This document shows positions 1 to 64,000 of a stretch of 64,000 nt of DNA, in pieces. Each line of letters starts with the position of its first letter. The stretch's first letter is position 1. Location: the NCBI GenBank assembly GCA_013178295.1, contig JABLWW010000004.1, positions 248,001 through 312,000 on the forward strand, written 5' to 3'. Position numbers and translations under genes: made by a program. The notes under the pieces were generated by a model. The model was given only the letters and a program-made list of their open reading frames with translations, was not told the DNA's origin and did not search any database. Origin of the DNA: Anaerolineae bacterium. Lineage in GTDB: Bacteria > Chloroflexota > Anaerolineae > Anaerolineales > Anaerolineaceae.

Positions 1-696
1 GGGTGCAAAAAATTCGTGCTGCAGGTGCTCCTCAATATAGTTTGACATTTCTATCGCTGCATTGAGCCACATATCAGCATACGCGCCCTTATCCATCCTT
101 TCACTTTCCATCGCATCCAGATGGCTTTGCACCACCGCCATGTCCTCTAGCCGCTGGGTACGCTCATGGTCGAGGAGCATCTCAAGCATCTCCAGCCGAT
201 CGTCAAAGTGTGCCCCCTGTTGGGCAATTACTTGCTCCAAACCATGAATGCGCTGATCATGATCGGATTGCAATTGTACAAAATATTCACCCATCCGTTC
301 GAGCTGCCCTCTGTGCCGTTTTCTCTCTTCGCGCATCGCAGCAGCCATGCGTTGCTCCTGAGCTTCCAGCATCTCCACCCTACGGCTGGATAACTCCCCG
401 GCTGTCTGCTGCATCTGACGCCAGAGCTCATACTGCTGGTGATACAGTGCCTGGCTGGTTTTCTCTTCGACACGGCGGATGTGTTCGCCCAGACCAGCAA
501 CCAGATTGTGGAATTCCTGTTCACGGATATTGAGCTCCTCCATCTGGCGTACAGTGTTTGCCGCGCTTTCCTGTTTGACCTTTTCCACTTGCACGGCATC
601 TTCCTGGTTCATGAACAACAAGCGCATCTCTGCTTCATGCAACCGCCGATACTCTTCACGGCTGATCGTAACGGTGGCGCGTTTACGCCCGCTCAT
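1..696 (-). CDS. Coiled-coil protein, C-terminus beyond window edge
   Basis: An open frame of 232 codons runs without a stop from an ATG at 696 to the first base of the window, so the C-terminal end is missing. It starts MSGRKRATVTISREEY and soon becomes one long alpha-helical stretch rich in Glu, Gln, Arg and Met with few Gly or Pro, typical of a coiled coil. No signal peptide, membrane segment or catalytic motif is visible. The start overlaps the end of the upstream radical SAM gene by 14 nt, so the two are probably translated together. I do not recognise a family. A scaffold or substrate-binding role beside the radical SAM protein is a guess. Confidence 0.72.
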   Translation of the reverse strand, partial: MSGRKRATVTISREEYRRLHEAEMRLLFMNQEDAVQVEKVKQESAANTVRQMEELNIREQEFHNLVAGLGEHIRRVEEKTSQALYHQQYELWRQMQQTAGELSSRRVEMLEAQEQRMAAAMREERKRHRGQLERMGEYFVQLQSDHDQRIHGLEQVIAQQGAHFDDRLEMLEMLLDHERTQRLEDMAVVQSHLDAMESERMDKGAYADMWLNAAIEMSNYIEEHLQHEFFAP

Positions 697-1330
697 ACAC
701 AACCTCACTTTCTATACCAGCAAACACTTCCAAAACATCTCGGGGTGGAATGCCCGCCATCAGCACAGCCCCATCCTGGATGACGAACTCCACCTGTCGT
801 GGGGCATCCTCCAAATTTGCGTGCAACAGACGATTGGTCAGGTGAATCACCCGCTGGTTAGAACTCCCCCGCAAACCAACCCCATTATCCAGAGTGTGAA
901 TGTAGGGACCATCAATGAGTACATCCAGTTCAGTCATCAAGCGCGAAACCCCGCTTGAAGGGGGGAATTGACACAGGTACTCAAAAGAGTAGCCTGAATA
1001 ACAAATCACATTGATTTCGGGGTTGATGCGCTTTGCCTGACGGATAAAAAGATAAAGCGCCTCTGCCTGAAGCATGGGTTCTCCGCCGGAAATGGTCAAC
1101 CCATCCACGCTGCGATTAGCGAGCAGCCTGTGTGCCAGTTCGATAGGGGAAATCTCGTGCGCCCTGCGACTGTCAAGCTCGCGCCATTCAGGAGCAATGC
1201 AATGCGGACAATTCTGCAGACATCCCTGCAGCCAGACAACTGCTCTATTTCCAGGTCCAAGAACCTGCGTCATTGGCAGGATGGCGGCGACGGCAAGAAA
1301 GGGCTTCTGACTGATGGCTTTTTTCTGCAT
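683..1330 (-). CDS. PflA/NrdG-like radical SAM activating enzyme
   Basis: A small radical SAM protein of about 215 residues, the size of anaerobic ribonucleotide reductase activase (NrdG) and short pyruvate formate-lyase activases. The cluster motif CX3CX2C is C37, C41, C44, and a GGEP SAM-binding motif lies at 82-85, so a 4Fe-4S radical SAM core is intact. Proteins of this type usually make a glycyl radical on a partner enzyme, but no glycyl radical enzyme is encoded nearby; the only partner is the coiled-coil protein overlapping its 3' end. I chose the ATG at 1330; a TTG three codons upstream is an alternative and neither has a strong Shine-Dalgarno. A palindromic operator shared with the RHH gene lies 66-81 nt upstream of the start. 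Confidence 0.85.
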   Translation of the reverse strand: MQKKAISQKPFLAVAAILPMTQVLGPGNRAVVWLQGCLQNCPHCIAPEWRELDSRRAHEISPIELAHRLLANRSVDGLTISGGEPMLQAEALYLFIRQAKRINPEINVICYSGYSFEYLCQFPPSSGVSRLMTELDVLIDGPYIHTLDNGVGLRGSSNQRVIHLTNRLLHANLEDAPRQVEFVIQDGAVLMAGIPPRDVLEVFAGIESEVVYERA

Positions 1331-1395
1331 CAAAAACAACTCTCTCTATTCTAAAAATGTCAAGGTTTTAAGAAGCCTCAATTACACAGCGTTTT

Positions 1396-1437
1396 TAGAA
1401 CTTTTATTCTATTATAAAACATAATACAAAAAGTCAA
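1396..1437 (-). promoter_or_regulatory. Candidate promoter and RHH operator upstream of radical SAM gene
   Basis: On the minus strand TTGACT (1437-1432) and TATAAT (1416-1411) are separated by 15 nt, a slightly short spacer. The palindrome TAGAA-N6-TTCTA at 1396-1411 touches the -10 box and would cover the transcription start. The same arms, with identical flanks (TTTTAGAAC before, ATTCTATTAT after), recur at the promoter of the RHH regulator. Another TTGACA (1366-1361) lies closer to the gene but lacks a good -10. Confidence 0.55.
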
Positions 1438-1609
1438 GGGGTCAAAAGATTATCCCAATTTGTGAAATCACAATCGGCTTTCTCGAGAACCCAATATATG
1501 GTGTTCTTGGCTTCCATAACTAGCATATATAGCGTATTTCAAGTGGCTTTACCAAAAATGAGCAATCGCAACGCAAAAAATATACATGCTTTGCATCCAA
1601 AAGAGCCCT

Positions 1610-1651
1610 AACAACATACAGGCAGGGCAAATCCCCTGTCTGTATGTTGTT
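1610..1651 (-). terminator. Strong hairpin, terminator of RHH gene
   Basis: An 18-bp inverted repeat (1610-1627 and 1634-1651, one G-T wobble) with a 6-nt loop lies 13 nt past the RHH stop codon. On the minus strand it is followed, after a short gap, by TTTT. It separates the RHH gene from the radical SAM promoter. Confidence 0.7.
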
Positions 1652-1663
1652 GAAAACATCCTG

Positions 1664-1918
1664 CTAGAAGAAGTGAATCTCGTGTTCGGTGTTATTCTGG
1701 CGGATCAACAACTTTGTGCCAGGCTCTTTCTGCATCTCACTGGCAAACAAACCGAAGCGTATAAACCGCCGAATAATATCTAACACAGTCGTATGCTGCT
1801 CATCCGATAGACGCCTGATTTCGGCATACATCTCTTCGGGTAACTTTAGGTTGTAGCAATACAGTGACTTGCTGTAACCTGATTTATAATTGGACTTTTG
1901 AATGGTATTAACCGCCAT
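1664..1918 (-). CDS. Ribbon-helix-helix transcriptional regulator
   Basis: A small basic protein of 84 residues. Residues about 22-58 read as beta strand, then LPEEMYAEIRRL helix, turn, and VLDIIRRFIRFGLF helix, the pattern of ribbon-helix-helix DNA-binding proteins (CopG/Arc/antitoxin-like). The start at 1918 is supported by GGAGG five bases upstream; an in-frame ATG at 1993 with GGAGG only two bases ahead would give a longer N-terminus and is less likely. The palindrome in its own -35/-10 spacer suggests autorepression, and the same palindrome stands before the radical SAM/coiled-coil pair. No toxin gene is adjacent, so a toxin-antitoxin role is not supported. Confidence 0.75.
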   Translation of the reverse strand: MAVNTIQKSNYKSGYSKSLYCYNLKLPEEMYAEIRRLSDEQHTTVLDIIRRFIRFGLFASEMQKEPGTKLLIRQNNTEHEIHFF

Positions 1919-2026
1919 AGAAACCTCCGGAAAATGAAAAATGCTTCCAATACCAACATACACAGCCTTTTCATGATATACACCGTTGCACATCACCTCC
2001 ATATCTGTCAGGGGTCTGGAAAACAT

Positions 2027-2055
2027 ATTTTAGAACAAAAATTCTATTATGTCAA
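2027..2055 (-). promoter_or_regulatory. RHH gene promoter with operator in spacer
   Basis: TTGACA (2055-2050), 17-nt spacer, TAAAAT (2032-2027): a near-consensus promoter reading towards the RHH gene. The palindrome TAGAA-N6-TTCTA at 2031-2046 fills the spacer, where a bound repressor would block RNA polymerase. Confidence 0.7.
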
Positions 2056-2179
2056 TGATTTTTCACACACAAATTTAAAGCACATTGTCTATACAGACAC
2101 ACGGCAAGGGTTGTTTTCAATAACAAATGCGTTATACTCAACTTGTTTCTCAAACTCGTTTCTCGGATAACACAAAAAC

Positions 2180-3958
2180 ATGCGTTCACCCGATTTGATA
2201 CTTCTTCACGCCCCCAGTGTGTATGACTTTCGCAAGGAGTCCATCCTGTATGGGCCTGTATCCGATATGGTGCCCTCCACACCGATTTTCGAAATGTACC
2301 CCATCGGTTTCACCACCATGGCAGAGTATCTCGAACGTCACGGCATGCGCACCCGTATCATCAACCTTGCCATGCACATGTTGCAAGACCGCGACTTCGA
2401 CGCCGAACGTTTTCTCAGCCGTCTGGATACGCTTGCTTTTGGCATTGACCTGCACTGGCTGCCACATGCCCATGGCTCACTGGAAGTCGCCAGCATCCTC
2501 AAGAAACAGCACCCTTCCATTCCAGTCATATTTGGCGGTTTCTCTGCCACCTATTTTCACCGTGAGTTAGCCCTGTATCCCCAGGTTGACTACATCCTGC
2601 GCGGCGATTCCACAGAATTTCCCCTCAAACTGCTGATAGAGCATCTGAAGACAGGCGGTCATGTACGGCCTGCGCTGGGGTCTGCTGACTTTCGGCATTT
2701 AGCCACCATCCCCAACCTGGTGTGGAAAGACCGCGAGGGAGACGTTCATATTAATCCGATCTCGCACGTACCAGAGACACTGGACGATCTGCTGATAGAT
2801 TACGTGGGCGTTATGCGCTCGGTGGTGCGCTACCGTGACCTGGTGAGCTATATTCCATTCAAGAGCTGGCTGCGCTATCCCGCTACTGCAGCCATCGCAG
2901 TGCGCGGCTGCCAGAACCACTGTGTAACTTGCGGCGGTTCTGCAAACAGCTTTGCGGCTTTTTTCAACCGCACTCAACCCGCCTACCCATCCCCAGAAAA
3001 ACTTGCCTCGGATATCCGTCGGCTGGAAAAGTTCAGTCACGCCCCAGTGATGGTGCTGGGGGATATCCAGCTTTCTGGACAGGATTACGCACTGCGTTTT
3101 CTGGAGGCACTGGCAGGATACAGAAAGCCTGTCATCTTTGAATTTTTCAGACCGCCGTCGCGCCCGCTGCTGGAGCAGATGTCCCGCAGCATAAAAAACT
3201 ATGTCATCGAAATATCCATGGAATCGCATGATGAGCAGGTGCGGAAGGCATTTGGACGCGCTTACACCAACGGCGATCTGGAGCGCTGCATCGAAGATGC
3301 CTTTGAACTTGGCTGCCAGCGCTTTGATCTGTTTTTCATGGTGGGCATCAAGCAGCAGACGTATCAGTCAGTGATGGAAACCGTAGAATACACCCGCAGC
3401 CTGCTCGCACGCCAGGAGCGAAACCACAATCCCAGACTGCTGCCCTTTATCTCCCCCATGGCGCCTTTTCTCGACCCGGGAAGCCTTGCTTTTGAGCAAC
3501 CCGAAAAACATGGTTACCGGCTTTTTTGTCGGACACTGGAGGAGCACCGCCAAGCGCTGCTGGCTCCTAGCTGGAAGTACGTGCTCAACTACGAAACAGT
3601 CTGGATGAACCGCGACCAGATTGTAGCAGCCACCTACGAAGCCGCTGCCAGGCTTAATCAGATCAAAGGCGAGTATGGGTTGATCCCTCTGCGCGATGCC
3701 GAAGCCACAGCCTGTCGAATAGCCTTTGCCCGGCAACTGATGGATCAAATTGACGAGATCATGTCCAAAAATCTGACACAAGAGCAACGACAGCGTCATC
3801 TCAGGGCGTTGAAAGACAGCGTGGAAAATGCCAACCTGGGAACGGTATGCGACAAACGCGAGCTGGAAGTGCCTCAACTCGGAGGGATCAACTGGCTGCA
3901 CGCCACCAGTCTGATCGTGAACGACTGGTTAAAGGACAGAAAACGCCTTCTGCCATGA
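2180..3958 (+). CDS. B12-binding domain radical SAM protein
   Basis: 592 residues. The N-terminal ~180 residues resemble a cobalamin-binding Rossmann domain (LLHAPSVYDFR start, VIFGGFSATYF around residue 120). The radical SAM cluster motif CX3CX2C is C244, C248, C251. The C-terminal ~150 residues are helical. This layout matches B12-dependent radical SAM enzymes, which often do methyl transfer or ring chemistry on lipids and natural products; it recalls the Ta0216-type subfamily, but I cannot fix the substrate. No Shine-Dalgarno precedes the ATG; a TATACT box lies about 45 nt upstream. Its stop codon overlaps the start of the next gene (ATGA), so the membrane protein is translationally coupled to it. 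Confidence 0.85.
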   Translation: MRSPDLILLHAPSVYDFRKESILYGPVSDMVPSTPIFEMYPIGFTTMAEYLERHGMRTRIINLAMHMLQDRDFDAERFLSRLDTLAFGIDLHWLPHAHGSLEVASILKKQHPSIPVIFGGFSATYFHRELALYPQVDYILRGDSTEFPLKLLIEHLKTGGHVRPALGSADFRHLATIPNLVWKDREGDVHINPISHVPETLDDLLIDYVGVMRSVVRYRDLVSYIPFKSWLRYPATAAIAVRGCQNHCVTCGGSANSFAAFFNRTQPAYPSPEKLASDIRRLEKFSHAPVMVLGDIQLSGQDYALRFLEALAGYRKPVIFEFFRPPSRPLLEQMSRSIKNYVIEISMESHDEQVRKAFGRAYTNGDLERCIEDAFELGCQRFDLFFMVGIKQQTYQSVMETVEYTRSLLARQERNHNPRLLPFISPMAPFLDPGSLAFEQPEKHGYRLFCRTLEEHRQALLAPSWKYVLNYETVWMNRDQIVAATYEAAARLNQIKGEYGLIPLRDAEATACRIAFARQLMDQIDEIMSKNLTQEQRQRHLRALKDSVENANLGTVCDKRELEVPQLGGINWLHATSLIVNDWLKDRKRLLP

Positions 3959-5919
3959 TTCAGCGCTACAAACCCGCTCTGGCATGGTTTGCATCCATTC
4001 TTCTGGCAACAGGGGTATTTGTCTATATCCTGCTCGATCGGTCTCCTTATCCCGTGCGCCCAATCGCGATTCAGGCGCGCCTTGGTTTCACCATCGTTTT
4101 ACCCCTCATTTTCACATTAATCCTGCTTGCCCTGCGGATAGAGGGTTTCAAAGGACAGGTGATTGCTATGTGCACAATCACCGCACTTTTTGCGCTGTCG
4201 CTGGCAGGGCTGTGGGCAAGCGGATATAGCGACTCGGTCATTATCAGCGGGCTGCTTCCCTGGTCAGACGCCGACGGGTTTTATGATGACGCACGTCGTC
4301 TGCTTGAGGGATGGGAGCTGACCCACATCTCGGCACGCCGCCCTCTATTTAGCGGTCTGTTCGCTGTGCTGCTGGGGATAAGTCATCAGAACCTTCAGGC
4401 TGCGCTGGCGGGTTTCGCCTTGTTGAATGCCTTTTCATGTTATCTGCTTGGGCGCGAGATTCGGTGCACACATGGGGCTCTGACCGCCGCATTCACCCTG
4501 ACATTGCTTTTCTTTTTCTACCGGCGCTTCAGCGGTGCGGTCATGACGGAAAATCTGGGGCTGCCCCTCGGTGTTCTGGGATTTGCCCTGTTGTGGCGCG
4601 GGACAGCCCTTCGGGACACATGGCTGATTCTAACTTCCATCCTTGTGACAACCCTCGCTCTCAACACCCGCGCTGGGGCTTTTTTTGTCCTGCCAGCGCT
4701 GATCCTCTGGGCTGGACGAATGTGGCGCACAAAGAGTCTGCTGCACTGGAAACTTGTCGGGCTGGGATGCGCAGCTATCGCGTGTGGTTTTCTGCTCAAT
4801 GCCTTTGTTTTCCACTTCACCGGAGCTTCTTCGCAAGGTGTCCCTTTTTCGAACTTTTCTTATACACTCTATGGCTTAGCGCGGGGCGGCGAAAGGTGGA
4901 ATGTCATTTTTGACCGCTATCCGGAGCTTTTCAATATTCCTGAGCCTGAACACTCGCGGCGTATCTACAAGCTGGCTTTTGACGAAATACGCCATCAGCC
5001 CATGAATCTGGCAAAGGGAATGCTGAAACAATGGCAGCTGCTGTTTTCCACCACCCGCTACGGCGCATACTCATTTGTAGTAGGCGAGACGCTAACCCCT
5101 ATCAGGCAAGCCGTCAATCTGACGCTCTTCTTGCTTGCCTTTGCCGGGTTGTTCTTCTGCTTCCAGAAACGCAATGCCTCTCAGTACACTTCGCTGATGC
5201 TGTTTATGACCGCCGGTGTCCTAATCTCTATCCCCTTTGCATCTCCACAGGATGCCTACGGTATGCGCGCCTATGCGGCATCCATGCCATTCTTTGCTTT
5301 GCTGCCCGCTCTGGGATTGACCTACGCTGCACAGCTGCTATTGCCAGCACAAAAAGAGCAAAAGCGCAGCAGAATTGGGCTGCTTTTGCGCCGTCTGTGC
5401 GACCTGAAGCCTACCCAGCAATCCGCTGCACAGCCTGCTCCGCCCACAAAAGCAGACATTGCAACACCCCTCAGCCTACTGCTGATTCTGCTCCTGGTGG
5501 TATCCCCTGTGCTCACCAGGGCGTTGAGCGCTCCCTCCGCTTTTGCTCACGTTGACTGCCCTGACGGGCAGACACCCATGTACACGCGCTACTCACCCGG
5601 TTCTTATATCAACGTGGTCAGAGAGGATGTATTCCTGCTGGACTGGCTGCCCAATTTTCATCAAAGCCGTTACGAGCGCAGCATTCATGGGCTGCCGGGT
5701 GAACTGCAAATGAGGGGGTTTCTGGAAATCGAAGCCCCAGCTACCATCATCAACGGGCTTGATCTGGCAAGCAATCAAAGCTTCTGGCTGATTGCAAACA
5801 CCGAACAACTGCCCTCTTCCTATGGTATTCTGGGGATTTGCGGAAAGTGGCATCCATCCCCTCCGCTCAAGCTGTACGGGTTCTTCTATGCTGATACCAT
5901 CCGTTTGGTGGGGGAATAA
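3955..5919 (+). CDS. Polytopic membrane protein, GT39-like
   Basis: 654 residues from the ATG that overlaps the upstream TGA; a longer open frame upstream lies inside the radical SAM gene and is not used. At least ten hydrophobic segments fill residues 1-500, followed by a polar linker (~470-510), one more hydrophobic segment and an extracytoplasmic C-terminal tail of about 130 residues. An acidic motif after the third segment (WSDADGFYDDA) and the overall fold resemble family 39 glycosyltransferases that use polyprenyl-phosphate sugars. The family call is tentative. Pairing with a B12 radical SAM enzyme suggests a shared lipid or surface-glycan pathway, which is inference. Confidence 0.65.
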   Translation: MIQRYKPALAWFASILLATGVFVYILLDRSPYPVRPIAIQARLGFTIVLPLIFTLILLALRIEGFKGQVIAMCTITALFALSLAGLWASGYSDSVIISGLLPWSDADGFYDDARRLLEGWELTHISARRPLFSGLFAVLLGISHQNLQAALAGFALLNAFSCYLLGREIRCTHGALTAAFTLTLLFFFYRRFSGAVMTENLGLPLGVLGFALLWRGTALRDTWLILTSILVTTLALNTRAGAFFVLPALILWAGRMWRTKSLLHWKLVGLGCAAIACGFLLNAFVFHFTGASSQGVPFSNFSYTLYGLARGGERWNVIFDRYPELFNIPEPEHSRRIYKLAFDEIRHQPMNLAKGMLKQWQLLFSTTRYGAYSFVVGETLTPIRQAVNLTLFLLAFAGLFFCFQKRNASQYTSLMLFMTAGVLISIPFASPQDAYGMRAYAASMPFFALLPALGLTYAAQLLLPAQKEQKRSRIGLLLRRLCDLKPTQQSAAQPAPPTKADIATPLSLLLILLLVVSPVLTRALSAPSAFAHVDCPDGQTPMYTRYSPGSYINVVREDVFLLDWLPNFHQSRYERSIHGLPGELQMRGFLEIEAPATIINGLDLASNQSFWLIANTEQLPSSYGILGICGKWHPSPPLKLYGFFYADTIRLVGE

Positions 5920-6014
5920 AAACTCGCCACACCAACGCCGGCGATACAACACACCTGTGTGCTCAGACCGGCACGATGCAGCGAGGATATGCCAATTAGA
6001 GTTCTTTAAGACCG

Positions 6015-6434
6015 TCAGATAATACGCTCACCGGGCGCTTTTCCCAGCGCTTCGGCTGCCACCAGAAAGTCATTGGCGGAAATGACACCAATGGGGGACT
6101 CATCTTCATCATCCATAACCGGCAGGTGATGAATTCGCTTTTGCTTCATCAAGAGTGCACATTCTTTCAGCGGGGTGCTGCGAAAAACAGTGATCAGCGG
6201 CGAGGTCATGATCTCGCGCACCTTGACCAATGAGGGGTTGCGTTCCTGCGCCACAATCTTGTCACAGATATCGGTGGATGTAACGATACCGTACTCCGGA
6301 TTGGTTTCGGTTTTGTTGACAATGACGCTCTGGGTATACCGCCGCCGCATCAGTGAGAGCGCCTCAGAAACAGTCGCGTCAGGTTCAACAAAAATCACCA
6401 CGTCCAGCATCCAATCGCCAACTGTAAATTGCAT
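6015..6434 (-). CDS. Tandem CBS-domain protein
   Basis: 139 residues consisting of two CBS domains (about 8-62 and 74-130), a Bateman module that senses adenine nucleotides or S-adenosyl ligands. No catalytic or membrane domain is attached, so it probably acts as a regulatory subunit. GGAGA precedes the ATG by about 7 nt. It ends 96 nt from the convergent membrane-protein gene, a gap in which I see no clear terminator. Confidence 0.88.
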   Translation of the reverse strand: MQFTVGDWMLDVVIFVEPDATVSEALSLMRRRYTQSVIVNKTETNPEYGIVTSTDICDKIVAQERNPSLVKVREIMTSPLITVFRSTPLKECALLMKQKRIHHLPVMDDEDESPIGVISANDFLVAAEALGKAPGERII

Positions 6435-6481
6435 TTTCGACTCTCCTTTTTCTGTCCAGATGATAGTGTCTCTTTCTAACC

Positions 6482-6510
6482 AGTATATTCTCTATTAAAG
6501 CACAAGACAA
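6482..6510 (-). promoter_or_regulatory. Promoter of CBS-domain gene
   Basis: TTGTCT (6510-6505), 17-nt spacer, TATACT (6487-6482) on the minus strand, about 50 nt before the start codon. Confidence 0.6.
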
Positions 6511-6549
6511 GTGAAGACATTATGAAAAAACGAATGACATCCTGCTGGT

Positions 6550-7347
6550 TTAAGATGTGACTGCTGGGGATTCCCAGTCCCATCCCTGCAGCCTGCTCAA
6601 AAAATGATGGGCAGTCATGTCCATGTGAACAGGTGTGATAGAGACAAACCCGGCTGCCAGCGCGCCGATATCCGTGCCGTCTTCAGGTACGCCAGACGGC
6701 GGGTCGCCGCCAATCCAGTAATACGGACGCCCAAACGGGTCTTCACGCCGCACTAAAAAGTCATGATACATGCGCTCTCCCAGTCGAGTAACACGATAGC
6801 CCCTGATCTCTTCCAGCTTGAGAAAAGGCACGTTGACATTGAGAAGCACACCCTTTGGAAGTCTGTTGCGCAATACACATGCGCTTATCCGCGCCGCAAT
6901 CTTTGCGGCGGGCGAAAAGTCTATTTGCTGCTGCGGGTCATGTGGTCCATCCAGAGAGACAGCGATTGATTGGATTCCCCAGATAACCCCCTCCATCGCC
7001 GCGGCAACTGTCCCGGAATACGTCAGGTCTGTGCCCAAATTGGGCACCGGGTTGATGCCTGAGACCACCAGGTCAATCGGCTCGGAAAGCAACCCCATAT
7101 ACGCCAGAGCAACGCAATCCGACGGCGCCCCATCACACATCAGCGCCAACGATCCATCTGCCAGTTTGGTCTCTTTGACCCGCAGCGGACGATGCAGCGT
7201 CTTCACATGACCGGCTACCGACCAGTTATGATCCGGCGCAACCACGCTCACCTTGCCTAGCGGGCGCAATGCCTGTACCAGCGCCAGCAATCCCGGCGCC
7301 ATCACACCATCGTCGTTGGTAACCAGGATGTGTTTTACGTTTTCCAA
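6550..7347 (-). CDS. surE: 5'/3'-nucleotidase SurE
   Basis: 265 residues, normal for SurE, a metal-dependent phosphatase acting on nucleoside monophosphates and short polyphosphates in the cytoplasm. The N-terminal metal motif NDDG is at residues 11-14; the conserved SGxNxxxNLG loop is present as SGINPVPNLG. The start overlaps the end of the adenosine deaminase gene by 13 nt, so the two form an operon for nucleotide salvage: SurE can release adenosine from AMP and the deaminase can take it to inosine. Confidence 0.95.
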   Translation of the reverse strand: MENVKHILVTNDDGVMAPGLLALVQALRPLGKVSVVAPDHNWSVAGHVKTLHRPLRVKETKLADGSLALMCDGAPSDCVALAYMGLLSEPIDLVVSGINPVPNLGTDLTYSGTVAAAMEGVIWGIQSIAVSLDGPHDPQQQIDFSPAAKIAARISACVLRNRLPKGVLLNVNVPFLKLEEIRGYRVTRLGERMYHDFLVRREDPFGRPYYWIGGDPPSGVPEDGTDIGALAAGFVSITPVHMDMTAHHFLSRLQGWDWESPAVTS

Positions 7348-8378
7348 TCCAGCTCTTTTTTGAAGCGGCTCAACAGCGCATCTTTCTCCGCTGGAGGCAA
7401 AAAGGATGCCTCGACCGCGTCGAGGATAGACTGCTTCAGCCGCCAGTGCGGGACAGATAACGTCTCACATGCCAGACGATATTCATCGCTCAACGTGATG
7501 CCCGAAACGCCCGGGTCATCTGTATTGAGCACCACCTTTAGCCCGGCTGCAAACATTTGATTAAGGGGATGATGCATCAGCGAGGGTGTAACGCCAGTAT
7601 GATAGTTGCTGGTAATGCACACCTCAAAAGCAATTCCCCGCTCACGTGCCAGCGCAACCACATCAGCATCTTCTAGCACTCGAATACCATGACCAATGCG
7701 CTCCGCCTGAAGCTCCTCAATTGCCTGACGTACATTTGCAGCCCCTGCCCATTCGCCAGCATGAATGGTAACCGCCAGACCATCTTGCCTGGCAGCACGA
7801 AAGATATTGATAAAAGCATCGGCAGGAAAATCTGCCTCATTGCCAGCAAGGTTCAATGCCACAATCCCGCGCGGTATGCGTTCCACCGCCAGCCGGGCAA
7901 CCTCCTCTGCCAGCGCCGGGCTTTCATGACGGTTGACGCTAACAATCAGCTGCACACGGGTATCCAGACTGGCGTTTGCCTGATCAACACTGTCAATGAC
8001 CCAGTCCATTACTTCGCCCAGCCCAAAGCCGCGCACCCGGCTGAGGGCAACCGGCGTGAACATCAGTTCCATATAACGGATGCCATCTGCGCAGGCATCC
8101 GAAATCACTTCGTAGGTGAGACGTTGAATGATCTCAGGTGAAAGGTAAAACTGGCGCAGGGTCTGGAATTTTGCCAGGAAGCTGACCATGTTGAACGGCT
8201 CGTCCTCCTGCATCTGCACCATCTGCTGCAACTCGCCGCCCTTTGGCAAGGGCAGCTGATACGCCTCCGCCAGCGCCTGCAGTGTACTCACGCGCAGCGA
8301 GCCTTCAAGATGGCGGTGCAATTCCACCTTTGGCAGATTGCGGTAGAAGTCGTCGCCCCCGGAGGGTGTCATTTCCAT
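7335..8378 (-). CDS. add: Adenosine deaminase
   Basis: 347 residues. All zinc and active-site motifs of the amidohydrolase family are present: HxH at 21 and 23 (ELHRHLEGS), the HAGEW block, the GHGIR block and the NTDDP block. It converts adenosine to inosine. It is the upstream partner of surE, overlapping it by 13 nt. The ATG at 8378 lacks an obvious Shine-Dalgarno. Confidence 0.93.
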   Translation of the reverse strand: MEMTPSGGDDFYRNLPKVELHRHLEGSLRVSTLQALAEAYQLPLPKGGELQQMVQMQEDEPFNMVSFLAKFQTLRQFYLSPEIIQRLTYEVISDACADGIRYMELMFTPVALSRVRGFGLGEVMDWVIDSVDQANASLDTRVQLIVSVNRHESPALAEEVARLAVERIPRGIVALNLAGNEADFPADAFINIFRAARQDGLAVTIHAGEWAGAANVRQAIEELQAERIGHGIRVLEDADVVALARERGIAFEVCITSNYHTGVTPSLMHHPLNQMFAAGLKVVLNTDDPGVSGITLSDEYRLACETLSVPHWRLKQSILDAVEASFLPPAEKDALLSRFKKELDWKT

Positions 8379-8499
8379 TGCGCTTTACTCAAATCCCGTT
8401 TCTTCTGTTTCCATCCTGCTACACAGAACACCTTGCCCACTAAAATTATATCCTACTTTGAAAATATTCAGGAATACAGCTTGATGGCGTTACGCTTTC

Positions 8500-9420
8500 C
8501 TAGTCGTCAGCATCTCCTGCCCATAGACGCAGGTAAGACTCATAGCGTGCCGGATGAATTTTTTTACACTCCACAGCAGCGCGCACCGCGCAGCCAGGTT
8601 CTTCGCGGTGCGTGCAATTGTTAAACTGGCATGCGGAAACCAAATCTCGCATTTCAGGGAAATAACCATCCAACTCGTGCGGCTGGATATCCCACAATGC
8701 CAGACTGCGCAGCCCCGGCAGGTCTGCTACATAACCGCCCTCCGGCAGGGGAAAAAGTTGACGCACGACTGTGGTATGCCTGCCACGCCGGGTGGTATGA
8801 CTGATCTCGCCCACCTCCAAACCAAGACCTGGCCGAAGGAGATTGAGTAAACTGGTTTTCCCCACTCCCGAAGGGCCTGCCAAGCCAGAAATCTTCCCTA
8901 CCAGATGCTGGCGCAACTGATCAATATGATCTCCACGCACAGCCGAGGTATACAGCACCGCATATCCAAGCTCAGTATAACGGTCAAAAAGCTGCCAGGC
9001 ACGTTCGTGATCCAGCAAGTCAATTTTATTCGCCACAATCAGGGGAGAGATGCCCTGCTTTTCGCAGATGATCAGGAAACGGTCGAGCATTCTCAGGCGT
9101 GGCGCAGGCTGGGCACACGCGAATACCAGCACCAGCTGATCGGGGTTCGCCAGAAGCGTTTGCCGAATATCTCCCTGCGGTGTCGGGGCAGTACGCACCA
9201 AAGCGCAGCGACGCGGCTCAATTTCCTCAATCCAACCACTGTTACCCGAGTGAAGCGAAACGCGGACACGATCACCCACAACCGCCAGGTTTCTATCACC
9301 AACAGCCGCACGTTTCAATCGCCCGCGCAGATGGCAGACCACCTCCCCCTGGTCTGTCTGAACTGTAAAAAAACCAGATTGTGAGCGAACAATCAGCCCA
9401 GGAACAGTCGTTGCTTTCAC
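8500..9420 (-). CDS. rsgA: Ribosome small-subunit GTPase RsgA
   Basis: 306 residues: N-terminal OB fold (to about 75), circularly permuted GTPase with NKID (G4) ahead of the P-loop GPSGVGKTS and DLPG, and a C-terminal zinc site (C-x5-C-x-H-x5-C). RsgA is a GTPase acting in late 30S maturation. GTG start; it begins 6 nt after the transpeptidase stop codon and probably shares its transcript. Confidence 0.95.
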   Translation of the reverse strand: MKATTVPGLIVRSQSGFFTVQTDQGEVVCHLRGRLKRAAVGDRNLAVVGDRVRVSLHSGNSGWIEEIEPRRCALVRTAPTPQGDIRQTLLANPDQLVLVFACAQPAPRLRMLDRFLIICEKQGISPLIVANKIDLLDHERAWQLFDRYTELGYAVLYTSAVRGDHIDQLRQHLVGKISGLAGPSGVGKTSLLNLLRPGLGLEVGEISHTTRRGRHTTVVRQLFPLPEGGYVADLPGLRSLALWDIQPHELDGYFPEMRDLVSACQFNNCTHREEPGCAVRAAVECKKIHPARYESYLRLWAGDADD

Positions 9421-9426
9421 AGCCAG

Positions 9427-11676
9427 TTACTGCGGCGCTTCACCTTCAGGGGTGGGCGTTTCTGTAGGTATGAGACCCGGTATAGGTGTCTGGGTAGGAA
9501 GCGGCGTAGGTGTGCGGGTAACGTCATAGCTGGCTTCCCAAGGGAAGAGCGGGCCCTTCTGCTCAAAGAAATACTCTTCCATGATACGGCGCGTGATAGG
9601 AGCAGCAACAGCCGATCCATCGCCAGCATTTTCGGCAATGACCACCACCGCAATGTCCGGGCGTTCGGGATTTTTGTAGTCGGTATACGCCGCAAACCAA
9701 GCATGCGGGTCTCCAAACGGATTCTGTGCAGTGCCGGTTTTGCCATAAACAGGAACATTGAAGTTGAGAAACGTCTTTTGCGCCGTGCCGCGCTTATTGT
9801 TGACCACGCTGAACATAGCATCCTGAATGATCTTTAAATTTGCAGGTGAAACAGGTAAAACACTGCGCACCTCAGGGGCAAAAGCCAAGTCAACTGTCCC
9901 ATCGGGTGCAACGATTTTCTCAACTACCTGCGGACGCAGCAGCCTGCCCCCATTGCCAATCGCGGCAATAAAATCCACCACCTGAATAGGCGTGGCAAGC
10001 ATAGCACCCTGCCCAAAAGCAAGTTGTACGGCATCCCCTTCGCTGGCTGGGTCAGGGATACTGCCAACATCTTCCGCAATCTGCTGAATACCTGTCGCGC
10101 TGCCCAAGCCAAATGCCCGCGCCATATTAGGGATTGCCTCAGGCATGTTATTGCGATAAAGATCAAGCCCAATGTGGTTAAACCACGGGTTACAGGAACG
10201 CATCAAACCCTCTGGGAGAGTTAACAATCCACTAGGGGGAATTTCTTTGGCTTTTGTCCAGTCCTCAATCACAATTCCAGGCAGCTCGGTGAATTCATAC
10301 TGACAGTCATACGTACTTTCAGCAGTAAATCTGCCGCTTTCCAGCGCTGCTGCCATGGTGATAATCTTGAACACTGAACCCAGGGGATAACCGCCCTGCG
10401 TGGCGCGATTGAGCAGACGGTTTCTGCCATCGTTGATCACACGGTTAAGATTGACATTGTTGGCATTTGCCGGATCAAACAGATTGGGGTTGAAAGAGGG
10501 GGACGAAGCAATTGCCAGTACTCGTCCGGTGTCACGTTCGAGCACAACCGCTGCCCCGTTGAAGCCACTGATAGCGTTTTGCACACGCTGCTGAAAACCG
10601 ACCTCAAATGTGGTATAAATCGAGCGCGAGGGCTGCGATTCAACCTGTGCCAGAACGGTCTGTATCTGCCCCTGTTGGTCAACTACATACAGCGTAGCAC
10701 CGCGCTTACCAGCCAGATACGGCTCGCCCCACTTTTCCAGTCCGGCAGCACCGATCTTCTCATCGCCGCGGTAGCCCTGCCGCCGGTAACTTTCCATCTG
10801 ATCGGGCGAGATAAACAGCATATATCCCACCGTCTGCGGGGCAACGCCGTTTTGATAGTAGAAACGCGAGCGATAATCCGTCAACACCAGACCAGCAATG
10901 GTCGAAAGCTGCTTGATATACTCATCCACCTTCTGCTTGGGCGCTTCTCCCACCGGCACATACGCCGCTGGCATTGTTTCCCAGGCATTGTTATATAGTT
11001 CGCGGATAGTCTCCTTCCTCACGTTAGTCAACTGAGCAAGCATCCCCGCCAGCAAGCCATACTGCGTGGAAATCGTCTGATCAGCAATAAATCCCATTGC
11101 CACAGCGTCCGTCTCCACCGCAATTGGTTCGCCGTTGCGGTCGTAGATGTTGCCGCGCGCCGGGATTTTATAGTCCAGCGCCAGACGATTCCCCCCCTTC
11201 AACTCCGGCAGAATCATGGCGTCTTCCCATTGCACCCACCAGAAACCTTCCTGAAACGCCAGATTCATCATCATTTCACGGGCAATATCCCCAAAAAGCG
11301 CTGTATGAAAGGTTACCCGATAGGAGACCTGAGCAGACGAAGGCGTTGTCAGTGCAGAGAGAACCTCAAAATCAAAATTCTTCAGCGTAAGGTAGACAGC
11401 GGTATCACGGTAGAGTTTGGTGAACTCCTCCTCGCTGATTGCCTCCTTGCTGATCGGCGTCAGGGCTGCATACATCCTGACGTAATCTTCCTTCTGCCAG
11501 GCATCCAGAAAAGCGGTAGCAGCCGCCTGAGCATCCGGCGGACGGGTAATGTTCACACGGGGGCTTGGAAGCGTAACTTCCAGCGTCTGTGTTGCCTGTA
11601 CCAACGGACTCTTTTTCGCTGTACTACATGCCGAGATAAGAAATACCATTAGCAGGAGAAAAAGCTTAACTTTCAT
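9427..11676 (-). CDS. PBP2a-like transpeptidase lipoprotein (MecA N-domain type)
   Basis: 749 residues. A lipobox signal peptide (LISAC, Cys about 17) is followed by an NTF2-like MecA-type N domain (~45-155), a PBP dimerisation domain (~185-360) and a transpeptidase domain (~375-700). Active-site motifs are intact: SVFK (SxxK), SCN (SxN) and KTGTAQ. The tail is Thr/Pro-rich. It cross-links peptidoglycan outside the membrane. The extra N domain is the layout of staphylococcal PBP2a and of many Gram-positive class B PBPs, not of E. coli PBP2. AAGG lies about 10 nt before the ATG. Confidence 0.92.
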   Translation of the reverse strand: MKVKLFLLLMVFLISACSTAKKSPLVQATQTLEVTLPSPRVNITRPPDAQAAATAFLDAWQKEDYVRMYAALTPISKEAISEEEFTKLYRDTAVYLTLKNFDFEVLSALTTPSSAQVSYRVTFHTALFGDIAREMMMNLAFQEGFWWVQWEDAMILPELKGGNRLALDYKIPARGNIYDRNGEPIAVETDAVAMGFIADQTISTQYGLLAGMLAQLTNVRKETIRELYNNAWETMPAAYVPVGEAPKQKVDEYIKQLSTIAGLVLTDYRSRFYYQNGVAPQTVGYMLFISPDQMESYRRQGYRGDEKIGAAGLEKWGEPYLAGKRGATLYVVDQQGQIQTVLAQVESQPSRSIYTTFEVGFQQRVQNAISGFNGAAVVLERDTGRVLAIASSPSFNPNLFDPANANNVNLNRVINDGRNRLLNRATQGGYPLGSVFKIITMAAALESGRFTAESTYDCQYEFTELPGIVIEDWTKAKEIPPSGLLTLPEGLMRSCNPWFNHIGLDLYRNNMPEAIPNMARAFGLGSATGIQQIAEDVGSIPDPASEGDAVQLAFGQGAMLATPIQVVDFIAAIGNGGRLLRPQVVEKIVAPDGTVDLAFAPEVRSVLPVSPANLKIIQDAMFSVVNNKRGTAQKTFLNFNVPVYGKTGTAQNPFGDPHAWFAAYTDYKNPERPDIAVVVIAENAGDGSAVAAPITRRIMEEYFFEQKGPLFPWEASYDVTRTPTPLPTQTPIPGLIPTETPTPEGEAPQ

Positions 11677-11770
11677 ACGTGCTTAACCTTATCACTATTT
11701 GACAGGGATTTCTTGATCACCTTATTGTATCCTATGTTTTCAGTTTGCAAACCCTTACTGCATTTTTCGT

Positions 11771-12451
11771 TCAGAGATTGATGCCCCGTTGACCCATCTG
11801 CTGCAATATTTCGGGGTACACAGAGCATACATAACCCAAATTTTGCTGGCAGACCTGAGGTACATTAACGGCTGGTAGAAGACCAACCTTAGGCAAAACA
11901 CGCGCCAGATGGCAAAGCGGCAGCCCCATCACATTGGCAAAACAATGTCTGAAATCGCGCACTGGATGAAAGCCTTCATGCTGAATGGCATACGCACCGG
12001 CTTTATCCAGCGGGTCTCCGCTGGAGACATACGCTTCTATCTCAGCTTCACTATACTCACGCATGGTAACAGGTGAAACGCACACATCCACCAGTGGATG
12101 ATTGGCATTATCTTTAAGGACACAGATGGCAGTGTACACCTGATGACAGCGCCCCCGCAGGCGACGAAGCATATCAACCGCCTCCTGCGCCCCGCCTGGC
12201 TTTCCCAAAATGGATTCTCCATCGGCAACCGTTGTATCAGCAGCCAGAACAGCAACACAGTCTCCATGCTGCCCTGCGACGGCGTGAGACTTTTGCAGCG
12301 CCAAGCGGCGCACGTAGCCCTCAGGATGTTCATCAGGCAAGGGTGTCTCATCTACCAGAGCAGACTCAATAGAAAAAGGAATGCCCAACCATGAGAGCAG
12401 TTCGCGCCGTCTCGGCGAATTAGAAGCCAGCAATATCTTCGGCTCAGACAC
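11771..12451 (-). CDS. maf: Maf-family nucleoside triphosphate pyrophosphatase
   Basis: 226 residues. The Maf signature SNSPRRREL is at the N-terminus, then ETPLPDEHPEGYVRRLALQK and AADTTV with the catalytic Asp region. The family hydrolyses non-canonical or methylated NTPs (dTTP/UTP type or m7GTP type). The C-terminus extends about 30 residues beyond typical Maf and includes a Cys-containing tail. The GTG start lies 7 nt after a TACAAT box (12464-12459) with no Shine-Dalgarno, so a leaderless mRNA is likely even though an upstream gene ends 26 nt away. Confidence 0.9.
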   Translation of the reverse strand: MSEPKILLASNSPRRRELLSWLGIPFSIESALVDETPLPDEHPEGYVRRLALQKSHAVAGQHGDCVAVLAADTTVADGESILGKPGGAQEAVDMLRRLRGRCHQVYTAICVLKDNANHPLVDVCVSPVTMREYSEAEIEAYVSSGDPLDKAGAYAIQHEGFHPVRDFRHCFANVMGLPLCHLARVLPKVGLLPAVNVPQVCQQNLGYVCSVYPEILQQMGQRGINL

Positions 12452-12477
12452 GCCTGAGATTGTAACATGATTCCGCT

Positions 12478-13755
12478 CTATCCGAGAAACCCCCGCCGTG
12501 GCTGCTCTGCGTACACATGTCCGTTTTGTCCATTAATCAGCACCCTATAGGATGCGTCTCCCCAAGAGTAACGCGTCAACCAGGCTGGCAACAGCACCAG
12601 CCGAAACGACTGCACAACCATACCCGCTGTCTTCAAAATCAGGTCGCGCATGGGCTGCGTAAAACTCAGGATAATCTGTTTGCGCTCCTCCTCCAGGGCA
12701 ACGCTGCGCGCCTGCAGAGAGGCATCCCCCAGAGGTATCTGATATGACTCTGCCACAAAGCTGGACAGATAACGCGGGTCATACGCCACCAGGTCGTGCA
12801 GGTCGTAATCCTCGACCAATGCGGCAAAGCTTTCTGGAAGGCGATTTGTCGCCAGAATCTTGATGTCATCCACATAAACGGCTTTCGTCCCAGACAGAGG
12901 CTTCCACTGACGCCTGCGCCCTTCGCTGACCTGGATAAGACATGTCCAATCAATTTGCCCGCCGACATCAAAAGTCCATAACGGAAAATACAGCGCAAAA
13001 CCGCGCGCAACACGCGGGCGCTTGGTAAATCCATTTTCCTCAAACCACGCAGAAAGTGCCAGACGGGCGCGCTGCTCATCCAGCTTGAATGGAATCAGGC
13101 TGTGGGGTGTAACGATCTGCTCCTCCTCAGCCTGAACTACCACATGGGTAGAGGCACAATAAGGACAGGTCAAGGTCATCTGGCGCGGCGGCATGATGAA
13201 TTTACAACCACATCCCTGGCAGATAAAGAGACGCATGGCGACAGCTTTAAAATGCCCTTTACTGGTCGCCAGCGCCGCAATGAAGTTTTCCTCTTCCAAT
13301 GAAAGACCACTCCGGCTACTCTGCTCCAGCCGCTCAGCCGTTTGACAGTACTCGCATACCAAAGACTGCCCATCGGGCGCAAACACCATGCGTCCGCCGC
13401 ACTTTGGACAGTCAAAGTTTAGACCCTGAACCCCTTTCAATTCCCCACCTGAAACCTGTTTGACGCTGTCAGGGTCGATAATTTCATCTGGCTTTAACTT
13501 GCCATCCAGGATAGCCAGTTTACGGCGGGCGCGGGCATCCCCCAAATTGCGCGCCAGTATCTCCTCCAGATATGCCCGCTGCTCCTCAGGATTTTCACTG
13601 ATTTCGCTGAGCCAATACCAGGCGTCGCATTTGCTCTCCTGGCTTGTCCCATCCGCCTGGAGCACTTTTTCAAGATAAAAGCGGGCTTCTTCCTTATCCC
13701 CCGCCTTTGCGGCAGCGATCCCGCGCACCAGAAGCTCACGGCTGATGTCAAACAT
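12478..13755 (-). CDS. TPR-like and double zinc-ribbon protein, unknown function
   Basis: 425 residues. Residues 1-85 form helical repeats similar to TPR (KAGDKEEARFYLEKVLQ). Two CxxC...CxxC zinc ribbons follow (CPKCGG...CEYC near 115-140 and CQGCGC...CPYC near 178-203). The rest, about 215-420, is a mixed alpha/beta region with Trp and Tyr-rich strands and no membrane segment. I do not recognise a described function. It lies directly upstream of maf on the same strand. Confidence 0.8.
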   Translation of the reverse strand: MFDISRELLVRGIAAAKAGDKEEARFYLEKVLQADGTSQESKCDAWYWLSEISENPEEQRAYLEEILARNLGDARARRKLAILDGKLKPDEIIDPDSVKQVSGGELKGVQGLNFDCPKCGGRMVFAPDGQSLVCEYCQTAERLEQSSRSGLSLEEENFIAALATSKGHFKAVAMRLFICQGCGCKFIMPPRQMTLTCPYCASTHVVVQAEEEQIVTPHSLIPFKLDEQRARLALSAWFEENGFTKRPRVARGFALYFPLWTFDVGGQIDWTCLIQVSEGRRRQWKPLSGTKAVYVDDIKILATNRLPESFAALVEDYDLHDLVAYDPRYLSSFVAESYQIPLGDASLQARSVALEEERKQIILSFTQPMRDLILKTAGMVVQSFRLVLLPAWLTRYSWGDASYRVLINGQNGHVYAEQPRRGFLG

Positions 13756-13830
13756 GTTCTCATTATATATGAAAAGTGAAATTGGTATAAACGGATAATT
13801 TAGAGTAAAATAGAAAGCAGGTGAGAATAT

Positions 13831-15519
13831 ATGTGCGCCTGTCTTGAACGCCTGGATAGCCCTGCTGTGTCATTGAGCTGTGTCGCTCTGGAACTGGTTC
13901 AGGAGACCTCGCAGCAGAAGCTTTTACAGCGTATTGCGGTGATTGCCTGCGAACAGATAGGAGCGGCATTCGCCCTGGTAGGTTTGATCGGCAAAGACGA
14001 CCAACCTGAGGCGCATTTCTCAGCCAATGCTTCCAACGAGGATATCTGCTGGGCAGACATTCTCGATGACATGGGGGGGGTTGAGGCGCTTTCGGCTGTA
14101 GATAAGTCGGTGATTCTCCCGCTTGCCACCGCTGGTAAGAGCGGTGCGGCATTGACACAAAGCCCTGCTGGCACAGACAGCCTTCTGATAGCTCCAATCC
14201 GATATGAAGGTGAGCTCCTGGGGGGCATCTTTGTGGGTGGCAGAACGGACTCTTCCCCCTTCACCAAGGAAGACCAGCAAACACTTGAGACAATTGCCGC
14301 CTATGCAGCCATCGCCATTACCAACGCAGCAGTTTTACAGCAGCTAACACAGTGTGTGGAGACGTTGACACGCCGCAACAAAAACCTTGCGCTGCTAAAC
14401 GAGCTCGGTTCAAACCTGATCACGTCCACCGACATTGACCAGATTCTGGACAAAGCCCTGGCAGAGATAATGGACTACCTCTGCTTAGAAGCTGGCGAGG
14501 TCTTTCTTCGTCTGGAGGATAGCCGCCAGCTAAAGCTCGTTTCACACAAAAGCCAGAGGGTTGAGAGGCTATGGAAAAAGACAAAGTACCGCTTTGGTGA
14601 GGGAATTGTCGGGCAAACGGCGCAAAGCGGACGCCCCCGTCTCATCAATGTCAATGAGCTTACCGAAGACAATGACTTGACGCTGGAAGAGTTTAACGGC
14701 AACCTCCAGCATCTGGTTTGCTTTCCGTTGACCGGAATGCGCGGGGTTTGGGGCGTTCTGTGCGCCGCCGCCAGCAAAGACCAGGAACTGGACGAGCTTT
14801 CGCTGCAATTCCTCTCTTCACTCTGCATGTGGTTAGGCACTTTGATTGAAAATATCCGTCTCAACCTTCAGCAGCGCCGCCACGCTGTGCTGGAAGAGCG
14901 CGAGCGAATCGGCATGGATTTGCACGACGGGGTGATTCAATCCATCTATGCCGTAGGGCTTACCCTTGAACACTGCCGCCTGCTGATGCGTGAAAACACT
15001 CAGCTGGCTGCCAAACGGATTGAGCAGGCGATTGACGGGTTAAACGGCGCCATCCGCGATATGCGTGCCTACATCCTTGACCTGCGCCCGCGCCAGCTAC
15101 ATAATGAGAATCTGATCAAAGGCATTCAGCGTCTCATCAGCGAGTTCCGCATCAATACGCTGGTGGATGTGGACTTCAAAGGTTCGTGGGAAGAGCTGAT
15201 GGACATCCCCGATGCACAGGCTACCGCATTGTTCCACATCTGTCAGGAAGCGTTGGCAAATATCGCCAAACACGCCCAGGCGCGCGAGGTGGAGGTCAAA
15301 TTGTGGACCACCAACGACCGCGCCTACCTTGAGATACGCGACGACGGGAAAGGATTCAGCACCCATAAAGTGAAGATGACCCTTGGGCATGGTCTTTCAA
15401 ACATGCAGACGCGCGCCTACAATGCGGGCGGGGATGTTGAGTTCATCTCCTCACCGGGGTCGGGCACCATCATTACCGCCTGGGTGCCCTTCCTGAACGA
15501 AAAATTTACTTATGAGTGA
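13831..15519 (+). CDS. GAF-domain sensor histidine kinase, NarL/DegS type
   Basis: 562 residues. Two GAF domains (about 25-165 and 185-335) precede a HisKA_3 dimerisation domain with the phospho-acceptor in ERxRIGMDLHDG (H365) and a HATPase_c domain with the N-box (QEALANIAKHAQA) and DDGKGF. No membrane segment, so it senses a cytoplasmic signal. The usual LuxR-type response regulator is not adjacent. AGGTGA lies 6 nt before the ATG. It overlaps the next gene by 8 nt. Confidence 0.9.
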   Translation: MCACLERLDSPAVSLSCVALELVQETSQQKLLQRIAVIACEQIGAAFALVGLIGKDDQPEAHFSANASNEDICWADILDDMGGVEALSAVDKSVILPLATAGKSGAALTQSPAGTDSLLIAPIRYEGELLGGIFVGGRTDSSPFTKEDQQTLETIAAYAAIAITNAAVLQQLTQCVETLTRRNKNLALLNELGSNLITSTDIDQILDKALAEIMDYLCLEAGEVFLRLEDSRQLKLVSHKSQRVERLWKKTKYRFGEGIVGQTAQSGRPRLINVNELTEDNDLTLEEFNGNLQHLVCFPLTGMRGVWGVLCAAASKDQELDELSLQFLSSLCMWLGTLIENIRLNLQQRRHAVLEERERIGMDLHDGVIQSIYAVGLTLEHCRLLMRENTQLAAKRIEQAIDGLNGAIRDMRAYILDLRPRQLHNENLIKGIQRLISEFRINTLVDVDFKGSWEELMDIPDAQATALFHICQEALANIAKHAQAREVEVKLWTTNDRAYLEIRDDGKGFSTHKVKMTLGHGLSNMQTRAYNAGGDVEFISSPGSGTIITAWVPFLNEKFTYE

Positions 15520-16279
15520 GATTTCGCTGGAGAAAGCTGCGCGGCGCGGGGAGCCCTCCTATGTCTGGCGCGCCGGGCAGGAGCGCCGTCTGCGCATGAT
15601 TCTGCAGGCAGCTGAAGACCGCGTCAGCGGCAGTGTTTTAGTGGATGGCTGCGGTGTGGGCAGCTATCTTGCCCGTCTGGCACCTCACGCCAATAAGGCA
15701 GTAGGAATTGATATTGATTTCGAACGCTGCCAGGAAAGCCGCCAGAAGACCCCTCTGGTTGTCTGCGCCGCAGGTGAGGCTTTACCCTTTGCCGCCAAGC
15801 AATTTGACCTTATCTTGAGCCATGAAGTCCTTGAACATGTGCAGGATGACCATCTGGCAGTGGACGAAATGGCGCGGCTGCTGCGCACGGGCGGGCGGGT
15901 AATCGTATTTGTACCCAACCGCGGCTACCCATTTGAAACCCACGGAGTATATTGGCGCGGGCGTTACCATTTCGGCAATATTCCCCTGGTCAACTATCTG
16001 CCGGATGCATGGCGCAGCCGCCTGGCGCCGCACGTGCGGGCATACACCCGCGCCGACCTGATGCGCCTGTTCTACCGGCATCCGTTCAAATGGCTGCGGC
16101 AAACGGTCATTTTTGGCGCCTATGACAATATCATCCAACGCCTCCCCCGTTTTGGGAAAGCACTGCGTTGGGTTTTACAGCTGCTTGAAAAAACTCCTCT
16201 GCGCGCGCTGGGTTTGTCGCATTTCTGGGTTGGCGAAAAAGTAGCACCTGCCAGCACTCATGACAGACGAAAGTCATAA
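15512..16279 (+). CDS. Class I SAM-dependent methyltransferase
   Basis: 255 residues. Motif I is VDGCGVGSYLARL, motif II VGIDIDF, and the post-motifs SHEVLEHV and LLRTGGRVIV follow, a Methyltransf_11 fold. The substrate is unknown. It is translationally coupled to the upstream histidine kinase (8-nt overlap), and its 3' end overlaps the convergent methyltransferase gene by 22 nt. Confidence 0.85.
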   Translation: MSEISLEKAARRGEPSYVWRAGQERRLRMILQAAEDRVSGSVLVDGCGVGSYLARLAPHANKAVGIDIDFERCQESRQKTPLVVCAAGEALPFAAKQFDLILSHEVLEHVQDDHLAVDEMARLLRTGGRVIVFVPNRGYPFETHGVYWRGRYHFGNIPLVNYLPDAWRSRLAPHVRAYTRADLMRLFYRHPFKWLRQTVIFGAYDNIIQRLPRFGKALRWVLQLLEKTPLRALGLSHFWVGEKVAPASTHDRRKS

Positions 16280-17148
16280 ATCCCGTTCACCACGGGGTAC
16301 CTTCTGCCGCACAAGGGGCATACCAGCTCTGGAGGTGTATCAGCAATGGGCGTCGCATCACATGCCGGACAGGCAAAAAAGGCTCCTGCCTGCACATTAG
16401 ACGTTTGCCCGGTAGCGCGGCTGCGCACAAAGACACTGGGGGTCAGCTGCCACAATTCCCCTGTCCACTGAAAAAGCCCATCCAGTACGACCAGAACTTT
16501 AAGGGGCAGCAATCGTTTGAGCACCCCCACCCGCAGGTGCGAGACAGTCAGCTGCCGCTCAATGGTGAACCCACATTCGCTCAGCCAGCCGCGCACCGCG
16601 ACAGGATGAAAGTCGAAATTGAGGGCGGCAAACTCGACCGGTTCAAGCGAAAACGGGTTCCACTGCTGACGGCGCAACCAGTAACGCAGAATAGCTTTCA
16701 AATTGCGCTTGTTGGCAAATTCGAGGATAAACACCGCCTCTGCTTGCAACACCCGCCGCACCTGCATCAGGGCACGCCGGGCATCCGCCATGTGATGCAA
16801 GGTGCGGATCATGGTTGCCGCATCAAACAACCCATCCACAAACGGCAAACGATAGATATCCGCAGCCACATAGACATAACGCCAGCTACTCCCCAGACGC
16901 TGTTGCGCCTGCTCCAGCTGCGTACGCGAGTAGTCCACCAAGATAACGCGCTCAAAACCATGATAACGCGGTGTGTTGCGTCCTGCACCAGCGCCCAGTT
17001 CCAGCATCAACCTGCCCTGCGCCGGCAGCAGACGACGCAACGCCAGCGCCTCAACTGCATCCTCATAGGCTCTGCCTCCCTGCTCCCAAAAAGCGGTCTG
17101 GTAATCGGAGCCTTCGTAACTGCATATTGGCGGCAGGTTGGTCGTCAT
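16258..17148 (-). CDS. SAM methyltransferase with C-terminal Trm112-like zinc ribbon
   Basis: About 296 residues from the ATG at 17148, chosen because AGGATGAGG stands 8 nt upstream; an ATG at 17178 is the longer alternative. The Rossmann core has motif I LELGAGAGRNTPRY, motif II VILVDYS and the motif around MIRTLHH. The last ~40 residues carry CPxC...CPLC and VVNGIYDF, as in Trm112-like/YcaR domains, which here would be fused to the enzyme. The substrate is unknown. The gene begins just downstream of the SRP RNA. Confidence 0.82.
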   Translation of the reverse strand: MTTNLPPICSYEGSDYQTAFWEQGGRAYEDAVEALALRRLLPAQGRLMLELGAGAGRNTPRYHGFERVILVDYSRTQLEQAQQRLGSSWRYVYVAADIYRLPFVDGLFDAATMIRTLHHMADARRALMQVRRVLQAEAVFILEFANKRNLKAILRYWLRRQQWNPFSLEPVEFAALNFDFHPVAVRGWLSECGFTIERQLTVSHLRVGVLKRLLPLKVLVVLDGLFQWTGELWQLTPSVFVRSRATGQTSNVQAGAFFACPACDATPIADTPPELVCPLCGRRYPVVNGIYDFRLS

Positions 17149-17186
17149 TGTATTGTCCTCATCCTGTTTCGGCTGCATCTAACAAT

Positions 17187-17294
17187 GCGCCGGGCAGGTT
17201 TTCCGGCGGCACCCGGAATGACTTCCTTACCGCTGCTTCCTCTCGGACCTGACGGGGTTCGAAAGATTCCGCCGCGCCGGTCCCGCCCGGGCGC
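17187..17294 (-). ncRNA. ffs: Small bacterial SRP RNA (4.5S type)
   Basis: On the minus strand the signature GTCAGGTCCGAGAGGAAGCA matches the universally conserved SRP domain IV that binds Ffh. The outer arms GCGCCCGGGC (5') and GCCCGGCGC (3') pair, giving a 108-nt hairpin RNA typical of bacteria without an Alu domain. The apical tetraloop is GAGA rather than the common GGAA, still a GNRA loop. Ends are set by the pairing arms; the mature ends may differ by a few bases. Confidence 0.93.
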
Positions 17295-17414
17295 AACCTA
17301 AGGATACCGCAGGAACGAACGACTGTCAACCGCCGCGCGTTCACCAATGCCATGCCAGGCTTGCGCTTTCCACTTTCATACCTGGGTGCTTTGATAATTC
17401 CTGCCTCAGCGCAT

Positions 17415-18890
17415 TTAGAATGCCAGCCTGCGGGGCAGCAAATTCTTCAACCGATCCGCAAGCACCTTGCCGCGCCCAAGCAAATCGCCATGTACATCCA
17501 GCACTGCCACCGTTCTGCCTTTTGGGATGCAATCTAAGAAACTGCGCCCAATATCCGCGCCGTTGGCCCATGCTATGGCTTCTTTTTCATTCAGCACCAC
17601 CCTGCCGGATTGGAACGCCATGCCATAGCGCGCCACCCATTCGTGCGACGGGCTGAAGCCTTCGGGCATTTCCTTGCCCAGATTCATCCCCAGCATCTGA
17701 TATGGAAGCTGCGAAAAGCTGCTCAGCCATTGTTCAGGCAGAAGAAAAACTTCCTCGCCGCGCCGCCACAACGAAAGCGCCAGCTGTTCAATGACAGAAA
17801 GCAGTGCAAACCCATACGCGTCCTCCAGATAACCCATCAGATTCCTGACCTCGTGGCGCTTGAGGGGCAGCAAGCCCGTTTTTTCAAACGGTCTGCTTGG
17901 AGCGCTCTGCCGGGCAACGGGTAGGGACGCTGTTTTTGTCAGCAGGGCAGCGAAAAATCCCGACGTCCGGTAGAGATGAGGCCAGAGGCGCAGGGCATTT
18001 TGTACGGGGGCGGCAAAACTGCGCACACCGTCCGAAATCAGCGCCGGGGCAGGACGGGGCAGACGGCTGGAGACATCTTCCACTTGCACACACGTTCCAA
18101 ATGCAGAAAACGCCTGGTCAAGCACCGCTTCATCCTCCTCTGGCGACAATGTGCAGGTGGCATATACCACCTGACCGCCAACCCGAACCGCCTGAAGTGC
18201 ACTGACCAGCAGTCGAAACTGGCGCAGGCTGAGCGCACCCTGTTCCTTTTCGGAAATCGGGCGCGCCGGATGTGCCTCTGTGCTGCGCAGGCTCTGCATA
18301 CTGCATGGCGCATCCAGCAGGACAAAGTCAAAGACCTCCGGGAACCACACCCCAAAGTTTTCGCCTGCAAAGCGCGTTACGCCAACGTTCACTCCCCCCC
18401 AGTTTTGCAGCACCAACTTGAGTGCCGTGATCCGATCGGTGCTGGAGTCATTGGCAACCACCAACCCCCGATCATGCGTGCGGCTGATGATGTGGGTAGT
18501 TTTGCCCCCAGGAGAAGCCGCCATATCCAGTACCAGCGGTTCACCCTGCGACGGAAACTCAAACAGACTTACCGGCAGCATAGAGGCAACATCCTGCAAG
18601 TAGTAAAACCCCAAACGGTGCGGCATGACCTGACTGGGAGGGGTATCACTTTTCTCGACCCACCAGCCATCTTCACAAAACGGCGCCGGTTGCAACATCC
18701 AGCCGTAGCGTTGCGCCCAGCGCTGTAACGTGTGCGCATCTGTCTTCAGAGGGTTAATGCGCAAGCCCGAACGCAGCGGGCGCTGCAACTCTTCCCGCAA
18801 TGCGTGTTGCTCTGCAGCGCTGAGCAACCCCAGAAAACGCTCCAGAGGGTCGCTATTTTTGCTGGCTGGGTGGTTGGGTAGCCGCTTCAT
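17415..18890 (-). CDS. rsmF: RsmF/NSUN-like 16S rRNA m5C methyltransferase
   Basis: 491 residues. N-terminal RNA-binding region, then a Rossmann core with motif I DMAASPGGKTTH, the catalytic motifs DAPCS and TCTLSPEED (both m5C cysteines present), and a C-terminal ~150-residue PUA-like/RsmF extension. E. coli RsmF makes m5C1407 in helix 44 of 16S rRNA; the same site is likely but not proven here. It starts 4 nt after the stop of an Rmt/FmrO-like gene, whose family methylates G1405, two bases away on the rRNA. Confidence 0.88.
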   Translation of the reverse strand: MKRLPNHPASKNSDPLERFLGLLSAAEQHALREELQRPLRSGLRINPLKTDAHTLQRWAQRYGWMLQPAPFCEDGWWVEKSDTPPSQVMPHRLGFYYLQDVASMLPVSLFEFPSQGEPLVLDMAASPGGKTTHIISRTHDRGLVVANDSSTDRITALKLVLQNWGGVNVGVTRFAGENFGVWFPEVFDFVLLDAPCSMQSLRSTEAHPARPISEKEQGALSLRQFRLLVSALQAVRVGGQVVYATCTLSPEEDEAVLDQAFSAFGTCVQVEDVSSRLPRPAPALISDGVRSFAAPVQNALRLWPHLYRTSGFFAALLTKTASLPVARQSAPSRPFEKTGLLPLKRHEVRNLMGYLEDAYGFALLSVIEQLALSLWRRGEEVFLLPEQWLSSFSQLPYQMLGMNLGKEMPEGFSPSHEWVARYGMAFQSGRVVLNEKEAIAWANGADIGRSFLDCIPKGRTVAVLDVHGDLLGRGKVLADRLKNLLPRRLAF

Positions 18891-18894
18891 CGAG

Positions 18895-19713
18895 TCAGGT
18901 CTTCTGAATACAAAACACGATCTCGTTCTCGAACAAAATCTCCTCCACCTGCCAGTTGAGTCTGCGCAAGATGGTGGACACCAGACGGCGGTGCTGATCC
19001 ACCAAACTGCGCTTGCCGCTCATGCTGCTGGTTGGCAGCGACACCAGAAGCCACCTTACCCGCAGCGCTTCCCACAGCGGGCGATTACAGCCGCGTAGAC
19101 GCTGCTCCAGGCGGTGCGCCTCTTTGAAGAGAAACGCCACATCCGCCTCGACAGGCGGTGGGTCAAGCACCACATCCCGCACTTCGGCAAGCGGAGGCAA
19201 ACCAGAGCGCGACAAAAAGTGATTGATAAGCTGAACGCGCGGGGCATGAATATCAAAAGCATAATAGCGTACACCTGCTGGCAAATGCATCCAGGGTAAC
19301 ATCAACGGGTTCAAACCACATGCCAGATCAAGGATGACCATTGGCACGCCGGTGACATCAAACAACTGCCGATAGAAAGCCTCAGCAAAGGGTAGCCTTT
19401 CGCGGGTGGAGACATGCGCTGCAAGAATCTGTCCGCAGGTTTCCTTAATTGCCAGCGGGTCACCACTCTGAAACGCACGGTCAAGCGCGGCAAGGGCTGT
19501 TGGGTAATGCGGATCGCCAAGATATGGGGCAACAATGTTGTGCAACTTTTGACGAACGGCTTTGAGTGCCTGCTTTTCACTATGCCACCGCACCAGTTCA
19601 ACTTCCAGCAGGGCGCGGATGGTGGCGGCGGGCAGGCCCAACGAATGATACTTCCTGCTTTGCTGCAACTGCACTACCAGCCGCTCAATCCGCTGGTCAT
19701 TGTCTGTTGCCAT
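18895..19713 (-). CDS. Rmt/FmrO-family 16S rRNA G1405 methyltransferase homologue (copy 1)
   Basis: 272 residues, the length of Rmt/Arm-type enzymes. It has the family block HxSTRERLPF, motif I LDLACGLNPLMLPWM, and the C-terminal LVSLPTSSMSGK segment. This family methylates N7 of G1405 in 16S rRNA helix 44 and gives high-level resistance to 4,6-disubstituted deoxystreptamine aminoglycosides. Assignment to the family is firm; activity at G1405 is inference. It lies between a chemotaxis receptor gene (15 nt upstream) and the RsmF-like gene (4 nt downstream). A paralogue lies 2.5 kb upstream. Confidence 0.85.
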   Translation of the reverse strand: MATDNDQRIERLVVQLQQSRKYHSLGLPAATIRALLEVELVRWHSEKQALKAVRQKLHNIVAPYLGDPHYPTALAALDRAFQSGDPLAIKETCGQILAAHVSTRERLPFAEAFYRQLFDVTGVPMVILDLACGLNPLMLPWMHLPAGVRYYAFDIHAPRVQLINHFLSRSGLPPLAEVRDVVLDPPPVEADVAFLFKEAHRLEQRLRGCNRPLWEALRVRWLLVSLPTSSMSGKRSLVDQHRRLVSTILRRLNWQVEEILFENEIVFCIQKT

Positions 19714-19728
19714 ATCAGTCTTCCCCGG

Positions 19729-22107
19729 TCAGTCAGCTTCCAGCATCTGATCGGAATCCAGTTCAAACTTTGAGATTGCCTGCGAAAGCGTCTGAGACAT
19801 CTCCTGCAGTTCCTGGATAGAGGCAGCCAGTTGCACCGCCTGGGCATTCAACTGTTCAGTGGCAGCGCTTACCTGTTCTGCTGCCGCGCTGTTTTGCTCA
19901 GCGATGCTGGCAATGTTCTCGATAGAACGCGATACCTCCGACGAAGCAGCCGTCATTTGCTCCGCCGCAGCGGTATTTTCTTCCACCACAGAGCTGACCG
20001 TGTCCATAGCATCCACCAGTTCACTGGAGAGAGACTTCATCACCTGCGCTGCCGAAAGAGTCCCCTGCGCCCTCTGTCCCACTTTCTGAACTGCCTCGAG
20101 AATATTCTGCAGCATGTTACCCGCTTCATGCGCGCGGGCAACTCCCGCCTCCACCTGGCGGGAGCCAGCGTCCATGGCGCTAACCGCCTCGGCAACTGTG
20201 CTTTGGATGGAATCAATCAAGTTGTTAATCTCGCGAGTCGCTGCGCTGGAGCGGTCTGCCAGCCTACGCACCTCATCGGCAACCACCGCAAATCCCTTGC
20301 CATACTGCCCGGCGCGCGCCGCTTCAATAGCAGCATTTAACGCCAGCAAGTTGGTCTGGGCGGCAATTTCGTCAATCATTTCGGCAATACTGGCAATTTG
20401 GTTTGAACGGGCGCCCATTTCGCTCACCTTTTCTGCTGAGGCAAGCACCGTTTTCTGGATATTTTCCATCTCGACAATGGTTTCCCTGACGCGTTCTGAA
20501 CCTGCCTGTGCCACCTCAGCAGCACGGCTGGATTCACTGGTTACAAATCCTGCGTTGTCAGAGACCCTCTGAAACGAGCTGGCAAACTGGCTTGCGATTT
20601 CTGAAGCTTTGTTCACCGCTGCTGCCTGCTCCTGTGAGCCTGCCACAACGGCATCAATCGCCCGCGACATCTGCTCAACCGAAAGCGCAGTCCTTGTGAT
20701 GCTTTCGGTTGATTGGGTAATGCCTTTTGCCATCTCCTGGATGGTCGTGGATATCTGCGAGGTTGCCCGCCCGGTCTGTTCAGCGCCGGAAGCCAGCTGG
20801 CTGGCAGATATATTGAGACGCATGGTTTGCTCTGCCACTCCAGTAATCAATGCATGCAAGTGATTCTGCATGCGGTGAAAGGCATTGCCCAGCGCATCAC
20901 GCTCCGACTGCGGCAGGACTTTGAGCGAAAGGTTACCCTGCGCAATCGCCGTTGCAGAAGCAGCCATCCGCTGCAAATACGCCGCCAGATGGTTAAACGC
21001 CTGCGCAATCTGACCAATTTCATCCTGACCAGGATGGTGGATTGAAATATCAAGTTCGCCTGAAGCAATCAGAGCGATCGCATCTCGCAGTGATATCAGC
21101 GGCTGAACGGTACGCGAGACGACTATCCAGAACAGACCGCCTGCCAGCGCAAGACCCACCAACCCAACAACAACCAGCATGACAATCAGACGGTTTGTTC
21201 CTGCCATCATCTCTTTGACAGGGATAACCACCACCATTCCCCAGCCAGTTGTTGGAATCGGCTCATAAAAAAACACGGCACGCTGTCCGGAGAGCGGGTC
21301 CTGCGTTTCGAGATACCCGCTGCGCCCTTCTGCTACCGCCCTGGAAAGCTCGTTGAAAACAGGAGCACCACGCTCGCGGGAAAGACCATCCAGCGAGCTT
21401 TTACCAATGCGCGCCCGGTCAGGATAGGAAATGAAAACGCCACCCCTGCTCACCACAAACGCATATCCGCTATCATACACCTTTATCTGGCTGGCAAGGG
21501 CATCAAGGTCATCCAGAGCAGCATCCACACCAGCGATACCGATAAACCGCTCATCCCCACCCAGAATAGGAAACACAAAGCTGGTCATCAGGACGCCCTC
21601 ATAGGTGAAAGGTTCAAGAATAGCCGGTTTTTTGGTATTTTTGGGAACAAGGTAATAATCTGAAGTGTCATAATCCAGCAAGGGGTCAAGCGTTACACTG
21701 CCCGTCAAACGATTGTAGTAAGGGATGAACCGCCCGGTGGCGTCGTGTCCGGGGGTATTGGCAAAACGAGCGTCAAGACCGTCAAAAGCTCCTGGCTCGT
21801 ACCCCACATACGTGCCGAGAAACTGCGGGTTCTGCTCGAGCAGGGTGCGCAGCAATACCAGGACCTCACGACGGTCGGCAAGGTGATGCATGCTCGCCGC
21901 CAGCGTCCTAGCGGTGGTCTCATAGACCGCCAGTGCGGCGTCAAATTGGTAGGCGTACCTTCGAGCAATTTCCTGCCCCATGTCATACGCCGCAGAGCGG
22001 GCGCTGGAAGCCGTCATCCCAACTGAAATGAGCACCATGAACAACGTACCTGCCCCCATCAGTAGTAGGGTGATGATAACCAACCTGGTCTTGACCGACT
22101 TTCTCAT
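19729..22107 (-). CDS. Methyl-accepting chemotaxis protein, dCache type
   Basis: 792 residues. TM1 about 9-30, a large periplasmic-side dCache sensor (~35-305), TM2 about 310-335, HAMP, and a cytoplasmic signalling domain with the conserved hairpin tip [21 protein letters not shown] and [12 protein letters not shown]. It would sense small extracellular ligands and signal to CheA. No other che gene is in the window, so it works with proteins encoded elsewhere. TATAAT lies about 45 nt upstream and TGAGG precedes the ATG. Confidence 0.93.
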
Positions 22108-22225
22108 AACAACAACCTCAGAGTTCCAAAATCAGTAAAGCTCAAGCTAATTATACGTGAATATGGAACAAGAAAATCATCCCTCATAATAGACACAGAC
22201 CCGATGATACGATTATGGGACAAGG

Positions 22226-23032
22226 TCAACGGCTGATGAGAAATGCCAGCTCCGAAGCAAAGAGGTGGCGCGATACTTTCCAATTTTGTCCCTCAAGGAT
22301 AGCCATCAAATGCGTTTGATAGTGCTTCTCCATTCCCTTTGATATGCCGCTCAGACTGCGCACCGGAAAAGAGATGAGAATATGCTCAGCGGGTATGCTT
22401 TGCAACAAGCGCGCCGCAATTCCTTTATCCTGCTGCTCCAGGCAAGGCAGCATTTTGAGCAGTAGCGCCACATGCGCCGGTCTGGATGGGCAGGTCTGTA
22501 CCAGATCGCAACATTCCACTTCTCCGGGTTGACGAATATGGGACAGAAATTGTTTCATAAAGCCTGTCAGGTCTTCATAAATATCGCATGCGTCATAACG
22601 GGCGCCGTCCGCCAGCGGCATCCATGGAATGGCAAGCGGGTTTAGCCCGCATCCCAGGTCCAGCACAGAGCGAAGCGGGGAAATCGCCTGCAGCGTGGTG
22701 GTGAAGAACGTTTCCACAAAGGGCAGCCGCTCGCGCGTGGAAGCATGACATGCCATCATCTGACGGCAAAAATCTTGCAGCGCAGGGTCATTCGGCGACT
22801 GTCCCACTGCCGCCAGTTTTTCACACCAGTGGGCATACGAAATCTGCTGTTGGCGATATGCGCCGCCAACCTGGTGGAGTTTGCTGCGTGTGGCTTTGAT
22901 GGCTTCTTTCAGGCTGCGGCGTTTGGAAAGCTCCTGTGCCGCAATGCGCCGCACGACGCTTTCGTGAATCACACGGTAACGGGCGCTGGAACGCACCACA
23001 CGCATTAGTTCTTCTAAGCCGTCATCAGACAT
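22226..23032 (-). CDS. Rmt/FmrO-family 16S rRNA G1405 methyltransferase homologue (copy 2)
   Basis: 268 residues, with HASTRERLPF, motif I LDLGCGLNPLAIPWM and LISFPVRSLSG matching copy 1 and the Rmt/Arm family. The two copies differ widely outside these motifs, so they are old paralogues, not a recent duplication. It overlaps the tgt gene by 8 nt and is probably co-translated with it. A role in rRNA modification, aminoglycoside tolerance or both is possible. Confidence 0.84.
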   Translation of the reverse strand: MSDDGLEELMRVVRSSARYRVIHESVVRRIAAQELSKRRSLKEAIKATRSKLHQVGGAYRQQQISYAHWCEKLAAVGQSPNDPALQDFCRQMMACHASTRERLPFVETFFTTTLQAISPLRSVLDLGCGLNPLAIPWMPLADGARYDACDIYEDLTGFMKQFLSHIRQPGEVECCDLVQTCPSRPAHVALLLKMLPCLEQQDKGIAARLLQSIPAEHILISFPVRSLSGISKGMEKHYQTHLMAILEGQNWKVSRHLFASELAFLISR

Positions 23033-24158
23033 CGTTATTGCGTATGCGCTCCGTCAGCTGGGTCATAAAGCGCAGGTTGTGCAGTGTTGCCAGGCGGATG
23101 AAAAGACTATCGTTAATTTTGAAGAGATGACGCAGGTAACCCAGCGAGTACCTCTGGCAGCAGGGACAATCGCAAAAAGGAGAAATGGGGCGATCTGCCT
23201 TGATGTAACGCTCATCGTCAATGTAGATATACTCCATCCAACTGCCGCTCAAACCGGCATCTCCCTGCTGCAAAGGATGGGTAAAACCATACAGCCGCCC
23301 ATGACGGGCATCCCGTGTCGGCATAGCGCTGTCAAAAAGGTCATAGCCCAAGCGGCAAGACTTGAGAACGTTGTCGGGGTGCCCCACCCCAAGGGCGTGC
23401 AGCGGATAGCGCCGCGGTATCAGTTCACGGGTATAAGCCAGGATCTCCTCCAACAGGTTGCCTTGCCCATCTAACGGCCAGCCACCAAAGCCATAGCCGT
23501 CAAAGCCAATTTCCAGCAGCGACTCGGCACAGTAACGGCGCAGGTCAAGGACACCACCACCCTGAATAACGGCAAAGATCAAGGGGCGTTTGCCCAAAGG
23601 CAGCCGTTTCTGCGCCAATAGACGCTCGTACTCCCTCTTGCTGCGCCGCGCCCAGGCGATGGTGCGTTCAACCGACCTTTCCTGCTCTACGCGGTTTGCC
23701 TCCACATGCGTACAGTCATCCAGACAAATGAGGACATCCGCGCCATACGCCATTTGAAGCTGAATGCTCTTTTCAGGGGTAAGCTGAACCTTTCGCCGCG
23801 AACCCTCTGGCAAAAAGGTAAGACCACCATCTGCAATCGAGCCAAATTTTGGGTTTTGGCGAATCAGGGAATATGCCTGAAAGCCGCCCGAATCGGTGAT
23901 GATGGGATGTTCCCAAGCGCTCATGCGGTGTACTCCCCCCAGCGCCTGCACAGTGGTCGAGCCGGGGCGCTGCATCAGGTGAAAGGTGTTCATCACCAGC
24001 CCCTGGACATGACAGGCTTCCAAATCAGCCGCATCCACACCGCGCACGACACCATAGGTCGCATCCGGGAGATAGACAGGGTAATCCAGCCGTCCATGCG
24101 GCAGGGTAATCCCAGTTGTGACTGAGGCGGAATCCATTACCAACCGTATGCCTCTCAC
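23025..24158 (-). CDS. tgt: tRNA-guanine transglycosylase
   Basis: 377 residues, normal for bacterial TGT, which exchanges guanine 34 for preQ1 in queuosine tRNAs. Visible are DSGGFQ with the catalytic Asp, the GFGGW substrate loop, the ALGVGHP block, and the C-terminal zinc site CDCPCC...H (CxCxxC). The open frame starts with GTG at 24158; an ATG at 24137 is a reasonable alternative. Other queuosine genes are not in the window. Confidence 0.94.
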   Translation of the reverse strand: MRGIRLVMDSASVTTGITLPHGRLDYPVYLPDATYGVVRGVDAADLEACHVQGLVMNTFHLMQRPGSTTVQALGGVHRMSAWEHPIITDSGGFQAYSLIRQNPKFGSIADGGLTFLPEGSRRKVQLTPEKSIQLQMAYGADVLICLDDCTHVEANRVEQERSVERTIAWARRSKREYERLLAQKRLPLGKRPLIFAVIQGGGVLDLRRYCAESLLEIGFDGYGFGGWPLDGQGNLLEEILAYTRELIPRRYPLHALGVGHPDNVLKSCRLGYDLFDSAMPTRDARHGRLYGFTHPLQQGDAGLSGSWMEYIYIDDERYIKADRPISPFCDCPCCQRYSLGYLRHLFKINDSLFIRLATLHNLRFMTQLTERIRNNDV

Positions 24159-24194
24159 CTGCCTAACAAACGGAGAATGGGCTGCCGGGCTGTA

Positions 24195-25016
24195 TCATCC
24201 GGCAAGCCCCACCATCGTCCGCAATGCATGATATGCTTTGACAATATCCGAACAACTGACTTCGACCTCATTGCCGCTGAGACGGACAGCGCCAGGCAAC
24301 GTGCAAGCATCCTCTGCCATTGAGGGGCGCGCAAACTGCACCCGGATGCGCACTGGTGGGGGGATCACCAATGGAGCAGGCGCTTTACCGGCTTTGTATT
24401 TTTCCACCGCACGCTCGGCTGCCTCTCGAATCATAGGATGGGTTACCGCGGGCGGCAGACATTCTGCTGCCTGATAGCCGCTGGCTTTCTTGACTGCCAC
24501 CGTCTCAATCCCGGCGATCCATTCCTCTGCCTCCCTGCAGGCTGCCAGCTCGCCAGAGAGCAGCACAACCGGGACGCCGAAATGACCACACACCGCGGCA
24601 TACAGACCAATCTCCCCCACCGGGCGGTCGTTGAGCCAGATATCTGCCACCACTCTTGCCGACAACGTATGCGGCAAGAGAGCATCCTTTGTGCCCACAC
24701 GGGGGTGATGCCCGATAAAGAAAGCGAGATCAACGTTTTCTTCAATGCCCTGCACCATCATATAGGGAGAGGGCGACCCGCTGTTCAGACGAGCGTGCGG
24801 GTCAATCTCTTCGATAAGAATATTCGTTTTGGTGTCGTGCCCGTCCGAGACAACAATATCATCCACCCCCGCTTGCAGCGCCCCGGCAACAGCAGCATTG
24901 ATATCCGCCGTCATCAATTTGCGAAAGCGCTGATACCCCTCTTTACCAAAGGTAACATGATCCCAGCTCACCACGCCCGTGATGCCCTCAAAGTCTGCGC
25001 AAATCAATAGTTTCAT
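24195..25016 (-). CDS. M55 family D-aminopeptidase (DppA-like), copy A
   Basis: About 273 residues from the ATG at 25016, which has GGGGG seven nt upstream. DppA metal ligands are present: D8 and E10 (ADFEG), H60 (SDGH), H104 (GHHPRVG) and Glu in GEIGL (~135). The family releases N-terminal D-amino acids from short peptides in a decameric cytoplasmic enzyme. It follows a close paralogue whose stop lies 17 nt before this ATG, so the pair is a tandem duplication in one operon. Confidence 0.92.
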   Translation of the reverse strand: MKLLICADFEGITGVVSWDHVTFGKEGYQRFRKLMTADINAAVAGALQAGVDDIVVSDGHDTKTNILIEEIDPHARLNSGSPSPYMMVQGIEENVDLAFFIGHHPRVGTKDALLPHTLSARVVADIWLNDRPVGEIGLYAAVCGHFGVPVVLLSGELAACREAEEWIAGIETVAVKKASGYQAAECLPPAVTHPMIREAAERAVEKYKAGKAPAPLVIPPPVRIRVQFARPSMAEDACTLPGAVRLSGNEVEVSCSDIVKAYHALRTMVGLAG

Positions 25017-25033
25017 GGTGTATCCCCCATTTC

Positions 25034-25852
25034 TCACGCCAGCTCAACCAGAGCGCGGAAGGCGCGGAAAGCAGAAGGCATATCAGCAGCCTGCACCTCC
25101 ACGCGGCGACCGTCCAGCCTGACAGCGCCAGGCAACAAACAGGCAGAGTCCGCCATTTTGGGCGTGGTCAGTTCAACGGTAATCTTAACCGGCGCAGGTG
25201 TCTTCAGGGGCTGAGCGCCTTTGCCAGCCCTGAAGTTAAGAATGGCGCGCTCGGCTGCCTCACGGATGCGCGCCTGTGAGACAGACGGCGGAAGACACTC
25301 GGCTGCCTGAAAGCCGCTGGCTTTTTTCACCGCCACGGTTTCGATTCCCGGCACCCATTCCGCCGCCTCAGCGCAGGCAGCCTGATCACCGCTCAACAGC
25401 AACACCGCCGCACCGTAATAACCACACAGTGAGGCATTCAACCCAATTTCTCCCACTAGGCGGTCATTCAACCACACATTGATCACTCGCGAATCCGACC
25501 AGGTGTGCGCCAGAATGGCTTTCGGCGTGCCCGCGCGGGCATGATACCCAATCAAAAAGACAGCGTCCACACCCGCTTCGATTCCCTGCACCATTGAGGA
25601 TGGCGAAGGCGAACCACTGTTAAGGCGGGCATGGCTGTCCAATTCCTCGATCATGATATTCCTTGCGCTGCTGTGCCCATCTGCAACCACAATCTCCTCA
25701 ACGCCAGCTTTCACAGCACCAGCGATGGCGGCATTAACCTCAGCCGTCATGATCTTGCGAAAACGTCCATACTCGCTGTGCGTGCTGTTGACATGATCCC
25801 AGCTTACCACCCCTGTGATTCCTTCCATATCGTCAGCAATGAGCAATTTCAT
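25034..25852 (-). CDS. M55 family D-aminopeptidase (DppA-like), copy B
   Basis: 272 residues with the same layout as the downstream copy: DMEGITGVVSWDH at the N-terminus, ADGH, GYHARAGT and GEIGL. In this copy the ligand pair after the third strand reads GYHA rather than GHHP, keeping the key His. It is the first gene of the pair; AGGAGAAAAT lies before the ATG. Two D-aminopeptidases suggest use of D-peptides such as cell-wall fragments, taken up perhaps by a peptide ABC transporter. Confidence 0.92.
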   Translation of the reverse strand: MKLLIADDMEGITGVVSWDHVNSTHSEYGRFRKIMTAEVNAAIAGAVKAGVEEIVVADGHSSARNIMIEELDSHARLNSGSPSPSSMVQGIEAGVDAVFLIGYHARAGTPKAILAHTWSDSRVINVWLNDRLVGEIGLNASLCGYYGAAVLLLSGDQAACAEAAEWVPGIETVAVKKASGFQAAECLPPSVSQARIREAAERAILNFRAGKGAQPLKTPAPVKITVELTTPKMADSACLLPGAVRLDGRRVEVQAADMPSAFRAFRALVELA

Positions 25853-25919
25853 ATGATTTTCTCCTGTAGTTCGTTTTTTTTGACCGAAAACCTGCGTGTC
25901 AGCGTATAATTATTATAAT

Positions 25920-26723
25920 ATGACCAGTTACCGCTACCCCAGCGAAACAGCAATCTTTGGAATAACTATTCTTGTGCTGCTTGTTATTCTGGTCATTTCC
26001 GCTGGTCTGACCGTCTGCCTGGTGCCGCTGGCTGTGCTGGTGATCATTGGGCTTTCTTACTACCTGAACAAATCACACCACCAGGCGCTGTTGCAAAGCG
26101 GTATGGTGGTCAGCCCGCAGCGCTCACCAGAACTGGCAGCACTGGCGCAGCAGTGTATCAACCGCCTGCAAACACCGGGACAGGTGCAGTTCATCGTCCT
26201 GCCTCAGCCGCAGCTCAACGCGTTCACATTTGGCTTCTCCAATCCCAAGGCAGTGGTGCTTTTTGACGCTCTGTTCAAGGTGATGGACAAAGATGAATTG
26301 CGCTTTATCATTGGGCACGAACTGGGGCATGTCGCCCTGGGGCATGCCTGGCTGAACACCCTGCTGGGTGGTATGGCGGGCGTGCCCATCTCATTGGGGG
26401 CAGCGGTGGTTCTCACCCTGGCTTTCCGCTGGTGGAACCGCGCCTGTGAATATTCTGCCGACCGCGCCGGGCTGTTGGCATGCGGCAGCCCGCACAAGGC
26501 AATCTCCGCGCTGGTTAAACTGGAAGCCGGTATGGTTCGCTCGCAGGAGCAAATGGAAAGGGCACTGCAAGCCATTGACGCCGAGGACGACTCACTGCTC
26601 AACGTGTTGGGCGAGACGCTGGCAAGCCACCCGCTTACCATCCGGCGCATCAATGAGATCAAAAAATATACCCGCAGCCTGGAATATCAGCATCTGCTGG
26701 CAGAAGTAAACCGCCGCGGATAA
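25920..26723 (+). CDS. M48-family zinc metalloprotease, membrane
   Basis: 267 residues. Two N-terminal hydrophobic segments (about 8-50), then a peptidase domain with HELGH (H133-H137) and a downstream EYSADRAG that supplies the third zinc ligand, as in HtpX/M48 proteases. A third hydrophobic stretch follows the HExxH helix. It probably degrades misfolded membrane proteins. The ATG at 25920 is chosen over an upstream GTG at 25896 because TATAAT at 25905-25910 lies between them, only 9 nt before the ATG; the mRNA is probably leaderless. Confidence 0.9.
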   Translation: MTSYRYPSETAIFGITILVLLVILVISAGLTVCLVPLAVLVIIGLSYYLNKSHHQALLQSGMVVSPQRSPELAALAQQCINRLQTPGQVQFIVLPQPQLNAFTFGFSNPKAVVLFDALFKVMDKDELRFIIGHELGHVALGHAWLNTLLGGMAGVPISLGAAVVLTLAFRWWNRACEYSADRAGLLACGSPHKAISALVKLEAGMVRSQEQMERALQAIDAEDDSLLNVLGETLASHPLTIRRINEIKKYTRSLEYQHLLAEVNRRG

Positions 26724-26737
26724 AGCCGTTCTGTCGC

Positions 26738-27823
26738 TTATTTTGCCGCGGCGTAAAGCTTCTCAAACTCTTTCTGATATTCTGCAGCCACCTGCTGGTC
26801 GTGGATAATCAAAACGTTCTCGTCGTTTCTGGTCTCAGCGTTTTTGCTGAAGTTGTACGAACCCGTTACAACAATATTGCCATCAATGATCAGCACTTTG
26901 TGATGCATCTGTCCGGCGTTGCCATCCAGCCGCACATCCACGCCAGCAGCCTGCAAGCGATCATACTCACTGCCTTGATTGGAAACAACCTGATCAGCAT
27001 CCATGACACCGCGCACCGCCACACCTGCCCCGACACGGCTGATGATCGCTTGCGCCAGCGCATCCGAAGTGAAAGAGTACATCAAAAAGAGGATATCCTG
27101 CCGGGCGCTGTCTATTAGTGTGACCAGTTTCTTTTCCACCCCATCTTCCGGCGAAAAATGCGTCTCAACATACGCCCCACCAATGGTCAAAAACGGATAA
27201 GGTGTATTGGCAGGGCTGTTTTCGCCAAACATATCATCCAGAAACATCTCTTCGAATTCAAGGGTATAGTTTTTCGCCAGATAGGGAGAGCGGATGCGGA
27301 TCAGGTTGTTATGATCCTGAAAAACCCCCTGTTTTGTCCAGTTGAGCGACCCGCTCCACACCTCCGCATCATCCACCACCATAAACTTGTTGTGCATCAG
27401 CGTTTCGCGCCGGTCACCCAAAATGGGTATCCCAGTTTGCTTGAGACGCTGCGGTATCTCCCAATCCATACTATCGCTTTCCATGACCACACGCAGCGCC
27501 ACCTGGCGATCTCTGGCGCGCAGCAGCGCCGCAGAAACACGCTCCAATGTGAAACTGTGCATGGCAATATCCACACAACGCTGCGCCCCGTCCAGAGCCG
27601 CCACCAAAGCCTCTTCAATCTGGCGATCGCCATCTGACTCGGGACGGGTGAAATACACTGACAGCGCCGCCTGGTCATTCGGCTCGATGGGCACAGAGAC
27701 CTCTCTGCGCTGTTGATCCACCATCAGCTTTACCAGATAGACCACGAAGACGAGCATCAACCCCAAAGCCAGCATGGGGTTGCGAAAAACATTCCCAGAA
27801 CCACTTTTTCTACCCGGTTTCAT
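26738..27823 (-). CDS. Phospholipase D-like protein with two HKD motifs
   Basis: 361 residues. One N-terminal membrane anchor or signal segment (~12-32), then two phospholipase D domains with HNKFMVVDD and HHKVLIIDG, each followed by SGSLNW or TGSYNF, the bacterial PLD/Nuc type. Such proteins act as phospholipases, cardiolipin synthase-like enzymes or nucleases; the short size and outward-facing topology fit a secreted or anchored nuclease/lipase. It converges on the M48 gene with a 14-nt gap. Confidence 0.86.
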   Translation of the reverse strand: MKPGRKSGSGNVFRNPMLALGLMLVFVVYLVKLMVDQQRREVSVPIEPNDQAALSVYFTRPESDGDRQIEEALVAALDGAQRCVDIAMHSFTLERVSAALLRARDRQVALRVVMESDSMDWEIPQRLKQTGIPILGDRRETLMHNKFMVVDDAEVWSGSLNWTKQGVFQDHNNLIRIRSPYLAKNYTLEFEEMFLDDMFGENSPANTPYPFLTIGGAYVETHFSPEDGVEKKLVTLIDSARQDILFLMYSFTSDALAQAIISRVGAGVAVRGVMDADQVVSNQGSEYDRLQAAGVDVRLDGNAGQMHHKVLIIDGNIVVTGSYNFSKNAETRNDENVLIIHDQQVAAEYQKEFEKLYAAAK

Positions 27824-27887
27824 CGGCGAATGCCTATCAAAGCGCTTATGTTATTGCTGTACACCTGATTATAAAACATAAATGTGG

Positions 27888-27916
27888 TTGACCACGCGTC
27901 GCAAATGATATACAAT
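27888..27916 (+). promoter_or_regulatory. Promoter of DUF4332-like gene
   Basis: TTGACC (27888-27893), 17-nt spacer, TACAAT (27911-27916). The predicted transcript start, near 27924, leaves an ~75-nt leader before the gene at 28001. Confidence 0.65.
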
Positions 27917-28000
27917 GTTTATGAGGGGAACATGTTGACTTGCAGGATGCTATTTGACGCACGTGTATCATTGTTTCTTTGGTCATGAAAGGAGAAAAGT

Positions 28001-28405
28001 ATGGCAGGAATTGCAGATGTAGAAGGTATCGGCGAAAAATACGCCCAAAAGCTAAAGGAGGCAGGCATTGCCTCGACCGATGCGCTGTTGAAGAAAGGCG
28101 CAACACCCAAAGGCAGAAAAGAAATCGCTGAAAAGACAGGAATCAGCGATGCGTTGATTCTACAATGGGTTAATCATGTGGATTTATACCGCATCAAGGG
28201 CGTTGGCTCAGAGTACTCCGACCTGCTGGAAGCCGCTGGTGTAGATACCGTTGTGGAACTGGCACAGCGCAAGGCAGAAAACCTGCTCGAAAAGATGAAA
28301 GCCGTCAACAGCGAGAAAAAACTGGTGCGCAAGATGCCCGTCCTTTCACAGGTGCAGGACTGGGTGGAGCAGGCAAAAAAGCTGCCGCGTGTGGTCACAT
28401 ATTGA
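28001..28405 (+). CDS. DUF4332-like helix-hairpin-helix protein
   Basis: 134 residues made of two helix-hairpin-helix units (VEGIGEKYAQKLKEAGI and IKGVGSEYSDLLEAAGV), the layout of DUF4332 proteins. These resemble DNA-binding HhH domains, but the function is unknown. GGAGA is well placed before the ATG. A LysM-containing gene follows 58 nt downstream and is probably on the same transcript, ending at a strong terminator near 29.0 kb. Confidence 0.82.
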   Translation: MAGIADVEGIGEKYAQKLKEAGIASTDALLKKGATPKGRKEIAEKTGISDALILQWVNHVDLYRIKGVGSEYSDLLEAAGVDTVVELAQRKAENLLEKMKAVNSEKKLVRKMPVLSQVQDWVEQAKKLPRVVTY

Positions 28406-28463
28406 TATCCGCAAGCAGCAAGAAGATATATCAAGACCATCAAATAAAACTGGAGGTATAAAA

Positions 28464-28964
28464 ATGGCTGACGAACCTAAAAAAGGTCTGTTTGGAAAAG
28501 CAATTGACGCCCTGACGAGCCGTGATGAAAAAGCCGCCGCCGAAGAAGCGCAACGCAGAGCCGCGGAAGCAGAAAAGGCAGCCGAAGCGGCAAAAGCCGA
28601 AGCCGCCAAGCTGGCAGCTGAAAAAGCAGCAGCCCAAAAAGCAGCTGAAGAAGCCCGCGCCAAAGCCGCGGCAGAAGCCGCCAAAGCCGCCGAGCTCAAA
28701 CGGCAGGAGTATTTCCGCGAGATGGCAGAAGCCAAAGCCAAAGCCGAAGCTGCCGCTGCGCCCAAATACATTGCTGAACATACCATCACCGGCGAAACCC
28801 TTAGCGATGTCTCGCTCAAGTATTACGGCAACGCAACCCGCCCGTACTTTATGGTCATCTACGAGGCAAACAAAGACGTAATCGGACCTGACCCCGGCAA
28901 AGTGCGCCCTGGAATGAAACTCAAAATCCCTGAGCTGCCTGAAGAGCTAAAAAAGAAGAAGTAA
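28464..28964 (+). CDS. Ala/Lys/Glu-rich helix protein with C-terminal LysM
   Basis: 166 residues from the ATG at 28464, set by GGAGG upstream. Residues ~15-105 are an uninterrupted, highly charged Ala/Glu/Lys helix, like TolA-type stalks. The C-terminal ~55 residues (HTITGETLSDVSLKYYGN onward) form a LysM domain with an NKDVIGPDP turn. There is no signal peptide or membrane segment, so this LysM is predicted to be cytoplasmic, as in YgaU/LysM-BON proteins that do not meet peptidoglycan directly. Its role is unknown. Confidence 0.84.
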   Translation: MADEPKKGLFGKAIDALTSRDEKAAAEEAQRRAAEAEKAAEAAKAEAAKLAAEKAAAQKAAEEARAKAAAEAAKAAELKRQEYFREMAEAKAKAEAAAAPKYIAEHTITGETLSDVSLKYYGNATRPYFMVIYEANKDVIGPDPGKVRPGMKLKIPELPEELKKKK

Positions 28965-28992
28965 CCCACTTTCTGGAGCGATACCCCTTACA

Positions 28993-29033
28993 AAACAACA
29001 GCACCCCGCATGTTCATGTCAGGGTGCTGTTTT
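28993..29033 (+). terminator. Intrinsic terminator after LysM gene
   Basis: Stem AACAGCACCC/GGGTGCTGTT (28997-29006 and 29022-29031), 15-nt loop, then a T run. Confidence 0.8.
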
Positions 29034-29161
29034 AGCTTTGCCCGCTGCCAATTGCGGCGGCGAAAGCATACTCTCTTCTACATTGTCCTATACAAACAAC
29101 GAGTTTTTCAACAGTTGATGTTATAATGAGGTTGTATCACTGGTTTTATATCTATTGACTG

Positions 29162-29203
29162 TGCCGTCAGAAACCATTGTGGTGATGACGGCAAAATTTT
29201 TTT
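29162..29203 (+). promoter_or_regulatory. Terminator-like hairpin in the leader of the RRM gene
   Basis: TGCCGTCA (29162-29169) pairs perfectly with TGACGGCA (29186-29193); an inner stem ACCA/TGGT lies inside. AAA and seven T residues follow. A TATAAT box at 29122-29127 puts the transcript start near 29134, so this intrinsic-terminator shape lies within the leader, about 35 nt before the start codon at 29238. This suggests attenuation or temperature-dependent control. Confidence 0.55.
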
Positions 29204-29237
29204 ATTCCGGGTAGCTCCGGTTCAGGAGAAAAGAGAA

Positions 29238-29576
29238 ATGGAAATTAAGCTGTATGTCGGCAATCTGTCATACGCCACCACCGAGGATGATCTGCGCGAC
29301 TTGTTTGCCCAGGCTGGCAATGTTGTTTCAGTCACCCTGGTCAAAGACCGTTTCAGCGGTCAATCTAAGGGATTTGCTTTTGTCGAAATGAGCGCGCTTG
29401 CCGACTCGCAAAAAGCGATCAGCATGTTTAATGGCTACAAACTGGACGAACGTGAGTTGAAGGTAAGCCCGGCGCGCCCGCGTGAAGAATCCGATAACCG
29501 TCAACGTGGCGGGCGCGGCAATGCAGGCGGCGGTGGTTTCCGCCGCGGCGGCCCACGCCAAACTCGGCGTTATTAG
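29238..29576 (+). CDS. RRM-domain RNA-binding protein, cold-inducible type
   Basis: 112 residues: a single RNA recognition motif with RNP2 LYVGNL (residues 5-10) and RNP1 KGFAFVEM, then an Arg/Gly-rich tail. The layout matches cyanobacterial Rbp and other bacterial glycine-rich RRM proteins, often cold-induced RNA chaperones. AGGAG lies 9 nt before the ATG. It is a single-gene unit between a leader hairpin and a very strong terminator. Confidence 0.92.
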   Translation: MEIKLYVGNLSYATTEDDLRDLFAQAGNVVSVTLVKDRFSGQSKGFAFVEMSALADSQKAISMFNGYKLDERELKVSPARPREESDNRQRGGRGNAGGGGFRRGGPRQTRRY

Positions 29577-29586
29577 CTCAAAACAC

Positions 29587-29624
29587 TCTGGGGTAGCATT
29601 GACATCTGTCAACGCTACCCCAGA
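29587..29624. terminator. Bidirectional terminator between RRM gene and peptide transporter
   Basis: An 18-bp stem (one mismatch) with a 2-nt loop, arms 29587-29604 and 29607-29624. It lies between convergent genes and can serve both. Confidence 0.8.
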
Positions 29625-29656
29625 CACTGATTATACTTTTTGGACACAGAGCGGTG

Positions 29657-30637
29657 CTAAAGTCCGGCTCCTCTGCCGCGCATGCGCGGGTCAAGAATAT
29701 CTCGCAATGCGTCTCCCACCAGGTTCCACGCCAGCACAAAGAGCACAATCGCGACGCCCGGGTAAACAACAATATGCCAGTTTTGCGCCAGAGAGGGAAT
29801 CCAGTTGCGGGCAAAACTGATCATCTGCCCCCAGTCTGCATATCCCCTTTGCGCTCCCAGCCCCAAAAAACTCAGTGCAGCAAAGGTGAGTACATAAGAG
29901 CCGATATCCATAGAAGCCAGAACTAGCACAGGAAAAACCGCGTTGGGGAGCAAATGACGAAATAGAATACGCATATCGCTAGCACCAATCACGCGGGCCG
30001 CCAAAGCGTATTCAAATTCTTTGACGGATAATATATTTCCACGAATGACGCGCGCGTAGGTCATCCAGCCAAATGTGATGATTGCCAGCATCCCGGTCAG
30101 GATTTGTATTTGGATTGGGTCAAGGTTCTTGGCAGGATTATGACCAAATGTGAACATGGCAAGTATCTTCGCCAGTATGACCAAACCACTGGCTTCACCA
30201 CGCCCATAAATTGTCTGCAAGACTGACGTCAGCGTAATAGCTGCCAGCAAAAACGGAAAAACCTGAAACACCTCCGTAACGCGCATCAAAACTTCATCCA
30301 GCCAGCCGCCGTAAAACCCGGAAAGAGAGCCTACTGCCAGACCAATAATGGTGGTAATGATGGCAATCACAATCCCAATACGAAATGCTGTCCTTGTTCC
30401 CCAAATAACCCCATAGAAAATATCATACTGCCCTTCCGTAGTGCCCAGCGGGTGTTTTTCGCTGGGGGGCTTAGGTGCAGTACTGAATCCATCACGAGGG
30501 ATCATATAGGGGTCACGAGCATTTTTTGGGGGAGGAGCAATATTGGGAGCAAATATCGCAACGATGATATAAGCGAGCAACAGGAGAATGCCTATCACCG
30601 AAGTGGGGTTCCTGAACAATTTTTTTACAGCTGTCAT
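29657..30637 (-). CDS. Peptide ABC transporter permease, OppC/DppC type
   Basis: 326 residues: N-terminal OppC_N segment with TM1 (~14-32), a soluble linker, and five to six more membrane spans with the EAA-type permease loop (ARVIGASDMRILFRHLLPN). It forms the membrane channel with the OppB-type partner encoded 35 nt upstream. It is the last gene of the peptide transporter cluster. Confidence 0.93.
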   Translation of the reverse strand: MTAVKKLFRNPTSVIGILLLLAYIIVAIFAPNIAPPPKNARDPYMIPRDGFSTAPKPPSEKHPLGTTEGQYDIFYGVIWGTRTAFRIGIVIAIITTIIGLAVGSLSGFYGGWLDEVLMRVTEVFQVFPFLLAAITLTSVLQTIYGRGEASGLVILAKILAMFTFGHNPAKNLDPIQIQILTGMLAIITFGWMTYARVIRGNILSVKEFEYALAARVIGASDMRILFRHLLPNAVFPVLVLASMDIGSYVLTFAALSFLGLGAQRGYADWGQMISFARNWIPSLAQNWHIVVYPGVAIVLFVLAWNLVGDALRDILDPRMRGRGAGL

Positions 30638-30672
30638 AGTTGAGCAACCTCTTTCCGCAAAACTCGCCCTGG

Positions 30673-31737
30673 CTACTGCAAACGAATACGGGGATCAATA
30701 AAGCCGTACAAGATGTCCACCAGCAAATTCCCTGCCAGCAAGATGAAACAACTGAACAGCGTAATCCCAAGCACTGATATCACATCCAGCGAAAGGGCGG
30801 CCTCTGCCAGAAATGACCCCATCCCTGGGAAGTTGAAGACCGTCTCGGTGATAACTACCCCGTTGAGAAGCCCAATCAGCATCAATGCACCCACCGTCAC
30901 GACAGGGATAAGCGCATTGGGAAGAGCATGGCGGCGAATCACCATCGCCTCTCTCAGTCCTTTGGCACGAGCAGTAGTCATATAGTCCTGCATTAACGTA
31001 TCCAGCATAGACGAGCGCGTCAAACGCAGCAAATACGCCCAGTCAAGATACGCCAGGGTTATCACTGGAAGGGCAAGATGTTTGAGTGCATCCCAAAATA
31101 TATCAAGGCGCATGTTTAACAAAGCGTCAATGGTATGCATACCGGTATAACGATTAAATGCCACCGATTGAACAATCTGCATTGCCCAATCCGAAAGGCG
31201 ACCCGGTGGGAACCAACCCAGCTTGGCATAAAAGACCAACAACATAATAAGTCCAAAGACAAATACCGGAATCGACCATCCCACAATGCTGAAGACACGC
31301 AACAACTGATCAATGAACTTGTTATGGTTAACCGCAGATAACACTCCAAACCAGAGGCCAATGCCGATCATGGGAATTGACGTCCACAAAGCCAGCTCCG
31401 CGGTAGCCGGCAGGCGGCGACCAATGACTTCCCAAACTGTGCCTTTGCCCGTCTTGGACCACCCCAGGTTGCCGCGCAGGATTCCTCCCTCGATTTCCCC
31501 TGTGGATGGATCCTTCCGGCCGACCATCCAGCGCCAGTATTGCACAGGAATAGGATCATCCAGACCGTATTTTTTGATAAGTCCCTCCATCGCCCCCTGG
31601 CGCTTGGGGATATCCGACACATACAGCGACGCCCGCTCATAAGGAGTGAGCAATGAAATCATCAAAAAAATCAAAATAGTTACAGCAATCAGCAACAGTG
31701 GTAATATCAACAAGCGGCGGATAATATAGGCAAGCAT
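30673..31737 (-). CDS. Peptide ABC transporter permease, OppB/DppB type
   Basis: 354 residues, with an N-terminal TM (MLAYIIRRLLILPLLLIAVT), a large outside loop (~35-110) and five further spans. The permease loop ARAKGLREAMVIRRHALPN is intact. Partner of the OppC-type protein. It starts 116 nt after the binding-protein gene, the gap holding a GC-rich hairpin. Confidence 0.93.
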   Translation of the reverse strand: MLAYIIRRLLILPLLLIAVTILIFLMISLLTPYERASLYVSDIPKRQGAMEGLIKKYGLDDPIPVQYWRWMVGRKDPSTGEIEGGILRGNLGWSKTGKGTVWEVIGRRLPATAELALWTSIPMIGIGLWFGVLSAVNHNKFIDQLLRVFSIVGWSIPVFVFGLIMLLVFYAKLGWFPPGRLSDWAMQIVQSVAFNRYTGMHTIDALLNMRLDIFWDALKHLALPVITLAYLDWAYLLRLTRSSMLDTLMQDYMTTARAKGLREAMVIRRHALPNALIPVVTVGALMLIGLLNGVVITETVFNFPGMGSFLAEAALSLDVISVLGITLFSCFILLAGNLLVDILYGFIDPRIRLQ

Positions 31738-31790
31738 TTTATGCTTTGACCTCCTGGGTTATCAACAAAACAAGTTCTTATAAGAGAGGT

Positions 31791-31828
31791 GGGCAGGCGC
31801 AACCAGCATTGAACCGATTCGCCTGCCC
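31791..31828 (-). promoter_or_regulatory. Hairpin between binding-protein and permease genes
   Basis: GGGCAGGCG (31791-31799) pairs with CGCCTGCCC (31820-31828), 20-nt loop. No T run follows on the minus strand, so it is better seen as an mRNA-stabilising or partial-stop element that keeps binding protein above permease. Confidence 0.55.
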
Positions 31829-31853
31829 AAATTTTTATCAGAGAAAGGTGCCG

Positions 31854-33914
31854 CTACTGCTCTTTGCTCAAAGCGTAAACCCATCCATATTCGGCGTTGC
31901 CGTAAGCGGGGTTATAGTAGAAACCCTTCACCCAGGTCTGATAATGCAGGCCATCAAGTACCTGATAGAGCCAGATGTTGACCGCATCTTCCTGTGCCTT
32001 GAGCTGGATCTCTTCATAAATCTTGCGGCGCGCCTCCGGATCGTTCTCATTAGCACCCTTGATGATCAGCTCATCAAACTCTTTCTTCTTATCATCGGTC
32101 ATGTTGACAATACGACCATAGGCACCCTGCGAGAAGAGGAACGGCTGCACCCAGTTGTGTGGGTCATGATAGTCTTCCAGCCAGCCGCCCACATAAATCG
32201 GCAGCTTGCCAGCGCGGCGGCTCTCAAGGAGAACAGGCCACGGCATGCCAACAACTGCCACGCTGAACTTGGGATTGACCGATTCAAGCCCAGCTTTGAG
32301 GATCTCAGAAGCCAGACGGCGGGTATCATTGCCGCTATTATAGCCAAGCTGCATGTAAAAGCCTTTGTTCCAGACGTCGTCCTCATCTTCACCAGCCGGA
32401 ATGCCATCTCCATCCACATCTGCCTTTTTAAATTCCTCTTCGCACTTGGCTGGGTCATAGGCATAGATCGGTTTCTCGCCCTCACGATACCCCATCATTC
32501 CCATCGGGATGGGCCCCTGTGCCTGAACACCATCTCCCGCCAGAGCATCCTTGACCATTGCTTCAAAGTCAAAGCAGTAATTGAAGGCTTTACGCACATG
32601 CAAGTCGCTGAAGAAATTTGGCGGAATACCGTTGCCATCCAGCGTGCCGCTACCCACAAAGGGATTGCCACCCTCAACATTGATTTGCCAGTTCATCTGA
32701 GCAGGAGTGATTGCAGGTGAAGGCAGCGAGCGGAAAGCGCGGATGTATCCATCCGGGTTCTCATCTTTGCAGGAAGACTCGTCAATGCCACAGCGCTGTT
32801 TATAGTATGGCTCAAGCTGTGGGCGGTACTGGGCTGGTGCGTAGATGAAGTCGGCATCTCCTGCCTCAAACATGGAAAGACGAGTGCCCCATTCATCCAC
32901 ATTCTTAATCACCACACGCGGGATCTTTGCGACACCGCTGGGACCACCTTCCCACATAGGCTCCTTGCGCCAGTAATCCTGGAAAGCGGTCAGTACAATT
33001 TCTTCACCGGGTGTCCAGTGATCAAGCATATAGGGACCAGTGCCGTTGGCTTCCTTGAAGAGGATGGTGCCCTCTGCAGGAGGGTCAGCAAAATTTTGCC
33101 AGGTAGCGCAGTCGCCATCCCAATCGCCATTTTCCGCCATCCATTCCTGATCCAGGGTGCCGCCCAAGAACTGTTGTGAAGCCAGCGCCAGGAACCAGGG
33201 TACGGGCTGCGCCAGGTTGTAGGTTACCGTGCCAGCTGCATCATCTGCCACAACGGCGGCTTTAACGGCTTCGCAGACCTTGACCAGATCGGCTGGTGTC
33301 AACTCTTCAAAGGTTTCCTTCCCAGCATACGCTGCGGCAAAGTCCTTGCTGCTTGCCAGCGAAAAGTCGGTGCCAAAAAAGGCTTCATAGGTGATCCATT
33401 GCCAGCCATCGATGCGCCCTTGCAGGGTGGAACGATGAACTGTATAGGCAATGTCATGCGGCTCAAGCGTCCCGCCCTTATGGAACTTGACGCCCTCGCG
33501 AATCTTGAAAACCCACTGTTTTCCATCCTCGCTGGTGGTCCACTCTGTTGCCAGTGCCGGGATAAACTCATTGGTCTTTTCTCGATTAAAGAAAACCAGC
33601 CCCTCATACAAATTTAGTTCTACTGTTGAACCGGCTGTTTCATACGTCCAGGCTGGGTCAAGCGTTTCAGGTTCGCCAGCGCCAGTAATGATGGTGAGTG
33701 TATCTGGATTCTTAAACTGCGGTGAAACCTTTGGCAATGCAGAGGGCTGCTCCTCCGGTTGCGGTGTTGCGGTTACAACCACTTCCACCGTTTTGCCTTC
33801 AACAACCACCGTCTGGATGATCGTTTCCGGCGTTGGCGCTGGCTGACACGCACTCAACGCCATACTGGCAATCATCAACAACGACACAACAAGAAACAGA
33901 TATTTCGATCGCAT
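31854..33914 (-). CDS. Peptide ABC transporter substrate-binding lipoprotein (family 5)
   Basis: 686 residues. Lipobox LSAC near residue 22, Thr/Pro-rich linker, then an SBP_bac_5 domain with the conserved ALATEWTTSEDGKQWVFKIREGVKFHKG block. Such proteins bind oligopeptides, but some bind nickel or sugars. An EF-hand-like loop DVDGDGIPAGEDED (about 499-512) is inserted near the C-terminal lobe. AAGGAGAAG precedes the ATG; a second perfect Shine-Dalgarno with a 7-codon mini-ORF lies about 68 nt upstream. Confidence 0.93.
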   Translation of the reverse strand: MRSKYLFLVVSLLMIASMALSACQPAPTPETIIQTVVVEGKTVEVVVTATPQPEEQPSALPKVSPQFKNPDTLTIITGAGEPETLDPAWTYETAGSTVELNLYEGLVFFNREKTNEFIPALATEWTTSEDGKQWVFKIREGVKFHKGGTLEPHDIAYTVHRSTLQGRIDGWQWITYEAFFGTDFSLASSKDFAAAYAGKETFEELTPADLVKVCEAVKAAVVADDAAGTVTYNLAQPVPWFLALASQQFLGGTLDQEWMAENGDWDGDCATWQNFADPPAEGTILFKEANGTGPYMLDHWTPGEEIVLTAFQDYWRKEPMWEGGPSGVAKIPRVVIKNVDEWGTRLSMFEAGDADFIYAPAQYRPQLEPYYKQRCGIDESSCKDENPDGYIRAFRSLPSPAITPAQMNWQINVEGGNPFVGSGTLDGNGIPPNFFSDLHVRKAFNYCFDFEAMVKDALAGDGVQAQGPIPMGMMGYREGEKPIYAYDPAKCEEEFKKADVDGDGIPAGEDEDDVWNKGFYMQLGYNSGNDTRRLASEILKAGLESVNPKFSVAVVGMPWPVLLESRRAGKLPIYVGGWLEDYHDPHNWVQPFLFSQGAYGRIVNMTDDKKKEFDELIIKGANENDPEARRKIYEEIQLKAQEDAVNIWLYQVLDGLHYQTWVKGFYYNPAYGNAEYGWVYALSKEQ

Positions 33915-34027
33915 TTTCTTCTCCTTTTTCTGATAAATTTTTTTTAAACAAAACGCATCAAAGATTTTTGATTTTCACGCACCTCCTTAGAAAAAAGCAT
34001 GAATCTCAAACGCAAAAGTAGCCCTCT

Positions 34028-35005
34028 CTATACCATGTGACAGGCGACAAAATGCCCAGGGCTGATCTCGCGAAACTCTGGCTTAACCTCGGCGCAGATT
34101 GCGGCTGCCAGTGGGCAGCGCGTGCGAAAGCGGCAGCCCGAAGGCGGGTTAACTGGCGAGGGGACATCTCCCTGCAAAATAATGCGCTTGCGCGTTTCCT
34201 CTGCAACCGGGTCTGGAATGGGCACTGCCGACAGTAACGCCTGTGTATAGGGGTGCAGCGGATTGTTGTACAGCTCATCACGTGTGGTTAGTTCGGCAAT
34301 AATCCCCAAATACATGACTGCCACACGATTGCTGATATGCCGCACCATCGAAAGGTCATGCGCCACAAAGACGTAAGTGAGCTTGAGATCGCGCTGCAAA
34401 TCCTCCAGCAGGTTCACTACCTGCGCCTGAATAGAAACATCCAGAGCAGAGATCGGCTCATCACAAATGATCAGTTCTGGCTCCAGCGCAATGGCACGCG
34501 CAATACCAATGCGCTGGCGCTGACCGCCGGAAAATTCGTGCGGATAGCGCGAGATATATCCAGGATTAAGCCCAACCATCTCCAGCAGCTGCTCAGCTCT
34601 GGCGCGCATGTCCCGGCGGTTCATCGTGTTATGCACAATCATCGGCTCGCAGATAATATCCCCAACCGTCATGCGTGGGTTGAGGCTGGCATACGGATCT
34701 TGAAAGATCATCTGCATTTTGCGGCGCATCCGGCGCAGCTCCTCGCCGCGCATTGCTACCAAATCCTTATCGCGGAAGTACACATGTCCTGAGGTAGGGC
34801 GGTAAAGTTGAAGAATGGTGCGCCCGGCGGTTGTCTTTCCACACCCCGATTCGCCCACCAGACCCAGCGTTTCGCCCGCATAGACGTCAAAGGAGATATC
34901 ATCCACCGCATGTACTACGCCCACTTTGCGGCGGATCACCCCGCGCAGTATCGGAAAGTGTTTTACCAGGTGTTCAACCCGCAGCAAGATTTCCCGTTCA
35001 GCCAT
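34028..35005 (-). CDS. Peptide ABC transporter ATP-binding protein, OppF/DppF type
   Basis: 325 residues: Walker [14 protein letters not shown]-loop, signature [11 protein letters not shown], Walker B LIICDEP, and the oligopeptide C-terminal domain with four Cys-adjacent residues (RFRTRCPLA) that can hold a 4Fe-4S cluster in this subfamily. Its start shares a base with the last base of the OppD-type gene. Confidence 0.93.
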
Positions 35006-35991
35006 TATCGCTCTCTCCCGGTTTCAGTATCCACCCAGCAGGCAACCCGATGCCGATTTGGCAGGTCAAGCAGCGGGGGGTTTTCGACTTTACAGTGTTC
35101 CACCGCATACCTGCAACGTGGGAGAAACGGACAATACGCTGGTTTTTCCATTAGAACAGGCGGGAGACCATCTATCGAAGTCAAACGGCGGTGTCCGCTC
35201 TCATCCATGCGCGGCAGGCTGCCCAGCAGCCCGATGGTATAAGGATGCTGCGGATGGGCATACAATTCCTTGACCGGCGCCTCTTCGATGATATATCCGG
35301 CGTACATCACCGCCACCCGCTGCGCCAGCCCGGCGATAATCCCTAAGTCATGGGTGATCCAGATGATCGCCATCCCCAGCTCCTCACGCAGACGCAGCAC
35401 CAATTCCACAATCTGCGCCTGGATGGTTACATCCAGCGCGGTGGTAGGCTCATCGGCAATCAAAATCTGCGGGGCACAGATCAGCGCCATGGCAATCATT
35501 GCCCGCTGGCGCATCCCTCCCGAAAACTGATGCGGGTAATCATTAAGGCGTTCTTTGGCACGCGGGATGCCCACCAGTTCGAGCATTTGCGCCGCCCGGT
35601 CATACGCTTCACTGCGCTTAACACCATTATGAATCTCAAGCGGCTCGGCGACCTGACGCCCAATCGTCAGCACCGGGTTAAAAAATGTCATCGGGTCTTG
35701 AAAAACCAGACTGATTTGTGCGCCGCGCACATGGCGGATCTCATCCAGGCTCATTTGCAAAAGGTCTTTTCCCTGGTAAAGAGCCTTTCCAGCCACAATT
35801 TTTCCCGGCGGCGTGGGGATCAAACGCAACATAGACATCATCGAGACGCTTTTGCCGCATCCGCTTTCCCCAACAATGCCCAGGGTTTCACCTTCGTTGA
35901 GGGAAATTGACACACCATTGACTGCATGGACTGTGCCTTCATGGGTGCGAAATTGCGTCTCCAACCCTTCAAGTTTCAGTAATTCAGCCAT
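35005..35991 (-). CDS. Peptide ABC transporter ATP-binding protein, OppD/DppD type
   Basis: 328 residues: Walker [13 protein letters not shown], signature [11 protein letters not shown], Walker B ILIADEP, and the C-terminal [14 protein letters not shown] cysteines. First gene of the transporter cluster, driven by a near-perfect promoter at 36.07-36.10 kb. Confidence 0.93.
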
Positions 35992-36069
35992 ACATTTGCC
36001 TTGACTCTTAGATTTTGGTATGGGGGAGCAAATTAAGAAGCCACCTCTCCTGGCTTTACCACTAAAGCA

Positions 36070-36098
36070 AGTATATCGTTAAAAAAATTGATTGTCAA
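36070..36098 (-). promoter_or_regulatory. Consensus promoter of the peptide transporter operon
   Basis: TTGACA (36098-36093), exactly 17 nt, TATACT (36075-36070) on the minus strand. The leader to the gene at 35991 is about 70 nt. Confidence 0.8.
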
Positions 36099-36143
36099 AC
36101 CAAAGTGCGCGCAGGTCTCTTGCACTGCTGCGCCGCCAATGGA

Positions 36144-36695
36144 TTAAAAATTTATGTCATTCTGACGCCAATAACGGGTCACCTGCTCCAGCGCATTAGA
36201 TATATCTTGCTGGTGCTTCAATTCGATACACTCTGCCTGCCGCCAGTGTTGGCGCGCGATTCCAACCAGCTCCGGACGCACAACCACCAACGCCAGCCGG
36301 TATTCCCCTTTATCCAGTGCTGTCAGTCCATGCACCCAGCCCTGACCACGCTCGATTTCCAAAGGGCCAAGTTCATCCACCACCAGCAGGTCACAGCTCG
36401 CAACGCGGGCAAGAGCCTCATCTGCCCATTGCAATGTCTGCTCGTCAAACACCCAACCGGGGGTGCGTATGCCCCCTTCCGCCACACCTGCCACAGGCAG
36501 CCGCGCCAGCATGCGGCGCTCACCGCTGGAAATATCTTCCACAGCAATTGCCACCTTGCTACCCCGCTCAAAGACCGCCGGAGAAAGCACACCAGCCACG
36601 CGCCAGCCTGCATGTTGTGCCGATTTTACCACTGTGCGGCAAAAGGTGGTTTTGCCTACCCCGCGCCCACCACTTACGATAATCAAATCAGACAT
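36144..36695 (-). CDS. THEP1-type nucleoside triphosphatase
   Basis: 183 residues from the ATG at 36695 (MSDLIIVSGG); an upstream frame extension lies inside gatA and is unlikely. Walker A GGRGVGKTT and Walker B LLVVDELGPLE match the THEP1/NTPase_1 family, which hydrolyses NTPs and is of unclear cellular role. It overlaps the gatA stop by 8 nt. Confidence 0.88.
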   Translation of the reverse strand: MSDLIIVSGGRGVGKTTFCRTVVKSAQHAGWRVAGVLSPAVFERGSKVAIAVEDISSGERRMLARLPVAGVAEGGIRTPGWVFDEQTLQWADEALARVASCDLLVVDELGPLEIERGQGWVHGLTALDKGEYRLALVVVRPELVGIARQHWRQAECIELKHQQDISNALEQVTRYWRQNDINF

Positions 36696-38178
36696 ACAAC
36701 GGCGGCGGCTGCAAATGCCACTCGGTCGCCAGTTGATACGCATGCCCAACGCGGAAGAGGATATCCTCGCGGTAGTGGGCAGCCATCAGTTGTATCCCGA
36801 TGGGCAAGCCCTGCGCATCAAACCCGACCGGAAAAGCCAGCCCCGGCACCCCAGCCAGATTTGCTGGCAATGTGAAGACATCTTCCAGGTACATTGCCAG
36901 CGGATCTTCGCTGTGCTCGCCAAAACGGAAAGCCGTCGAAGGTGCCACCGGCGCGGCAATCACATCCACTTTCTCAAAGGCGCACTCAAAGTCCTGCTTG
37001 ATTAATGTACGTACCTTTTGCGCCTGCCCATAATAGGCATCGTAATACCCGGCAGAAAGCGCATACGTTCCCAGCATAATGCGCCGCTTTACCTCAGCGC
37101 CAAAGCCGACGCCGCGCGTACGCCGGAACATCTCCCACAGCGTATCGGCTGGCTGTCGGGGTCCAAAGCGCACCCCGTCATAGCGCGCCAGATTAGCTGA
37201 GGCTTCTGCCGGGGCTATCAGATAATAGACTGGCAGGGCATAGGCGGTGTGGGGCAGTGCAACCGCCTCTACGCTGGCGCCCAGCCGCTCCATTTCGGCA
37301 ATCGCCTGCCTGACCGCCTGCTCAACGGCAGGCTGAATCCCCTGGATGAAATATTCCTGTGGCACGCCCACCCGCACACCGCGCAGCGGGCTGGACTCAC
37401 CCTCGCTGGGCAAATGTATCTCAGGCAGCGGCACATCCACACAGGTAGCATCGCGCCGGTCAAAGCCAGCCATGCGCTCAAACAGCAGCGCCACGTCCTC
37501 CACGCTGCGGGCAAAAGCACCGGGGCAGTCCAACGAAGACCCATAGGCAACCAGACCATAGCGCGAAACACGCCCATAGGTTGGCTTGATACCGCAAATA
37601 CCGCAAAAAGAAGCCGGTTGACGCACACTGCCGCCGGTATCCGACCCCAGCGCCGCAGGCGCCATACGCGCTGCCACACAGGCAGCGCTGCCACCACTGG
37701 AGCCTCCTGGTACGCGCTCAGGTTGCCACGGGTTGCGGGTGGCGCCATAGGCTGAGTTTTCGGTCGAAGACCCCATCGCAAATTCATCAGTATTAGTCTT
37801 GCCCAACATCACCATCCCTGCCTCAAGCAGGCGCTCAACCGGTGTGGCGGAATAAGGGGGGACGAAATTTTCGAGAATGTGCGAGCCGCAGGTGGTGCGC
37901 ACACCACTGACGCAGAACACATCCTTCACCGCCAGAGGGACGCCCAGTAGCGGCGGCAAACCCCGACTCGGATCCTGACGCCAGGCAGCATACTGCTGAT
38001 CTGCCGCTTGCGCCTGCTGGCGCGCCAGTTCAGGCGTCAACGTCAAAAAGGCATGTAGCGTGCCATCCAGCCGCTCGATGCGCTCCAGGCAAGCCTCGGT
38101 CAGATCGCAACTCGAGAAAGCTCCCTGCCGCAGCCCCTGCAGGGCAGCGCGCAGCGTCAAATCAGTCAAAGCGCTCAT
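36688..38178 (-). CDS. gatA: Asp-tRNA(Asn)/Glu-tRNA(Gln) amidotransferase subunit A
   Basis: 496 residues from the ATG at 38178 with GAGGG upstream. The amidase signature GGSSGGSAA, the catalytic Lys in AVKDV and the cis-Ser/Ser pair in GSDTGGSVRQPA are intact. GatA releases ammonia from glutamine for GatB, making Gln-tRNA or Asn-tRNA. gatC is 10 nt upstream; gatB is not in the window. Confidence 0.96.
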   Translation of the reverse strand: MSALTDLTLRAALQGLRQGAFSSCDLTEACLERIERLDGTLHAFLTLTPELARQQAQAADQQYAAWRQDPSRGLPPLLGVPLAVKDVFCVSGVRTTCGSHILENFVPPYSATPVERLLEAGMVMLGKTNTDEFAMGSSTENSAYGATRNPWQPERVPGGSSGGSAACVAARMAPAALGSDTGGSVRQPASFCGICGIKPTYGRVSRYGLVAYGSSLDCPGAFARSVEDVALLFERMAGFDRRDATCVDVPLPEIHLPSEGESSPLRGVRVGVPQEYFIQGIQPAVEQAVRQAIAEMERLGASVEAVALPHTAYALPVYYLIAPAEASANLARYDGVRFGPRQPADTLWEMFRRTRGVGFGAEVKRRIMLGTYALSAGYYDAYYGQAQKVRTLIKQDFECAFEKVDVIAAPVAPSTAFRFGEHSEDPLAMYLEDVFTLPANLAGVPGLAFPVGFDAQGLPIGIQLMAAHYREDILFRVGHAYQLATEWHLQPPPLYV

Positions 38179-38188
38179 GCCATTGCCC

Positions 38189-38476
38189 TCATTCCAACAC
38201 TGGGGGAACTTTAAATTGCCCCTGCGCGCTGGCGGCGGCGTTACGCAAAATTTCCTCAGGCGAAAGGGGTGGAAGCACCTCATCGGGTCGCAACATGCTG
38301 CGCGGTGGAAGGACGCTGGATGTAGGGAGAATATGACTGGTATCCAACTCCTGCAAACGAGCAGCGTAATCCAGAATCTCGGAAAGCTGTTCGGTAAAAC
38401 GCTGCAACTCATCCTCGCTCAATTCCAAGCGGGCAAGATGAGCAATATGCTTTACCTCCTCAATGGTTAGTCTCAC
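38189..38476 (-). CDS. gatC: Asp-tRNA(Asn)/Glu-tRNA(Gln) amidotransferase subunit C
   Basis: 95 residues, with the GatC N-terminus LTIEEVKHIAHLARLELSE. It wraps around GatA and GatB to stabilise the complex. The GTG start overlaps the esterase stop (GTGA), so translation is coupled. Confidence 0.95.
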   Translation of the reverse strand: MRLTIEEVKHIAHLARLELSEDELQRFTEQLSEILDYAARLQELDTSHILPTSSVLPPRSMLRPDEVLPPLSPEEILRNAAASAQGQFKVPPVLE

Positions 38477-39387
38477 GGCTGCTCCTTCCAGGGCGCAGCA
38501 TACCAGCGGAGATATGTCTCCATCTGGTCGCGCCAGTATGCTTCGCTGTGTTCGCCGGGGCTCGAAACCCAGGTGTGCGCCACCATATACTTGACCAGCA
38601 GATTATGCCAATCGTTGGCATCCCCCAGATAACCATCCAGCACACCATGATCCATGTAATAGCGCGGGCGCTGGTTCTCAGGAATGGTTTTATACAAATC
38701 GCGGAAGGCAACTTCATAAAACGGCACAGCGGGCAGGCTGTGCGCGCCAATAGAAGCAAACATCTGCCAGTTCTCCCAACCCACACGTGTCGCCCAAAAG
38801 GCGCCACGCGAGATACCTCCAATGGCGCGGTCGGCTCGCTGCGGAGAGGTGCGATAGGTGTGATCTATCCATGGCAGCAATAGTTCAATCAGCGCCCTGC
38901 CAAAAAAGGACTCCGACGGCTCTTGCAGGTAGTATTCTTCACGGGGCATGGCGACAATGAAAGGCGCAATCTCCCCCTCTGCAATCAGGCGCTCCATCTC
39001 GTCAACCAGACCCAGCCGCATCCATAGCGTTTCATCTTGGCTCTGTCCATGCAGCAAAATCAAGAGCGGATAGCGGCGCCCGGGTTCCTCTCCATAGCAA
39101 GGCGGGAGATAGATTGTGACTCGCAGCGGGATGGGAAAACCGGCACGGCTGATTTCTTCCTGCTCAATGCGCCCATGCACCGCGCGGCAACCAGAGGGAG
39201 TGGCGCTGGGCGTGGCAGAAGGCAGCGACACAACCAATGGCGCGGGTGAAGGCGTTTGGGCCACTGGCAGCGGACCCGGCTCAAACGCCGTCGGGGTCTG
39301 CAGTGTCTGCACGGCCGGTGCGCAGGCGCAAACCCAGAACGAGGCCAGCAGGGTAGAGAAGAAAAATGCAGCTACTCGCAAATGCAC
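38473..39387 (-). CDS. Esterase-family lipoprotein (alpha/beta hydrolase)
   Basis: About 304 residues. A signal peptide ends in a lipobox (WVCAC), followed by a Thr/Pro-rich linker and an esterase D/Fes-type alpha/beta hydrolase. The nucleophile elbow is GGISRGAF (GxSxG with Ser), with a His in MDHGV/HTW blocks as likely triad member. Substrate unknown; this family cleaves acyl, feruloyl or siderophore esters. The GTG at 39387 has GAGGTG 8 nt upstream; a GTG three codons earlier is an alternative. Confidence 0.82.
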   Translation of the reverse strand: MHLRVAAFFFSTLLASFWVCACAPAVQTLQTPTAFEPGPLPVAQTPSPAPLVVSLPSATPSATPSGCRAVHGRIEQEEISRAGFPIPLRVTIYLPPCYGEEPGRRYPLLILLHGQSQDETLWMRLGLVDEMERLIAEGEIAPFIVAMPREEYYLQEPSESFFGRALIELLLPWIDHTYRTSPQRADRAIGGISRGAFWATRVGWENWQMFASIGAHSLPAVPFYEVAFRDLYKTIPENQRPRYYMDHGVLDGYLGDANDWHNLLVKYMVAHTWVSSPGEHSEAYWRDQMETYLRWYAAPWKEQP

Positions 39388-39503
39388 AGCAAACACACCT
39401 CATGCGGTATCAGAGGCTTAATATACCATAAAAAGAATCCATTATCTGGTTCAGTGGTCGCTTCGCTCCTCGACAGGGCATCCCAATATAAAGGCTTGCT
39501 CAG

Positions 39504-40271
39504 TTACCCGATTGCCTGACGCAGGCAGCGCGCCAGTTCACCAAAGCGGGGGGTATAACGCATATCCTCGTGGCGCGGGCGGGGAAGATCAACGCGCAAA
39601 TCAAGGCAAACCCGCGCCGGGCGCGGGGTAAAAACCAGCACACGGTCAGAAAGCAGCAGCGCTTCAGCAATCGAGTGGGTGACCATGATAACCGTATTAC
39701 AGCGCGCCTGCCAGATACGCAGTAACTCGGCGCCCATTTGCTCGCGGGTAAGGGCATCCAGCGATCCAAAGGGCTCATCCAGCAAAAGCAAATCAGGCTC
39801 CTGGATGAGGGCACGCGCCAGAGCGACACGCTGCGCCATACCGCCGGAAAGGTCACGCGGCCAACTGTTTTCAAAACCCTGCAGCCCGACTAAGTCTATC
39901 AATGCTTCGGCGCGGCGGCGCGCTTCAAGCGGGTCAGCGTTTTCCAGTTCTAATGGCAGGGTAATATTGGCAAGCACCGTGCGCCAGGGCATCAGGTTGG
40001 CTTGCTGAAAGACCAGTCCCACGCGCGGCAGGCTTGCACTGCCGCGCTGTGGGGCAAAGATGACCTGTCCTTCAGTCGGTGGCACCAGCCCTGCCAGCAC
40101 ACGCAACAGCGTGCTCTTTCCACAACCGGAGGGTCCCAAAACACACAGGAATTCCTTAGGGGCGACACTGAAGGAGATATTTTCAATCGCCTGTAACCCG
40201 CCGTTGCCGTTGGGAAAGGTTACCGCCAGCTCCCGCACTTCCAGAACCGGCTTGACCGACGCCATCATCAT
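39504..40271 (-). CDS. Riboflavin-type ABC transporter ATP-binding protein
   Basis: 255 residues from an ATG that overlaps the TGA of the binding-protein gene. Walker A GPSGCGKSTLLR, signature LSGGMAQRVALARAL and Walker B LLLDEPFG place it in the nitrate/taurine/NMT1-class ATPases (TauB/SsuB-like). It energises the permease and binding protein encoded upstream, all behind an FMN riboswitch. Confidence 0.9.
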   Translation of the reverse strand: MMMASVKPVLEVRELAVTFPNGNGGLQAIENISFSVAPKEFLCVLGPSGCGKSTLLRVLAGLVPPTEGQVIFAPQRGSASLPRVGLVFQQANLMPWRTVLANITLPLELENADPLEARRRAEALIDLVGLQGFENSWPRDLSGGMAQRVALARALIQEPDLLLLDEPFGSLDALTREQMGAELLRIWQARCNTVIMVTHSIAEALLLSDRVLVFTPRPARVCLDLRVDLPRPRHEDMRYTPRFGELARCLRQAIG

Positions 40272-41248
40272 GGCAGAAACTCGTTGCTGTATGCCTGTTG
40301 CAAATCCAACGGGCGCTGGATAATCCCCATCTTCAGCAGGATATCCTGCATGTTTTCCCATGCTTTGGGGTCTGTGTACCCCAACCGCTGCCCTTTCCAG
40401 AAGGTAATCGAATCTGCCAGTACCTGCTTCTGCACTGTCTGGTCGGCTTTCTCCAGGTTTTCCACATATTGCTTGCTGATTTCATACGCTTCTTCCGGGT
40501 TGGCAATGGAGTCCTCAATTCCCTTGAGAGTGGCAGCCACCATACGGCGCACCAGCTCGGGATTTTCGCGCATGGTTTTTTCGTTGGTAATCAGCCCATT
40601 GCTGACCAGCTGACGGTAATCCGCCACACGTATCAGGTCAACTGCATATCCCTGGGCTTTGAGCTGATTAGGCTCGTTGGCAGCATAGACCACCGCGGCA
40701 TCCACCCTGTTGCCAACCATCGCCTCCACCTGATTGAAACCAACCACTTCCACCGTCAGGTCAGTTTCACGCAAACCGGCAACATCCAGCAGGGTACGAA
40801 AGCCGATGTAGCTGGCGCCAAACAGCACCGGGGTGCCAATCTTTTTGCCTTTCATATCCTGCGGCTGGCGAATGGCTTTCTCCTGGAATGCCGCCACACC
40901 CACCGGGTACTGCTGATACCACGCCATCACATACACAATGGGCAACCCCTGGGCGCGCGCCATCAGCACCTGCTCGCCGGAAACGACGGCAAACTGCAAT
41001 TCATTTGCCCCCACCAGAGCCGTTGCATCCGTTTCAAAACTGTAATCCAGGCTGACATCCAGCCCCGCCTGGGCATAGTAACCCTTGTGCATGGCAACAT
41101 ACAGGGGCGCAAACTGGACATTGGGGATATAGCCCACTGGCAGGCGGATGGCAGTCGGTTTTTCAGACGGCGTAGACGCTGCGGGGGGAGCGGAACAGCC
41201 AGCCAGCACAACCATCACAATCAGCAAAAAGACTAAAAACTTTTTCAT
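40268..41248 (-). CDS. ribY: RibY-like riboflavin-binding lipoprotein
   Basis: 326 residues with lipobox LAGC (Cys 18) and an NMT1/THI5-like periplasmic fold (VGYIPNVQFAPLYVAMHKGYY). Sequence alone would allow a pyrimidine, taurine or thiamine-precursor ligand; the FMN riboswitch upstream of the operon points to riboflavin, as in the RibXY transporters known from Chloroflexota. AGGAGAATGTAAGG precedes the ATG. Confidence 0.83.
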   Translation of the reverse strand: MKKFLVFLLIVMVVLAGCSAPPAASTPSEKPTAIRLPVGYIPNVQFAPLYVAMHKGYYAQAGLDVSLDYSFETDATALVGANELQFAVVSGEQVLMARAQGLPIVYVMAWYQQYPVGVAAFQEKAIRQPQDMKGKKIGTPVLFGASYIGFRTLLDVAGLRETDLTVEVVGFNQVEAMVGNRVDAAVVYAANEPNQLKAQGYAVDLIRVADYRQLVSNGLITNEKTMRENPELVRRMVAATLKGIEDSIANPEEAYEISKQYVENLEKADQTVQKQVLADSITFWKGQRLGYTDPKAWENMQDILLKMGIIQRPLDLQQAYSNEFLP

Positions 41249-41269
41249 CCTTACATTCTCCTGATAAGG

Positions 41270-42070
41270 TTAGTTCCTCATCCATAACAAGTAACGGCGC
41301 TCCAGCAGCACAACCAGCCCATAAAGGATCAGCGCCAGCACCACCAGGGTAAAAATGGCAACAAAAACCAGGGCGGTGTCATACTGCCCGCGCCCAACAT
41401 TGACCAGAAACCCCAGCCCGCGGTCGGCGCCGACAAATTCGCCCACCACCGCGCCGATGACCGAGAGAGTTGCCCCCACCCGCAGCCCGCCCAGAAACAC
41501 CGGCAAAGCGGCGGGGATTTCGAGAAAGCGCAACATTTGCCAGCGCCCGGCGCGCATCGAACGCATCAGGTCGCGCAGATTTTCTGGCACCGCGCGCAAC
41601 CCTACCACCGTATTCACCAATATAGGGAAAAAGACGATCAGGATGCAGATCAGCACCTTTGAGAAAATCCCTGAGCCAAACCAGATGATCAGCAGCGGAG
41701 CAATCGCCACCACCGGCACCGCCTGGCTGGCAACCAGATAAGGCGAAAGCAGCCGTTCAAGCAGGCGCGACTTCGCCAGCAAATATCCCAGCACCGTCGC
41801 CAGCAGACTGCCACACAGCAGCCCCAGCAGTACCTCCAGCAGGGTGATAGAGAGATGCCGCAGCAAGCTGCCATCCCACACAACCTGCCAGAAGCGTATC
41901 ACCACCAGACCAGGCGGCGGGAGGATAAACGCCGGTAATTTGCCCAGCCGTACCAGCGCCTCCCACACACCCAACGTGGTCAACATCGAACCCGCCAGCA
42001 GCCAGCGGTTATACCGTTTCACCTGCTGGAGCAGCGCTTTTCCTGTTTCGTTGTTTTCGATAACATTCAT
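41270..42070 (-). CDS. ribX: RibX-like ABC transporter permease
   Basis: 266 residues from the ATG at 42070 (AGGGTG upstream); a GTG at 42088 is an alternative. Six hydrophobic spans with the permease loop (RAGRWQMLRFLEIPAALPVFLGG broken as EIPAALP near 190). First gene after the FMN riboswitch and its terminator. Confidence 0.85.
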   Translation of the reverse strand: MNVIENNETGKALLQQVKRYNRWLLAGSMLTTLGVWEALVRLGKLPAFILPPPGLVVIRFWQVVWDGSLLRHLSITLLEVLLGLLCGSLLATVLGYLLAKSRLLERLLSPYLVASQAVPVVAIAPLLIIWFGSGIFSKVLICILIVFFPILVNTVVGLRAVPENLRDLMRSMRAGRWQMLRFLEIPAALPVFLGGLRVGATLSVIGAVVGEFVGADRGLGFLVNVGRGQYDTALVFVAIFTLVVLALILYGLVVLLERRYLLWMRN

Positions 42071-42125
42071 GTGACAACACCCTGACACACACCTTCAGGG
42101 CAGCCAGGCTACAATGCATCCTGCG

Positions 42126-42157
42126 AAAAAAACCCCGAAAACGTTAAGTTTTCGGGG
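42126..42157 (-). terminator. Expression-platform terminator of FMN riboswitch
   Basis: CCCCGAAAAC (42133-42142) pairs with GTTTTCGGGG (42148-42157); on the minus strand seven T follow (42132-42126). It stands between the aptamer and ribX, so FMN binding should favour termination. Confidence 0.9.
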
Positions 42158-42189
42158 CAGTACACTGCACATGCAATTCGCATTGCAAA

Positions 42190-42316
42190 CCTTCTTTCAT
42201 CCGGACTGTACCGTCGACCCCGGAATTTCGCCGGGTCATGCGTCGCAAGACGCTCGTGGGTTCTCACCACCGGTCGGGAATTGGGAGCACCGCACTCCCT
42301 CGCCCTGCCCCGAAGG
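42190..42316 (-). promoter_or_regulatory. FMN riboswitch (RFN element)
   Basis: On the minus strand the aptamer shows the closing P1 (CCTTC/GAAGG) and conserved RFN blocks: AATTCCCGACCGGTGGTGA, CCACGAGC, CCGGCGAAATTCCGGGGTCG, ACGGT and AGTCCGGATG. All six helices can form. It senses flavin mononucleotide and controls the riboflavin transporter genes downstream by termination. Confidence 0.96.
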
Positions 42317-42340
42317 CATCCATATTATTTTGTTACTCAA

Positions 42341-42370
42341 AGTATAAAACCCCTCATCGATTCCTGTCAA
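42341..42370 (-). promoter_or_regulatory. Promoter of FMN-riboswitch operon
   Basis: TTGACA (42370-42365), 18-nt spacer, TATACT (42346-42341), predicted start near 42334, just ahead of the aptamer. Confidence 0.7.
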
Positions 42371-42415
42371 TGTTTTTTAAGTAACTCTCCATAGGTAAAC
42401 GCATCTATTCTTTGT

Positions 42416-42730
42416 CTAGCCAATAAACCTATCCAGAGCGTTTTTAAGATCGCGGAACGATTGCTCAAAGTTACCGCGCTCGGCTGCATCAACTAAACAA
42501 TTTTTAACATGGTCTTCTAGGATGACCCGCCCAACGCCGTTCAAAGCCGAGCGGATGGCGGCAATCTGCACCAGAAGATCGGGGCAAGAAACACCCTCTT
42601 CGACCATACGTTTGACCGCGCGCACATGCCCCTCAATGCGCGATAAGCGGTTCAATACAGCCTGCTGGTGTTCATGGCGATGCACAAAGTGATTTGATCC
42701 AACCGATTCGGAAGCGTTCTCGTTCATCAT
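42416..42730 (-). CDS. CsoR/FrmR-family metal-sensing repressor
   Basis: 104 residues, all-helical DUF156 family. The copper-type ligand set C49, H74, C78 (C-H-C) is present, together with a His-rich N-terminus (NHFVHRHEHQ). CsoR leaves its G-tract operator when Cu(I) binds. It lies 23 nt after the ChbG gene, so it may be read from the sugar operon. A fitting operator stands at the P1B ATPase promoter 7 kb away. Confidence 0.88.
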   Translation of the reverse strand: MMNENASESVGSNHFVHRHEHQQAVLNRLSRIEGHVRAVKRMVEEGVSCPDLLVQIAAIRSALNGVGRVILEDHVKNCLVDAAERGNFEQSFRDLKNALDRFIG

Positions 42731-42753
42731 CCGTTCCTTTTTGCAAGTAAGAA

Positions 42754-43590
42754 CTATTCCTTTATATCAGAAAGCGTCTCGTTATTGCTTGCTGGCATTC
42801 CCGTCTCGACTGTCAAATTGCGGTAATGAGCACTCATCCAGTGAAAGTTGACCAGTTCAATGCCAAGCCGGGCGATTTCATCTTTGAGGCGCGGATCGGT
42901 GAGCGTTTTTAGCTCGTATTCCCTCTCTATATTATAGCTTTCTTCCGGCAAGTCGAAGGGCGTGAAATAGCCAGGGTGACAACACATCTCCATCACCCCG
43001 TTCCAGGGCTGGCCGAGCAATTCGATCAATAATGATAAATTGCCTTCCTTGTGCCCGCGAAAACGGTCGCAGAAATGATCCGGAGCAATGACAGTCGGAT
43101 TTTCGCCAGCATACTGCCTTCCCCAGCGCACCGGTAGGCGATATTCTTCCGCCACGAGCAGGTAAATCGCCATCACGTCTGGCAGGTAGTGCAATCCAAA
43201 ATGATAATCCAGATGGCTGGGCAGGCAGCCAGTCAGGTTGGTGAACATTTCCACCTGCCTTCGGATTTCATCCCGAAATAGGAGCAATTCCCGCGCCGAA
43301 AAGAGGCTGCCGATTTTCTTCTGGTATTCGCGCTGAAACAGCTCGCGCACCAGCCGCCCATGCGCGCCCAGACAGGCGCTTTTCTCACTGACGAAGGGCG
43401 AGACAAAATCAATATGCACCCCCATTGGCAAACCGATTTTTTGACCCATCTCCAGCGCCGCTGGCGCATACGGACTGCACACCAGCGCTGAGGTATCGGT
43501 GACCACACCTCGCTGGAACGCATCACAGATGCCGCGGTTGATCTGCGGTGAAAGCCCAAAGTCATCCGCATTGATAATGAGATACTTCAT
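42754..43590 (-). CDS. ChbG/YdjC-family carbohydrate deacetylase
   Basis: 278 residues. The YdjC metal motif NADDFG is at the N-terminus, with HLDYHFGLHYLP giving the His ligands. ChbG in E. coli removes an N-acetyl group from chitobiose-type sugars. It is in a run with a PIG-L deacetylase and a sugar ABC transporter, which supports use of N-acetylated oligosaccharides. Confidence 0.9.
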   Translation of the reverse strand: MKYLIINADDFGLSPQINRGICDAFQRGVVTDTSALVCSPYAPAALEMGQKIGLPMGVHIDFVSPFVSEKSACLGAHGRLVRELFQREYQKKIGSLFSARELLLFRDEIRRQVEMFTNLTGCLPSHLDYHFGLHYLPDVMAIYLLVAEEYRLPVRWGRQYAGENPTVIAPDHFCDRFRGHKEGNLSLLIELLGQPWNGVMEMCCHPGYFTPFDLPEESYNIEREYELKTLTDPRLKDEIARLGIELVNFHWMSAHYRNLTVETGMPASNNETLSDIKE

Positions 43591-43608
43591 TGCAGAAAGC
43601 GCACCCTC

Positions 43609-44325
43609 TCAAAGATAAACGTCAGTGTTATCCACTTTGTGAAACGCCTCCGCAAAGGCATAACCGCAGGCACTGCCGGCTTTGCTGGCGTGCGCTTTGA
43701 TCTGGCGGATGAAATCCTGCAGATCTTCCTCTGTGCGGGCAAAGTCGGTCTGACTGCGGTGGACCAGCCGAGAGCGGATTTTCACTTCAATCCACTCGCT
43801 GATATCCACCCAGTAATTGGCTTCTTGTGGCGCGAATAAATACATCTCGGCGGGATGCCACGGGGAAATCCCCTCCAGCGTCAGCTCCGGGCAGACCCAC
43901 GGCAGGTCGGCTAACATGCGCGCCTCGCCAGCGGCAAATCCCACCGAACGGTGATCGGGGTGAAACTCGTAATGCTTCCACGCGTCAAAGGTTAGGATGA
44001 TGTCTGGGCGCTGTTGGCGGATCAGGCGGATTAGCCGCTCGCGTAATTCGTTGATATGCGAGACCAGTTCGCCATCGCGGTAGCCCAGCCAGAAAACCTG
44101 CTCGATACCCAAAATTTCCGCTGCCTCCCCCTGCTCTTTTTTGCGCACACACACGAGGTCAGTCGGTCCGAGAGCGCGATCGTGACTGCCGCGGTCGCCA
44201 TTGGTGCAAAGCACCAGACGAACGTGGTTGCCACCGCGAGCAAGACGCGCAATTGTCCCCCCACAGTAGGATTCGGCATCATCTGGATGCGCTACAATCA
44301 CAAGGATATTTTTATCTATAACCAT
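43609..44325 (-). CDS. PIG-L/LmbE-family N-acetylglucosaminyl deacetylase
   Basis: 238 residues with the AHPDDAE zinc motif (residues ~12-18) and HPDHRSVG near 122. The family deacetylates GlcNAc-containing substrates, including chitobiose and GlcNAc-inositol. Located directly behind the sugar permeases (3-nt gap). Confidence 0.9.
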   Translation of the reverse strand: MVIDKNILVIVAHPDDAESYCGGTIARLARGGNHVRLVLCTNGDRGSHDRALGPTDLVCVRKKEQGEAAEILGIEQVFWLGYRDGELVSHINELRERLIRLIRQQRPDIILTFDAWKHYEFHPDHRSVGFAAGEARMLADLPWVCPELTLEGISPWHPAEMYLFAPQEANYWVDISEWIEVKIRSRLVHRSQTDFARTEEDLQDFIRQIKAHASKAGSACGYAFAEAFHKVDNTDVYL

Positions 44326-44328
44326 TCC

Positions 44329-45192
44329 TCACCCCTTGATTCCAGAAAAGCTGATGCCCTCGATAAAGTACCGCTGAGCGAGGAAGAACACCACCACCAT
44401 TGGCAGCAGCGCCATCATCGAAGCCGCCATCAGGTTGCCCCATTGGATGGAATACGAGCTACGGAAGAAATTCAGTCCCAGGGCGATGGTGAAATTGGTA
44501 TGGCGGTGCAGAAAGACCAGCGGGTAGAGAAAATCGTTCCACACACCCTGAAAGTTGAAAATCGCCACCGCCGCCAGCGCCGGCTTGGAAATCGGCAGGA
44601 TGATGCGCCAGAGAATTTGCAGGTGGCTGGCGCCATCTATCAGCGCCGCATCCGAGAGGTCTTTTGGAATGTTCATGAAGAACTGGCGCAACAGGAAGAT
44701 ATAAAACGGGCTACCGAAAAACGCCGGCACAATCATCGGCAAAAAGGTGTCAATCCAGCCGAGCGTCTTGAACTCGATATACATTGGAATAATCCGCACC
44801 GGCTCCACTAGCATCATTGTCGAGAGCATCAGGATAAAAAGCATATTTTTGCCCGGTGCGCGCAGGCGTGCAAAACCATAGGCGATAATGGTACAGGAAA
44901 GCAGGTTACCCGTAATGGCACCAGCGGCAATGATCAGCGTATTGAGCATGAAGCGCCCAAAGGGGACATACGTCCAAGCTTCGCTGTAATTCTGCCAGCG
45001 GATCGGGTTGGGAATCCACTGCGGCGGTATCTTGAAAATCTGATACTCCGGCTTGAGCGAGGAAGAAAACACCCAGAACAGCGGCAGCAGAAACATCAGC
45101 GAGCCAGCGATCAGCAAGGCGTAAATTATCGCGTTCCAAAGGTTGCGCCGCCAGTGGGCAGGAAAAAGTACATCCGTTTCTCGTGTCTTCAT
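44329..45192 (-). CDS. Sugar ABC transporter permease, MalG type
   Basis: 287 residues from the ATG at 45192, which has GGAGGAG upstream; the longer frame overlaps malF and is less likely. Six hydrophobic spans and the EAA loop (AALIDGASHLQILWRIILPISKP region). Pairs with the MalF-type permease ending 5 nt upstream. Confidence 0.93.
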   Translation of the reverse strand: MKTRETDVLFPAHWRRNLWNAIIYALLIAGSLMFLLPLFWVFSSSLKPEYQIFKIPPQWIPNPIRWQNYSEAWTYVPFGRFMLNTLIIAAGAITGNLLSCTIIAYGFARLRAPGKNMLFILMLSTMMLVEPVRIIPMYIEFKTLGWIDTFLPMIVPAFFGSPFYIFLLRQFFMNIPKDLSDAALIDGASHLQILWRIILPISKPALAAVAIFNFQGVWNDFLYPLVFLHRHTNFTIALGLNFFRSSYSIQWGNLMAASMMALLPMVVVFFLAQRYFIEGISFSGIKG

Positions 45193-45197
45193 GGTTT

Positions 45198-46127
45198 TCA
45201 CTCCTCCACACCGCGGTAGAACACCCACTTACCGGAAGTGGTAAAGATGATCAACGTGCAAACCAAGACAATCAGAAATAAAATCCACGCCAGCGCTGAG
45301 GCATAACCCATTGCCAGATGCTCGAACGCCTTGCGGTACAGGTAAAGCACATAAAAGAGGGTCGCATCCAAGGGCCCACCGTTGGTAGCAATATAGACAT
45401 TGGTGAACGATTGAAAGGTCAAGATGATACTGAAGATCAAGTTAAATAAGATTGAGGGCGTGAGTAACGGCAGGGTGATATTCCAGAAGCGGCTCCACGC
45501 ATTGGCGCCGTCAATAGAAGCCGATTCGTACAGCTCGCGCGGAATATCCTGCAAGCCCGCCAGATAAATGACCATAGTGCGCCCCACGCCCCAGAGCGAC
45601 ATGATGATCAACGCCGGTAATGCCCATTTCGGGTCCAAAAGCCAGCGCGGCCCCTGAACGCCAAAATAGGCCAGAAGGCCGTTGATCAGCCCCGCCTGCG
45701 GGTTAAACACCCACATCCACATCACCACATACGCCACGCCCGCCAACACCGAAGGCATATAAAAGATGGTGCGGAAGATGCCCACGCCACGCACCCGCTG
45801 GTTGACCAGCAGAGCTATCAGCAGTCCAAAGACCAAATCCAACGGCACATAGGTAAAGGTATAGATTGTGGTGACCTTGATCGCCTGTAGGAAGTATTTA
45901 TCACGGGTGAAGATGCGTTCATAATTGTCCAGACCAATGAACTGCGGTGGGGTGATCAAGTCCCATTTGGTCAGGCTGAAGTAAAACGAAGCCAGAACTG
46001 GGCCCAGATAAAACAGCAAAAAGCCGATAAACCATGGCAGAACGCAGAGATAGAAAGTCAGCGCCTCGCGTTTTTGCAGGCTCCAGCGCAGGCGCGCGGG
46101 GAAAAAACGTTGCGTGATTACAGTCAT
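45198..46127 (-). CDS. Sugar ABC transporter permease, MalF type
   Basis: 309 residues, six membrane spans with the EAA loop ASIDGANAWSRFWNITLP. Forms the sugar channel with the MalG-type partner. No ATPase gene is in the cluster, so a shared MsmK/UgpC-type ATPase encoded elsewhere must energise it. Confidence 0.93.
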   Translation of the reverse strand: MTVITQRFFPARLRWSLQKREALTFYLCVLPWFIGFLLFYLGPVLASFYFSLTKWDLITPPQFIGLDNYERIFTRDKYFLQAIKVTTIYTFTYVPLDLVFGLLIALLVNQRVRGVGIFRTIFYMPSVLAGVAYVVMWMWVFNPQAGLINGLLAYFGVQGPRWLLDPKWALPALIIMSLWGVGRTMVIYLAGLQDIPRELYESASIDGANAWSRFWNITLPLLTPSILFNLIFSIILTFQSFTNVYIATNGGPLDATLFYVLYLYRKAFEHLAMGYASALAWILFLIVLVCTLIIFTTSGKWVFYRGVEE

Positions 46128-46143
46128 GCTTGCGTCTCGTCAC

Positions 46144-46173
46144 TGAAGGGGCAGTCAGATGACCGCCCCTTCA
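46144..46173 (-). promoter_or_regulatory. Hairpin between sugar-binding and permease genes
   Basis: TGAAGGGGC (46144-46152) pairs with GCCCCTTCA (46165-46173), 12-nt loop, no T run on the minus strand. Same position as the hairpin in the peptide transporter cluster. Confidence 0.6.
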
Positions 46174-46190
46174 ACCAGTATGTAGATGAT

Positions 46191-47573
46191 TTATTGACCC
46201 AATTTCTCGTCCAGCGCAGTCTGTGCTTCAGCGGCAGCTTCTTTCATAACAGTTGTCACATCGGCAGTGGGGTCAATCAGCAATTTTTCCAGCGCTTTGC
46301 CAAAGGCCGGCGCACCTGTCTCACCCCAGTAATCAGAATAGACGTAGGCGCGATCCACCACATCCTCCAACGACTTGATCCACACGCCTTCGATGGGGTC
46401 CTGATCCATGCCAGCTTCTTTGACCACCGAAGCCACCGGCGGGATGCCGTGTTTGATCCACACTTTGGAGCCACCCTCGCCCACGTAGTACTTTAGAAAG
46501 CGCCAGGCAGCTTCGGGGTGTTTTGTACCGCTGAAGATGCCAAAGCCGCCCCAGAACATGATATTAGCTTTCTTATCGCCCACCGGCACGCTGACCACAC
46601 CCAAATCCACATTGGGGTTATTCAGCAAGCCGCTTTGAGGCCAGCGACCGAACAGGCGCATGGCGGCGGTACCGTTGGCAAATTCAGGGTTGCCGCCCGC
46701 CCACTGGTTGAAATCTGCTGGTGGCGGCGCCACTTTGTACTTGTTGTACAAGTCCACATAGAACTGCACGGCTTTGATGGTTTCCGGTGAATCCATGTAG
46801 CCGACAATCTTCTTGCCGTCTTCACTGATCAGTTTGGCACCGGTAGAGGCAGTGAAGTACTCATAGCCGTTCCAGTTTGCCATCAGCTGAACGCCCCAGA
46901 TTTCGGGCTTACCATCCTTGTTTTCATCAATGGTCAGTTGCTGGGCAGTATTCAGGAAGTCATCCCATGTCCAGCCATCCTGTGGGTACGGGATGTTGTA
47001 TTGATCAAAGATTTTCTTGTTGTAATACACCGCCATCGTGGAGAAGTCTTTGGGCAGGAAGTACTGCTTGCCCTGATACATGCCCGGCTTGAGCGTGTTG
47101 GGCAGGTAAATGTTCAAGTCCAGCGGGTCAGCACCAGTGATGAAGTCATTCAGCGGCAGAAAAGCGCCCTTCGAGACAAACATCGGCACGGCATCATCGC
47201 CGATTTGCATGATGTCCGGCGCATCGCCGGCAGCAATTTGGGTCAGCAGACGGGCATAGTAGTCCGAGCCGGCAACCGCCTCAAGCTGAACCAGAATGTC
47301 GGGATTTTCCTTCTCAAAATTGGCAATGATCTCCTGATGCGGATTGAGACCTTCGCCGCTGTCGCCGGTGCCGACGCGTATAACCATTTTGGCACCTTCA
47401 GCAGGCGGCACCGGGGTAGGCGTGACCACCTTTTCGACCACTTTCTCAACTACTTTCTCGACCTCAACGGTTTTTTCTATCACCTGAGGAGTCGCCGGCG
47501 CGCAGGAAGCCAGCAAACCAACAGCCAGAACAATCAGCAAACTAAGCGGATAGAAACGGCGCAGAGAATTCAT
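46191..47573 (-). CDS. Sugar ABC transporter substrate-binding lipoprotein (family 1)
   Basis: 460 residues. Lipobox LASC (Cys about 24), a short charged repeat (VEKVVEKVVEKVV), then an SBP_bac_1 domain of the maltose/UgpB class. With the two deacetylases downstream, chito-oligosaccharides or other GlcNAc sugars are plausible ligands. AAGGAGAAAG precedes the ATG; another AAGGAGGTG and a 5-codon mini-ORF lie about 90 nt upstream. Confidence 0.92.
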   Translation of the reverse strand: MNSLRRFYPLSLLIVLAVGLLASCAPATPQVIEKTVEVEKVVEKVVEKVVTPTPVPPAEGAKMVIRVGTGDSGEGLNPHQEIIANFEKENPDILVQLEAVAGSDYYARLLTQIAAGDAPDIMQIGDDAVPMFVSKGAFLPLNDFITGADPLDLNIYLPNTLKPGMYQGKQYFLPKDFSTMAVYYNKKIFDQYNIPYPQDGWTWDDFLNTAQQLTIDENKDGKPEIWGVQLMANWNGYEYFTASTGAKLISEDGKKIVGYMDSPETIKAVQFYVDLYNKYKVAPPPADFNQWAGGNPEFANGTAAMRLFGRWPQSGLLNNPNVDLGVVSVPVGDKKANIMFWGGFGIFSGTKHPEAAWRFLKYYVGEGGSKVWIKHGIPPVASVVKEAGMDQDPIEGVWIKSLEDVVDRAYVYSDYWGETGAPAFGKALEKLLIDPTADVTTVMKEAAAEAQTALDEKLGQ

Positions 47574-47719
47574 TTTTCTTTCTCCTTAAGTAAGTTGTAT
47601 AAGAGTTGAGATTGAAACAGGACAAACCAAGCAAACTATCAAATGATTTACCGTGAATGCAACCACCTCCTTCCATTTCGCTGCCATAGGTTATTATAAA
47701 CTTCAACCCAACCAGTTTT

Positions 47720-47758
47720 ACACCTCACAGGTCTGCCAAATCCTGTGAGGTGTTTTTT
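47720..47758 (+). terminator. Hairpin with T run, oriented on plus strand
   Basis: ACACCTCACAGG (47720-47731) pairs with CCTGTGAGGTGT (47742-47753), then six T on the plus strand. Both neighbouring genes read on the minus strand, where no T run follows; it may still stop the ATPase transcript or block antisense reading. Confidence 0.6.
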
Positions 47759-47786
47759 GTGCATCTTTTTCATCCAGCGTAAACGG

Positions 47787-49712
47787 TCATTTTGAACGGG
47801 CATCAATCAGACGGGCAGAATTTGCCAGCACGGGCAAAGCCGATAGTTCATGTACCACCGCTCCAACCACCGGGCCGATGATTCCCAGACCGCCCAGAAT
47901 GACCGAAAGCACGTTGACGCCCATTGAGAAAATGACGTTCTGGCGGATGACATCCAGCGTACGGCGGGAAAGCCCGATCACCTGCGGCAGGCGTTCGATT
48001 TCATCCGCCATCAACCCGATATCCGCCGTCTCCATGGCGACATCCGTCCCAGCCACGCCCATTGATACACCAATATCCGCAGCTGCTAGCGCCGGGGCAT
48101 CATTGACACCGTCGCCAGCATAGACCACTTTCTTGCCCTGCGCCTGCAATTCACGGATGATGTTCAGCTTGTCCTGCGGCAGGACTTCGGCGTAGTAGCG
48201 GTCAATGCCCATCTCGCGAGCAATGCGGGCAGCAGTGCGCGGGTTGTCGCCGGTGATCATGATCACCTCTTTCACACCCAGCTTTTTGAGCGCAGCAATG
48301 GCTTCCTTTGCCTGCGGGCGCGGCGTATCTTCAAGGGCGATCAATCCGCTCACCTGTCCATCTACCGCCACTGGTATCACCGTCTGCCCTTCGGCTTCCA
48401 GCGCTTGAACGCGTTGTTCCAGTTCCGGGTGCCATGTCAGCCCGCGCTCACTGAGCAAGGCGCGGTTGCCAATCAACACCTCACGCTGATTGACCCGCGC
48501 CGTCACGCCAAAACCGGGCAGGACTTCGAACGCCTGCGGCTCATCCAACGCAAGCTGCCGCTCCTCACAGGCGCTGACCATCGCCCGCCCGATGGGATGC
48601 TCGCTGAAACGTTCCGCACTGGCGGCGAGCTGCAATAGATAATCCGATTTCATCCCGTTCAGGGCAAACACCTCTTTAACGCGCGGCTTACCCAACGTAA
48701 GCGTGCCAGTTTTATCGAACGCCATCACATCCACCCGTCCGACCTGTTCCATCACGCCGCCGTTCTTGACCAGCATCCCGTTTTTGGCAGCATTGCCGAT
48801 GGCGGCGACCACCGCCGTCGGCGTTGCCAGCACCAGCGCACACGGGCACACCGCCACCAGCACGGTAATTGAACGCAGGATGTCACCAGTGAGCAGGTAA
48901 ACCACCACGGCAATGGTAATCGTCACTGGCACCAAAATACGCGCATAGCGGTTAGCCACGCGCTGAACGGGCGCTTGGCTGGCTTGCGCTTCTTTGACCA
49001 GCCGCACGATATGTCCCAGCGTGGTCTGTTCACCGACCCGCTCGGTGCGGATTTCAAAAGCGCCTAGTTCGTTCAGCGTTCCGGCGAAGACCTCGTCGCC
49101 TTCTTTCTTCTCTATCGGCATAGATTCGCCGGTGATGGCAGCCTGATTGACACTGCCGCTACCGCTGAGGACGACCCCATCCACGCCGATACGCTCACCG
49201 CTGCGCACCAGCACAATGTCGCTGACCTGCACCTCTTGCAGCGGTATGCTGATCTCGCGCCCATCACGCCGCACAGTCACGGTGGCGGGCATCAGCCGCG
49301 AAAGGTCACGTAGGGCGCGGTCGGCGCGCGCCACCGTTAGGTTCTCCAACCACTCGCCCAACGACATCATTAGCACGACAATCGCTGCCGCGCTGTATTC
49401 GCCGACGATCAGCGCAGCGATCATCGCAATCGAAGCCATTACGCCGGAGGTAAACTCATGTTTGACGATGATCTGACGGGCGGTAAACACAAAGAGCGGC
49501 GTCCCACCAATCAACGCTGAGAGCAGATACACCCAGCGGGCGATTTGCCCTCTTCCCAATAGGGAAAGCACAAAGGCAATCAGCAGGGTGAGTGCATTGA
49601 GAAACACCAGTATTGTGTCCCGCGAGAGCAGAAAGTCACGGTAACGGGTAAAGAAATTCTGCCGCGGCGGGTGACAATCGCAGGAAATCATAGAAATAGC
49701 CTGACCTTCCAT
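47787..49712 (-). CDS. P1B-type heavy-metal-transporting ATPase
   Basis: 641 residues from the ATG at 49712 with AAGGAGG upstream. The phosphatase TGES loop, the transmembrane metal motif CPC (CPCALVLATPTAV), DKTGTLT, the HP locus (SEHPIGRAM) and GDGVNDAP are intact. There is no HMA domain; a CDCH motif near the N-terminus may bind metal. The last span carries HELSALPVLANSARL. CPC fits Cu, Zn or Cd export; the CsoR-like operator in its promoter favours copper. Confidence 0.93.
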   Translation of the reverse strand: MEGQAISMISCDCHPPRQNFFTRYRDFLLSRDTILVFLNALTLLIAFVLSLLGRGQIARWVYLLSALIGGTPLFVFTARQIIVKHEFTSGVMASIAMIAALIVGEYSAAAIVVLMMSLGEWLENLTVARADRALRDLSRLMPATVTVRRDGREISIPLQEVQVSDIVLVRSGERIGVDGVVLSGSGSVNQAAITGESMPIEKKEGDEVFAGTLNELGAFEIRTERVGEQTTLGHIVRLVKEAQASQAPVQRVANRYARILVPVTITIAVVVYLLTGDILRSITVLVAVCPCALVLATPTAVVAAIGNAAKNGMLVKNGGVMEQVGRVDVMAFDKTGTLTLGKPRVKEVFALNGMKSDYLLQLAASAERFSEHPIGRAMVSACEERQLALDEPQAFEVLPGFGVTARVNQREVLIGNRALLSERGLTWHPELEQRVQALEAEGQTVIPVAVDGQVSGLIALEDTPRPQAKEAIAALKKLGVKEVIMITGDNPRTAARIAREMGIDRYYAEVLPQDKLNIIRELQAQGKKVVYAGDGVNDAPALAAADIGVSMGVAGTDVAMETADIGLMADEIERLPQVIGLSRRTLDVIRQNVIFSMGVNVLSVILGGLGIIGPVVGAVVHELSALPVLANSARLIDARSK

Positions 49713-49741
49713 CGCAAAAACCTCCTTGATCAACTTATCCC

Positions 49742-49796
49742 ATATCCCCCCATAGGGGATATAGAGCAGTATAGCAGGAAACGGCTAAAATTGCAA
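49742..49796 (-). promoter_or_regulatory. P1B ATPase promoter with CsoR-like operator
   Basis: TTGCAA (49796-49791), 17-nt spacer, TATACT (49773-49768) on the minus strand. Just downstream, over the expected transcript start, is the perfect palindrome ATATCCCC-N5-GGGGATAT (49742-49762), the G-tract form used by CsoR-family repressors. Confidence 0.75.
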
Positions 49797-49916
49797 GGGT
49801 GCGCGTTAGTTCACATAAAATGTTACGTGTTTTTTGCAAAAGTCGCTCCAACAGGCGCCACGCAGTAAATGTGCTCTGCTGGCATGATGGAAATCTGTGG
49901 TACACTCTCTGACATC

Positions 49917-52346
49917 ATGGATGAAAAGACGCTGGTTACGCTGGAATACGACAAAATTTTGCGGCGGCTGGCAGGTTATGCCGCCTTCAGCGCTTCTGCC
50001 GACCTGGCACTCCAGCTACGCCCTTCTTCCAGCCTGGAAGAGGTAGCGCGCCGACAGGCGTTCACTACACAGGCTCGCCGCCTGATCAGCCTGTTTGCCG
50101 ATTTCAGCGTCAGCGGTGCGCACGATATTCGCCCCTATCTCGACCTGGCATCCCGCAGCGGTGTGCTGACCCCCGCAGAGCTGTTGGAAATCAAGAATAC
50201 ACTGCTTGTTGCCTCACAGGTTATGCACAAGTTGAAAGTAGAAGTGAAAAGCGGCGTTGGGCGCAGCGCTGCGCCGCCAGCGCCCGCCCTGGCAGAGTTG
50301 TTCAAAGACCTGCAAACGCCTACCAGCCTGCTGGATGCCATTACGCAGAGCATCTCGGAACGCGGTGAAGTCCTCGACAATGCCTCGGTGCGTCTGGGTA
50401 TCATCCGCCGCGAGATCAAGGTCAGCCACGACCGCCTGATGGGGCGTCTGGAAAAGATCGTCAACGACCCAAAAACTGCCCCCATGCTGCAGGAGAGCAT
50501 CATCACCCAGCGCAATGGGCGCTATGTGATTCCGCTGCGCGCCGATTTCAAAGGGCAGATTCGCTCTATTATCCATGACCAGTCCTCCTCCGGCGCCACA
50601 TTATTTGTGGAGCCTCTGGTAGTGGTTGAACTCAACAACCAGCTACAGGAAGCCATGCTGGCAGAGCGGGACGAAGAGCGGCGCATCCTGACAGAGCTTT
50701 CCCATCAGGTTGGCGAAAATGCGGTTGCAATTCATTGCATGGTGAATGCGCTGGCGCAGCTCGACCTGGCGTTAATGTGTGCCCGCTATGCCGAAGATCT
50801 GCGTGCCTCAGAGCCAGTGATCGTGCCGTTTCAGAGAAACGCCCACAATCATCCCGGCAGTGTGATACGCCTGTTTCAGGCGCGCCATCCGCTGCTCGAC
50901 CCTGACAGGGTTGTGGCAATTGACCTTGACCTGGATGAAAATACCTTTGCACTGGTTCTCACCGGGCCAAACACCGGCGGCAAAACCGTTACGCTAAAAA
51001 CCGCCGGGCTGCTGGTACTGATGGCACAGAGCGGGCTGCACATCCCGGTGCAATCCGGTTCGGTGCTGAGTATTTTTGAAGACGTTTTTGCGGATATTGG
51101 CGATGAACAGTCCATTGAGCAGTCGCTGTCCACATTTTCAGCGCACATCACCAACATCATCCGTATCCTTCAGCAGGCTGACAGTCGATCACTGATTCTG
51201 CTGGACGAACTGGGCGCCGGTACCGATCCACAGGAAGGCGCCGCCCTGGCGCGCGGCATTCTGGCGTATCTGGTGGAAAAACGCATCACCTGCTTGATTG
51301 CCACCCACTACCCCGAGCTGAAAACCTATGCTCACGCCACACCAGGTGTTACCAATGCCTGTCTGGAATTTGACCCCCAAACCCTCTGCCCAACCTACCG
51401 TCTGGTCATTGGGCTTCCCGGGCTATCGAACGCGCTGACCATCGCTGAGCGGCTGGGACTGCCCTCCGAAATTATCACGACTGCCCGCAGCGCACTGGGC
51501 AGCGATGCACTGCGGGCTGAAGACCTCCTGGCAGAGATTCATACCCAGCGCGACCTGGCGCGCAAGGCGCGCACCGAAGCCGAAAGTCTGCGTCAGGAGG
51601 CGGAGAAAAAACATGCCGAGCTTGAGCGGCGGCTGGAGCAGATCGAAGACGAACGCTACGAAGCACTCGAAAAAGCGCGTCAGCAGGCGGAGGATGCAAT
51701 CGAGAGCCTGCAGGAAGAAATCAAAATGCTGCGCCGCGAACTAACACGCGCCCGCCAGCCGCTGGAAGCGCTCCAGCCGCTGGCTGAACGGGCAGAGGCC
51801 CTCAAGGATAGACTTCTTAAACCCCCAGCACCAGCCCAGAAGCGCACCAGAACCCCCGCCAGACCGCTGAGGGTGGGGCAGCGCGTGCGTCTGCGCTCAC
51901 TCAAAACACAGGGCATCATCACTGCCATTGAGGCGGATGAGGTTGAAGTACTGATTGGCAGCCTGCGGATGCGCACCAGCGTGGCGGACATTCAGCGCTC
52001 CGCCAGCGAAGAGGAAGAAATAACACCACCCACATCTCCATCATCACGCTCCCCTTTATCTGCGCAGCCCTTCACCCACTACACCCCTTCCCCCGGAGCA
52101 GAGCTTGACCTGCGCGGCAAGACGACTGAAGAAGCGCTGGAAGCACTGGAGAAGTATATCGAAGCAGCTTATGTGGCTGGTCTGCCGTTTGCACGCATCA
52201 TTCATGGCAAGGGCACCGGTCGTTTGCGCCAGGCAGTGCGCGATGCGCTGCGCCGCTGTGCCTACGTCTCGGCATGGGAAACCGGGCTGGACGGCGAGGG
52301 AGGGGAGGGCGTAACCATCGCCCGCTTTGCCCAAATGGAGAAATAA
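49917..52346 (+). CDS. mutS2: MutS2 ATPase/endonuclease
   Basis: 809 residues from the ATG at 49917 (MDEKTLVTLEYDKIL, the usual MutS2 start). MutS core with Walker A GPNTGGKTVTLK and Walker B LILLDELGAGTDP, a coiled-coil, and a C-terminal Smr nuclease domain (LDLRGKTTEEA, IIHGKGTGRLR). MutS2 limits recombination and can rescue collided ribosomes. A TACACT box ends 10 nt before the ATG and no Shine-Dalgarno is seen, so the mRNA may be leaderless. Confidence 0.95.
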   Translation: MDEKTLVTLEYDKILRRLAGYAAFSASADLALQLRPSSSLEEVARRQAFTTQARRLISLFADFSVSGAHDIRPYLDLASRSGVLTPAELLEIKNTLLVASQVMHKLKVEVKSGVGRSAAPPAPALAELFKDLQTPTSLLDAITQSISERGEVLDNASVRLGIIRREIKVSHDRLMGRLEKIVNDPKTAPMLQESIITQRNGRYVIPLRADFKGQIRSIIHDQSSSGATLFVEPLVVVELNNQLQEAMLAERDEERRILTELSHQVGENAVAIHCMVNALAQLDLALMCARYAEDLRASEPVIVPFQRNAHNHPGSVIRLFQARHPLLDPDRVVAIDLDLDENTFALVLTGPNTGGKTVTLKTAGLLVLMAQSGLHIPVQSGSVLSIFEDVFADIGDEQSIEQSLSTFSAHITNIIRILQQADSRSLILLDELGAGTDPQEGAALARGILAYLVEKRITCLIATHYPELKTYAHATPGVTNACLEFDPQTLCPTYRLVIGLPGLSNALTIAERLGLPSEIITTARSALGSDALRAEDLLAEIHTQRDLARKARTEAESLRQEAEKKHAELERRLEQIEDERYEALEKARQQAEDAIESLQEEIKMLRRELTRARQPLEALQPLAERAEALKDRLLKPPAPAQKRTRTPARPLRVGQRVRLRSLKTQGIITAIEADEVEVLIGSLRMRTSVADIQRSASEEEEITPPTSPSSRSPLSAQPFTHYTPSPGAELDLRGKTTEEALEALEKYIEAAYVAGLPFARIIHGKGTGRLRQAVRDALRRCAYVSAWETGLDGEGGEGVTIARFAQMEK

Positions 52347-52383
52347 AAAGCCGTCTGTGTTCTCCCCGCACCGACGGCCTTTT
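52345..52383 (+). terminator. Intrinsic terminator after mutS2
   Basis: GCCGTC (52350-52355) pairs with GACGGC (52373-52378), extended by A/T pairs, then TTTT. Confidence 0.75.
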
Positions 52384-52521
52384 CGCACGGATCCCCTGAA
52401 ATCCGTACAGGGATATCCAGCCAGTTTGTTTCTCGCGGTTAATAACTTACCCTCTAATGTCCCATTTTATCACGGGCAAGCACATCTCCCTAATGTCAAA
52501 AGACACTTTTTTTATTGTGAT

Positions 52522-52549
52522 TTGTCAATCTTTGTATAATTATTATACT
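52522..52549 (+). promoter_or_regulatory. Promoter of lipoprotein gene, near-leaderless
   Basis: TTGTCA (52522-52527), 16-nt spacer, TATACT (52544-52549). The start codon is at 52558, 8 nt after the -10 box. Confidence 0.65.
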
Positions 52550-52557
52550 CGTCCCGC

Positions 52558-53478
52558 ATGAAATACAAAGTTCTACGTCATTTAATTTATCTTGCCATGC
52601 TGCTCACAGCCTGCGGCAGCATGAACGCGCAACCTGCGTCGGATTTCACCCCTGTCACACCAACTGTTTCCCCCTCTCCCAGCCTGACGGTGGTCTGGTT
52701 TCCCCCCACGCGGACGCCTACCCCCCCAAACATCATCTTACCGCCACCCACCCCGGAGCAGAGACCAGGTATCGGCGAAATTCTGCAAAAGGACACTTTC
52801 GAAACACAGCAGGGGTGGCAAACCATCCACAATGAGGTGGGCAGTGTGGCGTATGGAAAAAATGAAATCACCATTGCTATATCGCAAACCAAAGGCAGCC
52901 TGAACAGCCTGTATGAGATACCGCTTCCCGAAAACTTTTATCTCGAGATAGACGCCAACCCCAGCCTGTGCCGCGGGGATGATACGTATGGTGTTCTCCT
53001 GCGCGCATCCAGCGACCGCGACTACTATCAGTTTGCCATCTCGTGTAATGGTCTGCTGCGGCTCGACCGCATCAAAAACGGCAGGCTCAACGCCGTGATC
53101 AAGGACTGGACGGCTAGCGGGCAGGTAGCTCCCGGCTCGCCGCTGATGCTGCGACTGGGAATATGGGTTGCAGGAAATGAAGCGCGCTTTTTTATCAATG
53201 ATGTGTATCAATTTACCGTTCACGGCCTATCCACCAGCGGAAGCCAGATAGGCATCTTTGCTCGCTCAGGGGGAACAACTGCCTTGACAGTCAACTTTTC
53301 CAATCTCGTCATCCGTACACTGCAAAACACTGCGTTTTCAAAAACCTTACAGCCCACGCTACGCAACTCATCCACGCCCGTCAGCAGCAACACACCCCTT
53401 GCTTCCTTTACTCCCGCCACGTTGCTGCCCCGCCCCTCATGCGCCTGTTCAAAGAGAACACTAACGCCGAATAACTGA
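52558..53478 (+). CDS. Lipoprotein with jelly-roll-like domain, unknown function
   Basis: 306 residues. Lipobox LTAC (Cys ~19), Thr/Pro-rich linker to ~75, then a beta-rich domain (~85-270) with the FYLEIDANP, YGVLLRASSDRDYYQF and IGIFARSGG strands typical of LamG/concanavalin-like or DUF1080-like folds that bind sugars. The Pro/Ser/Thr-rich tail has no anchor. Function unknown. Confidence 0.8.
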   Translation: MKYKVLRHLIYLAMLLTACGSMNAQPASDFTPVTPTVSPSPSLTVVWFPPTRTPTPPNIILPPPTPEQRPGIGEILQKDTFETQQGWQTIHNEVGSVAYGKNEITIAISQTKGSLNSLYEIPLPENFYLEIDANPSLCRGDDTYGVLLRASSDRDYYQFAISCNGLLRLDRIKNGRLNAVIKDWTASGQVAPGSPLMLRLGIWVAGNEARFFINDVYQFTVHGLSTSGSQIGIFARSGGTTALTVNFSNLVIRTLQNTAFSKTLQPTLRNSSTPVSSNTPLASFTPATLLPRPSCACSKRTLTPNN

Positions 53479-53601
53479 TGCACATCGCAAAATGCGCACA
53501 AAATCAGCTTGCCCTGAATATATTTCAATATATAATAAAAGCATACTACCGCGTGCAAATCACCTTTTTCGATCTGAATCATCAGACAGGAGATACACAA
53601 A

Positions 53602-54012
53602 ATGAGTTTTCATACCATAATCATTGTCGGCAACCTCGGGCGCGACCCGGAAATGCGTTACACGCCTACCGGGCAGCCAGTTACTACCCTAAGTGTGGCT
53701 TCCAGCCGCAGATATACTGCGCCGGATGGCACGGTAAAAGACGAAACGATCTGGTTTCGCGTCACCGTGTGGGGGAAACAGGCCGAGAACTGCAATACCT
53801 ATCTCAAGAAAGGGAATAAGGTATTGATCGAGGGCAGGCTGGTTCCTGGAGAAAACGGCGGTCCGCGTATTTGGACACGCCAGGATGGCACACCTGGAGC
53901 GTCCTTTGAGGTGAACGCCGCGACCATTCGTTTCCTGACCCCCAAGGGCGAGGGCGAGGCGGCTGTCGCCGAGGGAGATATTCCTACTGAGGAGGGTGAT
54001 ATCCCATTCTAA
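53602..54012 (+). CDS. ssb: Single-stranded DNA-binding protein
   Basis: 136 residues: OB fold with IIIVGNLGRDPEMRYTP at the N-terminus and WFRVTVWGKQAE; an acidic C-terminal tail ending in EEGDIPF, the classical SSB protein-interaction tip. Forms tetramers coating ssDNA. AGGAG precedes the ATG. A translin gene follows 27 nt downstream. Confidence 0.95.
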   Translation: MSFHTIIIVGNLGRDPEMRYTPTGQPVTTLSVASSRRYTAPDGTVKDETIWFRVTVWGKQAENCNTYLKKGNKVLIEGRLVPGENGGPRIWTRQDGTPGASFEVNAATIRFLTPKGEGEAAVAEGDIPTEEGDIPF

Positions 54013-54039
54013 GGATATTGGGCGACCGCAGCGGGTTTT

Positions 54040-54681
54040 ATGGATCAACTCTCGCACATCGCGGATAAAATACACCTGTCTTTTGAAACCATCACCCGTG
54101 TACGCGACCAGGCATTGATTCAATCGCGCCAGGTGGTGGTGCACGCTGCCCATGCCATCCGTGCCATCCACCGTGAAGATCACGCCCAGGCACATAAAGA
54201 ACTGGAGCAGGCGCAGGCGTTAACCAAAGAACTGCGCCTGGTGTTAAGTGCCTATCCGTCTCTCTACTACGCAGGCTATACCCAGGACGCTATCAAAGAG
54301 TACGTGGAAGCCAGTATTACCTGCGCCTTGATCGAAAACCGACCTCTACCCTCGCCAGAGGAGCTCGAAGTCGAGTATGCCACTTACCTCAACGGTCTGG
54401 CAGAATCAAGCGGGGAGTTGCGCCGCCGCAGCCTGGATGTGATGCGCCAGAACCGCCTGGATGAGGCACAGCGGCTGCTGAACTGCATGGACGACATCTA
54501 CGCCGTCCTGGTAACCATGGACTATCCAGACGCAATCACCAACGGGCTGCGCCGCCAAACCGACCTGGTGCGTGGTATCCTGGAACGAACCCGCGGCGAT
54601 CTGACCATCAGTCAGCGCGAAGAACAACTCAAACAGGCGCTGGAAGCCTTTATGCTCCGTCTGGAACAAAAGCAGCGCTGA
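54040..54681 (+). CDS. Translin-family nucleic-acid-binding protein
   Basis: 213 residues, all-helical. It shows the translin signatures RPLPSPEELEVEYATYLNGL and YPDAITNGLRRQTDLVRG then LERTRGDLT. Translin binds single-stranded RNA/DNA as an octamer and, with TRAX, is a ribonuclease; bacterial members are rarely studied. No clear Shine-Dalgarno. It sits between ssb and a split Cas4-like nuclease, all on one strand with short gaps. Confidence 0.85.
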   Translation: MDQLSHIADKIHLSFETITRVRDQALIQSRQVVVHAAHAIRAIHREDHAQAHKELEQAQALTKELRLVLSAYPSLYYAGYTQDAIKEYVEASITCALIENRPLPSPEELEVEYATYLNGLAESSGELRRRSLDVMRQNRLDEAQRLLNCMDDIYAVLVTMDYPDAITNGLRRQTDLVRGILERTRGDLTISQREEQLKQALEAFMLRLEQKQR

Positions 54682-54682
54682 C

Positions 54683-54922
54683 ATGCGCGTCATCCGTGCC
54701 TCCGAATTGGGTTCTTTTTTGTTTTGCGCCCGCGCCTGGTGGTATCAACAGCAAGGGATGCCCCCGCAAAATCAGCATCAGTTGACGGCAGGGGTGCAGT
54801 TCCATCGCCAGCACGGTCGCCGGGTGCTGGCTGCCAGGCTGCTGACCGCGCTGGGGTGGACGCTATTGCTTATCGCCCTGATTTTGGTAACCGTCAGTCT
54901 GACCCTTCGATGGTTACAATAA
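54683..54922 (+). CDS. N-terminal half of split Cas4-like nuclease, membrane-anchored
   Basis: 79 residues. Residues 1-45 match the N-terminus of Cas4/RecB-type nucleases: ELGSFLFCARAWWY with one Cys (C15) where Cas4 has its first Fe-S ligand, and GVQFHRQHG with the motif-I His (H41). Residues ~53-75 are a single membrane span preceded by Arg residues, so the N-terminal part faces the cytoplasm. The start is 1 nt after the translin stop. The catalytic half is encoded by the next gene. Confidence 0.7.
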   Translation: MRVIRASELGSFLFCARAWWYQQQGMPPQNQHQLTAGVQFHRQHGRRVLAARLLTALGWTLLLIALILVTVSLTLRWLQ

Positions 54923-54943
54923 CCCTGCTGATGACAATTTCCC

Positions 54944-55465
54944 ATGACCATCTTGTTCCTAATACTGGCTGTCTTTCTCATCCTCCTGGCGCTGTTTCTA
55001 CTCCGTAAGGGATCACGCCAGCGTCAGGCTGCCGGATTACCCGCCGGACAAGTAGTGTATGAAGATACCAGCCAATGGTGCAAAAATGAAACACCATTAT
55101 ATGACTCCATGCTGCGCCTAACCGGTAAACCCGACTATCTGGTTAATGTAGGAGGCATCCCGATACCCGTCGAGGTCAAAAGCGGTCGAGCACCCGCCAC
55201 GCCCTATCCAGGGCACATTTATCAGCTTGCTGCCTATTGCCTGCTGATTGCCCGAACCACTGGAAAACGCCCCCCTTATGGCATCATCCATTACTCCAAT
55301 CGTACCTTTTCCATTGATTTCACTGATGCCATGGAAGAGGAATTGCTCAACCTTCTTGCCGAAATGCGGGCTTGCGAAAAACGCACCAACGTTGACCGCT
55401 CTCATAAAGACGCCGCTCGCTGCGCCCACTGTGGCTACCGCTCTGCCTGCGAGCAGCGGTTGTAA
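54944..55465 (+). CDS. Catalytic half of split Cas4-like PD-(D/E)XK nuclease, membrane-anchored
   Basis: 173 residues. One N-terminal membrane span (~3-20) followed by RKGSRQR (cytoplasmic side), then a PD-(D/E)XK domain: GKPDYLV (D64), VEVKSG (E77, K79) and QLAAY (Q94, Y98). The C-terminus has C160-x2-C163-x5-C169, the three C-terminal Fe-S ligands of Cas4. The fourth ligand (C15) and motif-I His are on the preceding protein, so the two would need to assemble into one nuclease. No cas genes or CRISPR arrays are nearby. Confidence 0.78.
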   Translation: MTILFLILAVFLILLALFLLRKGSRQRQAAGLPAGQVVYEDTSQWCKNETPLYDSMLRLTGKPDYLVNVGGIPIPVEVKSGRAPATPYPGHIYQLAAYCLLIARTTGKRPPYGIIHYSNRTFSIDFTDAMEEELLNLLAEMRACEKRTNVDRSHKDAARCAHCGYRSACEQRL

Positions 55466-55491
55466 GGCTGTTTCATAATATAATAGGGGCT

Positions 55492-56376
55492 ATGCAACAA
55501 CGACCTTCCCCCCCGCGTCGATTTGCCATCGGTGTTCACCCTGAATTGGCAACAGCCAATACGGTCGCCAGGCAAATTAAGCATGCACTCCTGGAACAGG
55601 GCGCCGCAGAGGTATTCCTGGCACCCCTCAACAACCAGGAATTACGCCAGCTCGTTTCCGGCGGAAAATTTGATGCACTGATTGCCGTCGGAGGAGACGG
55701 CACCATGCTGCGTGCCGGGCATCTCTGTGCGCCACAGGGCATCCCCATCATGGGTATCAATGTGGGGCACTTTGGGTTTCTCATCGAAGTGCAGCACAAT
55801 CAATGGCAAAGCAAACTTTCCGATTTGTTGCAAGGCAAATACCGCGTCGAAAACCGCATGATGTTGCGCGCCGAGCACTGGCATCAAAACCAAAAGATGG
55901 GGAGCTGGGATGTGCTCAATGAAGTCATCGCATGCCGTGGAAATTTTGTGCGCCCGGTGCGTTTGCGCGCAGAGGTGGACGGCTTTTTGCTTGCCAATTA
56001 TGTCGCCGATGGTTTGATCATCGCCACGCCAACCGGTTCAACCGCTTACGCCCTGGCAGCTGGTGGTCCGATTATGCCCCCCGACCTGCGCAACATTCTT
56101 ATCATCCCGGTTGCCCCGCATCTATCTATTGACCGCGCCGTGATTCTCCCTGAAGGGGCACAGGTCAGTGTGCATGTGCGCACCAACCACGAAGCGGTGA
56201 TGAGCGTTGACGGGCACCAGCCCATCATCATGCAAGATGGAGACGAAATCCGCGCCGCCACCGGACCAAACGTGGTTTCCTTCATCCGCTTTGAAGACCC
56301 GGGCTATTTTTACTGCAACTTGACAAAGTACATGGAGAAAAACCCCGTTACAGGAGACCTGGATGGAAAATCCTGA
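55492..56376 (+). CDS. nadK: NAD kinase
   Basis: 294 residues with GGDGTMLRAGHL and the second core TPTGSTAYALAAGGP. Makes NADP from NAD. A TATAAT box (55479-55484) ends 7 nt before the ATG with no Shine-Dalgarno, indicating a leaderless mRNA. Its 3' end overlaps the next gene by 14 nt. Confidence 0.95.
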   Translation: MQQRPSPPRRFAIGVHPELATANTVARQIKHALLEQGAAEVFLAPLNNQELRQLVSGGKFDALIAVGGDGTMLRAGHLCAPQGIPIMGINVGHFGFLIEVQHNQWQSKLSDLLQGKYRVENRMMLRAEHWHQNQKMGSWDVLNEVIACRGNFVRPVRLRAEVDGFLLANYVADGLIIATPTGSTAYALAAGGPIMPPDLRNILIIPVAPHLSIDRAVILPEGAQVSVHVRTNHEAVMSVDGHQPIIMQDGDEIRAATGPNVVSFIRFEDPGYFYCNLTKYMEKNPVTGDLDGKS

Positions 56377-56896
56377 CCTTCCCGCCCCCCCCGAAAAGGT
56401 GTACTGTGTCAACCACCCCCAGCGCGAAACCCTGTTGCGCTGTAACCGCTGCGAGCAGCCCATCTGCATCCAGTGTGCTGTCCTGACCCCTACAGGGTAT
56501 CGCTGTAAAAACTGTGTGCGCAGTCAGCAAAAAAGTTTTGAAACCGCCCAGTGGATAGATTACCCAATGGCAATCATCATCTCAGGGTTGATTGCCTTTG
56601 GTGGCAGCATTGTAGCCTCTCTGCCAGTCATTGGTTTTCTGGCGCTCTTTATTGGTCCACTGGTGGGGATGCTGATCTCCGAGGCAGTACGGCGCGTGGT
56701 GGGCAAGCGTCGTTCCAAACTGCTTTTTCAACTGGCAACCGCTGCGGCAGTAGTGGGCTGCCTGCCCATGCTCCTGCCCTCATTGCTTGCTCTGCTGATG
56801 GGTGGATTTTCGCTGGCAATCCTCTGGCAGGGTCTGTACACTTTTCTGGTTGCTAGCACGGTGTATTACCGCCTCAGCGGAATCCGGGTACGATAA
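56363..56896 (+). CDS. B-box-like zinc finger membrane protein
   Basis: 177 residues. The N-terminal ~50 hold a B-box-like zinc finger (CVNHPQR...CNRCEQPICIQC...CKNC), followed by four hydrophobic segments. Function unknown; such proteins are common beside recN or rhomboid genes in Chloroflexota and Actinobacteria. AGGAG precedes the ATG. recN starts 9 nt downstream. Confidence 0.82.
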   Translation: MENPDLPAPPEKVYCVNHPQRETLLRCNRCEQPICIQCAVLTPTGYRCKNCVRSQQKSFETAQWIDYPMAIIISGLIAFGGSIVASLPVIGFLALFIGPLVGMLISEAVRRVVGKRRSKLLFQLATAAAVVGCLPMLLPSLLALLMGGFSLAILWQGLYTFLVASTVYYRLSGIRVR

Positions 56897-56905
56897 GCGC
56901 AAACC

Positions 56906-58636
56906 ATGTTAACCGAACTGAGAATTGACAATTTTGCCATTATAGAGCACCTGGTTCTGGAGTTTAAGCCCGGGCTGACTACCTTTACCGGCGAAACCGG
57001 GGCTGGCAAATCCATCATCCTGGATGCCATCACAGCCGTCCTGGGTGGCAAAATAGACCAGACCGCGCTGCGCAGCGGGACAGAACGGGCACAAATAGAA
57101 GCGGTTTTCGAGATACCCGCTCAGAACCGCGCCGAAATTCATGAACTGCTCAAAAAAGAAGACCTCCTCGACGACCCCGACCTGGTCACACTGGGGCGTG
57201 AATTACGCCGTGAGGGGCGCAGCACCTGCCGCATTAATGGGCGCAGCGTCAATTCTAACCTGTTGCGCGAAATCGGCAGCTATCTGGTGGATATTCATGG
57301 GCAGTCCGAACACCTTTCGCTGCTACATGTACGCCAGCATCTTGGGCTTCTCGACCGCTATGCTGGCAGCGAGAAGCCGCTGGCCGGTTATCAACAAACC
57401 TATCAGCAGCTGCAAATCCTGCGTCGCGAACTGAGTGCTCTGCGTCAAACTGAACAGGACGCGCTGCGTCTAACAGACCTTTACAACTTCCAGATACAGG
57501 AAATTGAAGCCGCTCATCTGCGGGCAGGCGAGGAAACCTCCCTGCGCCAGGAACGCGACCGTCTGGCAAATGCCGAGAACCTGGCAGCACTGGCGCAAAA
57601 AAGTATCCTGCTCCTGGAAGAAGGAAGCCCTGAAACGCCTTCCCTCTCTGATATGCTTGGCGAGGTCTCTCAGGCGCTGGCAGCTTTGAGCAAGATAGAC
57701 CATACCCAGTCCCACCTGCGGGAGCATATCGAAGCCATCGAAGAGCAAATCGGTGATATTGCCCACGCGTTGCGCAGCTATCTGGAGCAAATCGAGTACA
57801 ATCCGCGCCGTCTGGAACAGGTGGAAGAACGCCTGGCATTAATACACACACTGACACGCAAATATGGTGGCAGCATCGAATCTGTCTTAGCTTACGCAGC
57901 AGAAGCACGCCAGAAGCTCGACAACATCACCCACGCCAGCGAACGCATCACTGAAATGGAAAAGCAGGAAACCCAACTGCTTACCGCCATCGCTCAACAG
58001 GGCGCTGAGCTTTCGCAGCTGCGCCGCCAGGCGGCTGAAAAACTCTCTGAGGCAGTTGAAAAAGAGCTGGCTGACCTGAATATGCGCGGGGCGCGCTTTA
58101 TGGTGGATATACAGTACCGCGATGACACGCAAGGCGTTTGGATAGGAGACCGCTGCGTCAACTTTGACAGCAGTGGGCTTGATCAGGTGGAATTCCTGAT
58201 TGCACCCAACCCCGGCGAGGGCTTTAAACCACTGGCAAAAACAGCCTCTGGCGGCGAAACCTCGCGCCTGATGCTGGCTTTAAAAAATGTCCTCACCCGC
58301 GCCGATTGCATCCCTACCTTGATCTTTGACGAGATTGACCAGGGCATCGGCGGGCGTGTGGGAATGGTCGTTGGGCAAAAGCTCTGGCAACTTGCCAGGC
58401 AGCATCAGGTACTATGTGTTACACATCTGCCGCAACTGGCTGCCTTTGGTGATCAACACCTGCGCGTTCAAAAACAGGTGATTGACGGGAGAACAACTAC
58501 CCAGGTCGAAGTGCTTGGCGAAGAGAGCCGCCTAAACGAGCTGGCACAGATGCTTGGCGGCTTGAGCGAAGCAAACCGCAACGCCGCACACGAAACGTTG
58601 CAAACAGCTCGCGCACAACGCGACAGCCTGTTATAA
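56906..58636 (+). CDS. recN: DNA repair protein RecN
   Basis: 576 residues, SMC-like: Walker A GETGAGKSIIL near the N-terminus, a coiled-coil middle, signature SGGETSRLMLAL and Walker B TLIFDEIDQGIGG. RecN loads at double-strand breaks. Confidence 0.96.
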   Translation: MLTELRIDNFAIIEHLVLEFKPGLTTFTGETGAGKSIILDAITAVLGGKIDQTALRSGTERAQIEAVFEIPAQNRAEIHELLKKEDLLDDPDLVTLGRELRREGRSTCRINGRSVNSNLLREIGSYLVDIHGQSEHLSLLHVRQHLGLLDRYAGSEKPLAGYQQTYQQLQILRRELSALRQTEQDALRLTDLYNFQIQEIEAAHLRAGEETSLRQERDRLANAENLAALAQKSILLLEEGSPETPSLSDMLGEVSQALAALSKIDHTQSHLREHIEAIEEQIGDIAHALRSYLEQIEYNPRRLEQVEERLALIHTLTRKYGGSIESVLAYAAEARQKLDNITHASERITEMEKQETQLLTAIAQQGAELSQLRRQAAEKLSEAVEKELADLNMRGARFMVDIQYRDDTQGVWIGDRCVNFDSSGLDQVEFLIAPNPGEGFKPLAKTASGGETSRLMLALKNVLTRADCIPTLIFDEIDQGIGGRVGMVVGQKLWQLARQHQVLCVTHLPQLAAFGDQHLRVQKQVIDGRTTTQVEVLGEESRLNELAQMLGGLSEANRNAAHETLQTARAQRDSLL

Positions 58637-58678
58637 CGCCCGGGTTCACTAGCAATCAGTGTTATAATTTTCCCAAAT

Positions 58679-59455
58679 ATGCTTACAAAAAAGTCTGCTG
58701 TTGTCATTGGCTTGATGTTCTTACTGCTTATGCTGGGGATGGCATTGCCTGTTTCGGCAAACCGGGCACTTCCACAAGCAAACTATCAAACCCCCACACC
58801 CAACGCAGAAGGACGCATCCTCTACATTGTTCAGGCAGGCGACACCTGCTTGAGTATCTCCCTGTGGACAGGGATAGATCAGAATACGCTGCGCCAGCTC
58901 AACAACCTGGATGAAAACTGCACCATCCTGGAAGGCCAGGCGTTATTACTTGGTATCTACCAGACGCCCACCCCCCAGCCAGGTGTACCCCCAACACCCG
59001 AACCGCAGCAGCCCACGCCCACGCCTTTCAAAGGCAGCGGCAACATCTGCATTTACCTGTTTGAAGACATTAACGGCAACGGCATCCCCGAAACAGGAGA
59101 GTCACCACTGGCGGGCGGAGCAATCAGCATCACCGATCGAGACGGGCTGTTATCCAAAACAGGGGATACCGTTAACAAACCTGACCCGCTATGCTTCGAG
59201 GATTTGCCAGAGGGGGATTACAACATCAGCGTAGCGCCGCCGCAGGGGTACAACCCCACCACCATCATGAATTATCCCCTTACACTGGCAGCAGGCGACA
59301 AAGCACTTGTGGATTTTGGCGCCCAGCTCAGTTCAGCTGCCGTCCCGCCAGCCCCCAGCGAAGGGGGGCGCTCCCCGTTGCTGGCAATCTTCGGCGCTGT
59401 GCTTGTCCTGGCAGGAATCGGGCTGGGCATTTATCTCTTGATACAGAAACGCTAA
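58679..59455 (+). CDS. LysM and SdrD-like B-domain cell-surface protein
   Basis: 258 residues. Signal peptide (~1-27), LysM domain (~48-92, VQAGDTCLSISLWTGI), Pro/Thr linker, an SdrD B-like domain (~118-215) with a calcium-type loop DINGNGIPETGESPL, and a C-terminal membrane anchor (AIFGAVLVLAGIGLGIYLL). A TATAAT box lies 10 nt before the ATG. Probably an envelope-bound surface protein. Confidence 0.84.
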   Translation: MLTKKSAVVIGLMFLLLMLGMALPVSANRALPQANYQTPTPNAEGRILYIVQAGDTCLSISLWTGIDQNTLRQLNNLDENCTILEGQALLLGIYQTPTPQPGVPPTPEPQQPTPTPFKGSGNICIYLFEDINGNGIPETGESPLAGGAISITDRDGLLSKTGDTVNKPDPLCFEDLPEGDYNISVAPPQGYNPTTIMNYPLTLAAGDKALVDFGAQLSSAAVPPAPSEGGRSPLLAIFGAVLVLAGIGLGIYLLIQKR

Positions 59456-59541
59456 ACCCGTTTTGAATTTTAAGGTGCGCCATCGACATCCGTCCTCTAG
59501 CCTGGTACGACATCGTTAAGATTTTCAGGTATCGCCATTTA

Positions 59542-60432
59542 TTGCTCCCCCTGGATAGCGCACAATTGTTGACGCAGGGCGATCCGCTGGGCGTGGGTGC
59601 TTTCATCAGACATTTGCATCCGGACTACGGCACCTATACCGGGGTTGGGAACGCCCCATCGTTGAAAACGCCACTCATCGGGCAAATCCATTATACCGAA
59701 GGAGCACGCTCCGCCCGTCTTTCATTTCTCCTGCCATCTTCATACGCCGAAAAACCTGAAATGGTACAGCTTGTCGAGGCGCTTGCCATTCAGGCTGGCA
59801 AATGGGGAGCCTTTAACCTGCTGGCAGAGGTGGATGAGGACAGCCCAGCCTTTATAACCCTGCGCAAAGCCGGGTTCAGCGTCTATGCCCGGCAGCGCGT
59901 GTGGCAGCTTCCATTCACGGGCACACAGGAAAACGAGTTTACTTCACAATGGCAACCGGTAAGTGCAGGTGATGAAGTCTCGATTCGCAATCTGGCGCAG
60001 CTACTGGCGCCGCCGATTGTGCAAAGCGCCGAACTCTTTCCTTCCAACCGCGCCGCCGGTCTGGTGTACTACCAATCCGGCGAGATCATGGCGTATGTTG
60101 AAAACGCTTTTGGCCCACGCGGTATTTTTCTGCTCCCCCTGCTGCACCCCGCTATTGAAGATGTCGGCGGCTTGTTGCTGGGGCTTGACCGTCATCTCTT
60201 CCCCCTGTTCATGCGCCCGGTATACCTTTCGGTGCGCTCTTACCAGGCATGGATTGAAAGCGCCCTTGAAAAACTTGAATGGCGGGCGTCCCAAAGCCAG
60301 GCACTGATGGTCAAACATCTGACCCGCCCACAGCCCATTTTCGCCTCAAGCGTCCGTCTGGTTGCCTCTGAAGGGCGTCAAATCGAGCCAACGGTGCCCA
60401 TCCTTAAACCCTGTGTGCCGGAAAATCATTAA
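59542..60432 (+). CDS. GNAT-like protein of unknown function, start uncertain
   Basis: 296 residues from a TTG; two GNAT-like halves are suggested by repeated strand-helix patterns, but the acetyl-CoA loop is weak. The in-frame sequence upstream (IDIRPLAWYDIVKIFRYRHL) looks like the true N-terminus of a GNAT protein and stays open to 59464, yet contains no ATG, GTG or TTG. An ATC at 59482 with AAGGTG upstream is a possible rare start. Confidence 0.65.
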   Translation: MLPLDSAQLLTQGDPLGVGAFIRHLHPDYGTYTGVGNAPSLKTPLIGQIHYTEGARSARLSFLLPSSYAEKPEMVQLVEALAIQAGKWGAFNLLAEVDEDSPAFITLRKAGFSVYARQRVWQLPFTGTQENEFTSQWQPVSAGDEVSIRNLAQLLAPPIVQSAELFPSNRAAGLVYYQSGEIMAYVENAFGPRGIFLLPLLHPAIEDVGGLLLGLDRHLFPLFMRPVYLSVRSYQAWIESALEKLEWRASQSQALMVKHLTRPQPIFASSVRLVASEGRQIEPTVPILKPCVPENH

Positions 60433-60495
60433 AATGTTCTTAACAATTTTCTTATTTCGTTTTATCTTTTTTATGATAAATTAAGAAAATAAAGT

Positions 60496-62121
60496 ATGGT
60501 TCAAAAACAAATCACCGATGATATCCAGGCACTGTTGGATGTCCTTCCTCCGCCTATTGCACAGGCAGTAGAACGAGTAGACAATTTTGACAATCTGCTG
60601 GAAATCATTCTCGACTTGGGGCGCCCGCCGCTGGCACTGTTTGTCAACGGTGAGGTTGTTCTTTGCGAAAATGAGATCACCCGTCAGGACATTGACAGCG
60701 TCGTAAACAAAATAGGCGAATTTGACGCCGATAACCGCGCCGGTATGGAGCGCACACTACACTGTATTTCCGCCATCCGCAACCGGAGGGGGCATATCGT
60801 AGGTCTAACCTGCCGCGTGGGTCGGGCTGTCTATGGCACCATTGACATCATCGAAGACCTGATCGAATCGGGCAACAGTATTCTCATCCTTGGCAAGCCG
60901 GGCATCGGCAAAACCACCATGCTGCGCGAAGCCGCACGCATCCTTGCCCAGAAAAAACGCGTGGTGATCGTAGATACCTCGAACGAAATCGGCGGCGATG
61001 GCGATGTACCTCACCCTGCTGTGGGACATGCCCGCCGTATGCAGGTTGCCAAACCCTCCCTGCAGCATGAAGTGATGATCGAGGCAGTTGAAAATCACAA
61101 CCCCGAGGTCATCGTGATTGACGAAATCGGGCGTGAGCTTGAAGCAGTTGCAGCGCGCACGATTGCCGAGCGCGGCGTGCAGCTGATTGGCACAGCACAC
61201 GGGCGCACGCTGGAAAACCTGCTGCTCAACCCCACGCTGTCCGACCTGGTAGGCGGCATCGAGTCGGTTACCCTTTCCGATGAAGAAGCCCGCCGACGCG
61301 GCACACAAAAAACGGTTCTCGAACGGCGCGCGCCGCCCACGTTTGACATCCTGATTGAAATTCAGGAACGCGACCGTCTGGTCGTTCATCTCGATGTCGC
61401 CTCTGCTGTGGACGCACTTCTGCGGGGAATGCCCCTCCAGGCAGAAGTGCGTTACCGCGACCAAAACAAAGAAATCCACATCGAAAAACCCCAGGCCGCC
61501 CCTCTGCCTCGTTCAACAGCACAGGGCTTGCGACGTTCCAATGGCAACAATACTGCCTCCCGTCCGACAAAAACATACACACAAAATGGCACAGCGCAAT
61601 ACCTGACCGGTCAAAGCGAAGAACAAGCATATCTCCCAGACAGCTTGTATGGACGCCTTGACCCAGTACGCATCTTTCCGTACGGGGTGGCGCGCAACCG
61701 CCTGACCCAAGCGGCCAAACGTTTGGGCGTCCCTGTCCTCGTCGTCCACGACATCGGTGAAGCGCAAATTGTTATGACCTTGCGCGCTTACTACCGAAAC
61801 CGTCAGCAAACGATCACCGACGCTGAACACCGCGGCCTGCCCATCTACGTGCTGCGCTCCAACACCGTCAGCCAGATTGAGAACTCGCTGGCAGAAATTT
61901 TCAACCTTGCCTCACAGCCGCAACAGAACAACTGGGAAGAAACGACTGTACAAACACAGGCTGCGATTGAAGCCGTGCTCAACGGACGGCGCTGGGTAGA
62001 TTTGCCGCCCGCACCCGCCACAATCCGCCGTATACAGCACGAACTGGCACGTCAGGCACAGCTTATTTCCCACTCCTACGGCAAAGAGCCAAACCGCCGC
62101 GTGCGCATTTTTCGTGAATAA
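60496..62121 (+). CDS. R3H/SpoIIIAA-like nucleic-acid-binding ATPase
   Basis: 541 residues: AAA-type ATPase domain with Walker A GKPGIGKTTMLR and VIVIDEIGRELEA, of the Ycf45/SpoIIIAA type (~30-340), an intermediate domain, and a C-terminal R3H domain ending in EPNRRVRIF that binds single-stranded nucleic acid. TATGAT lies 18 nt before the ATG. tmk follows 27 nt later. Confidence 0.88.
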   Translation: MVQKQITDDIQALLDVLPPPIAQAVERVDNFDNLLEIILDLGRPPLALFVNGEVVLCENEITRQDIDSVVNKIGEFDADNRAGMERTLHCISAIRNRRGHIVGLTCRVGRAVYGTIDIIEDLIESGNSILILGKPGIGKTTMLREAARILAQKKRVVIVDTSNEIGGDGDVPHPAVGHARRMQVAKPSLQHEVMIEAVENHNPEVIVIDEIGRELEAVAARTIAERGVQLIGTAHGRTLENLLLNPTLSDLVGGIESVTLSDEEARRRGTQKTVLERRAPPTFDILIEIQERDRLVVHLDVASAVDALLRGMPLQAEVRYRDQNKEIHIEKPQAAPLPRSTAQGLRRSNGNNTASRPTKTYTQNGTAQYLTGQSEEQAYLPDSLYGRLDPVRIFPYGVARNRLTQAAKRLGVPVLVVHDIGEAQIVMTLRAYYRNRQQTITDAEHRGLPIYVLRSNTVSQIENSLAEIFNLASQPQQNNWEETTVQTQAAIEAVLNGRRWVDLPPAPATIRRIQHELARQAQLISHSYGKEPNRRVRIFRE

Positions 62122-62148
62122 GCATGTTAGTGTAGTACAATAAAGCGC

Positions 62149-62787
62149 ATGTTTATTACTCTGGAAGGGCCTGACGGCAGCGGCAAGACTTCACAGATCA
62201 ACCCCCTGGCGGAATTTTTGCGTCAGCAGGGGTATGCTGTTTTCACAACCCGCGAGCCCGGCGGCACACCCATTGGCGACCAGATCCGTACCGTCCTCAT
62301 GAACCTTGAGAACACCGCCATGCACCCGCGCACCGAGACGCTGCTGTTTTGCGCCTCGCGTGCCCAACTGGTCGAAGAAGTCATACGCCCCCATCTGGCA
62401 AAAGGCGAAATCGTGATTTGCGACCGCTACGCAGATTCCACACTCGCCTATCAGGGGTACGGGCACGGCAAAGACCTGGCGCAACTGCGGCTGCTGCTCG
62501 ACTACGCCACAGGCGGACTCACCCCAGATTTGACCCTGTTGCTGGATATCGAAACTGAGCAAGGGCTACGCCGACGACAGACCGCTGGCAGCGAATGGAA
62601 CCGACTGGACGCTTACGAAATTGAATTACACCGCCGTGTGCGCAACGGCTATCTCGAACTGGCGCGCCAGGAGCCCCAGCGCTGGTGCGTGCTGGATGCC
62701 AGCCAGCCCACTGAAGCGGTGCAGGCAGCATTGCGTGAGCTTGTCATGCGCCGGATGCCGCCAGCGCATACTCTTAACGTTAGATAA
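62149..62787 (+). CDS. tmk: Thymidylate kinase
   Basis: 212 residues: P-loop EGPDGSGKTSQ, TREPGGTPIGDQIR, and the DRYADSTLAYQGYG motif. Phosphorylates dTMP. TACAAT (62136-62141) ends 7 nt before the ATG with no Shine-Dalgarno, as in nadK and maf; a leaderless transcript is likely. Confidence 0.95.
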   Translation: MFITLEGPDGSGKTSQINPLAEFLRQQGYAVFTTREPGGTPIGDQIRTVLMNLENTAMHPRTETLLFCASRAQLVEEVIRPHLAKGEIVICDRYADSTLAYQGYGHGKDLAQLRLLLDYATGGLTPDLTLLLDIETEQGLRRRQTAGSEWNRLDAYEIELHRRVRNGYLELARQEPQRWCVLDASQPTEAVQAALRELVMRRMPPAHTLNVR

Positions 62788-62798
62788 GGACAATTACC

Positions 62799-64000
62799 AT
62801 GAATCTAAGAAAATTCTTTCCTTTTGTTTTGCTCCTGACAGTTCTGCTGGCATCCTGCAGCCAGCAGGCTGTTCCTCCCACAGCAACCCCTTCGCCCATC
62901 CCTGCCAAGCCCACACAGCCAGTGCAGAGTAGCAGCCCGTCTTCACCCCCAGCCAGCTGCAGAGTGACTGAGGATATCGAACTACCCGAAGTCTCCGATA
63001 CTGACTGGGTTGTCGGTCCGCAAGATGCCGAGCAGACCTTCATCGTTTACAGCGATTTTCAGTGCCCTTACTGCGCCATGCTGGAACCCATGCTGGCAAA
63101 GTATCAAAAAGAAAATGCCGATTCGGTGCGCTATGTATTCCGTCATTTTCCGCTTCCCTCACATCCCAAATCGCTGATTGCTACCCAGATTGCAGAAGCA
63201 GCCGGTTTACAAGGAAAGTTTTTTGAAATGACAGCGCTACTTTTGGAAAAGCAGCAAGAATGGAGCAGTCTGAGCGATCAAGATTTTGAGCAGTGGGTTC
63301 TTGAGCAGGCAAAAACCCTGGGGCTGGACATAGAGAAATTCACTCAGGATTTCAAAAGCGAAGCGATGGTGCAGAAAGCCAAAGAGGCACAGAACACCGC
63401 CATGTCGCTTGGGATTGGTTACACTCCGTTCATCGTTGTCAACGGGAAGATATATCAGGGCGCGCTGGACAAAAAGGTAATTGACAGCTTCCTGGCATTT
63501 ACCCAACGGCAGTATAAAACCTGTCCGCCGCAGGTCATTGACCCGGCAAAAAAGTACACCGCAACGCTGAAAACCGAAAAAGGCGACATTGTTATCCAGC
63601 TGTACCCCGACAAAGCACCGGTTACTGTCAACAGTTTTGTCTTTCTGGCGCGCGAACACTGGTTCGATGACATCACTTTTCACCGCGTGATTCCAGGCTT
63701 TGTTGCCCAGTCGGGAGACCCTCTTGGAGACGGCACAGGCAGTCCCGGTTATGAGTATGGAAACGAGATCAGCGACCTGCAGTATGACCAGCCCGGACGG
63801 GTAGGGATGGCAAACGCTGGACCCGATACCAACGGTTGCCAGTTCTTCATCACGTATGATGCGCTCCCTCAACTGAATGGCGGCTACACCATTTTTGGTC
63901 AGGTCATCAACGGAATGGATGTGCTCAAAAATCTGAAAGAGCGCATCCCCGATAACGGTGGCGACCTACCGCCAGGGGATAAGATTCTCTCAGTCATCAT
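62799..64000 (+). CDS. DsbA-like thioredoxin and cyclophilin fusion lipoprotein (partial)
   Basis: Continues past the window end; 400 residues are visible. Signal peptide with lipobox LASC (~20), linker, a DsbA/thioredoxin-4 domain (~68-235) with the redox motif CPYC in DFQCPYCAML, then a cyclophilin-type peptidyl-prolyl isomerase domain (~250 onward; FHRVIPGFVAQSGDP, QFFITYD). Both halves fold extracytoplasmic proteins: disulfide chemistry and proline isomerisation in one anchored chain. AAGG precedes the ATG. Confidence 0.88.
   Translation, partial: MNLRKFFPFVLLLTVLLASCSQQAVPPTATPSPIPAKPTQPVQSSSPSSPPASCRVTEDIELPEVSDTDWVVGPQDAEQTFIVYSDFQCPYCAMLEPMLAKYQKENADSVRYVFRHFPLPSHPKSLIATQIAEAAGLQGKFFEMTALLLEKQQEWSSLSDQDFEQWVLEQAKTLGLDIEKFTQDFKSEAMVQKAKEAQNTAMSLGIGYTPFIVVNGKIYQGALDKKVIDSFLAFTQRQYKTCPPQVIDPAKKYTATLKTEKGDIVIQLYPDKAPVTVNSFVFLAREHWFDDITFHRVIPGFVAQSGDPLGDGTGSPGYEYGNEISDLQYDQPGRVGMANAGPDTNGCQFFITYDALPQLNGGYTIFGQVINGMDVLKNLKERIPDNGGDLPPGDKILSVI

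Follow-up and report, generated by a model that had tools for sequence, protein, structure and literature searches.

A Cas4-type nuclease probably divided between two membrane-anchored proteins in Chloroflexota

In the 64,000-nucleotide stretch of an Anaerolineae genome analysed here (the window; contig JABLWW010000004.1, positions 248,001 to 312,000), two consecutive small genes very probably encode a two-subunit, membrane-anchored nuclease of the Cas4 type. According to our proposal, the two genes would specify the two subunits of one RecB/AddB-like, iron-staple enzyme, to which the product of the first gene (N-half) would contribute the N-terminal cysteine and the motif-I histidine, and the product of the second (C-half) the Asp, Glu-x-Lys and Gln-x3-Tyr motifs together with the three remaining cysteines. 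The chains would meet in the cytoplasm, where the four-cysteine cluster and a single metal active site would each be built from both, and the two helices, one per subunit and jointly resembling a helical hairpin, would hold the enzyme at the inner face of the cytoplasmic membrane. We infer a physical heterodimer and the presence of a cluster and, by homology to Cas4, a likely exonuclease activity on single-stranded DNA. Since the pair is not a single soluble polypeptide of about 170-220 aa, we file it as a variant of the Cas4 family and not as an ordinary Cas4.

An earlier note, made from the DNA letters, had described two consecutive small genes that each carry half of a Cas4, and both the open reading frames (ORFs) and complementary profile matches confirm this description (Table 1). 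The two ORFs lie on the + strand in the identical frame and are separated by 21 bases; the junction reads TAA ccc tgc TGA TGA caa ttt ccc ATG and thus holds three in-frame stops. The gene order in the window is ssb, translin, N-half, C-half, NAD kinase, a small, uncharacterised B-box/membrane protein gene (56363-56896) and recN, with a single base between the end of translin and the start of the N-half. The neighbourhood that the note had reported, with ssb and translin upstream, recN downstream and CRISPR absent, therefore holds for the window. A CRISPR-associated Cas4 acting in CRISPR adaptation was rejected, as the window contains no CRISPR-like repeats and the flanking genes (ssb, translin, NAD kinase and recN) are not cas genes.

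Table 1. Positions of the two genes, their motifs and the adjacent translin-family gene in the window
Feature	Position	Strand	Remarks
Translin-family gene	54040..54681	+	1 base upstream of N-half; PF01997 and NF011160 matches
N-half gene, 79 aa	54683..54922	+	Cas4 N-terminal piece with membrane helix at C-terminus
N-half motifs	54683..54922	+	I4-x-x-S7, C15, R17-A-W19, G37-x3-H41, H44-G45
C15 codon	54725..54727	+	N-terminal Cys of the four-cysteine set; aligned with Cas4 N-terminal Cys
H41 codon	54803..54805	+	motif-I histidine; in family f70 lost along with C-half catalytic residues
N-half membrane helix, residues 53-71	54839..54895	+	Kyte-Doolittle 2.53; in 76/76 relatives
N-half stop codon and intergenic stretch	54920..54943	+	two further in-frame stops
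C-half gene, 173 aa	54944..55465	+	membrane helix, then RecB/Cas4 nuclease core and three C-terminal cysteines
C-half membrane helix, residues 2-20	54947..55003	+	Kyte-Doolittle 3.33; in 80/80 relatives
D64 to E77-x-K79 codons	55133..55180	+	catalytic motifs II and III
Q94-x3-Y98 codons	55223..55237	+	QhXXY motif
C160-x2-C163-x5-C169 codons	55421..55450	+	other three cysteines; 135/135 scorable

The C-half of the window scored 39.1 bits against PF01930 (Cas_Cas4; cut-off 22.7) and 65.1 bits against TIGR00372 (cas4), so close to the cut-off of 65 that annotation pipelines would give the CRISPR-associated Cas4 label in some genomes only. Its matches to both models begin only at about model position 30. 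For the N-half of the window, a Pfam search gave no match and TIGR00372 stayed below its cut-off (E 0.05); PADLOC Cas4 models matched it at positions 2-47 of 168 (E = 6e-4), and TIGR00372 reached E = 4e-5 to 1e-4 on the N-halves of relatives. Over 101 Chloroflexota genomes, TIGR00372 is matched by the C-halves at positions 55-179 and by the N-halves of the same genomes at 2-47, and one matching N-half (genome G192) lies on another contig than its C-half. When compared by hhalign with single-chain Cas4s of the same phylum, the N-half alignment gave E = 4.9e-8 over 47 columns, in which C15 is paired with the conserved Cas4 N-terminal cysteine and H41 with the motif-I histidine column, and the C-half gave E = 8.7e-23. 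When PDB sequences were searched with this profile, chance matches came up together with one weak collinear match to the Cas4 of 8d3l (E = 0.72). Three profile tests (TIGR00372, PADLOC and hhalign) concur in identifying the N-half, by its sequence, as the N-terminal part of a Cas4.

Conservation was counted over 134 distinct N-halves and 137 distinct C-halves, with scorable sequences as denominators. Within the N-half, C15, W19, G37 and H41 were each found in 133/133 sequences. The C-half retains D64 and K79 in 137/137, E77 in 136/137, Q94 in 136/136, Y98 in 135/136 and the three cysteines in all 135 that could be scored; the sole exception at E77 is a Leu, as in a fused protein (L143). All of the residues listed in the earlier note (C15 and H41; D64, E77-x-K79, Q94-x3-Y98 and C160-x2-C163-x5-C169) are thus present, and their conservation is far above what chance would give. 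RecB motifs I (His), II (Asp) and III (Glu-x-Lys) and the QhXXY motif are complete, spread across two chains, and there are four conserved cysteines, one in the N-half (C15) and three in the C-half.

A hydrophobic helix, defined as a Kyte-Doolittle value >= 1.6 over 19 residues, was found at the C-terminus of every N-half (76/76) and at the N-terminus of every C-half (80/80) among the relatives. Lys and Arg cluster on the soluble-domain side of the helix (median 4 for the N-half and 3 for the C-half), with almost none on the other side, which by the positive-inside rule places the soluble parts of both halves in the cytoplasm. Natural fusions in which the two helices form a hairpin (see below) imply that the two soluble parts share one side of the membrane. 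The cytoplasmic location given in the note is supported.

Both halves are present in 136 of the 199 class genomes, a single half in 3 and neither half in 60. The three one-sided genomes comprise one with the C-half only, located 291 bases from a contig end, and two with the N-half only, which are 82-83% complete. The earlier note had named beforehand, as an observation that would speak against it, relatives lacking one of the two genes; such relatives amount to only 3/139 and come from incomplete genomes or a contig edge. Genome G044 (82% complete) has three N-half matches (contigs C152, C153 and C207) and no C-half was found in it; one of the three matches is a short fragment at a contig edge. 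The conserved adjacency that the note had suggested looking for applies to 93 pairs, which lie <=10 kb apart, and fails for 43 pairs not within 10 kb. Two of these unlinked pairs are on one contig but distant, and 41 are on separate contigs, some of them possibly through contig-edge effects; in a genome assembled as one contig (G010), the halves are 2.8 Mb apart. The N-half precedes the C-half in 77/80 named loci, of which none (0/77) has a single ORF, and in some relatives the frames of the halves differ or other genes intervene. The pair recurs, mostly as a single copy, in many further families of Chloroflexota. We conclude that the split is ancient and spans the phylum. At many Anaerolineales loci (L069, L075, L082, L084, L100, L113, L120 and L131) a gene for a HEAT-repeat-like protein of ~210 aa sits between the halves, and at two others (L028 and L031) an L,D-transpeptidase gene is immediately upstream of the C-half.

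Joint loss of catalytic residues was seen in family f70, which consists of large genomes (up to 13.7 Mb) and in which the N-half motif reads RRGAF-x2-G-x3-H. Of its 27 pairs, 16 have both motif sets intact, 10 have both broken, 1 is broken in the C-half only and 0 in the N-half only; some motif states were taken from the printed sequence where the pattern of our script had missed them. Broken pairs have D64 changed to A/S/T or E77 to A/V/T and have lost the N-half G or H. The association is strong (Fisher 1.3e-6), but shared ancestry inflates this value and the count of separate events, about four joint losses on the tree, is the better figure. The one discordant pair of this family (G482) has E77 changed to G with the N-half intact, and sits on a very short branch beside intact sisters. 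The same joint loss occurred in G206 and G266, which belong to another family, and a member of a third family (G273) is discordant in that the H is lost and Asp/Glu/Lys are kept. In all these broken pairs (f70, G206, G266 and G273) the N-half Cys and the C-x2-C-x5-C are retained, suggesting that the catalytically broken versions keep a non-nuclease role. Broken versions with their cysteines kept include L287, L289, L290-L294, L296 and L297 of f70 and L248 and L260 of family f62. In addition, f70 contains three one-ORF fusions, of 353 aa (G218), 379 aa (G477) and 330 aa (G450), which are laid out as N-half, helix, short loop, helix and C-half and are all catalytically broken. A fusion of 219 aa in G107 has no membrane helices, and a Leu replaces its catalytic Glu.

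We modelled the C-half alone and a read-through of the window sequence, in which TAA was read as Q and TGA as W so that an artificial 8-residue linker, serving solely for modelling, joins the halves. The read-through model, built with 111 homologous rows aligned, reached a pLDDT of 87 and a pTM of 0.73, and the C-half alone a pLDDT of 83 with a confident nuclease core. With a C-half alignment depth similar in both models, the pLDDT of C-half residues 141-173 rose from 74/72/67/53 in the C-half alone to 90-97 with the N-half, and this gain in the cysteine-bearing segment is where it would be expected if the cluster were shared between the chains. In Foldseek, Cas4, AdnA and MGME1 were nearest to both models, and Dna2 was also among the nearest to the fused one. 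The product of TM-score and query length against AdnA increased from about 92 residues for the C-half to 127 with the N-half and the hairpin, a gain that is compatible with the N-half being canonically placed in the model but does not prove it, as the alignments covering both halves have a large rmsd (7-15 A).

Collectively, homology, co-occurrence, co-degeneration, fusions and modelling support the split and the Fe-S site shared between the chains, both put forward in the earlier note, and also a shared active site, with the cluster itself as a prediction. A very unlikely alternative, in our estimate, is that the N-half is an independent, Cas4-derived cysteine membrane protein and that the C-half acts alone as a truncated nuclease. 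This would agree with the 43 class genomes in which the pair is >10 kb apart or unlinked, with the 13 genomes in which the N-half is linked to translin while the C-half is unlinked, and with the confident nuclease core of the C-half alone; the discordant pairs G273 and G482, each the reverse of the other, also count against a shared enzyme. However, co-occurrence is near-perfect although linkage has been lost, the catalytic motifs of both halves disappear jointly, natural fusions occur, the residues that are invariant in the N-half are exactly the Cas4 ligand residues, and the cysteine tail of the C-half is of low confidence without the N-half. The shared frame of the two ORFs with stops between them could also be read as an ordinary solo-Cas4 broken by a frameshift, a nonsense mutation or a sequencing error. 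We give hardly any weight to this reading and rejected the sequencing-error or pseudogene origin, given the three in-frame stops, the 0/77 named two-half loci with one ORF, the relatives with different frames, intervening genes or unlinked halves, and the strong conservation of both halves.

In crystallised Cas4 the cluster is bound by one N-terminal and three C-terminal cysteines, which in Pcal_0546 are Cys64, Cys200, Cys203 and Cys209 (PMC4176176), and C160/C163/C169 of the C-half are spaced as the last three of them. The inactive H80A variant of SSO1391 provides a precedent for the catalytic histidine, and Pcal_0546 can lose its cluster without losing nuclease activity (PMC4176176), so that the cluster may be dispensable here as well. 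Cas4 proteins have been described as ssDNA exonucleases with an iron staple (PMC3466216). With Cas4 (DUF83, PF01930, TIGR00372; SSO0001, Pcal_0546 and the type I-C Cas4 of 8d3l), solo-Cas4 included, the pair has the RecB and QhXXY motifs, one N-terminal Cys plus C-x2-C-x5-C and the fold in common. In contrast to these single soluble chains, however, it is divided after the motif-I histidine and before the first core strand, bears a membrane helix on each part, and lacks cas1/cas2 or CRISPR neighbours. AddB, AdnA, Dna2 and Exo V likewise use a four-cysteine staple to join the N- and C-terminal ends of a RecB-type nuclease domain, but these ends lie within one long chain with a helicase, whereas the pair consists of two small membrane proteins and no helicase. 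The Argonaute-associated Cas4 family protein ACE1 (9iab, 9iac) and MGME1 share the Cas4-like nuclease fold (Foldseek) and, unlike the pair, are single chains with other partners.

Solo-Cas4 genes were noted in many Chloroflexi in 2017 (PMC5704561), and the C-half may be that gene. Neither in that paper nor in the literature searched, which was largely without subscription papers, did we find the split, the membrane anchor or the N-half partner. The statement of the earlier note that it knew of no such split accordingly stands for the literature searched. That literature describes Cas4s as single soluble chains, and the pair would be, as far as we found, the first membrane-tethered member of the family.

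Translin is present in 180/199 class genomes. Where both genes could be located, it lies <300 bp from the N-half in 66/117 genomes and <=3 kb in 75/117, including 13 genomes with an unlinked C-half; by these counts, the linkage of the N-half to translin is roughly as strong as its linkage to the C-half. Of the upstream neighbours pointed out in the earlier note, the link to translin is hence real and recurrent, while that to ssb is less general (about 10/80 named loci). Reading the neighbours of unlinked halves by eye, we saw no obvious recurrent partner besides translin next to the N-half. The translin gene of the window matches PF01997 marginally (26.0 bits, cut-off 25.9) and NF011160 with E 2.6e-75, yet below the cut-off of that model. 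The NCBIfam models that it matches best (NF011156-NF011161 and PRK14562) carry the title 'haloacid dehalogenase superfamily protein', apparently a misnomer. Published descriptions of eukaryotic translin present it as a protein that binds both DNA and RNA (PMC3834833, PMC9246224); we found no connection between translin and a Cas4-type nuclease in the literature, and gene order is the basis of the one drawn here. The translin gene is likely to be in the same operon as the N-half and is a possible functional partner, and the link suggests that translin and the nuclease act together on single-stranded DNA or RNA. With translin near-universal in the class, its role there is broader than the nuclease.

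As to the cellular role, our best guess from the homology to Cas4 is a single-strand exonuclease tethered to the membrane, and we tentatively favour, from gene order, a housekeeping nuclease that would trim single-stranded nucleic acid at the membrane together with the upstream translin. The pair is low in copy number, widespread in the phylum, flanked by housekeeping genes and absent from the viral contigs searched, all of which favours housekeeping over defence. It is possible, though we hold this with more reserve, that translin and both subunits work as one machine bound to the membrane. Translin would then supply a heterodimeric nuclease with ssDNA or ssRNA, or act as a gate for them, and the cluster would be assembled only when the two subunits meet. 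If so, the meeting of the subunits, and hence nuclease activity, could be controlled in the membrane, and the nuclease-dead f70 versions would serve some non-catalytic purpose through the cysteine scaffold that they keep.

A general DNA-repair or replication nuclease resembling AddB, Dna2 or Exo V and working with RecN and SSB instead of translin, with the anchor localising it to membrane-associated DNA, seems rather unlikely. The order C-half, NAD kinase, B-box/membrane protein gene and recN (window 55492-58636) is kept in most named loci, which places recN two genes downstream, ssb precedes in some, and the fold neighbours AdnA, Dna2 and MGME1 would suit such a function; however, genomes with unlinked halves have the pair without a nearby recN. 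NAD kinase-recN is a common gene order in bacteria, so the adjacency of recN may be incidental. We regard as improbable the role that the earlier note had offered as an example, DNA uptake or phage defence by cutting single-stranded DNA entering through the membrane. A Cas4-type single-strand nuclease tethered to the membrane would suit DNA entry, the DruK defence nuclease model (PADLOC) also scores on the C-half, and defence or repair roles have been proposed for solo-Cas4s (PMC5704561). The pair is, however, phylum-wide, mostly single-copy and placed among housekeeping neighbours (translin, NAD kinase, RecN). ComEC occurs in 178/199 class genomes, about equally commonly with and without the pair, and was not found in some pair-bearing genomes; as it does not discriminate, DNA uptake is unsupported. 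Neither half is encoded on any of the viral contigs searched, and on this ground we rejected a phage or mobile-element gene. PADLOC gave no match for three neighbours, the halves matching Cas4/RecB-type models only, and a defence island was rejected on these three neighbours.

Should the two-subunit enzyme be real, it would be a natural split nuclease whose active site, and probably Fe-S cluster, are common to two chains. The solo-Cas4 of Chloroflexi would have to be read anew, with annotation naming the C-half Cas4 and missing its 79-aa partner. The job of a membrane-bound RecB-type nuclease, the cluster as an assembly switch and the purpose of bacterial translin would become testable, and the nuclease-dead forms with all cysteines would amount to a natural separation-of-function experiment. 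The source genome also encodes an ordinary single-chain Cas4 on a different contig (L188, G000:C9:163597-164166).
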